DNA of 39,255 bases, taken from assembly GCA_013001695.1 (NCBI GenBank), contig JABDMC010000323.1, positions 1 through 39,255 of the forward strand. Direction: 5' to 3'. Under the pieces are notes generated by a model. It was not told the origin of the DNA. It made no database searches and saw nothing but the letters and a program-made list of their open reading frames with translations. Source of the stretch: Akkermansiaceae bacterium. Lineage in GTDB: Bacteria; Verrucomicrobiota; Verrucomicrobiia; Verrucomicrobiales; Akkermansiaceae. Shown here in pieces: positions 1 to 39,255 of the stretch (position 1 is the stretch's first letter; the number at the start of each line of letters is the position of its first letter). The position numbers and the translations under genes were made by a program.

Positions 1-1
1 G

Positions 2-862
2 GGGCGGCCCGCGACCGGGACGGAGGCCCCCGCCGCCGGTTCGCCGGAGGAGATCCGCGAGGCCCTCACCGGCATCATGGACGTCCCCCCGGTGTCGCTC
101 GAATACGAGGTCGTCAACACCGACCGCAACATCGGCACCCGGCTCTCGGGGCGGGTGGCCGAGATCTACGGCAACAACGGCCTCCCGGAGGGCACCATCA
201 ACATCACCCTCCGTGGTTCCGCCGGGCAGTCCTTCGGGTGCTTCCTCGCGGGCGGCGTCCGCCTGCACCTCATCGGGGAGGGCAACGACTACGTCGGCAA
301 GGGGATGGCGGCCGGCGAGATCATCGTGGAATCGCCCAAGACCATGCATCCCGAGTTTATCGCGGCGGAAAATTCCATCGTGGGCAACACCGTGCTCTAC
401 GGCGCCACCGGCGGACGCATATTCGTGAACGGCCGGGCCGGGGAACGATTCTGCGTCCGCAATTCCGGGGCCACCGCGGTGTGCGAAGGCGTCGGCGACC
501 ACGGCTGCGAATACATGACGAACGGTCTCGCCGTCATCCTCGGGATCACCGGCAAGAACTTCGGCGCCGGCATGTCGGGGGGCACCGCCTACGTCTACGA
601 CGTCGACGGCCGCTTCCAGTCCCGCATCAACCCCGAGATGGTGGTGGCCCTCCCGGTCCAGCGCCAGCAGGACATCGAGGAAGCCAAGGCCCTCATCGAG
701 GATCACGGCGCCCGGACCGGATCGGTCCGCTCCGCCTATCTCCTCGACGATTGGGACTCGGCGGTGCGCAAGCTCATCCGGGTCATTCCCAAGGAACGCG
801 CCGAGCTCGAACGCCAGGAGGAACAGCATGAAGCCGCCTCGCAGCCTGCAACCGTGAAATAG
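2..862 (+). CDS. gltB: Glutamate synthase large subunit, C-terminal part (5' truncated by window)
   Basis: This frame is open from the first bases and runs to a TAG at 860-862, so the window holds only the last 286 residues. They match the GXGXG beta-helix domain that closes the large subunit of glutamate synthase (GOGAT), which converts glutamine plus 2-oxoglutarate to two glutamates in the cytoplasm. Visible signatures are NTDRNIGTRLSG, then RGSAGQSFGCFLAGG and GEGNDYVGKGMAGG-like text, followed by the glycine-rich coils ending in GAGMSGGTAYVYD. The amidotransferase and FMN/Fe-S domains lie upstream of the window. The small subunit gene gltD, often next to gltB, does not follow here; the next gene is unrelated. 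An internal ATG at 77 is not the true start, because homology continues upstream of it. Confidence 0.93.
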   Translation, partial: GRPATGTEAPAAGSPEEIREALTGIMDVPPVSLEYEVVNTDRNIGTRLSGRVAEIYGNNGLPEGTINITLRGSAGQSFGCFLAGGVRLHLIGEGNDYVGKGMAAGEIIVESPKTMHPEFIAAENSIVGNTVLYGATGGRIFVNGRAGERFCVRNSGATAVCEGVGDHGCEYMTNGLAVILGITGKNFGAGMSGGTAYVYDVDGRFQSRINPEMVVALPVQRQQDIEEAKALIEDHGARTGSVRSAYLLDDWDSAVRKLIRVIPKERAELERQEEQHEAASQPATVK

Positions 863-926
863 CCCCCGACCGAGTCCGCGCTGGAACACCGTCCGTCGGG
901 CCTGCCGGAACCCAGCGCCCACAGGG

Positions 927-1514
927 ATGTCCCGCAAGATCACACACAAGAAGCCGGACTCCCGCCTGGCCACGGCCAGTTGCATTCTCGGGCTGCTGGG
1001 CCTCGTCTTCGGGTTCATCACCGGTCTCCCGGCGATCTTCTTCGGTCACACCGCCCGGGACCTCATCCGCCGGCGCGTCGGTCTCGGCGGGCGGCGCAAG
1101 GCGCTGCTCGGCATGGTCCTGGGCTACATCACGACCATCGCCAGCTTCGTCGTCCTCATCGCCTTCGCGGAGATGAAGAAGAAGGGGACGAAGTCGCCGC
1201 GGGACACGAAACGGAACATCGCGAGGGCCCAGATCGCCGAACTCGTCCTCGAGGTGGAGAACTACCGGGACATCGGGGGCTCGTATCCCACCGGTGAGCA
1301 GGGACTGCACGCCCTCGTGGAGAAGCCCGCCGAACCCCCGGTCCCGGTCCGCTGGAGACAGCAGTATTTTACCGTGCCGCTCGACCCGTGGGGGCAGCCG
1401 TATCACTACGTGCGGAAGAAGCCCGACGAGCTCGGGCTCTTCGAGATCTTCTCGAGCGGACCGGACGGGCTGAAACGGACCGACGACGACATTTCCCGGA
1501 CGAGGTTCCCCTGA
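927..1514 (+). CDS. DUF4190-like membrane domain fused to a GspG-type pseudopilin domain
   Basis: The 195-residue product has two parts. Residues about 14-90 form two hydrophobic segments (ASCILGLLGLVFGFITGLP and LLGMVLGYITTIASFVVLI) around an FFGHTARDLIRRR loop, the pattern of DUF4190 membrane proteins. Residues about 97-190 match the C-terminal domain of the major type II secretion pseudopilin GspG: a YPTGEQGLHALVEKP helix end, VPLDPWGQPYHY, and an SSGPDGLKRTDDDI loop equivalent to the calcium-binding loop. A normal GspG has a cleaved GFTLIEL helix; this protein lacks it and is anchored by the DUF4190 helices instead. It would sit in the inner membrane with the pilin head outside. Role unknown. 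ATG 927 is the natural start; there is no clear Shine-Dalgarno. Confidence 0.8.
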   Translation: MSRKITHKKPDSRLATASCILGLLGLVFGFITGLPAIFFGHTARDLIRRRVGLGGRRKALLGMVLGYITTIASFVVLIAFAEMKKKGTKSPRDTKRNIARAQIAELVLEVENYRDIGGSYPTGEQGLHALVEKPAEPPVPVRWRQQYFTVPLDPWGQPYHYVRKKPDELGLFEIFSSGPDGLKRTDDDISRTRFP

Positions 1515-1555
1515 CCCGCCGGGTTGCGCGGGCCACCCCGGCGGTCTCCGCGATC

Positions 1556-2248
1556 TCAGGCCCGCCGCACCGCGAGCTGCGCGGCGAGGCCGCTCCCGAT
1601 GTCCTGCAGGCGCCTCCGCAATCGCGCCCCGACATCCCGCGGCGAGCCGGCCGCCCGGCCCTGGAGCAGCACGCGGTTGTGGTAGCCGTCGAGGCCGATG
1701 ATCACCGCCGGAAGGCCGGGGAGGCGCGCCTCCGCAATCATCCCGCCCCATGTGATCCCCGGGGTGGGAAGAAGATTCGCCACCACCACGCCGTCGGGGT
1801 GCAGCTTCCTGCCCATCATGCCGGGCAACTGGCGCCACGAAGCCTCGGGTTTCACGACATCGCCCGCTTGGGGCACGGAGAGGTCCTCGACGATGGCGGC
1901 GAACTTCGCGCGCTGGCGCCGGAGCCAGCGCACCGCATCGTCCTGCTCGAAGCGGACCGCCCCGCCCCACGATTTCGCCAACCCGCGATAGAGCCGGTGG
2001 CCGTCGGCGCAAAGGTCGACGGCGTGCACGGGGTGGCGCGCCCCGGCCTTCCGCAGCGGAGCCACCATGCCGCCCCCCGCAAATCCCAGCATCGCCACCC
2101 GCCCCGCGGGGGCGAACTCCGCCACCGCCGCGGCGAGAACATCGAAGACACTGTGGGTGGCCTCCGCGGTGCGGGGCGTGTCGCTCAGGACGCATCCGTG
2201 CTGAACCAACCGCACCGAGCGCTTCAGGCGCCGCACCTTCATGCTCAT
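1556..2248 (-). CDS. Spermidine-synthase-like class I SAM-dependent methyltransferase
   Basis: The 230-residue product has the Rossmann-fold pattern of polyamine aminopropyltransferases and related SAM enzymes. A glycine-rich motif I (VAMLGFAGGGMVAPLR) is followed by an acidic end of strand 2 (HAVDLCADG), then RFEQDDAVRWL and a motif with FAAIVEDLSVP. The family uses SAM or decarboxylated SAM; the residues that would fix the substrate are not obvious, so polyamine synthesis is not claimed. The frame extends further upstream, but ATG 2248 is chosen (ATG 2242 is possible) because a TTGACG box lies 32 nt before it and the upstream translation looks non-coding. It is convergent with the DUF4190/GspG gene and divergent from the mechanosensitive channel operon. 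The product carries no signal peptide and is likely cytoplasmic. Confidence 0.72.
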   Translation of the reverse strand: MSMKVRRLKRSVRLVQHGCVLSDTPRTAEATHSVFDVLAAAVAEFAPAGRVAMLGFAGGGMVAPLRKAGARHPVHAVDLCADGHRLYRGLAKSWGGAVRFEQDDAVRWLRRQRAKFAAIVEDLSVPQAGDVVKPEASWRQLPGMMGRKLHPDGVVVANLLPTPGITWGGMIAEARLPGLPAVIIGLDGYHNRVLLQGRAAGSPRDVGARLRRRLQDIGSGLAAQLAVRRA

Positions 2249-2257
2249 CGGGGGCCA

Positions 2258-2286
2258 TCCAGTCCCGGTTGGCACCGGTTCGTCAA
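2258..2286 (-). promoter_or_regulatory. Candidate promoter of the methyltransferase gene
   Basis: On the minus strand TTGACG (2281-2286) is followed by a 17-nt spacer and ACTGGA (2258-2263), 9 nt before the ATG at 2248. The -35 is good and the -10 is poor. It is listed because the spacing repeats at other genes in the window. Confidence 0.3.
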
Positions 2287-2369
2287 GCCCCCGTCCCGCC
2301 CATTCCGCGCAAGGATTTGCTGGCGGTGCGCCTGCGAAGTCGGCACCCTGCGGGCCAACCTCACGCTGC

Positions 2370-4067
2370 ATGCGAATTCCTCTCGTCCTATCCGGTGCGC
2401 TCGCCGCCTGCGCCCTCGGCCTCCTTTCGGCCCAAGAGCCCCCGTCCCCCGGCACGGCCCCCGCGAACGAATCCCCCGGAGAGGCCGTCCCCGCGCCAAA
2501 CGGGATCCTCACCACCCTCCAGGGGCTCATCGACTCGATGGACCCGCTGCGCGCCGAGCAGGCCGAGGCGCGCCGCGACCTTGAAGCCCTGCGGGCCTCC
2601 GGCGCCGATCCTTCCGAACTCAAGGCTGCCGAGGACGCCCTCAAGTCGGTCGCCGAGGAACTCGCCAGCCTCCAGAAGAAGTTCGAACGACTCGCCACCG
2701 GAATCGGGGAAACCGCCCTCGACGAACACGGGGCCGAGGATCTCAACCTCCAGGATGAACTCACCGTTCTCCTCGAGCCCATGCTCTACGAACTGCGGAA
2801 GTCGACCGAGCGGCCGCGCGAGATCGAGCGCCTCCGCACCGCCCTCGCCGGTTTCGAGCGGCGCCGCGAAATCGTCGATGAATCGCTCAACCGCCTCAAC
2901 AGCCTCCTGCCCAACGCCGACGGCGAGGACCTCAGAACGACCCTCCAGGGCCTCAAGGAAGGCCTCACCGCGCGGCAGGCCCGCCTGAAATCCGAGCTCG
3001 AGGCCGCCCGGTTCCAGTTGCAGGAGGCGCTCGACAAGCAGGATCCCGTCTTCAGCATGCTGGGCCGGGTCCTCAGCGACTTCCTCGCCCGCCGGGGCCG
3101 CAGCTTCGGCCTCGCTTTGCTGGCCGGTGTCGGCACCTTCCTGCTCTTTGTCCTCCTCGTGCGGGTTACGGAGCGCTTCCTCCCGGATACCGACGATTTC
3201 CGCCGCTCCCTCGCCTTTCGCGTCGCGCGCCTCAGCTTCCTGGGTCTCGCCGGGGTGTGCGCCGTCTTTGCGTTTCTCGGCGTTCTCTACACCCAGTCCG
3301 ACTGGTTGCTCCTCGGGCTTTCCCTCATCTTCATCCTCGGCCTCCTGTGGGCCGCCAAGCAGGCCCTTCTCCCGTTCTACGAGCAGTTGAAGACGGCCCT
3401 CAACCTCGGGCCGGTTCGCGAGGGCGAGCGCGTCATGTTCGACGGCATCCCGTGGGAGGTGAAATCGATCAACTTCTACACCGATCTCGTGAACCCCATG
3501 CTGACCGGCGGGCACGTGCGGGTCGCCATTGCGGATCTCACCGACCTGCACTCCCGTCCGAAGGCCCGGGAGGAGCCGCTCTTCCCGTGCCGGACCGGCG
3601 AGTGGGTGAAGCTCTCCGACGGCACCTACGGGGAGGTGATTTCCCAGACTCCCGAGCTCGTCCGGATCCGCACCGTCCCCGGATCGATCGTCAGTTACCA
3701 GACGGTCACCTTTCTCGGCCTCGCTCCCGACAACCACTCCGAGAAATTCGGCCTCCGCGTCACCATCGGGGTCGATTACCAGCACCAGAAGATCTCCACG
3801 AACGAGATCCGGGAAAAGCTCGAGGCGCACATCCGGGCCGGCCTCGAGGAGGACATCGGGAAGGAGAACATCACCGCCTTCTGGGTCGAGTTCGAAAGCG
3901 CCGGGGCTTCCTCTCTCGACTACTGCGTCGGCGCCAGCTTCGTCGGGGAGGTCGCCAACCGCCGCCCCTCCCTGATCCGCGCCATCCAGCGCCACTACGT
4001 CGACGCCTGCAACGAGAACGGCTGGGTCATCCCGTTCACGCAGGTCACCATCCACCAGGCATCATGA
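2370..4067 (+). CDS. MscS-family mechanosensitive ion channel with periplasmic coiled-coil region
   Basis: The product is 565 residues. A signal peptide (residues 1-22, ending LGLLSAQ) precedes a long, charged, helical region (about 60-230) predicted to be coiled coil outside the inner membrane. Hydrophobic segments follow near 250-350 (for example LLAGVGTFLLFVLLV and LLLGLSLIFILGLLWAA). The last of these leads into an MscS beta domain (GERVMFDGIPWEVKSINFYTD, later DGTYGEVISQTPELVRIRT) and an alpha/beta tail ending IPFTQVTIHQ. Such channels release solutes when membrane tension rises. ATG 2370 is chosen because it begins the signal peptide; the frame is open further upstream but reads as non-coding there. 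The stop overlaps the next start (ATGA), so it heads a coupled operon with a LapA protein and a ZntB-like transporter. The pore helix departs from the canonical Ala/Gly pattern, so gating may differ. Confidence 0.82.
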   Translation: MRIPLVLSGALAACALGLLSAQEPPSPGTAPANESPGEAVPAPNGILTTLQGLIDSMDPLRAEQAEARRDLEALRASGADPSELKAAEDALKSVAEELASLQKKFERLATGIGETALDEHGAEDLNLQDELTVLLEPMLYELRKSTERPREIERLRTALAGFERRREIVDESLNRLNSLLPNADGEDLRTTLQGLKEGLTARQARLKSELEAARFQLQEALDKQDPVFSMLGRVLSDFLARRGRSFGLALLAGVGTFLLFVLLVRVTERFLPDTDDFRRSLAFRVARLSFLGLAGVCAVFAFLGVLYTQSDWLLLGLSLIFILGLLWAAKQALLPFYEQLKTALNLGPVREGERVMFDGIPWEVKSINFYTDLVNPMLTGGHVRVAIADLTDLHSRPKAREEPLFPCRTGEWVKLSDGTYGEVISQTPELVRIRTVPGSIVSYQTVTFLGLAPDNHSEKFGLRVTIGVDYQHQKISTNEIREKLEAHIRAGLEEDIGKENITAFWVEFESAGASSLDYCVGASFVGEVANRRPSLIRAIQRHYVDACNENGWVIPFTQVTIHQAS

Positions 4068-4294
4068 CTGACGAGCAATCCGCCCCCAGGAAGCGTCCCG
4101 TCTTCCGGCTCGTTGCGGTCGGGATCGCGGGCGTCGTGGCCCTCATCCTCGTCTTGCAGAATACCGACAACGTCGAGACGAGACTCCTCTTCACGACCGT
4201 CACCATGCCGCGGGCCGTGCTCCTCCTGATCACCTTTCTCCTCGGCATCATCGTGGGCCTGCTCGTCGCCTTCCTCCGCAAGCGCAAACAATGA
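4064..4294 (+). CDS. LapA-domain (DUF1049) small inner-membrane protein
   Basis: The 76-residue protein has two hydrophobic helices, LVAVGIAGVVALILVLQNTDNV and AVLLLITFLLGIIVGLLVAF, separated by a short strand with the typical 'LQNTDNVETRLLF' signature and ending in a basic RKRKQ tail. This is the LapA/LapB-family N-terminal domain found in small envelope proteins. In Escherichia coli LapA is associated with lipopolysaccharide assembly, but the domain is widespread and a lipopolysaccharide role here is only inferred. The ATG at 4064 overlaps the TGA of the channel gene, and its own TGA overlaps the ATG of the next gene. The three products are therefore probably made in fixed proportion. Confidence 0.8.
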   Translation: MTDEQSAPRKRPVFRLVAVGIAGVVALILVLQNTDNVETRLLFTTVTMPRAVLLLITFLLGIIVGLLVAFLRKRKQ

Positions 4295-5268
4295 CCACCC
4301 TGCCCCACGGCCTCCGGCACGCGTGCCTCCTCGACGGAAGAGGCGGCCTGGCATCCTTCGACCCCGGACAGCTGGACACCTGGGACCCGGCCGCCGGCCC
4401 GCTCTGGCTCCACTGCGACCTCACCGACCCGGCCGCGCAGGAGTGGATCACGAACCACAGCGGCCTCGAGCCGGTCGCCATCGAGGCCCTCCTCACCGTC
4501 GAATCCCGCCCCCGCGTGACCCGCATCGGCGACGGCGCCCTGCTGGCCTTCCGCGGGGTGAACCTGAACGAGGGGTCCACCCCGGACGACATGATCGGGA
4601 TCCGCCTGTGGGTCGATGAGCACCGCGTCATCTCCACCTTCCGCCGCAACCTCCGTTCCGTCGATGACGTCGAGGCCGACCTGCGCGACGGATCCGGCCC
4701 CGACAGCACCTCCGGAATCCTCACCGACCTCGCCACCCGCCTCGTCGCCCGCATGAGTGACACCGTCGACAACCTCGAGGAGCAGATCGCCGAACTCGAG
4801 GAGCAGGTCCTCGAAGGCACCAGCCGGGAGACCCGCTTCGCCCTCGCCAACCTGCGGCGCCAGGTCATCGCCTTGCGCCGCTACCTTGCACCCCAGCGAG
4901 AGGCCCTCGCTTCCCTCGTGGCCTCGAAGCTGCCGTGGATCACCGATGCCCACCGGCTGGCCCTGCGCGAAACCAGCGACCGCCTCATCCGCCACCTCGA
5001 GGACCTCGATGCCATCCGCGAGCGCGCGGCCGTCACGCAGGAGGAAGTCCAGAGCCGTCTCGCCGAGCAACAGAACGTCCGGATGTACGTCCTCTCCATT
5101 GTGGCCGCCATCTTCCTTCCCCTCGGCTTTCTCACCGGTCTTCTCGGCATCAACGTCGGCGGCATTCCCGGCGCCGAGGACCCCCACGCCTTCACCGTCT
5201 TCCTCCTCATTCTCGGCGCCATCGTCACCGCCCAGTTCCTCTTCTTCCGCTTCCGGAAGTGGTTCTAG
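4291..5268 (+). CDS. ZntB/CorA-family divalent cation transporter
   Basis: The 325-residue protein has the two-part CorA-superfamily plan: a large cytoplasmic domain (1-260, rich in helices such as DTVDNLEEQIAELEEQV) and two C-terminal transmembrane helices. The pore-loop signature after the first helix reads LLGINVGGIPG, not the GMN of CorA. This GIN/GVN-GGIPG form is typical of the ZntB branch, which moves zinc across the inner membrane. The tail ends in FRFRKWF, as in ZntB proteins. The start ATG 4291 overlaps the lapA-like stop (ATGA). It is the last gene of the operon; a hairpin 80 bases downstream may end transcription. Zinc specificity is inferred from the motif alone. Confidence 0.85.
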   Translation: MTTLPHGLRHACLLDGRGGLASFDPGQLDTWDPAAGPLWLHCDLTDPAAQEWITNHSGLEPVAIEALLTVESRPRVTRIGDGALLAFRGVNLNEGSTPDDMIGIRLWVDEHRVISTFRRNLRSVDDVEADLRDGSGPDSTSGILTDLATRLVARMSDTVDNLEEQIAELEEQVLEGTSRETRFALANLRRQVIALRRYLAPQREALASLVASKLPWITDAHRLALRETSDRLIRHLEDLDAIRERAAVTQEEVQSRLAEQQNVRMYVLSIVAAIFLPLGFLTGLLGINVGGIPGAEDPHAFTVFLLILGAIVTAQFLFFRFRKWF

Positions 5269-5347
5269 GAACCGGCGCCGCACCGCCTCCCCGAACCGGG
5301 GGCTTGGGGATCAGCTCGGAGGGTGTCGTGATTTCCCGAGTTCCCCA

Positions 5348-5373
5348 ACCGCGGGGCGTGCATTTCCCGCGGT
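5348..5373 (+). terminator. Hairpin in the convergent gap after the ZntB-like gene
   Basis: An 8-bp perfect inverted repeat (ACCGCGGG at 5348-5355 and CCCGCGGT at 5366-5373) with a 10-nt loop lies between two convergent operons. It is followed by GAGGGTTTC, so there is only a weak T run. It could end transcription from either side; no gene is seen in the 219-base gap. Confidence 0.3.
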
Positions 5374-5487
5374 GAGGGTTTCAGACAGCAGCAGGACGCG
5401 CCCTTCGCAGCACCGGCGCGCCCTCCCTCGACGACATCGTGGACGGCCTCCGCCCCGCTCGGCGCGTGACCCCGGCCGCCGGGGCCA

Positions 5488-8400
5488 TTAATCCGCCGCC
5501 CCGCCCCAGCCGCTGCGCACGTGCAGGTCGCGCTGCGGAAAGGGGATCTCGATGCCGGCCTCGTTGAAGCGGCGATGCATCTCGGTGTAGAGCTCGTGGG
5601 TCACGCCGGCCCGCCGCTCGAGACTCGGAAGGTAGGCCCGCACCACGAAGTCGAGGCTGGAGTCCCCGAAGTTTTCGAAGGTGACGAGGGGCGCCGGATC
5701 CGCGGCAACGTTCGGGTGCTCCGCGAGGATCTGCAGGATCAGCTCGCGGGCCTTGTCGGTGTCGGTCCCGTAGGCCACCCCGATGTTGATCACGACGCGG
5801 TTCGTGGTGTTGGAGAGCGTCCAGTTCAGCACCTCGCCGGTGATGAACGCCTTGTTGGGCACCACCAGTTCCTTGCGGTCCCAGTCGGTGATGGTGGTGG
5901 CGCGCATCCGGATCCGGCTCACCGTTCCGGTGGTGCCCGAAACGGTCACCACGTCCCCGACCCGGATCGGCCGCTCGAACAGCAGGATGATCCCGCAAAC
6001 GAAATTCGCCACGATCTCCTGGAGCCCGAAGCCGAGACCGACGCTCAGGGCCGCCACCATCCAGCCGAACTGCGACCAGTCGACCGGCAGGACCTGGAAG
6101 ACGACCATCAGGCCGGTGGCGACGATGACATACTGCGCGAGGCTGGCCGCGGCGTAGCGGCTCCCGCTGTCCATCGGAAGGTTGCGGAAGACGGCGATCT
6201 CGAGGATGCCCGGGAGGTTCTTGGCGACCACGATGGTCGCGATGCCGACCAGGGCCGCGAGGATCAGGTCCGCGACGGTGGCTTTGCCCAGCACCGGGGT
6301 GGTGTCGAGGGCCTGCAACGCCGGGAGGGCGTCGGCCCACACCATCCAAAGCCCGCCGAGCGCCAGCGAGACCACCACGGCCCGCAGCATGCGGCGGGTC
6401 TGCACGCCGACGTTGGCCAGGTCGATGGCCTCCTCCTCGGGATCGGGGAGGGCTCCCTCATCCCCCGGCCCGGGGGCTTCGGGGTTGGCCGGACCGCCTT
6501 TGGCCGCGGCGGCGGCCGCCGCCTCTTTCCGCGCCTTGCGCTCCGCGAGGGTGCGCTCCAGCGCGATCTTGCGTTCCCGCATCGTGAAGTAGCGCAGCAT
6601 CAGGTGGTAGGCGACGACGGCGCCGATCCCGATCGCGGCGGTGCCGTGCAGGTAGGAGCTGAGCCGCAGGGCGGTCACGAGGTATCCCCAGGCCGCCAGT
6701 CCGGCGAGGGCGAGGGGCGCGAGGACCACCGCCGCAAACCAGATGTAGCGCAGGCGGGCGACGATGCCGGTGGCATTCTTCCGGAGGAACTCCGAGAAGA
6801 TCCCGCGATCGGGATGCAGCATGAACCACGCCCAGGCCGCCACCCAGGTCATCGCGGCGATGAAGAGGAGCCTCCCGAGGGAGTGCATGTGCTGGCCGGT
6901 GCCCTCCGTGAACACCATCAACAGCACCACCGTGGCGGGAACGTAAAACCAAGCGAACCCGGTGGCGGCCCGCTTCAGCCGCCGCGTCACGGACGGCTTC
7001 CACTTGAAGTGCGTTTCCGCCAGGCCGTCCTTGCGCGACAACTCGCGCAGGAACATGAAGGTGGCCAGCACCACGGAGGCGCGCTGGAGCCCCTGTGCGA
7101 TTCCCTGCGTCCAGTCCCCCGCTTCCGGAATGAAGAGAAGCTGGCGCCCCGCCGCCCACATCAGCAGCGAGAACGGCAGCGCCACGAGCAGGACCAGACC
7201 GAGGGCCTCGAGTGTGAAGGAATAGCGGTCACCGGAGATCCGGCGGATCAGGGGAAGGTGCGAGGCGACGCGCCGGCGCATGCGCGGCCGCAGGAAGAAC
7301 AGGACCACCGCCAGCAGCCCGAGTCCGCCGATCTGCACCGGGGCGCGCTGGAGGATCGCCCCGAGGGCCCACATGAGGCGGGCGGGCCGCGACGGGCCCG
7401 CCACCCACGCCACCGCGGCGGGCAGTTGCGCCACGGTTTCCACGCTGAGCGGCGGCGAACTGCGCACCCAGAAGAGCTTCTCGTTGAGGAGACGGCTGAA
7501 TGTCTCGAGCTTCTCGACGTAGTCGCTCTTCACGAGGTCCAGCTTGCCCATCTCCGCGATCAGGAGCGCATACTGTTCGCTCAATTGCACGAGGAGGTCC
7601 ATCTTGGTGTCGTGCAATTCCCGGGCCCGGCCGGACTCGGGTGGCGGTTCGTTCTCCAGGCGCTCCAGGGCGGCGTCGATCTTGACCCGCGCGAAGCGCA
7701 CCTCGGCCGTGGCCGCGCTCCCGGCCTTCTGTTCCCGGCGGAGGCGCCGGGGGTCCGGCAGCGCCCGGCTCTGATCAAGGAGGGCCTGTGCCGCGGCGCC
7801 CCCGCCCCCGGATGCCTCGGTCTTCTGCGCCACCAGGCTGACGTCGATTTCCAGCCTCTTGAGCATTTCGGAATGCTCCTCCCGGGCGCTGCGGGCTTTT
7901 GTGATGCGATCCGTAACCCCCTTCAGTTCATCCGCGTACTCCTTTACCTCCGCCGCGAGAGTGCCCGGCTGGACGGTCTCTCCGGCGAGCTTCTCGGCGG
8001 CCTGGGCGATGTCCTCGACGCTCTCCTTGACGAGGGCCCGGAGGGCGCCGACGCGGGCCTTCGCCCGTGCCACGATCCGGGATTGCAGTTCCTGCCGGGC
8101 CTGCAGCAGGGATCGCAGGGCGGGCGCCGCGGTGCCTTCCTGCTCGAGGGCGGCCTGCCGGGCGCGGGACGCCGCCAACTGCGCGCGGAGCCGGGTGCGC
8201 TCCGCCGTCTCGGCCGGTCCCTCCGCCCCGTTCAACGCCGTCAACCCGTTCAGGGCGGCGCGTTCCTGGTCGCGGGCCTCGGCGCTTTCCTCCACGATCG
8301 CCTGGGGCCGGACCTTCTGCGCATCGAGGGAGGCATCCAGGTCGGCGAGGGCGGCCTCGGCCTTGGCGAGGGCGGCCTCCTCCCTGGCGAGCAAGTTGCT

Positions 8401-8769
8401 GCGGTCCGCGATCTCGAGATTCCGCTCGGCCTCCGTGAGCGCCTCGGCGGGATCGGCGGGGACCACGATGGCGGCCGCTTCCGCCGTGGCGGCCGCGGCA
8501 TCCGCGGCGGCGGTCTGCAAAAGGTCGCGAAATCCGGACGCCTGCGCCTCGCTCGCGGCGGCGGCTTCGAGGGCGGCGAGGGCGGCGTCGTAGGATTGCC
8601 GGGCCGCCGTCTTGACGTCCTCCGACAGGTCGGTGCGGGCCGCCACCGATTTCGCCTCGGCTTCGATCGACTCCGCGGTCGGCGCCCCGGAACTCGCCGG
8701 GGCCTGGGCAATAACGTCGCTGGCGAACGCGATGGGAATCGCGAGGAGAATCAGGAATGAGCGGAGCAT
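5488..8769 (-). CDS. Large MscK/KefA-type mechanosensitive channel
   Basis: The 1,093-residue product resembles E. coli MscK (1,120 aa) in size and plan. It has a signal peptide (residues 1-21, ending SDVIAQA), a long alanine/glutamate-rich coiled-coil periplasmic region (about 30-400), then about ten hydrophobic segments. A canonical MscS pore and beta domain occupies about 870-1080: ALSVGLGFGLQEIVANFVCG, then LFERPIRVGDVVTVSG and LVVPNKAFITGEVLNWT. The C-terminal cytoplasmic cage ends with EIPFPQRDLHV. This is a much better MscS match than the channel at 2370. The gene starts 18 bases after the pqiC stop and shows no promoter of its own, so it is probably the last gene of the pqi operon. 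A charged Ala/Lys linker (about 745-790) interrupts the membrane region. The expected role is osmotic protection. Confidence 0.9.
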   Translation of the reverse strand: MLRSFLILLAIPIAFASDVIAQAPASSGAPTAESIEAEAKSVAARTDLSEDVKTAARQSYDAALAALEAAAASEAQASGFRDLLQTAAADAAAATAEAAAIVVPADPAEALTEAERNLEIADRSNLLAREEAALAKAEAALADLDASLDAQKVRPQAIVEESAEARDQERAALNGLTALNGAEGPAETAERTRLRAQLAASRARQAALEQEGTAAPALRSLLQARQELQSRIVARAKARVGALRALVKESVEDIAQAAEKLAGETVQPGTLAAEVKEYADELKGVTDRITKARSAREEHSEMLKRLEIDVSLVAQKTEASGGGGAAAQALLDQSRALPDPRRLRREQKAGSAATAEVRFARVKIDAALERLENEPPPESGRARELHDTKMDLLVQLSEQYALLIAEMGKLDLVKSDYVEKLETFSRLLNEKLFWVRSSPPLSVETVAQLPAAVAWVAGPSRPARLMWALGAILQRAPVQIGGLGLLAVVLFFLRPRMRRRVASHLPLIRRISGDRYSFTLEALGLVLLVALPFSLLMWAAGRQLLFIPEAGDWTQGIAQGLQRASVVLATFMFLRELSRKDGLAETHFKWKPSVTRRLKRAATGFAWFYVPATVVLLMVFTEGTGQHMHSLGRLLFIAAMTWVAAWAWFMLHPDRGIFSEFLRKNATGIVARLRYIWFAAVVLAPLALAGLAAWGYLVTALRLSSYLHGTAAIGIGAVVAYHLMLRYFTMRERKIALERTLAERKARKEAAAAAAAKGGPANPEAPGPGDEGALPDPEEEAIDLANVGVQTRRMLRAVVVSLALGGLWMVWADALPALQALDTTPVLGKATVADLILAALVGIATIVVAKNLPGILEIAVFRNLPMDSGSRYAAASLAQYVIVATGLMVVFQVLPVDWSQFGWMVAALSVGLGFGLQEIVANFVCGIILLFERPIRVGDVVTVSGTTGTVSRIRMRATTITDWDRKELVVPNKAFITGEVLNWTLSNTTNRVVINIGVAYGTDTDKARELILQILAEHPNVAADPAPLVTFENFGDSSLDFVVRAYLPSLERRAGVTHELYTEMHRRFNEAGIEIPFPQRDLHVRSGWGGAAD

Positions 8770-8787
8770 GGATGGTGCCGGGATCGG

Positions 8788-9354
8788 CTAGCGGGACATA
8801 ACGCCCGCGACCTCTCTCGCCAAGCGCATTAAGAGACGGCTTTCCGCCGCCGCGAGGGCATCGAATCCGTCGCGCTCCAGCGGCTCTTGCAGGGTGGAAC
8901 TCCGCGACGCCACCAGGCGGCTTCCGGGCAGGGAATAAACCCGCCACCCGGCCTCGAGGATGGCGCCCCCGTCCGCACTCCCGTGAAACTGCCGCACATC
9001 GATCACCACCTGGTAACTCAACTCCCCGTCCCGGTCCCACGGGTAGACCTGCACGTTTCCGGTGCCGAGTTCGCGCCCGAGATTCGCCGCCATCACCGAG
9101 GCGATCGACTTCTCGAGGTCCCCCGCCCAGTGATGGTTCTCCGCGACCTCCAGCTGGTTCCCGCCGGATTGGAAGACCATGTTGCTGCGGTTCAGGTACT
9201 CCGCCACCGACACCGGACCGACGCCGATTCCCCGGCCGCCGCCGGACGGCGCCGGGCCCGCGGCCGTCAGCAGGTAATAGCGGTCCGCCGTCCCGCACCC
9301 TGCCAGGACCAGCGCCGCCAGCGAGACGACGAGCGTGTTTCGGATCATTCGCAT
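8788..9354 (-). CDS. pqiC: PqiC-like outer-membrane lipoprotein (ABC-type auxiliary, DUF330)
   Basis: The 188-residue protein starts with a lipoprotein signal (SLAALVLAGC, lipobox LAGC at about residues 17-20). It continues with the family's DRYYLLTA opening, GIGVGPVSVAEYLNRSNMVF and a central NHHWAGDLEKSIASVMAANL motif, the usual order in PqiC/DUF330 proteins. In E. coli PqiC sits in the outer membrane and docks the PqiB tube that carries lipids across the periplasm. The start codon lies in the last codons of pqiB (stop at 9359-9361), with a gap of only 4 bases, so translation is probably coupled. The 188-residue length is normal for the family. Confidence 0.88.
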   Translation of the reverse strand: MRMIRNTLVVSLAALVLAGCGTADRYYLLTAAGPAPSGGGRGIGVGPVSVAEYLNRSNMVFQSGGNQLEVAENHHWAGDLEKSIASVMAANLGRELGTGNVQVYPWDRDGELSYQVVIDVRQFHGSADGGAILEAGWRVYSLPGSRLVASRSSTLQEPLERDGFDALAAAESRLLMRLAREVAGVMSR

Positions 9355-9358
9355 GCTC

Positions 9359-11050
9359 TCATGGCCGCACGGGTTTCGCCCGCGGGATCGCCTGCCCCCG
9401 GGATCCCTTCCCGAAGATCAGCGCATTCGGCTTCTCCTCGATGGTCTCCGCGACCCGCTCGATCGACCGGGCCGCCCCGCGCAGCTCGTCGAGGGTGCGG
9501 CGGATGTCCCCGTAGGCGCTCGATTCCGGGCTGACGCCTTCCAGGGAGCGGCGCAGGGCCGCGAGGGAATCCCTCACCTCCGCGGGCAGCTTCGCGAAGT
9601 TGTCGTCCTCCACGACCTTCCGGATGGCGGCGAGGGCATCGCGCGCCTCCTCGATGGCGGACTCGCTCCGGTCGATCGCCTTGCGCGACGACTCGAGGGT
9701 GCGGGTGGCCTCCTCGACGGCGAGGTCGATGCGCCCGAGCGATTCCTCCAGCGGCAGCTTCTCGATCTTGGCGAGGACCGCCGCCACCTGCTCCTCGAGA
9801 CGGGCGAGGCCGGTTTCGATCGTCGGCAACACCGCATGGTCCCCGAGCATGGCGACCTCCGCCGGCGGCGCGTCGTCGTAGAAATCGAGGTCCACGAACA
9901 ACTGCCCGGTGAGCAGATTGGCGGACCGGAGCGAGGCCCGCAGGCCGCCCGCCACCGCCTTCGAGAGGCCCTCGCCCCCCTCGTCGCGCATCGTCGGCGG
10001 GAACGACTTCTCGATGACGGCCTCGTTGAGCTGCACCATGACGGGCACCCGGCGCGGATCCTTCTCGTTGCTGTAGAGGAACGAGATGCCCACGACCCGC
10101 CCGACCCGCAGGCCGCGGAACTCGACGCGGGCCCCCTCGACGAGCCCCCGCACCGACTGGTCAAAGAGCAGCAGGAATTCCCCGCCGCTCCGGAAGATCG
10201 ATTCGACGGCGCTTTCCCGGCTGTCGTACAAGACGAACTCCGTCCCGTCCGCGACCGGCCCGCCCGGTTCCAGCTCCTCCGGGACGCCGAACGACACCCC
10301 CCCGGCGACCAGCGCCTCGAGCGAGGGGATCTCGAACTTGAACCCCTCGGCCCCGGCCAGCAGTTCCACCCCGCGCTCCGCCCAGAAACGGGTGTTCTCC
10401 GTCACCAGCCCGGCGTAATCGGCCTCGATGAAGACGCGCAGTTCCACCTGCCGGGTGTCCCCGTCGAAGCGGCGGCGCTCCACGGTGCCCACCTTGTTCC
10501 CGGCAAAGGCCACCGGCGACCCCACCCCCGCGATGCTCTCGCCGTCCGCCACGAGGTTGAGCCGCAACCCCGGCACGTTGCTGGGCGTCACGGGCGGCTC
10601 CTCGAGGCCGGTGAAGAGGCGCTGCGGACTCCCGCTCTTTCCCGGGTCCAGTTCGATGTAGGCCCCGGTGATGATGGTTCCCAGCCCGCTGATGCCGGCC
10701 CCGGTGACCCGCGGGCGCACCACCCAGAAGCGCGAGTTCTCCCGCACCAGCTCGGCCGACTTCGGATTGATGCGGAGATCGACAATCACCGAGCCGATGC
10801 TCTCCGAGAGGCGCACCGACTCGACCTGCCCGACCTTCACCGACCGGCAGCGCACCTCGGTCTTCCCCGGCGCGATGCCCTCCGCGGTGAGGAAATTCAC
10901 GGAGACCAGCGGCCCCTGGTCCTGCACATGGCGGTAGGCCAGCCACACGCCGAGGACGACCGCCACCAGCGGCACGATCCAGACGAGGCTGATCCGGCGC
11001 CCCTGGGCCACCTCCGGCTCGAAGACCGGGCTTTCCTCCTGATCACTCAT
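9359..11050 (-). CDS. pqiB: PqiB, MCE-domain lipid transport protein
   Basis: The 563-residue protein has one N-terminal membrane helix (ISLVWIVPLVAVVLGVWLAY), then three MCE domains. Their openings are visible as VSVNFLTAEGIAPGKTEVRCRSVKVGQVESV, NLVADGESIAGVGSPVAFAGNKVGTVE and LLFDQSVRGLVEGARVEFRGLRVGRV. A helical C-terminal region (about 430-540) would form the needle. In E. coli (546 aa) stacked hexamers build a periplasm-spanning tunnel between PqiA in the inner membrane and PqiC in the outer membrane. The start at 11050 lies 8 bases inside the second pqiA gene, which implies translational coupling. No Shine-Dalgarno is seen. All three MCE domains look complete. Confidence 0.93.
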   Translation of the reverse strand: MSDQEESPVFEPEVAQGRRISLVWIVPLVAVVLGVWLAYRHVQDQGPLVSVNFLTAEGIAPGKTEVRCRSVKVGQVESVRLSESIGSVIVDLRINPKSAELVRENSRFWVVRPRVTGAGISGLGTIITGAYIELDPGKSGSPQRLFTGLEEPPVTPSNVPGLRLNLVADGESIAGVGSPVAFAGNKVGTVERRRFDGDTRQVELRVFIEADYAGLVTENTRFWAERGVELLAGAEGFKFEIPSLEALVAGGVSFGVPEELEPGGPVADGTEFVLYDSRESAVESIFRSGGEFLLLFDQSVRGLVEGARVEFRGLRVGRVVGISFLYSNEKDPRRVPVMVQLNEAVIEKSFPPTMRDEGGEGLSKAVAGGLRASLRSANLLTGQLFVDLDFYDDAPPAEVAMLGDHAVLPTIETGLARLEEQVAAVLAKIEKLPLEESLGRIDLAVEEATRTLESSRKAIDRSESAIEEARDALAAIRKVVEDDNFAKLPAEVRDSLAALRRSLEGVSPESSAYGDIRRTLDELRGAARSIERVAETIEEKPNALIFGKGSRGQAIPRAKPVRP

Positions 11051-11705
11051 GGGTTGGGGACATAGTTACGTTCTCGCCCGGGGTGGCGGGCCGCTCCGCC
11101 AGGGCCCGGTCCCAGATGAGCCGGGGATCGAAGGCCATGGCCGCCAGCATGGTCAGCACCACCACCAACCCGAAACTCACCGCCGCCGGGCCGGGGTGAA
11201 TGGACATCAGGCTCCCCAACTGCACGAGGGCCACCAGGACCGCCACCACAAAGACGTCCACCATCGACCAGCGCCCCACCAGTTCCGTCAGCCAGTAGAT
11301 CTTCGTGAGCCGGCGCGGCGGCATGCGCAGCCACCCGGCGGCCGCCGCGCACAGGGTCATCAGGGCCACCAGCTTCAGCACCGGGATCAGCACGCTCGCC
11401 ACGAAGATCGTGATCGCGATCGGGTAGGCGTGCATCTCCCAGAAGGTGGCCACCCCGCTGAGGATGGTGCTCTCCTCCCCGCCGCCGAGCCCGTCGACCC
11501 GCATGATCGGCAGGACATTGGCGGGAATGTAGGCCACGAGGGACGCCCCGAGCAGGGCGAGAGTCCGCTGAATGCTGGCCGGGATGCGGGCGTGCATCGC
11601 GGACCCGCACCGCGGGCACCGGTGCTCGGCGACCGGACCGACCCGCTGGCACACATGGCAGCTTGCGAGGCCGGCCGAGGCGGCGCTCCCCTTCCAGGCC
11701 TTCAT
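11043..11705 (-). CDS. pqiA: PqiA C-terminal half as a separate gene
   Basis: The 220-residue protein opens with a rubredoxin-like zinc ribbon (CHVCQRVG then CPRCG, residues 15-38). It continues with the four-helix PqiA membrane domain, including PANVLPIMRV, an ATFWEMHAYPIAITIFVASVLIPVLKL segment and VGRWSMVDVFVVAVLVAL. In E. coli one PqiA polypeptide carries two such domains; here they are two genes. The ATG at 11705 overlaps the TGA of the preceding half (ATGA), so both halves are probably made together and pair in the membrane. Its 3' end overlaps pqiB by 8 bases. Together with PqiB and PqiC it forms a lipid-trafficking system linked to envelope integrity. Confidence 0.88.
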   Translation of the reverse strand: MKAWKGSAASAGLASCHVCQRVGPVAEHRCPRCGSAMHARIPASIQRTLALLGASLVAYIPANVLPIMRVDGLGGGEESTILSGVATFWEMHAYPIAITIFVASVLIPVLKLVALMTLCAAAAGWLRMPPRRLTKIYWLTELVGRWSMVDVFVVAVLVALVQLGSLMSIHPGPAAVSFGLVVVLTMLAAMAFDPRLIWDRALAERPATPGENVTMSPTHE

Positions 11706-12346
11706 TGTTCGCGCGCCACCTCCAGGCGGTCCCACAGTTCGCGGCGGTCGATTCCGGCGAACGCGGCGGTGAGACAGATCATCAGCAGGCCGAGCGCCCA
11801 GAACGCGATCCCGAGCTCGACCTCCGCGAGCTTCACCAGTTTCAGGAGACTCACCAGCACGCCGAGGATGAAGACCTCCAGCATGGCCCACGGCTGGGCT
11901 TCCTGCACGAGGCGCGTCACCTGCACCGCGCCCGGCCAGGCCTTGCCCCACATCAGCGGCAGGCACACGTAGACCAGCCCCCCGGCAAGGATCAGCGGCG
12001 CGAGGAGCGTGAAGACCCCCACCGCGAGACCCAGGAGGTCGCTCCCCTCCTGCATCAACCGCAGGGCCGCCCCGGTGAGGCTCATCTCGGCCTCCCGCCC
12101 CTGTGCGTCGAGCTCGAGGAAGGGAAAGGTATGCGCCACCAGCATCAGGACGAGACTCGCCGTCCCGAACGCCACGGCCCGCTCGAGGGAGGCGGGCCGG
12201 TTCTCGTAGAGCACTTCGCCGCAAACCCGGCAGCGCGCTTCCCGCCCCTCCTCGACCAACGGCGCGTCGTGCAGGGCGTCGCACAAGTGGCAGGCCGCCT
12301 GGTGCCGGCGCCCCGCGGTTCGAGGCCAGGTCTCACGATGTCTCAT
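11702..12346 (-). CDS. pqiA: PqiA N-terminal half as a separate gene
   Basis: The 214-residue protein has a zinc ribbon (CHLCDALH and CRVCGEVLY, residues 19-47) and a PqiA membrane domain with HTFPFLELDAQG, LAPLILAGGLVYVCLPL and AMLEVFILGVLVSLLKLVKLA. It is the first gene of the operon pqiA1-pqiA2-pqiB-pqiC-mscK. The start at 12346 is chosen because it is the only ATG before the zinc ribbon; no Shine-Dalgarno precedes it. A weak TTGCCG box with a CGCAAT -10 lies 34 nt upstream and could be the promoter. Members of this family were named for paraquat response in E. coli, but no SoxR/SoxS-type operator is visible here. Confidence 0.88.
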   Translation of the reverse strand: MRHRETWPRTAGRRHQAACHLCDALHDAPLVEEGREARCRVCGEVLYENRPASLERAVAFGTASLVLMLVAHTFPFLELDAQGREAEMSLTGAALRLMQEGSDLLGLAVGVFTLLAPLILAGGLVYVCLPLMWGKAWPGAVQVTRLVQEAQPWAMLEVFILGVLVSLLKLVKLAEVELGIAFWALGLLMICLTAAFAGIDRRELWDRLEVAREQ

Positions 12347-12547
12347 ACGGGCGAACGCATTGCGGTTCGGGCGCGGTCAGCGGCAACCGCCGGGAGGGCC
12401 GGACGCGGGTCATCCTTTTGCTTCATGCGGTTGGCAGGTCCGTCGAAATCGTCGACGATGCCGCGCCGGAAGGATGCAGCCTCAACCGCCCGTCCGCACG
12501 GAATTTCTTTTGATTTTCCGGGAATCCGGAATATGGGAATAACTTCG

Positions 12548-12577
12548 CGCGGACGCCCGCGTTTCGGGGGATCCGCG
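12548..12577 (-). terminator. Hairpin downstream of the CNNM gene
   Basis: On the minus strand, 23-53 bases after the CNNM stop, CGCGGA (12572-12577) pairs with TCCGCG (12548-12553), with an inner CCCG/CGGG pairing. There is no T run, so terminator function is a guess. A second small perfect hairpin, TTCCGG-GAAT-CCGGAA, lies at 12516-12531. Nothing else is seen in the 254-base gap 12347-12600. Confidence 0.28.
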
Positions 12578-12600
12578 GTGGCGGGCCCGGCCCCCGGAGG

Positions 12601-13677
12601 CTAGCCGGGGGTGCTGCCGGAATCGGCCGGGGCGGGCGCTTCCGCCGGGGTGCGGCGCGCAATCCCCTGGAGGAGCCGCCCGAGGATGTCGGCCCCCGTG
12701 ACGATGCGGCGCAACTCCGGCTTCCAGAAGAGGATCACGTCGCGGTCCACGACGTGGTCTTCCCCGTGCTCCGCTTCCACCACGAACAGATTGAGAACCT
12801 GGTCGAGGGTGGCCTCGACATCCGTGATCAACACCGGGCGGTGACAAAATTCGTAGATGTCGACGTCCCCGGTTCCGGAGAGGAGCCTGCAAAGGTAAGC
12901 GTCGGTCTCCAGGACGAGCTTTGGCTGGCCCGCTTCGTCCGTGATGATGGCCCATTTCGGGGCGATCTTCTTGATGACCTCCACGAACTCGTCCGCCCCC
13001 GGCTGCGTCGGGGCCGGAATGATCGGGAGGTCGAGTTTCGTGGGGAACGCAAAGATCGTCTCCGGATCGATCTCCGCGCCCTCGGTCGAGATCTTGCGGT
13101 CATCGAGGCTCAGGAAGTTCAGCGCGCCCCGGCCCTCGGTGGCCCCGATCTCGGAATCTTCCTCGCGAATGTGCTTGCGCAGGATGATCTCCATGTCCCG
13201 CTCGCGCAGGAAGGACGGCCCCTCCTCGCCGATCCACCCGTCGAGAAGAAGCGCCGAGGGCTTCGCCACCACAAACAGCAGGACCTGGTAGATGCGGATC
13301 ACCGGCGCCAGGAGCGATCCCATCCGCATGGCGTGCCGGGTGAAGTAAGCCTGCGGGATGATCTCCCCGAACATCGTGATGCCCACGGTGCTGACCACGA
13401 AGGCCGCCACCCCGGTCATGACCGAATCGCTCAGCAGCGCCAGCAGGACGTTCACACTGACATTGCCCCACAAGATGGTGCACAACAGGAAGTTGGCGTC
13501 CTTGCGCAACCGGAGAATCTTCAGCGCCGACTTGTTGCCGCCTTCCGCCTCGGCCTCGAGGCGCAATCGCCCGACCGAAAAGAACCCGAGGTTCAGCCCC
13601 GAGAACATCGCCGACTGGGAAAGACAAAAGACGATGCCGATCCACGTGAGGACTTCCGGCGGAATATGGTCAGGCAC
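12601..13677 (-). CDS. CNNM (DUF21)/CorC-type membrane protein with CBS-like pair
   Basis: The 358-residue protein begins with a CNNM transmembrane domain: QSAMFSGLNLGFFSVGRLRLEAEAEGGNKSA-like text, then LLCTILWGNVSVNVLLALL and FGEIIPQAYFTRHA. These are the classic DUF21 signatures (the E-G-N-x-x-A loop and the GEIIPQ motif). The following half (about 210-340) has a divergent CBS pair (FPTKLDLPIIPA, WAIITDEAGQPKLVLE, VLITDVEATLDQVLNLFVVE). Relatives include CorC/hemolysin-like proteins and magnesium transporters of the CNNM/MpfA type. The second CorC_HlyC domain appears absent. The start is a GTG at 13677 with a TTGACA box 32 nt upstream. It is divergent from the lipoprotein gene at 13839. 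Magnesium export or homeostasis is inferred from the family. Confidence 0.82.
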   Translation of the reverse strand: MPDHIPPEVLTWIGIVFCLSQSAMFSGLNLGFFSVGRLRLEAEAEGGNKSALKILRLRKDANFLLCTILWGNVSVNVLLALLSDSVMTGVAAFVVSTVGITMFGEIIPQAYFTRHAMRMGSLLAPVIRIYQVLLFVVAKPSALLLDGWIGEEGPSFLRERDMEIILRKHIREEDSEIGATEGRGALNFLSLDDRKISTEGAEIDPETIFAFPTKLDLPIIPAPTQPGADEFVEVIKKIAPKWAIITDEAGQPKLVLETDAYLCRLLSGTGDVDIYEFCHRPVLITDVEATLDQVLNLFVVEAEHGEDHVVDRDVILFWKPELRRIVTGADILGRLLQGIARRTPAEAPAPADSGSTPG

Positions 13678-13685
13678 AGGCTGCT

Positions 13686-13715
13686 ACCGTGCCGAATGAC
13701 CGGCGCGCCTGTCAA
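13686..13715 (-). promoter_or_regulatory. Candidate promoter of the CNNM gene
   Basis: A perfect TTGACA (13710-13715, minus strand) is followed by an 18-nt spacer and CACGGT (13686-13691), 8 nt before the GTG start at 13677. No Shine-Dalgarno can fit, so the transcript would be leaderless or nearly so. Confidence 0.4.
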
Positions 13716-13804
13716 CTACAGCCGCTCCGCATTGCTTCCCGGACGCGGACGCCCGGAGCGGCCCGGATCATGGGAAAGCCGCCGCCCGTCCCGGCAGATC
13801 AACG

Positions 13805-13833
13805 TTGGCAGGCTGCCCCGGCGGGATTATAGG
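13805..13833 (+). promoter_or_regulatory. Promoter of the small lipoprotein gene
   Basis: TTGGCA (13805-13810), a 17-nt spacer and TATAGG (13828-13833) form a good housekeeping-type promoter. The ATG at 13839 is only 5 nt beyond the -10, so transcription would begin at or next to the start codon. Confidence 0.55.
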
Positions 13834-13838
13834 GGTTC

Positions 13839-14282
13839 ATGGCACCGAGGGTTTGGGTTCACTTCACGGCCGCGGTCGCGGCATGCGTGGCCGCGGTGGT
13901 CCTGCTCGCGGGCTGCGAGCAGCGGGAAATACCACCGGAGCCCCCCCCCGCCCGGGAGAACCTGCGGACCTCGCCCCACACCACCGTGGTGGCCGCCCTC
14001 GCCGCCCTGGAGAAAGGCGATTACGGGCAGTTTCCGGCGCTCGTCGGGCTGGCCCTCACCCTGAAGCCGTCGGTCGAGCGAAGCGCCGGCACGGAGGGGG
14101 CCATCCTCGAGGACGGCGATTTCGAGCGGGTCCGGGAAATCCTGAAGGCCGCCTGCGACGCCGTCCCCCGCATTTCCGGGAATGGCAAGGTCGCCGCCTA
14201 CAAGCTGGCCGGACACGGCCTCGCTCACGACGAACTTCATTTGTTCCGGCTCCGCGACAAATGGTATTTTATCGTGGACTAG
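13839..14282 (+). CDS. Small lipoprotein of unknown function
   Basis: The 147-residue protein has a lipoprotein signal (HFTAAVAACVAAVVLLAGC, lipobox LAGC at residues 24-27) followed by a proline-rich linker (PPEPPPARENLRTSPH). The mature part (about 45-147) is a small mixed domain with helices (VVAALAALEKGDYGQFPALVG) and a C-terminal strand pair, HDELHLFRLRDKWYFIVD. I do not recognise the family. The fold hint (helix region then an amphipathic 'W-Y-F' strand) recalls small DUF4878/NTF2-like lipoproteins, but this is weak. It lies 43 bases before the Na/Pi cotransporter gene and could be cotranscribed with it. A good promoter sits directly before the ATG. Confidence 0.7.
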   Translation: MAPRVWVHFTAAVAACVAAVVLLAGCEQREIPPEPPPARENLRTSPHTTVVAALAALEKGDYGQFPALVGLALTLKPSVERSAGTEGAILEDGDFERVREILKAACDAVPRISGNGKVAAYKLAGHGLAHDELHLFRLRDKWYFIVD

Positions 14283-14286
14283 CACC

Positions 14287-14313
14287 GGGAGGCGATCCCG
14301 GCGGCCGCCTCCC
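14287..14313 (+). promoter_or_regulatory. Hairpin in the leader of the Na/Pi cotransporter gene
   Basis: A perfect 7-bp inverted repeat (GGGAGGC at 14287-14293, GCCTCCC at 14307-14313) with a 13-nt loop fills most of the gap between the lipoprotein stop and the cotransporter ATG. No T run follows. It may affect translation or partial readthrough; function is unknown. Confidence 0.25.
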
Positions 14314-14325
14314 GCCCCCATCGTC

Positions 14326-16065
14326 ATGAGCACCCTCGCCAGCACTCCGGCCCTCGACGTCGGCGCCATGGTGACCGGCCTCGGCGGCGGCATCGCCCTC
14401 TTCCTCTACGGCATCCGCAAGATGACCGAGGCCCTCACCACCGTGGCGGGCACCCGCATGAAGAGCTTCCTCGGGCGGGTCACCACCAACCGGTTCACCG
14501 CCGCCGGGGCCGGAGCGGCGGTCACCGCGGTCCTGCAATCCTCCTCGGTGACCAGCGTCCTCGTCGTCGGCTTCGTCACCTCCGGACTGCTCACCCTCCC
14601 CCAATCGGTGGGCGTCATCGTGGGCGCCAACATCGGGACCACCTTCACCGCCCAGATCATCGCCTTCAAGGTCACGAAGTACGCCCTCGTCATGATCGCG
14701 GCCGGCTTCCTCGTCGAGGTCATCGCCCGGCGCGAGCGCACCAAGTACTACGGCATCGCCCTCATGGGCATCGGCCTCACCTTCTTCGGCATGGGGCTCA
14801 TGAGCGACAGCGCCGCGCCCCTGCGCACCTACGATCCGTTCATGGATTTCATGCAGCGCATGACGAACCCCCTGCTCGGCATCGCGGTGGGGGCCCTCTT
14901 CACCGCCCTGATCCAAAGCTCGGCCGCCACCACCGGTCTCGTCATCGTGATGGCGAGCTCGGGGCTCGTCAGCCTCGAGGCGGGCATCGCGCTGATCTTC
15001 GGCGCCAACCTCGGGACCTGCGCCACCGCCATGCTGGCCTCCATCGGCCGGCCCCGGGAAGCGGTGCGGGCGGGCGTGGTGCACGTCTTGTTCAACCTCA
15101 TCGGGGTCGCCCTGTGGGCCGGGTTCATCCCGCAGTTCGCGGAGGCGGTCCGCGTTATTTCCCCGTCCTATCCCGAGGTCGAGGAGGCTTCGCGGCTCGC
15201 CTTCGAGTCGCCGCGGCAGATTGCCAACGCCCACACCCTGTTCAATTTCGCTAACGCCGCGATCTTCATCTGGTTCATCACGCCCATGGCGTGGCTGGCG
15301 CGCCGCATCGTCCCGGATGCCAGGGCGGCGCCGGAGGACCCCGGACGCCCCCGCTACCTCGACCCGTTCTACCTCGCGCAGCCCGACGTGGCCCTCGACC
15401 GGGCCCGCCTCGAGATCACGCGCCTCGGAAATCACGTCCTCGGCATGGCAGATCGCTCCTTCCACGCCGCGCTCGAGGGCCTGCCCGGCGAACTCCCTCC
15501 CCTCCGCAACGCGGAGCACCAGGCCGACACCCTCCACGCCGAGATCATCACCTATCTCGGGCAACTGTCCCTCGCCGAACTCGTCGATCCCCAGCCGCGC
15601 CGCATCTACGAGTACATCGCGGCCGCCAACTACCTCGAGAACGCCTCCGACGTGATCGGCGCCAGCCTCCTGCGCATCGGCAGAAAGCGCCTCGCTGCCC
15701 AGGTTCGCGTCAGCCCCGGCACCCGGGAAGTGCTCGCCCCCCTGCACCGGGCCGCCGTCGAGACCGGCCGGAAGGCGCTCGAGGCCTTCCAGAACGGCGA
15801 TGCCGGCCTCGCCCGCGAGGTGGCCAAGTCGAAGGCGCGCTTCAACCGCATGGCGTCGCGCGCCCACACGCACCTGCTGAAGCGCCTCGTCGCCCACGAG
15901 CCGGAACGGATCAACGCCTTCCGGCTCGAAACCGACGCCATCGACGACTACAAGCGGCTCCACACCCTCTTCCGGCGTCTGGCGCGCACCGTGTCGGAGA
16001 GCGATTCTCCACCGCGCCGCGCCCCCGACGCCGACCCTCCGCCGCCCCCCCAGGAGTCACCATGA
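14326..16065 (+). CDS. Na/Pi cotransporter family protein with PhoU-like tail
   Basis: The 579-residue product has two inverted Na_Pi_cotrans repeats with the QSS signatures: AVLQSSSVTSVLVVGFV in the first (about residue 69) and ALIQSSAATTGLVIVMAS in the second. GANIGTT and GANLGTC follow respectively. About eight hydrophobic segments cover 10-320. A cytoplasmic helical tail (about 345-545) resembles PhoU. The family (NptA/YjbB type) moves phosphate with sodium; bacterial members can import or export phosphate. ATG 14326 is chosen because the frame upstream overlaps the lipoprotein gene out of frame and the sequence MSTLASTPALDVGAM precedes the first helix. The stop overlaps the start of the P-type ATPase (ATGA). 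Confidence 0.9.
   Translation: MSTLASTPALDVGAMVTGLGGGIALFLYGIRKMTEALTTVAGTRMKSFLGRVTTNRFTAAGAGAAVTAVLQSSSVTSVLVVGFVTSGLLTLPQSVGVIVGANIGTTFTAQIIAFKVTKYALVMIAAGFLVEVIARRERTKYYGIALMGIGLTFFGMGLMSDSAAPLRTYDPFMDFMQRMTNPLLGIAVGALFTALIQSSAATTGLVIVMASSGLVSLEAGIALIFGANLGTCATAMLASIGRPREAVRAGVVHVLFNLIGVALWAGFIPQFAEAVRVISPSYPEVEEASRLAFESPRQIANAHTLFNFANAAIFIWFITPMAWLARRIVPDARAAPEDPGRPRYLDPFYLAQPDVALDRARLEITRLGNHVLGMADRSFHAALEGLPGELPPLRNAEHQADTLHAEIITYLGQLSLAELVDPQPRRIYEYIAAANYLENASDVIGASLLRIGRKRLAAQVRVSPGTREVLAPLHRAAVETGRKALEAFQNGDAGLAREVAKSKARFNRMASRAHTHLLKRLVAHEPERINAFRLETDAIDDYKRLHTLFRRLARTVSESDSPPRRAPDADPPPPPQESP
16052..16056 (+). promoter_or_regulatory. Shine-Dalgarno of the P-type ATPase gene
   Basis: AGGAG sits 5 nt before the ATG at 16062, inside the end of the cotransporter gene. 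It is one of the few clear ribosome-binding sites in the window. It fixes the ATPase start and contrasts with first genes of operons, which lack such sites. Confidence 0.6.
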
Positions 16066-18815
16066 CCTCCCTCTCCCCCGACACCCACGACCCCACCCGG
16101 CCATGGCACGCCTCGTCACCCGAGGAGGCGATCGCGGAGCTGCAAACCGACCCGGTCCACGGGCTCGCTCCCGAGGAAGCGGCCCGGCGCCTCGAGGTCT
16201 TCGGCCCCAACCGGCTCACCGCCCGCAAGGGGCAGTCCGCCATCGTGCGGCTCCTGCTGCAGTTTCACCAGCCCCTCATCTACATTCTCCTCGCGGCCGG
16301 CATCACGACCGCCGTCCTCGGCGAGTATGTCGATTCGGGGGTGATCTTCGGGGTGGTCCTCGTCAATGCCGTCGTCGGCTATTTGCAGGAGGCGCGCGCG
16401 GCCCGCGCCATCGACGCCCTGGCCCGCTCGGTCGTGTCGGAAGCGGTCGTCGTCCGCGGCGGCGAGCCGCGACAAATCCCGGCCGACGGCATCGTGCCCG
16501 GCGACCTCATCCTCCTCCAATCCGGCCAGAAGGTCCCCGCCGACCTCCGGCTCAGCCGCTCGCGCGACCTGCAGATCGACGAGTCCGCCCTGACCGGCGA
16601 GTCGGTCCCGTCCGGCAAGACGACCGATCCGCTCCCGCCGGACACCCTCCTCGCGGACCGCAGCAACTGCGCCTACGCCTCGACGCTGGTCACCTACGGC
16701 CAGGGGCGGGGGATCGTGATGGCCACCGGCGAGCACACCGAGGTGGGACGGATCTCGGAACTCATCGGCGAAGCCGAGCAACTGCAGACCCCGCTGACCC
16801 GCAGGATCGCCGGATTCAGCCATACCCTCCTGATCATCATCCTGGTGCTGGCGGGTCTCACCTTCGGCGTCGGCGTCCTGCGGGGCGAGCCGCTCGTCGA
16901 CATGTTCATGGCGGCGGTGGCCCTCGCCGTGGGGGCCATTCCCGAGGGACTCCCGGCCGCGGTGACCATCATCCTGGCCATCGGGGTCTCCCGCATGGCC
17001 AAGCGCCGCGCCATCATCCGCCGGCTCCCCGCGGTGGAAACCCTCGGGAGCACCACCGTGGTCTGCTCCGACAAGACCGGCACCCTCACCGAGAACCAGA
17101 TGACGGTTCGCGAGATCCGCGCCGGGGGGCGTCACTGGACCGTCGAGGGCACCGGCTACGATCCCGCGGGCAGGCTGGTGCCCGGTGATGCCGCCGGGGA
17201 GGACATCCCGAGCGAGGCGCTCGTCGACACCCTGCGGTGCGGCACCCTCTGCAACGATTCCATCCTCGTCCAGGAAGACGGCCTGTGGGCCGCGGAGGGC
17301 GATCCCACCGAGGGCGCCCTTCTCACCTCCGCCCACAAGGGCGGCATCCGGCAGGGCGAAACGGCGGACGCCCTCCCCCGCGTCGATACCATCCCCTTCG
17401 AGTCGCAATACCAATACATGGCCACCCTCCACGCGACGCCCGGGGAGTCCGGCGCCATCGCCTACGTCAAGGGGGCGCTCGAGGCCCTCCTCCCGCGCTG
17501 CACCGATGTCCTCGGAAGCGATGGCACCCGGTCGCCCCTCGACGGCGCCGCCGTCACGCAAGCCGCCGACGCCATGGCGGCCAAGGGCCTCCGGGTCCTC
17601 GCCTTCGCGCGCAAATCGCTCGATGCCGGACGCACCGTCCTCGACCATGCCGACCTCGACGCGGGACTCACCTTCCTCGGACTCCAGGCCATGATCGATC
17701 CGGCCCGGCCGGCCGCCATCGCCGCGATCCGCTCGTGCCAGGACGCCGGGATCCGCGTCAAGATGATCACCGGCGACCACGTCCGCACCGCGGCCGCCAT
17801 CGCCGGGGCGATCGGCCTGCGCCCGCCCCCGGAGTCCGGCCTCGACGAGCCGGAGGCCCTGTCCGGCCGCGATCTCATGGCCCTCGGAGAGCGCGAGTTC
17901 CGCGACGCGGCCCGTCGCGCCTCGGTCTTCGCCCGCGTCACCCCGGAACAGAAGCTGCGCCTCGTGCAGGCCATGCAGGCCGGGGACGAGATCGTGGCCA
18001 TGACCGGTGACGGCGTGAATGACGCCCCCGCCCTGAAGCAGGCCAACATCGGCATCGCCATGGGCGGCAAGGGAACCGACGTGGCCCGCGAGGCCTGCGA
18101 CATGGTCCTCACCGACGACAACTTCGAAACCATTGCGGCCGCCGTGGAGGAGGGCCGCTCGGTGTTCGACAACCTCACGAAGTTCATCGTGTGGACCCTT
18201 CCCACCAACGTCGGGGAGGGACTCGTGATCCTGGCGGCGGTTTTCGCCGGGGCGGCCCTCCCGATCCTTCCCGTCCAGATCCTCTGGATCAACATGACCA
18301 CCGGGGTCCTCCTCGGCATGACCCTCGCCTTCGAACCCACCGAGAAGGGCCTCATGCTGCGCCCCCCGCGCCACCCCAAGGACCCCCTCCTGACGCGCTC
18401 CCTCATGGGCCGCATCGCGATCGTCTCGGCCCTCATGCTGGCCGGCGCCTTCGGTCTCTTCCAGTGGCAGCTCGCCGCCGGCGCCCCCGAACCGGTGGCC
18501 CGCACCGTGGCGGTCAACGTCTTCGTCATGATCGAGATGTGCTACCTGTTCAACTGCCGCTCGCTGCAGAAGACCATGTTCGCGGTGGGTCTCTTCACGA
18601 ACCGCTGGCTCCTCGGCGGGGTGGCCGCCATGCTGGGCCTCCAACTCCTCTTCACCTACCTCCCCGCCATGAACCACTTCTTCCAAAGCGCCCCGATTCC
18701 GGCCGGGGCCTGGCCCGGCATCGTCGCGGCCGGGCTCTCCGCCTACGTCCTCGTCGGGATCGAGAAATGGTTGCGCCGCAGGAGCGCCAAGGCGCCACTC
18801 CGCCCGGAGAGCTAG
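16062..18815 (+). CDS. P2-type cation-transporting ATPase
   Basis: The 917-residue pump has all P-type ATPase landmarks: an N-terminal cation_ATPase_N domain (ending FGPNRLTARKG), TGES at 178-181, the M4 motif AIPEGLPAAVT, the phosphorylated aspartate in DKTGTLTENQM (D337), the nucleotide-binding KGA motif, and TGDGVNDAPALKQANIG from T648. Ten membrane helices are expected. PEGL in M4 places it in the P2 (Ca2+/Na+) group. M6 reads LWINMTTGVLLGMTLAFEP, with T in place of the usual Asp of Ca2+ pumps (N-x-x-T-D); this variant is also seen in CtpF-like bacterial pumps. Ion specificity is therefore uncertain. The start overlaps the cotransporter stop and has a good Shine-Dalgarno, so the two transporters are coupled. 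Confidence 0.92.
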   Translation: MTSLSPDTHDPTRPWHASSPEEAIAELQTDPVHGLAPEEAARRLEVFGPNRLTARKGQSAIVRLLLQFHQPLIYILLAAGITTAVLGEYVDSGVIFGVVLVNAVVGYLQEARAARAIDALARSVVSEAVVVRGGEPRQIPADGIVPGDLILLQSGQKVPADLRLSRSRDLQIDESALTGESVPSGKTTDPLPPDTLLADRSNCAYASTLVTYGQGRGIVMATGEHTEVGRISELIGEAEQLQTPLTRRIAGFSHTLLIIILVLAGLTFGVGVLRGEPLVDMFMAAVALAVGAIPEGLPAAVTIILAIGVSRMAKRRAIIRRLPAVETLGSTTVVCSDKTGTLTENQMTVREIRAGGRHWTVEGTGYDPAGRLVPGDAAGEDIPSEALVDTLRCGTLCNDSILVQEDGLWAAEGDPTEGALLTSAHKGGIRQGETADALPRVDTIPFESQYQYMATLHATPGESGAIAYVKGALEALLPRCTDVLGSDGTRSPLDGAAVTQAADAMAAKGLRVLAFARKSLDAGRTVLDHADLDAGLTFLGLQAMIDPARPAAIAAIRSCQDAGIRVKMITGDHVRTAAAIAGAIGLRPPPESGLDEPEALSGRDLMALGEREFRDAARRASVFARVTPEQKLRLVQAMQAGDEIVAMTGDGVNDAPALKQANIGIAMGGKGTDVAREACDMVLTDDNFETIAAAVEEGRSVFDNLTKFIVWTLPTNVGEGLVILAAVFAGAALPILPVQILWINMTTGVLLGMTLAFEPTEKGLMLRPPRHPKDPLLTRSLMGRIAIVSALMLAGAFGLFQWQLAAGAPEPVARTVAVNVFVMIEMCYLFNCRSLQKTMFAVGLFTNRWLLGGVAAMLGLQLLFTYLPAMNHFFQSAPIPAGAWPGIVAAGLSAYVLVGIEKWLRRRSAKAPLRPES

Positions 18816-18829
18816 TGGCGCCACTCCGC
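18791..18829. repeat. 13-bp direct repeat with a 12-bp palindrome at the ATPase 3' end
   Basis: GGCGCCACTCCGC occurs at 18791-18803 and again at 18817-18829, 26 bases apart. The second copy, just after the stop codon, lies in a perfect palindrome AGTGGCGCCACT (18815-18826). It could be a protein-binding site or the trace of a small duplication. Confidence 0.55.
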
Positions 18830-18974
18830 TGCCGTCCCCGCACCGCCCGGCTGCGTCCCCCCCATGAGGCGACCATCGCCGGTTCCCGGCATGCCGTTCC
18901 GGGGGCTGCCACCGCCGTGAATGCGGGCCGTCCCCGCATTTGTTCGCCCCGGGGCCCGTCGCCCGTCTTCCCCC

Positions 18975-19003
18975 TTGACCCAGCGTCTCCCCGCGCCCAT
19001 CTT
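18975..19003 (+). promoter_or_regulatory. Candidate promoter of the prepilin-like gene
   Basis: TTGACC (18975-18980), a 17-nt spacer and CATCTT (18998-19003) precede the prepilin gene. A further TTGACA lies at 19002-19007 without a good -10. The leader would be about 100 nt. Nothing else is recognised in the 294-base gap 18816-19109. Confidence 0.3.
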
Positions 19004-19109
19004 GACAGGTAGGAATGATGGCAGTTCGCAGCGTGAAGAAGCGCTCGCCCATCGCCCCGGCGGGCGTGGACTATTCGCCGCGGCCACCCAAAAACCCAAT
19101 TCCAAACCC

Positions 19110-19931
19110 ATGACAAAGACTCGCGGATTCACCTTGGTCGAACTCCTGGTGGTGGTGGCGATCATCCTGTCGCTGGCGGGCCTCCTGTTCTCGTTCACGA
19201 AGCGGGGAATCGACGCCGCCCAAAGCGCCCGGTGCGTCAACAACATCAAGCAGCTTTGCCAGACGCAGATTGCCGTCTCGGGCGACTACGGCGGCTACCT
19301 CGTGCACGCCAGCGGCACCCCGTATCCCATCGATCGCTCCAACAAGGCGAACTTCGCCCTGCATTTCGCGGGAAGCCTGATGCCGGAGGCCAAGGGCGTC
19401 CGCCGCAAGCTCAACGAGGCCATCAAGTCGGTCGAGATGCTGAGCTGCCCCACCGCCTACAACAGGAGGCAGAGCGAGCTCCTGGAGCGCACCGGCCATT
19501 CGTCCTGGCGCACCTACGGGCTGAACGCCCGCATCGGCTACGTCCCGAGCCAGACGACCGAGCAGGGCAACAACGCCCACGTCGACGGCGCCACGCGCTT
19601 CGACCAGCTCGAAGACCCCAGCCTCACGATCCTCGTCAGCGAACCCCCGTATAACGAGGGCAACAAGGTTTACCGGAGCGCCTTCGGCCCCGGATCCGCC
19701 CGGACCTCGCAGGTCGGGATGGCCAAGTTCCACAAGAAGGGGTTCCACGTGGGCTACGCCGACAGCCACGTCGAGCGCCACACCGACGAAACGTTCCCGT
19801 CGCAGAACAACGTCCTTCCCGACGGCCGCCAGGTCCGGCTGCGCACCGGGGGCAGCCGCACCGACCGGGACGAGCACTTTTCGATCGTGTGGCGCGGCAC
19901 CCGCACCCGCCGGTCCATCCCGGATCCGTGA
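19110..19931 (+). CDS. Type II secretion/type IV-like prepilin-leader protein (PVC type)
   Basis: The 273-residue protein begins MTKTRGFTLVELLVVVAI, a class III prepilin signal: a short basic leader, Gly at the cleavage site, Phe+1, Glu+5 and a hydrophobic helix. Residues after the helix (ARCVNNIKQLCQTQIAVSGDYGGYL) are typical of the large families of pseudopilin-like proteins in Planctomycetes and Verrucomicrobia. Near the C-terminus FHVGYADSHVERHTDET resembles the H-X9-DG signature of this group. A prepilin peptidase would cleave after Gly6, and the protein would join a pilus or secretion filament or stay at the inner membrane. The start is the ATG that gives the prepilin leader; the open frame extends upstream but without coding character. 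No pilus operon adjoins it. Confidence 0.85.
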   Translation: MTKTRGFTLVELLVVVAIILSLAGLLFSFTKRGIDAAQSARCVNNIKQLCQTQIAVSGDYGGYLVHASGTPYPIDRSNKANFALHFAGSLMPEAKGVRRKLNEAIKSVEMLSCPTAYNRRQSELLERTGHSSWRTYGLNARIGYVPSQTTEQGNNAHVDGATRFDQLEDPSLTILVSEPPYNEGNKVYRSAFGPGSARTSQVGMAKFHKKGFHVGYADSHVERHTDETFPSQNNVLPDGRQVRLRTGGSRTDRDEHFSIVWRGTRTRRSIPDP

Positions 19932-19962
19932 GACCCGGCCCGCCACCGCGGCGGGGCCCGCC

Positions 19963-20283
19963 TCAGCGGAGGCGCTCCCGCAGGGCGCGGAGTTCTTGCT
20001 CGGCTTCGTCGAGCTGGTCGAGGAGCTGCAGGATGTAGCGCACGGTGCGCAGGTTGACGTGCTCGTGGCGGAGTTGCTCGATCTGGCGGAGGCGGACGAG
20101 CGCCGACTCATCGAAGCTCGGCCGGTCGTCGGAACCTTCGGCCCCGAATTCGACGTGCACGAACTCGGCGCGCACGAACTCGAGGATCATTTCGGGGTGC
20201 ATGCCGGTCAGCTCCGCGGCGACGTCCAGGGAAACGGCGCGCTCCGGGCTGGTGGTGACGATCTTGTAGCGGGATCCCTTCAT
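19963..20283 (-). CDS. cbpM: CbpM-like chaperone modulator (MerR-type fold)
   Basis: The 106-residue protein has a MerR-like N-terminal part (VSLDVAAELTGMHPEMILEFVRAEFVH) and a helical C-terminus (VRLRQIEQLRHEHVNLRTVRYILQLLDQLDEAEQELRALRERL). This is the layout of CbpM (YccW), which binds the J domain of CbpA and restrains its co-chaperone and DNA-binding activity. It follows cbpA by 22 bases on the same strand, the standard pairing. A MerR-family HTH in isolation is an alternative reading, but length and neighbour favour CbpM. Confidence 0.82.
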   Translation of the reverse strand: MKGSRYKIVTTSPERAVSLDVAAELTGMHPEMILEFVRAEFVHVEFGAEGSDDRPSFDESALVRLRQIEQLRHEHVNLRTVRYILQLLDQLDEAEQELRALRERLR

Positions 20284-20305
20284 GGCGGTGGTCTGGTTGC
20301 GGGAA

Positions 20306-21322
20306 TCAGGCCCGCGGGTTGAAGTTCGATTTCTCCCGGACGTCCTCCCACAGCTTCCGTTCCTCGTTCGAGATGGTGGCCGGGACGACCACCGTGGCCA
20401 TCGCGTAGAGATCGCCGAAGCGGCCCTCGGCGTCCTCCGGCAACCCCTTGTCGCGCAGGCGGAACTCCGTGCCGGACTCCGTCCCCGGCGGGATCTTGAT
20501 GCGGACCGTCCCGTGCAGCGACTCGATCGGGACGGTGGCCCCGAGGACCGCCTCCCACGGCGCGAGGAGCAGTTCGTAGTAGAGATCGGCCCCCTGCACG
20601 CGGAAGTCCGGGTGCCGCTCGAGGCGCACCCGCAAAAAAAGATCGCCCGCCTCCCCGCCGTTGATCCCCGGTTGCCCGAGACCGGCGCAGCGGATCAACT
20701 GGCCCTCGGTGATGCCCTTGGGAATCCGGATCGTGACATGCCGGGCCTCGGGCGCCCCCCCGGCGGCTCCCGGCTTCTGCAGGGCGATGCGCCGCTGCGA
20801 CCCGCTCATGGTTTCCTCCAGCTTCACGAGGAGGTCGGCCTCGATGTCGGCCCCGCGCATCCGCATGGCGCGCCCGGCACCGGGTCCCGCCGCGGCGCCG
20901 CCGAAGCCTCCGCGGGCCGGCCGCCCCCCGAAGAGATTCTCGAAGAAGTCGCTGAAGCCGGTCCCCTCGAAGTGGAACTCCTGCCCCGCCCCGCCGCCGA
21001 ATCCCTCGAAGCCGCCGCCGCCACCGGGCGGAGGCGAGAAATCACCCATGTGCCGCCAGTTCTCGCCGAGGGCATCGTACTTCTTCCGCTTCTCCGGGTC
21101 GCTCAGGACCTCGTAGGCCTCGTTGAGCTCCTTGAACTTCTCCTCGGCCTTCTCCTTGTCCTCCGCGACGTCCGGGTGGTGCTTGCGGGCCAGCTTCCGG
21201 AACGCCTTCCGGATCTCGTCCTGGCTGGCGCCCCGCGCCACTCCCAGCACCTCGTAGTAATCTCGAAACTTGACGCTCACGGTGGGTTCGGTCGGGACGG
21301 GCGGCTGGTCCCCTTGATCCAT
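20306..21322 (-). CDS. cbpA: CbpA/DnaJ-class co-chaperone without zinc finger
   Basis: The 338-residue product has an N-terminal J domain ([20 protein letters not shown], with the HPD triad in KHHPDVAED), a Gly/Phe-rich linker ([17 protein letters not shown], about 105-150) and two C-terminal beta domains ending in [15 protein letters not shown]. The Cys-rich zinc finger of DnaJ is absent, as in CbpA. It would stimulate DnaK ATPase and present unfolded clients. A CbpM gene follows. The start is uncertain: ATG 21322 gives a 15-residue tail before the J domain, whereas GTG 21280 (VSVKFRDYY) gives the normal CbpA length. A TTGATA box with a TATGGA -10 overlaps the ATG, which slightly favours the GTG. 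Confidence 0.88.
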
Positions 21323-21443
21323 AGAACCTGCGCTCGATTTATCAAGCCCAAGCCCGAACCGGGCGGCCCCCCCACGCGCCCCCGCGCAGCCCCCGGCCGC
21401 AAATGATGCGAGGGGAACCAGAGGAAACGGCGAGCCTGCCGGA

Positions 21444-21471
21444 TTCCACTCTGCGGGGGCTTGTTTATACT
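21444..21471 (+). promoter_or_regulatory. Promoter of the cytochrome lipoprotein gene
   Basis: TATACT (21466-21471) is a near-consensus -10, 6 nt before the ATG at 21478. The matching -35 is poor (TTCCAC at 21444-21449, 16-nt spacer). The short distance again predicts a leaderless message. Confidence 0.45.
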
Positions 21472-21477
21472 GCCGCC

Positions 21478-21927
21478 ATGAACCTCCGCATCACGTTCAT
21501 GGTCCTGTCCGGCTGGGTGATCTTGGCCGGCTGCACCCGGAAGGAAGCCGACGGCCGCGCCGCGGCGGGAAACGCCGACGAGGCCGCGCCGGAGAATGTC
21601 GGGGTGAGCTTCACCAAGAGCATCAAGCCGATCCTCGAGGAGAAGTGCACGATCTGCCACAACTCCGAGGTCCTGCCGAATCGCCCGAACTTCGAATCCC
21701 GGGAGGGCGCCATGGGCAGCGGCATGATCGTGCCCGGGAACCCGGAGGCGAGCCGGATGCTCACTCTCGTCGAGGAAGACCCGGACGCCGACAAGGCCAT
21801 GCCCCCGGTGAGCCACCGGCTGACCAAGGAGCAGATCGCCCTCCTCCGAACCTGGATCGCGGAAGGCGCGGACTGGCCCCGCGGCGCCGCCGGGCGGGTC
21901 AAGCCGGCCTTCATCCCGAAGGAATAG
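21478..21927 (+). CDS. Planctomycete-type monohaem cytochrome c lipoprotein
   Basis: The 149-residue protein has a lipoprotein signal ([13 protein letters not shown], lipobox LAGC around residues 13-17) and then one CXXCH haem site, [12 protein letters not shown]. The context after it ([60 protein letters not shown]) is the PSCyt1 domain common in Planctomycetes and Verrucomicrobia. There the PP-linked Met (AMPP) is the likely distal haem ligand. It is lipid-anchored outside the cytoplasm and would carry electrons. The frame could start at 21403, but ATG 21478 fits the lipobox and a near-consensus -10 directly before it. Its PSD1 partners, usual in these families, are not adjacent. Confidence 0.83.
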
Positions 21928-21983
21928 GCGGATCCACCGCCGGGCGGGCGCCGCGCGGAATCCCCGGCCGGGGCCTCCGGGGC

Positions 21984-22012
21984 TTGTCCTCCATGCCGCC
22001 GGGGCAAACAAT
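21984..22012 (+). promoter_or_regulatory. Candidate promoter of corA
   Basis: TTGTCC (21984-21989), 17-nt spacer, AACAAT (22007-22012), and 6 nt later the GTG start at 22019. No ribosome-binding site is possible in so short a leader. Confidence 0.4.
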
Positions 22013-22018
22013 GGCGGG

Positions 22019-23140
22019 GTGAACAGGCTCTCGAAGCGCGCGATCCGCATTCTGACCTCCGACCTCCGGAAGCTGGTCCCGATGCGGCGGGTCCCCGACC
22101 AGCGGCCGCCGGCCCTCTCCCCGGACACCATGGTCCACGTCGGGGAGAAGAAGACCGAGAGCGTCAACCTGCACGTCGCCGACTACGGCCCGGACGGCCT
22201 CCGGGAGTTGACCACCACCTCCGTCGAGGAGTGCGTCGCCTTCGAGACCAAGGAGACCCCGACGTGGATCCAGGTCGTCGGGCTCCACGATGTCAACAAG
22301 ATCGGGACCCTGCTGCAATCCTACGGCATCCACCCGCTCGTCCAGGCCGACGTCGTCAACACCAAGCAGATGCCCAAGGTCGACAGCTTCGACGACTATC
22401 TCTTCGTGGTGATGCGCCTCCTCGCCCCCGACTCGGACGGCCACGGGGTGATCGTCGAGAACTTCTCCCTGCTCCTCATCGACAAGGTCCTGATCACCTT
22501 CCAGGAGTCCCCGACGATGCTCTTCGATCCGGTTTTCGCCCGCCTCCGCAATGAACACAGCCGCTCGCGGCAAAACGGCTGCGACTACCTGATGTGGGCC
22601 CTCCTCGATGCCGTGGTCGACAACTACTTCGTGGTCCTCGACACGATCGAGGGGGAAGTCGAGCGCTTCGACGCCCTCGTCCTCGAGCAGACGCACTCCA
22701 TGGACCCCGGCCCGATCCACACCCTCAAGCAGCAGGTCTTTCACCTCCACCGCCTGATCCGCCCGGCCCGGGAGGTGGCGGCCGCCCTGGCCCGGGGGGA
22801 TTCCGGGCTCATCCGGGACGCCACCCTGATCTACCTCCGCGACCTCTACGACCACGTCATCCACGCCATCGAGATCACCGAGAACCTGCGCGAATCGGCG
22901 GCCTCCCTGCGCGACTTCTACCTCGCGGCGGTGAGCAACCGCATGAACGAGGTCATGAAGGTCCTGACCTGTTTCGCCACGATCTTCCTGCCCCTCACCT
23001 TCCTCGCCGGGATCTACGGGATGAATTTCCAGCACATGCCGGAGCTCGGCGTCCGGTGGGCCTACCCGGCCCTGTGGGGCGTGTTTGTCGTCCTGACCGT
23101 CGTCATGCTGTGGATCTTCCGGCGAAAGCGCTGGCTGTGA
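22019..23140 (+). CDS. corA: CorA magnesium/cobalt transporter
   Basis: The 373-residue protein is of typical CorA length. It has a cytoplasmic funnel domain (about 1-310) with the long stalk helix (REVAAALARGDSGLI, IEITENLRESAASLRDFYLAAVSNRMNEVMKVLT) and two membrane helices. The first ends in the defining YGMNF selectivity motif (FLAGIYGMNFQHMPEL). The tail ends RRKRWL, a basic anchor as in CorA. It imports Mg2+ and Co2+ as a pentamer. The start codon is GTG (22019). It is one of three Mg2+-related transport families in this window (with MgtE and a CNNM protein). The gene stands alone, followed after 75 bases by the stress protein. Confidence 0.95.
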   Translation: MNRLSKRAIRILTSDLRKLVPMRRVPDQRPPALSPDTMVHVGEKKTESVNLHVADYGPDGLRELTTTSVEECVAFETKETPTWIQVVGLHDVNKIGTLLQSYGIHPLVQADVVNTKQMPKVDSFDDYLFVVMRLLAPDSDGHGVIVENFSLLLIDKVLITFQESPTMLFDPVFARLRNEHSRSRQNGCDYLMWALLDAVVDNYFVVLDTIEGEVERFDALVLEQTHSMDPGPIHTLKQQVFHLHRLIRPAREVAAALARGDSGLIRDATLIYLRDLYDHVIHAIEITENLRESAASLRDFYLAAVSNRMNEVMKVLTCFATIFLPLTFLAGIYGMNFQHMPELGVRWAYPALWGVFVVLTVVMLWIFRRKRWL

Positions 23141-23156
23141 ATTGCGGCCCCGCGCC

Positions 23157-23185
23157 TTGACCGCCCCCCCGCCGGGATCTACTGC
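23157..23185 (+). promoter_or_regulatory. Candidate promoter of the universal stress protein gene
   Basis: TTGACC (23157-23162), 17-nt spacer and TACTGC (23180-23185). The start GTG at 23216 is 30 nt further, so unlike its neighbours this gene would have a short leader. No Shine-Dalgarno is seen. Confidence 0.3.
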
Positions 23186-23215
23186 TTTGAGGCCCCAATC
23201 CCCTCTTCCTTCCGA

Positions 23216-24112
23216 GTGAACACGCTGCAAAAGATCCTCGTCGCCATCGACTTCTCCGAAACCTCCGCGAACCTGCTCAAGCACGTGGCCCGCATCGCGG
23301 GGTGGAACGACGCGGAAATCCACGTCATCCACGTCATCCCGGAGGGCGTCCTGCGGCACCGCGCCGGGACCCACCGCGATGAAAACCCGGGCCGCCTCCA
23401 GGAAGCCGCGGAATCCACCATGACCGACTGCCTCGCCGCCGCCGGGTTGGCCGGCGTGCCCGCCGCGCAGATCGTCGTCATCGGCAGCCCCGCGGACTGC
23501 ATTGTCGAGGAGGCCGCCCGCCTCGGGGCGGATCTCCTCGTCCTCAGCGCCCACGACAAGGGGAAGAAGCGGCTCGGGAGCGTGGCCTCGCAGTGCGTGC
23601 GCCGGGCCGGCTGCAAGACGCTCCTCGTGCGCGACTGGCAGGCCGGAAACTTCGAGCACATCGCGGCCTGCATCGACTTCTCGGCGCTGAGCGAGTCGGT
23701 CCTCCGCAACGCCCTGCGGGTGGCGCGCAGCGACCACGCCACCCTTGAGCTGCTCCATGTCATCTACCCGGTCGACCTCGACTACTACAATTACAAGGCG
23801 GACTTCGGCACCAAGTCGCAGAAGGAGTTCCGCGCCGCGACGATGGAAGCGGTGGAGAGTTCGATCGAGACCCTCAAATCGACGCTCGCCGACGACCTCC
23901 GCGGGGTCGACGTGCGCACCACCATCCTCGAGTCCGGCTCTCCCGCGGAGGCCATCACGGACCATGTCCGAGAAAAAGGGCACGACCTCGTCGTGATGGG
24001 CACCACCGGCCGGGCGCGCGCCTTCGGACTGCATTTCGGCAGCAACGCCGAGGGCCTCATGCACGATGCCTCGTGCTCGGTGCTCGCGGTCAAGCCGCCC
24101 GCCGAGGAGTAA
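23216..24112 (+). CDS. Tandem universal stress protein (two UspA domains)
   Basis: The 298-residue protein is two UspA domains in tandem: the first begins [25 protein letters not shown] (about 5-145), the second [22 protein letters not shown] (about 152-295). In the second the ATP-binding motif is intact: GTTG, nine residues, then GSNAE. The first has a shortened, degenerate version ([15 protein letters not shown]), so only one nucleotide site is likely. Universal stress proteins are cytoplasmic and help survival under starvation, heat or metal stress; the exact partner is unknown. The start is a GTG. It is probably monocistronic, between corA and rimK. Confidence 0.9.
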
Positions 24113-24145
24113 ATCCCCCCTCCCGATCCGCGATCCGGCCCCCCC

Positions 24146-24182
24146 GGGACCGGCGCGCCTCCGTCCGGGGCGTCCCGCTTTT
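24146..24182 (+). terminator. Probable terminator of the universal stress protein gene
   Basis: GGGAC (24146-24150) pairs with GTCCC (24172-24176), with CCGG/CCGG inside, followed by GCTTTTG. This is a hairpin with a short T run, 34 bases after the stop codon. Confidence 0.35.
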
Positions 24183-24203
24183 GCCCCGCGGCGAAGTCTG
24201 GTA

Positions 24204-24233
24204 GCGACAAATGCGCCGTTCGGAGTCCACAAT
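24204..24233 (+). promoter_or_regulatory. Candidate promoter of rimK
   Basis: GCGACA (24204-24209), 18-nt spacer and CACAAT (24228-24233), 9 nt before the ATG at 24243. The -35 is weaker than at the other genes. Confidence 0.28.
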
Positions 24234-24242
24234 CCCGCCGAC

Positions 24243-25148
24243 ATGAAAATCGCGATCCTCTCCCGCAACCGGAAACTCTACTCCACCCAGAGCCTCGCCA
24301 AGGCCATCGAGGCCCGCGGCCATGAACTCCGCATCATCGACTACCTGAAGTGCCACATGAACATCGCCTCGCACCGGCCGTCGATCTTCCTCGGCGAGGA
24401 GGAACTGGGCGGCTTCGATGCGGTGATCCCCAGGATCGGCGCCTCCCACACCTTCTTCGGCACCGCCGTGGTGCGTCAGTTCGAGATGATGGGCGTCTAT
24501 CCGGTCAACGAGTCCGTGGCCATCTCGCGATCCCGCGACAAGTTGCGCAGCATGCAGCTCCTTTCCCGCAAGGGGGTCGGCCTGCCGGTCACCACCTTCG
24601 CCCACGACCCGAAGGCGTCGCAGGACATGATCCGGCTTTGCGGCGGCGCCCCGGTGGTCATCAAGCTTCTCGAAGGCACGCAGGGGGTGGGCGTGGTCCT
24701 CGCGGAGACCGGCAAGGCGGCGGAGTCCGTCATCGAGGCCTTCCGGGGCCTCAATGCCAACATCCTCGTGCAGGAGTTCATCAAGGAGGCCGGCGGGGCG
24801 GACATCCGCTGTTTCGTCGTCGGCGACAAGGTGGTGGCCGCCATGAAGCGCCAGGGCAAGGAGGGCGAGTTCCGGTCCAACCTCCACCGCGGCGGAAGCG
24901 CCGACATCATCAAGATCACCCCCGAAGAGCGCAGCACCGCGACCCGTGCCGCGAAGGTCATGGGGCTCAACGTCGCGGGCGTCGACCTCCTGCGCTCGAA
25001 TCACGGCCCGGTCATCATGGAGGTGAACTCCTCCCCGGGCCTCGAGGGCATCGAGGCCGCCACCGGCAAGAACGTCGCCGGAACCATCGTGGAATTCATC
25101 GAGAAAAACGCCCGGGCCGGTCGAACCAAGACCCGCGGCAAGGGATAA
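24243..25148 (+). CDS. rimK: RimK-family ATP-grasp alpha-L-glutamate ligase
   Basis: The 301-residue protein matches RimK in length and order: a pre-ATP-grasp start ([18 protein letters not shown]), [16 protein letters not shown], then the ATP-grasp body with [38 protein letters not shown], and a metal/ATP site in [16 protein letters not shown]. RimK adds glutamate residues to the C-terminus of ribosomal protein S6 in E. coli and Pseudomonas. Members paired with an aspartoacylase-like gene, as here, may act on other acceptors. ATG 24243 is chosen because it gives the family N-terminus and ends a 130-base gap. The next gene starts 3 bases after the stop. Confidence 0.93.
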
Positions 25149-25151
25149 GCC

Positions 25152-26213
25152 ATGGCGAACTTCGAGCTAGGGGGGATGGAAGTCGCCCCGGGGGAGCGCG
25201 CCGCGGTCGACCTCCCGGTGGGCAGCATGACCGGGCACGCCCCGGTGGCCCTTCCGGTCGTGGTGGCGCGGGGCAAGAAGCCCGGGCCGACCCTCCTCGT
25301 CTCGGCCTGCCTGCACGGCGACGAGATCAACGGCGCCGAGATCGTGCGGCGGCTCCTTTTGGCGCCCGCCCTGAAGCGCATGCGCGGCACCCTCCTCGCC
25401 GCCCCGGTGCTGAACATGCCGGCCTTCCTGACGCGCAGCCGCTATCTCCCCGACCGGCGCGACCTCAACCGCCTCTTCCCCGGTGCCACGGCCGGATCCC
25501 TCGGGGCCCGCCTCGCCAAGGTCATCCACCAGACCCTCATCCCCCGCGCCGACGCGGTCGTCGACCTGCACACCGGCGCCATCAACCGCCCGAACCTCCC
25601 GCAGATCCGCGTCAGCCCGAACGACAAGGAGTCCATGCGTCTCGCCAAGGCCTTCGGGGCCCCGGTGATCCTGGTCGCCCAGCGCCGCGAGGGCTCCTTC
25701 CGGGACGCCTGCGCCGCCGCCGGGAAACCCTTCGTCCTCTTCGAAAGCGGCGAGGCCGGCCGGCTGGAGGCGGCCTCCATCCGCTTCGGCCTGCGGGGCG
25801 TGATGACCGTCATGCGCCATCTCGAGATGCTCCCGCCGCGCAAGGGGGGCGAACCGAAGCCCCCGCCGATGGTGGTCTGCCGGAAAAGTTCGTGGGAGCG
25901 GGCCACCGCCGGCGGTCTCTTCACCCCCATGACCTCCCTCGGCAAGGCCGTGCACGAGGGCGAGTCCCTCGGATTCGTCGCGGATCCCTTCGGCGCGGAG
26001 GAGTTCCCGGTCATGGCCTCCCGCGACGGCATCGTCGTCGGGCGGACCAACGAGGGACTGGTGGACGAAGGCGACGCCCTCTTCCACATCGCGGTGGCCT
26101 CCGACCCCGACGAGGCCGAGGGCCAGATCGCGGAAAGCGGCGAAGCCCTCCCCTCCATCGCGCAGGCCGACGACGATCACCCCGTGCACCACGATCCGTT
26201 CACCGACATGTGA
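25152..26213 (+). CDS. Succinylglutamate desuccinylase/aspartoacylase-family zinc hydrolase
   Basis: The 353-residue protein has the M14-like zinc-hydrolase plan: SACLHGDEINGAEIVRRLL supplies the H-x-x-E zinc pair (about His56/Glu59), PDRRDLNRLFPG, then VVDLHTGAINRPN with the third ligand His. The catalytic Glu is in FESGEAG. The C-terminal part (about 230-330) has a barrel-like beta domain with GRTNEGLVDEGDALFHI. Family members cleave N-acyl amino acids such as N-acetylaspartate or succinylglutamate. It starts 3 bases after rimK with AAGGGA upstream and is clearly cotranscribed. A pairing of amide ligase and amide hydrolase suggests opposing or sequential action on a glutamylated product, but that is inference. 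Confidence 0.87.
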   Translation: MANFELGGMEVAPGERAAVDLPVGSMTGHAPVALPVVVARGKKPGPTLLVSACLHGDEINGAEIVRRLLLAPALKRMRGTLLAAPVLNMPAFLTRSRYLPDRRDLNRLFPGATAGSLGARLAKVIHQTLIPRADAVVDLHTGAINRPNLPQIRVSPNDKESMRLAKAFGAPVILVAQRREGSFRDACAAAGKPFVLFESGEAGRLEAASIRFGLRGVMTVMRHLEMLPPRKGGEPKPPPMVVCRKSSWERATAGGLFTPMTSLGKAVHEGESLGFVADPFGAEEFPVMASRDGIVVGRTNEGLVDEGDALFHIAVASDPDEAEGQIAESGEALPSIAQADDDHPVHHDPFTDM

Positions 26214-26339
26214 ACAGGTCCGGGTCCGCGGGTCGATTGGCGTGAAGCGGTTTTCGGGCCCTCTCACCCCGCCCGCTGCCGTCCGCCCCGGCGGCCGCCG
26301 CCCCGCGCCGCGGGAGTCCACGCGGGGGCGCCCTTCTCC

Positions 26340-26368
26340 TTGGCCGTCCGCCCCCCACCGTCCACACT
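26340..26368 (+). promoter_or_regulatory. Candidate promoter of mgtE
   Basis: TTGGCC (26340-26345), 17-nt spacer and CACACT (26363-26368), 6 nt before the ATG at 26375. The 161-base gap before mgtE shows nothing else. Confidence 0.35.
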
Positions 26369-26374
26369 GCGCCC

Positions 26375-27760
26375 ATGACCGATGCCGAAGCCCCCGAGAC
26401 CCATGCCGCCGATGCGCCGTGGGACAAAATTTCGGACCTTCTTGCCGACGAGGATTCCGGCGAGATCCGCGCCTTCATTCTCAGCCTCGGCGCGGATGAA
26501 CAACGCCGGGCCGTGTCGCGCCTCGAGCCCGTGCAACGCGAGCGCCTCGTGCAACTCCTCGGCCCCGACGATGCCGCCGACCTCCTCGAGCACCTCGTCC
26601 CCCAACAGGCCGTCGAGATCCTCGAAGACCTCCCGCCGGAGGTCGCCGCGGACGTCGTCGAGGAACTTCCCGAGGACGTCGGCGGGGAGCTCCTCCGGGA
26701 AATGGAGGATGAGGAATCCTCCGCGATCCTCAATGAGATCGACGACGCCGAAGACACCGCGGCATTCAAGGAGCGCCTCGAGTACGACCCCAAGAGCGCC
26801 GGGGGGTTGATGGTCCACCACTATCTCGCCTTCAAAGAGGAGGAGGACATCGGGTCGGTCCTGCGGCGCATGGGTGAGGAAGCCGCCGACTACGACGACC
26901 AGGAGGCGCAATACGCCTACGTGGTGGATTCCGCCGGACGCCTCACGGGCGTCCTCCCGGTGCGCGACCTCGTCCGCACCTCGTGGAAACGCCGGGTCCG
27001 GGAGGTCATGATCCCCTCCCCCCTCTCGGTCACCACCGAGGCGTCCCTCCAGGAGCTCGGGCGCCTTTTCGACGAGAAGGCCTTCTTCGGCTTCCCGGTC
27101 GTCGACCCCCGCGGCGTCCTGGCCGGGGTCGTCTCCCGCAGCACCGTCCGCCGCGCCCTCCGCGACGAGCAGACCGCGACCTTCCTGAAGCTCAGCGGCA
27201 TCATCTCCGGGGAGGAACTCCGCAGCATGCCGTTCTGGAGCCGCTGCTTCCGCCGCCTCACCTGGCTGGGCCCCAACATCATCCTGAATCTTATCGCGGC
27301 GAGCGTCATCGCGGCCTTCGAGGGCACCCTCCAGGCCGTCATCGCCCTGGCGGTCTTCCTGCCGATCGTCTCCGACATGAGCGGCTGCTCCGGCAACCAG
27401 GCCGTGGCGGTCAGCATCCGGGAACTCACCCTCGGCGTCATCCGCCCCCGGGATTTTCTCCGCGTCGCGTTCAAGGAGGGGTCGGTCGGCATCGTCAACG
27501 GGTTCATCCTCGGCATCCTCCTCGGGGCCGCCGCCTTCCTCTGGAAGGGCAACCTCTTCCTCGGCCTCGTGGTGGCGGCCGCCCTCTCCCTCAACACCAT
27601 CCTCTCGGTCCTCCTCGGCGGGCTCGTCCCCCTCGGCCTGAAGCGCGCCGGGGTCGACCCGGCCCTCGCCTCCGGCCCGATCCTCACCACCTGCACCGAC
27701 ATGTGCGGGTTCTTCCTGGTGCTCAGTCTCGCCAGCGCCTGCCTCGCCCAACTCGGGTGA
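26375..27760 (+). CDS. mgtE: MgtE magnesium transporter
   Basis: The 461-residue protein follows the MgtE order: an N-terminal acidic superhelical domain (repeats such as DAADLLEHLVPQQAVEILEDL, about 20-130), a CBS pair (about 140-260, with SAGGLMVHHYLAF and FGFPVVDPRGVLAGVVSR), a plug helix and five membrane helices. Conserved membrane signatures are SGCSGNQAVAVSIRELTLG and the Mg2+-selecting Asp in TCTDMCGFFLVLSLA. MgtE is a Mg2+-gated dimeric channel in the inner membrane. Its cytosolic domains sense intracellular Mg2+. Thermus MgtE is 450 residues, so this is full length. The start has no Shine-Dalgarno and a -10-like box 6 nt before. It is monocistronic. Confidence 0.94.
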   Translation: MTDAEAPETHAADAPWDKISDLLADEDSGEIRAFILSLGADEQRRAVSRLEPVQRERLVQLLGPDDAADLLEHLVPQQAVEILEDLPPEVAADVVEELPEDVGGELLREMEDEESSAILNEIDDAEDTAAFKERLEYDPKSAGGLMVHHYLAFKEEEDIGSVLRRMGEEAADYDDQEAQYAYVVDSAGRLTGVLPVRDLVRTSWKRRVREVMIPSPLSVTTEASLQELGRLFDEKAFFGFPVVDPRGVLAGVVSRSTVRRALRDEQTATFLKLSGIISGEELRSMPFWSRCFRRLTWLGPNIILNLIAASVIAAFEGTLQAVIALAVFLPIVSDMSGCSGNQAVAVSIRELTLGVIRPRDFLRVAFKEGSVGIVNGFILGILLGAAAFLWKGNLFLGLVVAAALSLNTILSVLLGGLVPLGLKRAGVDPALASGPILTTCTDMCGFFLVLSLASACLAQLG

Positions 27761-27794
27761 GGACCGCACCGGCCGCGGGCGCAATCATCGGCAC

Positions 27795-27823
27795 TTGGCG
27801 GGCGGGGCATCCCCCGCCACAGT
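27795..27823 (+). promoter_or_regulatory. Candidate promoter of the TIM-barrel isomerase gene
   Basis: TTGGCG (27795-27800), 17-nt spacer and CACAGT (27818-27823), 7 nt before the ATG at 27831. Confidence 0.33.
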
Positions 27824-27830
27824 CACCGCC

Positions 27831-28604
27831 ATGCCGATTCGCCAATCCGTGAGCCGCTGGTGCTACGACTTCATCGCCCTCGAAGAGTTCTGCGAGAAGG
27901 CGGTGGAGATCGGCCTCGCGGGCATCGACCTCCTGCCCCCGCACGACGCCGAGGTCATCAACCGCTACGGGCTCGAGTGCCCGGTCACCGCGGCCCCCGA
28001 GCACCCGTCCGGCCTGGGCTGCATCGAGCGGGCCTTCAACCGGCCCGAGCACCACGACACTCTCGAGGAGATCTACCGGGAGCTGATCCCCGCCGCGGCG
28101 GAGGCCGGGATCGCGAATGTCATCACCTTCTCGGGAAACCGCGACGGCCTCGGCGACGCGGAGGGACTGGACCATTGCGCCGCCGGGCTCGAGCGCATCC
28201 TCCCCCTCGCGGAGGAACACGACCGCGTCGTCGTCATGGAATTGCTCAACTCGAAGATCGATCACCCCGACTACCAGTGCGACCACACCGCGTGGGGCGT
28301 GGCGCTGTGCGAGAAGCTCGGGCACCCGCGATTCAAGCTCCTCTACGACATCTACCACATGCAGGTCATGGAGGGGGACGTCATCGCCACCATCCGCGAG
28401 CACTCCGGGCACATCGCGCACTACCACACCGCCGGGGTTCCCGGGCGCCACGAGCTCGATGCCACCCAGGAGCTCAACTACCCGGCGATCATGCGGGCCA
28501 TCGCGGCCGCCGGGTTCGACGGATTCGTCGGGCACGAGTTCGTCCCCACCGCTGAAGATCCCCTCGCCTCCCTCGCCCAGGCCGTGGACCTCTGCCGGGT
28601 GTGA
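27831..28604 (+). CDS. Hydroxypyruvate-isomerase-like TIM-barrel protein
   Basis: The 257-residue protein belongs to the AP-endonuclease-2/xylose-isomerase-like barrel superfamily and looks most like Hyi. It shows SVSRWCYDFIALEEFCEKAVEIGLAGIDLL at strand 1, VVVMELLNSKID with the catalytic Glu, FKLLYDIYHMQVMEGD, a HYHTAGVPGRHELD loop and a final GHEFVPTAEDP. In Hyi two Glu residues interconvert hydroxypyruvate and tartronate semialdehyde; the second Glu in GHEF is present. ATG 27831 replaces an upstream in-frame start (27795) that would add 12 residues of no match. Substrate is unproven; no glyoxylate-pathway genes adjoin, although the glycine cleavage operon lies nearby on the other strand. 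Confidence 0.82.
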   Translation: MPIRQSVSRWCYDFIALEEFCEKAVEIGLAGIDLLPPHDAEVINRYGLECPVTAAPEHPSGLGCIERAFNRPEHHDTLEEIYRELIPAAAEAGIANVITFSGNRDGLGDAEGLDHCAAGLERILPLAEEHDRVVVMELLNSKIDHPDYQCDHTAWGVALCEKLGHPRFKLLYDIYHMQVMEGDVIATIREHSGHIAHYHTAGVPGRHELDATQELNYPAIMRAIAAAGFDGFVGHEFVPTAEDPLASLAQAVDLCRV

Positions 28605-28670
28605 GACCGCGGCACGGTTCCCGCCCCGGCCCGCGGGAAGGACGTGCCGCCGGGACCGGCGGCCGGGAGC

Positions 28671-28698
28671 TTGCATTGCCCCGCGGCGGTTCTATGCT
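28671..28698 (+). promoter_or_regulatory. Promoter of the C39-like peptidase gene
   Basis: TTGCAT (28671-28676), 16-nt spacer and TATGCT (28693-28698), 9 nt before the ATG at 28708. It is one of the best promoter matches in the window and predicts a leaderless transcript. Confidence 0.5.
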
Positions 28699-28707
28699 GA
28701 CGATCGG

Positions 28708-29985
28708 ATGAAGGCTCTCCTCCGCGCCGTCCTTCCCGCCCTCCTGGCGGCCTCACCGGCGGGCGCCATCCCGAATGTCGTCGGCGGATTCATCACCGCC
28801 AACGACAGCGCCCTGAACGGCGAGGACCTCACCGCGGTGGTGCTGGCGGACGGCCCGTGGACCGGCGATGTCCCGCTCCCCGGCGAGTGGCGCGGGGAAG
28901 CCCCTGTGGCCGGCGTGGAATACGCCTACCTCCTCGCCCGCCCGCGGATCTTCGGCATTCCGGCCCTCCTCGTGCAGACCGGGCGCCGCGACGGCGTCCT
29001 CGACTCCCTCGCGATCACCTTCGCCGATGCCGGGTCCTACTTCGGCTACTACCAGCCCGAGCTTCCCGACGGCCTCAGCAGGCGCGAGCGGCAGAAGCGC
29101 ATCGAGGCCGCCCTCGCCGACCGGCGGGAGGCCTTCACCGCCTTCTACAACGAAACCCTCGAGGCGGTCCGCAAGGAACTCGGCGCCCTCTCCGGGAAGC
29201 GCCCCCGCGAGGCGGATCTCGGCAAGACCCGCGCCCTGCGCACCAAGGTCACCGACTACCGGCACGGGGAGTTCCTCCTCCGCCTCATCGCCTGCGACGA
29301 CCGCCTGATTCGGGTCGTCGTCTCGCGGGGCGGGCAACCGGCCCGCAGCTGGCTCGATGCGGAGCGGGGCACCATGGCCACCGGCGCCCTCGCGGGACAC
29401 TACGCCGCGCAGGTTGCCACCGACGAGCACGGCGACACCCGCATCGAGATTCCGGTCGTCCCCCAGGGATACAAACCCTACTGCGGCCTCAACACCCTCG
29501 CCATGGCGGCCCGCTATTTCGGGTTGCACCTCGACGAGGACCAACTGGCGGTCGCGGGCCGCTTCCCCAACACCGGGACCGCCGACGGGTCCCAGCTGCC
29601 GCGGCTCTACCTCGCGGTCGCCAAGGAAGCCCGGCTCGACATGCGCAAAGCCAACACCTTCGACCCCGCCACGGCGCGTTCCTGCCTGAAGGCGGGTCTC
29701 CCCGTCATCGTGTGGCGGCGCTTCTCCCACGACCGCGACCGCGACCACACCCGCCGGACCATGGCCTTCCCCGGCCCCGGCTCCGTGTCCTCCCCAGAAC
29801 CGGACCCGCCGGGTTCGTGGCCGGGGGAAAACGCCCCCCTGCACGCCTCCGTCCTCGTCGGTTACAACGACGAACGTCGCGAGTTCCTCTTCCTCGAAAG
29901 CTGGTCCCGCCTCGGCGGGCCGCGCCGCATGCACGCCAACGAACTGACCGCCACCGCCTACCTTTCCTTCTACTTCAAACCCTAG
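28708..29985 (+). CDS. Secreted C39-like (papain-fold) peptidase
   Basis: The 425-residue product starts with a signal peptide (MKALLRAVLPALLAASPAGA). Residues about 25-245 form an unrecognised N-terminal domain. From about 250 a peptidase C39-like domain follows: PVVPQGYKPYCGLNTLAMAARYFG with the catalytic Cys, a middle region (LPVIVWRRFSHDRDRD), and APLHASVLVGYNDERREFLFLES with the catalytic His. C39 relatives either process double-glycine leaders or act as cell-envelope peptidases or hydrolases of amide bonds. No ABC transporter domain is attached and no bacteriocin genes are near, so leader processing is unlikely. ATG 28708 is chosen for the signal peptide and the promoter before it. It is monocistronic, ending in the RNA-containing gap. 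Confidence 0.78.
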   Translation: MKALLRAVLPALLAASPAGAIPNVVGGFITANDSALNGEDLTAVVLADGPWTGDVPLPGEWRGEAPVAGVEYAYLLARPRIFGIPALLVQTGRRDGVLDSLAITFADAGSYFGYYQPELPDGLSRRERQKRIEAALADRREAFTAFYNETLEAVRKELGALSGKRPREADLGKTRALRTKVTDYRHGEFLLRLIACDDRLIRVVVSRGGQPARSWLDAERGTMATGALAGHYAAQVATDEHGDTRIEIPVVPQGYKPYCGLNTLAMAARYFGLHLDEDQLAVAGRFPNTGTADGSQLPRLYLAVAKEARLDMRKANTFDPATARSCLKAGLPVIVWRRFSHDRDRDHTRRTMAFPGPGSVSSPEPDPPGSWPGENAPLHASVLVGYNDERREFLFLESWSRLGGPRRMHANELTATAYLSFYFKP

Positions 29986-30086
29986 CGATTCCCGCGCGCG
30001 GAATACCCCGATTCTTGTCCATCACATGATGTGGTGAAACGCGCTTTGTCAAGATCAACAAGTTTGTTTCCGAGACGCATTTCCCT
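29986..30086. other. AT-richer stretch before the ncRNA promoter
   Basis: This stretch between the peptidase stop and the RNA promoter has visibly more A and T than the rest of the window. It holds an imperfect palindrome near 30020-30036 (CATCACATGATGTGGTG) and an inverted repeat CTTGT/ACAAG near 30045-30062. Such AT-rich DNA just above a strong promoter can act as an UP element. No gene is seen. Confidence 0.35.
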
Positions 30087-30114
30087 TTGCAAGCGGCCCT
30101 CTTCCAGCTAGGGT
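30087..30114 (+). promoter_or_regulatory. Promoter of the structured RNA
   Basis: TTGCAA (30087-30092), 16-nt spacer and TAGGGT (30109-30114). A start near 30121 would coincide with the 5' arm of the closing stem of the RNA. Confidence 0.5.
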
Positions 30115-30120
30115 TCCATC

Positions 30121-30327
30121 GTCTACCGTGTGCGTCGATTCATGGCACCAGCCCGGACCGATGCATTGGAAATGGGGGCAGCCCCCGGCGGACCAATGTC
30201 ATGCCTTTATTGGAAGACAGAGGACTGCCGGAAGTCCCCAACCTGTTGAGACGCGGGAACGTGGCTCATGGGGCCATGGACGGCACGGCGGATAGTTAAA
30301 CCCGCTCATTTACTGAGCGGGTTTTTC
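30121..30327 (+). ncRNA. Structured small RNA of about 205 nt, family unknown
   Basis: The region has a promoter, folding potential and an intrinsic terminator but no credible reading frame. The 5' arm (30123-30153) pairs with the 3' arm (30262-30295) in a long interrupted stem: CUA/UAG at the base, then CCGU/GCGG-type, GUGC/GCAC, GUC/GAC, CAUGGC/GCCAUG and AGCC/GGCU. Inside are two hairpins. One has CATTGG (30164-30169) with CCAATG (30193-30198), capped by GGGGG/CCCCC (30174-30186). The other has ACAG/CTGT (30217-30220, 30243-30246) and GGACT/AGTCC (30222-30226, 30233-30237) with a GCCGGA loop. The long closing stem and the size recall 6S RNA, but the two stable inner hairpins do not fit, and it lacks marks of tmRNA, RNase P or SRP RNA. 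All pairing was done by hand. Confidence 0.6.
30299..30327 (+). terminator. Intrinsic terminator of the structured RNA
   Basis: CCCGCTCA (30301-30308), loop TTTAC, TGAGCGGG (30314-30321), then TTTTT (30322-30326); two AA/TT pairs extend the stem. It is the clearest Rho-independent terminator in the window. On the minus strand only three T follow, so it acts mainly for the plus strand. Confidence 0.87.
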
Positions 30328-30497
30328 GTGCCCTGGCGGCGCGTTCCCTCCTCCGGGCCTCCCCCGGGCGGTGCCCGGCAACGGCGAGGGGCCTCCGGCG
30401 CCCCCCGGCCGGAGTTTTCAACTCGGGGCCTCCACGCCTCGGAGCCGGGACGCGGGCCGGCGGCCCACCGGGCGGGCGGATGAAATCCGCCGCCACC
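30328..30497. other. Non-coding GC-rich gap before the glycine operon 3' end
   Basis: These 170 bases between the RNA terminator and the NUDIX stop hold no credible gene. They contain several GC-rich inverted repeats, including the small perfect hairpin listed at 30475-30491. Confidence 0.4.
30475..30491 (-). terminator. Hairpin after the NUDIX gene
   Basis: GGCGGAT (30475-30481) and ATCCGCC (30485-30491) form a perfect 7-bp stem with a 3-nt loop, 7 bases beyond the NUDIX stop on the minus strand. It lacks a T run but is well placed to end the gcv operon. Confidence 0.33.
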
Positions 30498-31007
30498 CTA
30501 CATCTCGATGTCGAACTGCACGTCCATCCAGCTGATCCGTTCGCCCTCGAACTTGAACCGGCCGATGAAGGTGCGCTCGTCTTCCAGCATGTGCGGGAGC
30601 CAGTGCTGGTCGTCTTCCCACATCAATTCGTAGGGGATCTTGTCGAAGCGCGTCCAGCGGGGCACCGCCTCGGGGGTCTCGGTCGGCGTGCCGACGAACG
30701 AGTGCGACGTGTAGACGTGGCAGTGGATGTCCGGCATGTCCGACATCGCGAAGAACAACTCCCCCATCTTCCGCGGATCGCGCGGGGTGATGAGCAGTTC
30801 CTCCTGGGTCTCGCGCACCGCCGACTCCAGCGGGGTCTCCCCGGGGTCGATCTTTCCTCCCGGCCCGTTGATCTTCCCCGCCCCGATCCCCCGCTGCTTC
30901 TCGATCAACAGCACCTCGTAGCCATTCACCACGAACATCAGCGTGGCGTGGATCTCCGCCTGCCAGTTCGCCCAGTCGATCGGCGAGGAGGTTCCGTTCT
31001 TGCTCAT
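30498..31007 (-). CDS. NUDIX hydrolase resembling MTH1
   Basis: The 169-residue protein has a Nudix box: [21 protein letters not shown] fits G-x5-E-x7-R-E-x-x-E-E, with Leu in place of the usual Gly after EE. The second half reads [25 protein letters not shown], close in layout to the oxidised-purine nucleotide hydrolase MTH1 (W-F-P-L-L-L, GYFKF). An oxidised-dNTP sanitising role is plausible but unproven. The N-terminal part has [32 protein letters not shown] 31007 overlaps the gcvP TGA (ATGA), so translation is coupled to glycine decarboxylase. This gene ends the operon. Confidence 0.87.
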
Positions 31008-33838
31008 GTTGATTCGCCGTCGCGGGCGTAGGCTTCCATTCCGGCGCAGGTGCAGACGAGGTGCCGGTCCCCGTGGACATTATCAATGCGGCCCACCGCT
31101 GGCCAGAACTTGTGGTCCCGCAGGTGCGCCGCAGGGTAGGCCGCCGCCTCCCGAGAATACGGCCGGTCCCAGTTGTCCGCGCAGACGGCCTCGGCGGTGT
31201 GCGGGGCGTTGCGCAGGACGTTGTTTCCGGCCTTCGTGGCATCCTCCGCGACCTCCCTGATCTCGCCGTGAATCGCGATCATGGCGTCGCAGAAGCGGTC
31301 GAGCTCCTCCTTCGATTCCGACTCGGTCGGCTCGATCATGAGGGTCCCCGACACCGGCCAGCTCATCGTCGGGGCGTGAAACCCGTAATCCATGAGGCGC
31401 TTCGCGACGTCCTCCACGGTGATGCCGCTCTCCTCGGTCAGCGGCCGGAGGTCGAGGATGCACTCGTGCGCCACCCGCCCGTTCGCCCCGGTGTAGAGCA
31501 CCGGGAAGTGGTTGCGCAGGCGCTGGGCGATGTAGTTGGCGTTCAGGAGCGCCACGATGGTCGCGGCCTGGAGGCCGTCGGCCCCCATCATGCGGATGTA
31601 CATCCAGGAAATGACGTCGATCGAGGCGCTGCCGAACGGCGCGGCGCTGACCACCCCCTCGGCCGAGCCGAGGGCGGCGTGGCCGGGCAGGTACTCGACG
31701 AGTTGTTTCGCCACCCCGATGGGCCCCACCCCGGGTCCGCCCCCGCCGTGCGGGATGCAGAACGTCTTGTGGAGGTTGAGGTGGCAGACGTCCGCCCCGA
31801 CCGCCGCCGGGCTGGTCAGCCCGACCTGGGCATTCATGTTGGCGCCGTCCATGTAGACCTGCCCGCCGTGCCGGTGCACCATCTCGCAGATTTGCAGGAT
31901 GCTCTCCTCGAACACCCCGTGCGTCGACGGGTAGGTCACCATCAGGGCCCCCAGCTCGCCGCTGTGCTCCTCGCACTTCGTCCCGAGGTCGGTGAGGTCG
32001 ATGTTGCCCTCCTCGTCGCAGCCGACCGGCACGACGCGGAAGCCCGCCATCACCGCCGAGGCCGGGTTGGTTCCGTGCGCCGAGACCGGGATCAGGCACA
32101 CATCCCGCTGGGCCTCCTTGCGGGCCCGGTGGTAGCGCCGGATCGCGAGGAGCCCCGCGAACTCGCCCTGCGAGCCGGCATTCGGCTGGAGCGAGACCGC
32201 CGCGAACCCCGTGATCTCCGCAAGCCAATCCCCGAGCTGCTCCAGCATCTCCCGGTAGCCGGTGACCTGGTCGCCGGGCGCGAAGGGGTGCATGGCGCCG
32301 GTCTCCGGCCAGGTGACCGGCATCATCTCGGCGGTGGCATTCAGCTTCATGGTGCACGATCCCAGCGGGATCATGGATTCGTTCAGGGCGAGGTCCTTGA
32401 CCTCCAGCCGCCGCAGGTAGCGCAGCATCTCGGTCTCGCTCTGGTGCGTGTTGAAGACGGGATCCTCCAGGAACCCGCTCCGCCGCACCAGGGCGTCCGG
32501 AAGCCCCGGGGCCGGCTTCCCGTCCGGCTTCCCGCCGAGACAGTCGAGCAAGGCCGTGACATCCGCGTCGGTCGCGGTCTCATCGAGCGCGATGCCGATC
32601 CGGTCGTCATCGATCCGCCGCAGGTTGAACCCGCGCTCGAGGGCCTTGGCCACCAGCCCGTCCGCCCCGCCCTTCGCCACCACCGTGAGGGTGTCGAAAT
32701 AGGTCTCGTTGGCGGTCTCCAGCCCGCCGGCGCGCAGCCCCGCCGCCAGCCGCGCGGTCAAATCGTGCACGCGCCGCGCGATTGCGCCGAGGCCAGCCGG
32801 ACCATGATAGACGGCGTACATCGACGCCATGACCGCAAGCAGGACCTGGGCCGTGCAGATGTTGGAGGTCGCCTTGTCCCGCCGGATGTGCTGTTCGCGC
32901 GTCTGGAGGGCGAGGCGATAAGCCGGCTTGCCGGCCGCATCGATCGAGACGCCCACCAGGCGCCCGGGGAGTTTCCGCTTCAGCTTGTCGCGGCACGCGA
33001 GATAGGCGGCATGCGGGCCGCCGAACCCCATCGGGACGCCGAAGCGCTGCGTCGACCCGACGCAGAGGTCCGCGCCGAAGGCCCCGGGTTCCTTCAGGAG
33101 CGTCAGGGCGAGGGGATCGGCCGCCACCACCAGCAGGCCGCGGGCCGCATGGACCCGCTCCGCGAACTCCGCGTAGTCCGCCACCGTGCCGTAGGTGTCC
33201 GGGTACTGCACCAGCGCCCCGATGAGTTCCCGGTCGTCCGGCGCCTCGAAGTCCGCCCAATCGCCGCACACGAGACGGATCCCCACCGCCACCGCCCGCG
33301 TCCGCAGGACGTCGATCGTCTGGGGGTGACACCGGGCATCGACGAAAAACGTCTTCCCCTTGGGATTGGCGGACTGCGCCATCGCCATGGCCTCCGCCGC
33401 CGCGGTCCCCTCGTCGAGCAGCGACGCGTTGGCGACGTCCATCCCGGTCAGCTCCGCCACCATCGTCTGGAAATTCAGGAGGGCCTCGAGGCGCCCCTGC
33501 GCGATCTCCGCCTGGTAGGGCGTGTAGGCCGTGTACCACCCCGGGTTCTCGAGGATGTTCCGCTGGATCACCGGCGGGGTGAACGTCCCGTGGTACCCCT
33601 GGCCGATGAACGACTTCCGCACGAGGTTCTTCCCCATGATCCCCTGCAACTCCTCGAGGGCCGCGCTCTCGCCGAGGGCCTCCGGCAGGTCGAGCGGCTT
33701 GCTGGTGCGGATCGCGTCGGGAACCGCGGCCTGCACGAGATCCTCGAGACTGCCCAGGTCCAGCGCCGCCAGCATCTTCGCGCAATCATCGGGCCCCGGG
33801 CCGATGTGCCGCTGCGGGAAGCCTGGTGGAATCACCAT
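31004..33838 (-). CDS. gcvP: Glycine dehydrogenase (decarboxylating), fused P-protein
   Basis: The 944-residue protein is the single-chain P-protein, in contrast to split gcvPA/gcvPB. It starts with [20 protein letters not shown], has [38 protein letters not shown] in the N-half, and the pyridoxal-phosphate lysine (K691) in [16 protein letters not shown] in the C-half. [11 protein letters not shown] motif lies upstream of it. It decarboxylates glycine and passes the aminomethyl group to the lipoyl arm of GcvH. The E. coli protein is 957 residues. It starts 36 bases after gcvH and is followed by an overlapping NUDIX gene. No Shine-Dalgarno is visible. Confidence 0.96.
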
Positions 33839-33874
33839 GAACTGCTGGCTGTAAGGGGCACCGGCTCCGAAGCG

Positions 33875-34252
33875 CTAGCTGATCAGGTCCGTGTAGGCGT
33901 CGGCATCGATGAGGTCCTCGAGTTCGCTCGCATCCTCGATGCGCACCCGGAATATCCACCCGTCGCCGTAGGGGTCGCTGTTGACCAGCGCCGGATCCGA
34001 CTCCGCGACGGAGTTCCCCTCCGTCACGCTTCCCGTCACCGGGCTGTATATCTCGCTGGCCGCCTTCACGGACTCGACCACCGCCACGGCCTCCCCGGCT
34101 TCCACATGGCGCCCCTTCTCGGGCAGCTCGATGAAGACCACGTCGGTCAACTCGCCCTGGGCGTGGTCGGTCACCCCGACGGTGGCGATGTCCCCCTCGA
34201 CGGACACCCATTCGTGGTCGGATGTATACTTGAGATTTTCTGGAACGTTCAT
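33875..34252 (-). CDS. gcvH: Glycine cleavage system H protein
   Basis: The 125-residue lipoyl carrier opens MNVPENLKYTSDHEWVSVEGD, with the family's YTxxHEW start, and holds the lipoylated lysine in VAVVESVKAASEIYSPVTG (K63). It shuttles the aminomethyl group from GcvP to GcvT and the reduced lipoyl group to the L-protein. It lies 32 bases after gcvT and 36 before gcvP in the order T-H-P. The L-protein gene (lpd) is not in the window. The length is normal (E. coli 129). Confidence 0.97.
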   Translation of the reverse strand: MNVPENLKYTSDHEWVSVEGDIATVGVTDHAQGELTDVVFIELPEKGRHVEAGEAVAVVESVKAASEIYSPVTGSVTEGNSVAESDPALVNSDPYGDGWIFRVRIEDASELEDLIDADAYTDLIS

Positions 34253-34284
34253 GCGGATGAAATCAATGCAAGATAACTAGCCTT

Positions 34285-35364
34285 TCACCGGGGCTTGTAA
34301 AACGGCTTTTTCACCACCTCCGCGGCAATCGGGCGGCCGCGCACATCGATGGTCACGGGGGTCCCCGGCTTCGCGGCCCGCCGCGGCAAATAGGCCATTC
34401 CGATGCCGATTCCGAGGCTTGGGGATAAGGTCCCGCTGGTGAGAACCCCGAGTTGTTCACCGTCCGCGCCCAGGACCGGCGCTCCGGCCCGCACCGGCGG
34501 CCCCTTCGCCACGCACCGGATCGCCGCCAGGCGCTCCGCGAGGCCCTCCTCCTTCTGCGCCGCGAGGACCTCCCGCCCGGTGAACTCGCCCTTCTCGAGG
34601 GCCACGAAAAATCCAAGCCCCGCCTCCAGCGGACTGCGGTCCGGGCTGAGGTCGGATCCGTTCAGCGGATAGCACACCTCGAGGCGCAGCGTGTCCCGGG
34701 CGCCGAGGCCGCACGGGACCGCCCCCGCGGCCATCGCCTTGCGGAACCAGTCGGCCCCGTCGGCCGCCGGGCAGAAGAACTCGAACCCGTCCTCCCCGGT
34801 GTAACCGGTGCGGCACACCAGCCAGCGCCCGCCGTCATGCTCCTCGATCCCGTTGCGCTCCGGAAGGCTGGCACCGTCCGTCATCGCGGCATAGACGGCG
34901 GCGGCCTCCGGCCCCTGCACCGCCATGGCGGCGAACTCCTCGCTGCGGTCGTCAAGCTCCACTCCCTCTTCGATCCGCTCCCGGAGCCAGTCGACATCCT
35001 CCGCGACCTTGGCGGCATTCACCACCGCGAAAAACTCCTCGTCACCGACCCGGTAGAGGATGAGGTCATCGATCACCCCGCCATCGTCGTTGAGAAGGAA
35101 GGTGTAATGTCCCGTGCCGACCTCGAGCCCCGCGACGTGATTGGTGAGCATCCGGTCCAGCCAGGCCGCCGCCCCCGCACCCCGGATCCGCAGCTCCCCC
35201 ATGTGGGAAATGTCAAAGACGCCCGCCCGGCTTCGCACCGCCTCGTGCTCCTCGATGATCGACCGGTAACGGATCGGCATCTCCCATCCGCCGAACGGCA
35301 CCATCTGCGCGCCCAGCTCCCGGTGCAACGCGTCCAATGGACTCGGTCTTCCCTCCTCGCTCAC
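34285..35364 (-). CDS. gcvT: Glycine cleavage system T protein (aminomethyltransferase)
   Basis: With a GTG start at 35364 the protein has 359 residues (E. coli 364). It begins MSEEGRPSPLDALHRELGAQMVPFGGWEMPIRY, the family start, then MLTNHVAG, GHYTFLLNDDGGVIDDLILYR with the catalytic Asp, RTGYTGEDGFEFF and GLGARDTLRLEVCYPLNG. It transfers the aminomethyl carbon to tetrahydrofolate. The frame also has an ATG at 35409 that would add 15 residues. The GTG is preferred for length and because TTGACA with a 17-nt spacer and CAGTCT end 7 nt before it. No glycine riboswitch fits in so short a leader. Confidence 0.94.
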   Translation of the reverse strand: MSEEGRPSPLDALHRELGAQMVPFGGWEMPIRYRSIIEEHEAVRSRAGVFDISHMGELRIRGAGAAAWLDRMLTNHVAGLEVGTGHYTFLLNDDGGVIDDLILYRVGDEEFFAVVNAAKVAEDVDWLRERIEEGVELDDRSEEFAAMAVQGPEAAAVYAAMTDGASLPERNGIEEHDGGRWLVCRTGYTGEDGFEFFCPAADGADWFRKAMAAGAVPCGLGARDTLRLEVCYPLNGSDLSPDRSPLEAGLGFFVALEKGEFTGREVLAAQKEEGLAERLAAIRCVAKGPPVRAGAPVLGADGEQLGVLTSGTLSPSLGIGIGMAYLPRRAAKPGTPVTIDVRGRPIAAEVVKKPFYKPR

Positions 35365-35371
35365 GCCCGGG

Positions 35372-35400
35372 AGACTGAGAAGCGCCTTGAAGCTTGTCAA
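35372..35400 (-). promoter_or_regulatory. Promoter of the gcv operon
   Basis: TTGACA (35395-35400, minus strand), 17-nt spacer and CAGTCT (35372-35377), 7 nt before the GTG at 35364. The box overlaps an inverted repeat TTGA-AGCTTG-TCAA (35387-35400) shared with the divergent rhomboid-like gene. Confidence 0.45.
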
Positions 35401-35407
35401 TGCGACC

Positions 35408-36268
35408 ATGGGATTCATTGTTCGCAACGTGGGACCCGCAAATTCCGCCGAATCTCGCTTTGCATGGCTCGCGTTTCCGGGGCTCATCCGGGGCATCGCG
35501 ATCATCCATTTCGTGATGTACATGCTCATCTTCGTGCGCCCGGAAGCGGCCGCGATCTTCCACTTCGACTGGGAGAAGATCCTCGGCGGCGAGATCTGGC
35601 GCTGCGCCACCTTCATCTTCCTGCCCCCCATCCCCTTCGGCAGCATCCTCGGGGCCCTCTTCATGTTTTTCATGCTGATGATCTCCTTTCTCATGAGCGA
35701 CTCCCTCGAGTCGGTGTGGGGCACCCTGCGGACCTCCCTCTATTGTTACGGCCTGTTCATCTGCCAGCTGGCCGCCAACATCATGATCGCCCTGCTCGGC
35801 TTCCTCGATCCCGTCTGGTGGGGCGGGATCCTGTTTTACGAGGCCATCTTCTTCGCCTTCGCGACCCACTTTCCCCGTTACGAGTTCCGGCTGATGCTGA
35901 TTTTCCCGGTGCCGGTGTTCATCCTTGCGATCGTCACCGCGGCGCTGGGCGTCCTGATGGTCTTTCCGCACTGGCCGAGCATGCTCTACGGCCTCGTCTG
36001 CTTCCTTCCCTACCTCGCGTGGGCCGTGCCGCGGCTCGTGATGTGGTCCAAGACCCGGAGCGACACCGTGGCGCGCCAGACCGCCTTCCGCGCCAAGAGC
36101 ACCCCGGCAGGCGAGGCCTTCCACCACTGCGAGGAATGCGGCGCCACCGAGCTCTCCCATCCGGATCGCTATTTTCGCGTCACCGCCGCGGGCGACGAGA
36201 TTTGTTCGGAGTGCCTCCCGGATGCCGCGAAGACGGGCCCCGCCGCGAAAACCTCGCGGGAGCCCTGA
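35408..36268 (+). CDS. Rhomboid-like membrane protein with C-terminal zinc ribbon
   Basis: The 286-residue protein has about six hydrophobic segments (LIRGIAIIHFVMYMLIFV; ILGALFMFFMLMISFLM; YGLFICQLAANIMIALLG; ILFYEAIFFAF; LIFPVPVFILAIVTAALGV; YGLVCFLPYLAW). The GGEIWRCATFIFLPP loop is the rhomboid-fold mark. The catalytic GxSG and partner His of active rhomboids are not seen; the matching place reads WGGILFYEA. It is therefore likely an inactive rhomboid-like protein. The C-terminus has a zinc ribbon (HCEECG and ICSECL, about 238-272). ATG 35408 is used; a TTG at 35387 is possible but would overlap the gcvT promoter. It is divergent from gcvT and precedes selA by 51 bases. Function unknown. 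Confidence 0.7.
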   Translation: MGFIVRNVGPANSAESRFAWLAFPGLIRGIAIIHFVMYMLIFVRPEAAAIFHFDWEKILGGEIWRCATFIFLPPIPFGSILGALFMFFMLMISFLMSDSLESVWGTLRTSLYCYGLFICQLAANIMIALLGFLDPVWWGGILFYEAIFFAFATHFPRYEFRLMLIFPVPVFILAIVTAALGVLMVFPHWPSMLYGLVCFLPYLAWAVPRLVMWSKTRSDTVARQTAFRAKSTPAGEAFHHCEECGATELSHPDRYFRVTAAGDEICSECLPDAAKTGPAAKTSREP

Positions 36269-36319
36269 ACGCCCCGCCCGTAACCACCCCTTGATCCCTG
36301 ACCATCGATCCCCGGGACC

Positions 36320-37693
36320 ATGCCTGACTTCAGCCAGCTTCCTTCCGTCGAGAAACTGACCGCGGCCCTCGAAGCCGGTTGCCCCCTGCCCCGCCCGCTC
36401 ATCACCGGGTTCATCCAGCACGAGCTCGCCGCCTGGCGGGAGCGCCTCACGGACGGCCGGGAGGCCGGGCGCGAGGAGATCACCGCCTCGATCCGGGCCG
36501 GCCTGCTGGGCTTCGCGGCCTCGCGCCTGCAGCCCGTCGTCAACGCCACCGGGGTCCTCATCCACACCAACCTCGGGCGCTCGCCGATGGGGGCGCGCGG
36601 GGCGGAGGCCCTCCAGGCCATCGCCACCGGCTATTCCAACCTCGAGTTCGACCTGCCCGGCGGACAGCGCGGCAAACGCGCCGCCTACCTCGAGACGGCC
36701 CTCGCGGTCCTGCTCGAGAGCGAAGCCGCCACCGCGGTGAACAACTGCGCCGCGGCGCTGGTGCTCACCCTCCGCCATCTCATTGCCGGCGGAAAGACGG
36801 AGGTCATCGTCTCGCGGGGCGAGCTCGTCGAGATCGGAGGCGGCTTCCGCATCCCCGACGTCCTCGAAACCTCCGGCGCCACCCTCCGCGAGGTCGGGGC
36901 CACCAACAAGACCCACCTCAAGGACTACGCCGAAGCCATCTCGGACCGGACGGCCCTCATCCTGAAGGTCCACCGGTCGAATTTCACGCTCTCGGGATTC
37001 ACCAGCGAGCCCCCCGTCCCCGAACTCGCGACCCTCGCCCGCGAGCACCAGCTCCCCCTCGTCGAGGACCTCGGGTCCGGGGCCGTCATGGCCACCGACG
37101 ACCTCGCGCCCATCGATCACGAACCGACACCGCAGGAAGCGCTCCGCAACGGCATCGATCTCGTCGTCTTCTCCGGCGACAAGCTCCTCGGCGGCCCGCA
37201 GGCCGGCATCATCGCCGGGAAACGAGACCTCGTGGCGGGCATCAAGGCCGAGCCGTTCTACCGCGCGGTGCGTTGCGACAAGCTCATCCTGACGACCCTG
37301 CAGGAATGCATCGATGACTACCTCCAGGCGCGGGGCGGCGACCCTCCGGAGTTGCCGGTCCTCACGTTCATGGCCACTCCGGTCGACGACTTGCGGGCCC
37401 GCGCCGCCGCCATCATCGAGAACCTCCCCGGCCACTCCGCGGCCCTCACGGTGGTCGAGGCGACCTCCCGCACCGGCGGGGGCACCATGCCCCACGCCGA
37501 GATCCCCTCGATCGCCATCGCCATCGATCCCCGCGACCGGTCGCTGGATGACCTCGCCGCGGCGCTCCGCACCGGCAGCCCCGCGGTGGTCGGCTACACC
37601 CAGGATGACCGGCTTCTCCTCGATCTGCGCACCGTCTTTCCGCACCAGGACGAAGCCCTCACCTCCGCGCTGCAGGCCGCCCTCGGCGCCTGA
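36320..37693 (+). CDS. selA: L-seryl-tRNA(Sec) selenium transferase
   Basis: The 457-residue protein matches SelA in length (E. coli 463) and order: an N-terminal helical domain (PDFSQLPSVEKLTAAL), LQPVVNATGVLIHTNLGRSP, YSNLEFDLPGGQRGKR, VNNCAAALVLTL, the SRGELVEIGGGFRIPDV site, and the pyridoxal-phosphate lysine in FSGDKLLGGPQAG (K288). It converts Ser-tRNA(Sec) to Sec-tRNA(Sec) with selenophosphate. Its presence implies selenocysteine use, but selB, selC and selD are not in the window. The TTGATC at 36291 lies too close to the ATG for a leaderless promoter. It may be read through from the rhomboid-like gene. Confidence 0.94.
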   Translation: MPDFSQLPSVEKLTAALEAGCPLPRPLITGFIQHELAAWRERLTDGREAGREEITASIRAGLLGFAASRLQPVVNATGVLIHTNLGRSPMGARGAEALQAIATGYSNLEFDLPGGQRGKRAAYLETALAVLLESEAATAVNNCAAALVLTLRHLIAGGKTEVIVSRGELVEIGGGFRIPDVLETSGATLREVGATNKTHLKDYAEAISDRTALILKVHRSNFTLSGFTSEPPVPELATLAREHQLPLVEDLGSGAVMATDDLAPIDHEPTPQEALRNGIDLVVFSGDKLLGGPQAGIIAGKRDLVAGIKAEPFYRAVRCDKLILTTLQECIDDYLQARGGDPPELPVLTFMATPVDDLRARAAAIIENLPGHSAALTVVEATSRTGGGTMPHAEIPSIAIAIDPRDRSLDDLAAALRTGSPAVVGYTQDDRLLLDLRTVFPHQDEALTSALQAALGA

Positions 37694-37757
37694 GCCCCGG
37701 GACCCCCCGCAACGATTCGGCATTCGGGCACCCCGCCACGATCGCGGGTGGCTGCGC

Positions 37758-37786
37758 TTGCGGCCCCCGTCCGCCTGCGCTAGGGA
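37758..37786 (+). promoter_or_regulatory. Candidate promoter of the PilT-like gene
   Basis: TTGCGG (37758-37763), 17-nt spacer and TAGGGA (37781-37786), 9 nt before the ATG at 37796. Both boxes are imperfect; the spacing matches the other genes. Confidence 0.25.
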
Positions 37787-37795
37787 TACACCGGA

Positions 37796-38887
37796 ATGAG
37801 CGGAGCGAAGGACATCACCGCCTACCTGCGCGAAACCATCGAGCGGGGCGGTTCCGACCTGCACCTCTCCGTCGACGCCCCGCCCGCGGCCCGCATCAAC
37901 GGATCCCTCGTCCCCCTCGAGGAGGAACCCCTCAGCGCCGCCGAGTGCAAGGACCTCATCTTCTCGACCCTCAGCGAATCGCAGCGCGCCAAGCTCGAAG
38001 AGGATTGGGAACTCGACTTCGCCCTCACGGCGCGCTCCGCCGGGCGGTTCCGCGGGAACGTCCACTACACCTCCGCCCACGTCGAGGCGACCTTCCGGCA
38101 CATCCCCACCGAGATCCCGGAACTCGCCGGCCTCGGCCACCAGCCGGTGGTGGAAGAGCTGTGCTCGCTGCGCAGCGGGCTGGTCCTCGTCACCGGCGTG
38201 TCCGGAACCGGCAAGTCGACCACCCTCGCCGGCATGATCCGCCGCATCGCGGAAACCCGCCCGGGCGTGATCATCACCATCGAGGACCCCGTGGAGTTCG
38301 TCTTCCCCCACATGGCGAGCCTCGTGAAACAACGCGAGGTCGGCCGCGACACGAAATCCTTCGCGCGGGCCCTCCGCCAGGCCATCCGCCAGGACCCCGA
38401 CGTCATCGTGGTCTCCGAGCTCCGCGACCTCGAAACCATCCAGATCGCCCTCACCGCCGCCGAGACCGGCCACCTCGTCCTCGGCACCCTCCACACCGTC
38501 GACGCCCCCCAGTCGATCGACCGCCTCGTCGATGTCTTCCCGCCGTCGCAGCAGCAGCAGATCATCGCGCAGCTCAGCAACGTCCTGCAGGCCATCGTCT
38601 CGCAGCGCCTCCTTCCGCGCGCCGACGGGGCGGGACGCGCCCTCGCCACCGAGGTCCTCAAGGTGAACTACGGCGTCCGGGCCTGCATCCGCGACCGGAA
38701 GGTCGAGCAGATCGTCGGCCTCATGGAGGTCGGCCGGAAGGAGGGGATGCACACCATCGACGACAGCCTCGAGTTCCTGCTCGCCAACGGGCTCATCTCG
38801 CGGGATCTCGCCACCCACCACGCCCGGGACCCTGAGCGCTTCATTCCCCACGACACCGAATCCAAGAAAAAATCCATCTGGACCTGA
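37796..38887 (+). CDS. PilT/PilU-family type IV pilus retraction ATPase
   Basis: The 363-residue hexameric ATPase has the PilT order: an N-terminal PAS-like part (GGSDLHLSVDAPPAARINGSLVPL), Walker A GVSGTGKSTT (usually GPTGSGKSTT), an Asp box (IITIEDPVEFVF), Walker B (QDPDVIVVSELRDLETIQIALTAAETGH, with Ser where most have Gly-Glu), and a His box (LVLGTLHT). The C-terminus has the EGMHTIDDSLEFLLANGLIS motif of PilT/PilU. It powers pilus retraction or related motility at the inner membrane face. The Walker A/B changes are mild, so activity is likely; PilU-type partner use is possible. A membrane-anchored partial gene follows by 17 bases. The pilin-like gene in this window is 18 kb away. Confidence 0.9.
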   Translation: MSGAKDITAYLRETIERGGSDLHLSVDAPPAARINGSLVPLEEEPLSAAECKDLIFSTLSESQRAKLEEDWELDFALTARSAGRFRGNVHYTSAHVEATFRHIPTEIPELAGLGHQPVVEELCSLRSGLVLVTGVSGTGKSTTLAGMIRRIAETRPGVIITIEDPVEFVFPHMASLVKQREVGRDTKSFARALRQAIRQDPDVIVVSELRDLETIQIALTAAETGHLVLGTLHTVDAPQSIDRLVDVFPPSQQQQIIAQLSNVLQAIVSQRLLPRADGAGRALATEVLKVNYGVRACIRDRKVEQIVGLMEVGRKEGMHTIDDSLEFLLANGLISRDLATHHARDPERFIPHDTESKKKSIWT

Positions 38888-38904
38888 CGACGGTCCGCGC
38901 ATCC

Positions 38905-39255
38905 ATGGCCACCGGCGACACTATCCGATACATCTTCCTGGGCCTCGTCGGCCTTGCGGTCCTCCTCTTCGGCCTGAAGCAGTGGAACAAGCACAAGGAG
39001 AAGAAAACCATCGTCACCGAGCTCCGGTTGCACGTCAACCCGACGGCCTCCTTCGAGCAGTTCTACGCGGCCGACGCCGAGAAGTCCCTCTTCAAGGCCA
39101 TGTCGCTGATGCACCGTGCCGAGGACGACCTCCGGATTCCTCCCCATGTCCTCCTCGATCTCGCCTTCGAGAAGAAGGAGAGCGGCAACATCCTCGGTAA
39201 CGCCGACCCTGCCAGCGACTACGAACTCGACCCCCGCGAGCGTCTCATCCGCTCC
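38905..39255 (+). CDS. Unrecognised membrane-anchored protein (3' truncated by window)
   Basis: An ATG at 38905 opens a frame that stays open for 117 codons to the end of the window. The product begins MATGDTIRYIFLGLVGLAVLLFGLKQW, a short N-terminus and one membrane helix, then a charged KHKEKK stretch and a soluble part (TIVTELRLHVNPTASFEQFY, LRIPPHVLLDLAFEKKESGN). I do not recognise the family. It starts 17 bases after the PilT-like gene and on the same strand, so it may belong to the same operon and the same process. Codon use is like its neighbours. Confidence 0.6.
   Translation, partial: MATGDTIRYIFLGLVGLAVLLFGLKQWNKHKEKKTIVTELRLHVNPTASFEQFYAADAEKSLFKAMSLMHRAEDDLRIPPHVLLDLAFEKKESGNILGNADPASDYELDPRERLIRS

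Follow-up and report, generated by a model that had tools for sequence, protein, structure and literature searches.

The window analysed in this study is a 39,255-nt stretch of an Akkermansiaceae genome (assembly GCA_013001695.1, contig JABDMC010000323.1). An RNA span at 30117–30298 on the forward strand is located in the gap between a C39-peptidase-like gene (28789–29985, forward strand), whose match to Peptidase_C39_2 is weak and below the cut-off, and a NUDIX gene on the reverse strand (30498–31007). The NUDIX gene and the end of gcvP overlap, and gcvH comes next (window positions 30498–34252). The initial annotation of this DNA had described a gap between convergent genes that lacks a coding frame. 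The gap is as described; a 70-aa frame with a TTG start (30087–30299) does cross the RNA, but it is not conserved. Most relatives have stops in every frame, and the lengths of their RNAs vary by non-multiples of three. Therefore, the region 30087–30299 is not coding.

The RNA is flanked by putative transcription signals, all on the forward strand. A −35-like element, TTGCAA (30087–30092), and a −10-like element, TAGGGT (30109–30114), are separated by 16 nt. Both hexamers are weak compared to the sigma-70 consensus (TAGGGT versus TATAAT), and a consensus promoter scan did not list the pair. Nine congeners have the same arrangement in front of their homologues, with TTGC in the same place and, in most of them, a TAGG-like −10 element at about the same place, which supports the promoter-like pair initially proposed at 30087–30114. 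The first transcribed base is probably located around 30121. The strong intrinsic terminator at 30299–30327 was likewise borne out: its 11-bp stem (−17.6 kcal/mol) is followed by a U tail and is conserved in congeners. A terminator scanner missed it, apparently because the stem runs into the T run.

A cmscan search of the whole window returned a single Rfam match, the 6S RNA family RF00013 (48.4 bits, cut-off 46.4, E = 7.7e-07), which covers the full model (1–187 of 187). Other Rfam matches, such as C0465, anti-hemB and Thr_leader, were far below their cut-offs, and several of them fell on the terminator hairpin. Across the source genome, RF00013 detects one 6S locus, and the next place scores 13 bits. 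The margin of the window sequence over the cut-off is only 2 bits; we therefore did not rest the identity on the RF00013 score alone. The same loci of relatives, throughout the genus and in much of the family, were found by the Rfam model and by a plain DNA similarity search, which is blind to structure. We also used a covariance model, R1, made exclusively from sequences of this order (29 in all) and not including Escherichia coli ssrS; the window locus scores 164.9 bits with this clade model. When R1 was run with filters off on the ssrS region of E. coli K-12, it matched 9984–10167 with 52.5 bits (E = 1.9e-12), and the next place scored 7.3 bits. The annotated ssrS gene spans 9984–10166, and the R1 match begins at the same base. 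The two models are bridged by a genome of the same order (L130), which scores 61.7 bits with RF00013 and 120.7 bits with R1, and members of the class form a continuous series reaching 92.8 bits with RF00013. The 6S family identity is secure because R1 recognises ssrS, and because the class series and the L130 locus connect the two models. We conclude that the locus is almost certainly a gene for 6S RNA (SsrS, RF00013). As far as these tools show, it is a genuine, ordinary and unreported 6S locus, and not a new kind of RNA. The initial annotation had called the RNA possibly undescribed while stating that a clear 6S hit would make it known; the full-length match and the reciprocal recognition of ssrS overturn the first statement by way of the second. 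Its other proposal, an independent trans-acting housekeeping RNA, was right, and the RNA in question is 6S RNA. Judged by its low general-model score (48.4 bits), the window 6S is a divergent branch of the family.

The segment 30121–30327 folds at −95.6 kcal/mol compared to a mean of −73.5 kcal/mol for shuffled sequences (z = −4.36). The paired ends noted earlier are confirmed as a closing (terminal) stem in which 30121–30131 pairs with 30283–30293, with compensatory changes and about 91% of cells paired across the 29 sequences. The downstream helix P2, beside the central bubble and the expected template of the product RNA (pRNA), is formed by 30151–30155 and 30260–30265; 90% of its cells are paired, and four of its five pairs have changes on both sides. 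The apical (internal) stem arm (30173–30240) has a conserved UGUC..GACA tip and shows covariation. It consists of the helices 30173–30179/30234–30240, 30185–30191/30225–30231 and 30197–30200/30216–30219. The 3′ side of the central bubble (30241–30257) carries ACCU..UGAG, conserved in most relatives, and can form an optional small hairpin (30242–30246 with 30253–30257; 78% of cells paired).

RNAalifold recovered only 18 pairs from the diverse alignment, and the Rfam structure was therefore counted directly. It was projected from the window onto an alignment made by sequence alone and compared with 500 shuffles. Changes on both sides were present in 29 of the 48 pairs. The 6S structure had 74% of cells paired (67% in shuffled alignments), 110 double-change cells (65) and a covariation of 0.228 (0.135); none of the 500 shuffles attained these values, so that the check for covarying pairs in relatives came out in favour of 6S; versions of the structure slid along the alignment gave 0.088–0.106. 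The initial annotation had argued against 6S on the ground that two stable inner hairpins take the place of a central bubble. When the sequence is folded singly, its minimum-energy form (−95.6 kcal/mol) contains such hairpins, which close part of the bubble. The centroid fold is the 6S rod with its central bubble, at −91.1 kcal/mol, 4.5 kcal/mol less stable. Pairs specific to the rod covary (0.174 versus 0.109 in shuffled alignments, reached by 0 of 500), as do the pairs shared by the two forms, but pairs specific to the hairpin form show no excess (0.142, equal to the shuffled value and reached by 250 of 500 shuffles). Between the two folds, the comparative evidence favours the bubble-bearing 6S rod, and the bubble itself is supported because the alternative pairs across it lack covariation. 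The feature held to speak against 6S is, judging by the alignment, one that evolution does not keep, and the rejection of 6S was wrong. Because the 6S model served to collect the aligned sequences, they lean towards the 6S structure, although most of the closer loci were also recovered by the DNA search; moreover, kinship among rows can lift scores above those of shuffles even where no structure exists. The contrast between rod and hairpins, both scored on the same rows, is explained neither by the choice of rows nor by kinship. Ahead of pRNA synthesis, the verrucomicrobial 6S might switch between the bubble-bearing rod and a closed form with two hairpins; such control, if true, would be unusual. 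The single-sequence energies given above would allow such a switch, but the hairpin pairs lack support from covariation, and we consider it very unlikely.

The 5′ side of the central bubble contains the motif CCGAU (30158–30162, forward strand). In the alignment to E. coli ssrS, U30162 corresponds to U44, the U of CCGAU at which pRNA synthesis starts in E. coli (PMC8876501). The motif is conserved among the relatives as CCG(A/U)U: its first three bases never vary, and 28 of 29 relatives have U at the start position. Since U30162 is aligned with U44 within a conserved motif, pRNA synthesis should begin opposite U30162. The predicted pRNA of the window 6S is 5′-AUCGGUCCGGGCUGG, and products copied from this position should start with 5′-AUCGGUCCGGG. 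The E. coli pRNA computed in the same way begins with AUCGGCUCAGG. The window RNA further shares with E. coli ssrS and RF00013 its length, closing stem, central bubble, apical stem and nearly always single copy, in addition to the mutual recognition by covariance models. With Bacillus subtilis 6S-1 it shares the rod with a central bubble and possibly a small hairpin on the 3′ side of the bubble (3′-CB), reported in 6S-1 (PMC8876501), whose counterpart would be 30242–30246/30253–30257. The pRNA of B. subtilis starts with G from C40 (PMC8876501), whereas an A start as in E. coli is predicted here. B. subtilis also has a second 6S RNA, 6S-2 (PMC5721685), whereas the window genome has one copy. 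The Ms1 RNA of Actinobacteria is structurally related to 6S and binds the RNA polymerase core without sigma (PMC9130861). Compared by description, it resembles the window RNA in overall architecture, so that a 6S-shaped RNA binding the core instead of the holoenzyme deserves consideration. In sequence and in the order of its parts, pRNA start motif included, the window RNA fits the 6S model of E. coli and Rfam, and Ms1 was described from Actinobacteria (PMC9130861), making its occurrence here taxonomically unlikely. We regard an Ms1-like RNA as extremely improbable.

The thin Rfam margin and the extra inner hairpins of the minimum-energy fold would also agree with a new, undescribed RNA family of Verrucomicrobiota that has paired ends and two inner hairpins and merely resembles 6S. 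Such a family would not be expected to recognise E. coli ssrS through a model never given that sequence, to covary in the rod pairs and not in the two-hairpin pairs, or to belong to a continuous class series up to 92.8 bits with RF00013. We assign this explanation only a minute probability.

The well-known 6S RNA of bacteria is a small RNA that imitates an open promoter and restrains RNA polymerase. For the 6S RNA of the window, we propose a transcript of about 175 nt that would begin around 30121, end shortly before the terminator or include it, and fold into a rod of closing stem, central bubble and apical stem. By homology, this rod would mimic an open promoter, bind RNA polymerase with its housekeeping sigma factor and block transcription under starvation. 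When nutrients return, the polymerase would start opposite U30162 and copy a short product RNA, and this synthesis would refold the 6S RNA and free the polymerase. Expression, polymerase binding, pRNA synthesis and the physiological role are thus expected from the known family. The locus leaves knowledge of 6S RNA itself unchanged; it firmly establishes 6S RNA in the source genome and in the verrucomicrobial class to which that genome belongs, and it yields a clear prediction for the pRNA.

The distribution of 6S was surveyed in relatives and throughout the class. Among 58 relatives, RF00013 gave a match with E up to 1 in 36, all over the full model length. It passed the cut-off in 13, whereas R1 found a homologue in 50. 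The Rfam cut-off is too strict near the source genome, and annotation pipelines that apply it therefore miss 6S in many relatives. In a sample of 141 genomes of the class, R1 finds 6S in 123 and RF00013 in 108 (74 above the cut-off). RF00013 recovers 10 of the 18 genomes missed by R1, so that either model detects 6S in 133 of 141. In agreement with a 6S RNA, for which a separate gene of about 160–210 nt in one or two copies per genome is expected, every class genome with a match had a single one. Among the relatives, only G014 and G034 have two 6S places, the second at contig ends. In G014, both places (contigs C5 and C75) are near contig ends and their flanks are 91% identical over 1.8 kb; the second is probably the product of strain mixing or an assembly duplicate rather than a true second gene. 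Neither RF00013 nor R1 detected 6S in G092, G113 (0.9 Mb, 99% complete) and G246, genus g38. Two of the three g38 genomes without 6S are strongly reduced, which possibly reflects a true loss of 6S with genome reduction. The idea that the locus holds no functional RNA, but a structure that arose by chance in a GC-rich gap between genes or a portion of the short TTG-start frame crossing the region, is vanishingly improbable given conservation across the class in nearly always single copy, the fold z-score of −4.36, the covariation and the lack of conservation of the 70-aa frame. As a separate observation, in another genome of the same order (L135), an Acido-Lenti-1 RNA match at 1800–1847 is located about 110 nt downstream of 6S, just under its cut-off (35.2 versus 37 bits).

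The surroundings of 6S vary among genomes. E. coli ssrS is flanked by zapA and fau, whereas the window 6S has the C39-like gene and NUDIX-gcvP as neighbours. A congener (L125) has the same order of C39-like gene, 6S, NUDIX, gcvP and gcvH, which is absent in another genus of the family (L123), where 6S has different neighbours. The best named match of the window GcvP is from Haloferula luteola (68%), followed by Luteolibacter, which points to a position in Verrucomicrobiota close to these two genera. No 6S was present within the fetched stretches around gcvP of Haloferula, Luteolibacter and other named genomes, and the gene order around 6S is therefore not general. The gcvTHP genes are likewise near ssrS in E. 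coli; we take this nearness as a coincidence, in view of the other neighbours in another genus of the family. A run of gcvT, gcvH, gcvP and NUDIX is also present in the L125 congener, and on this basis the NUDIX hydrolase seems to be tied to the glycine cleavage operon. The C39-like gene is also kept beside 6S in that congener.
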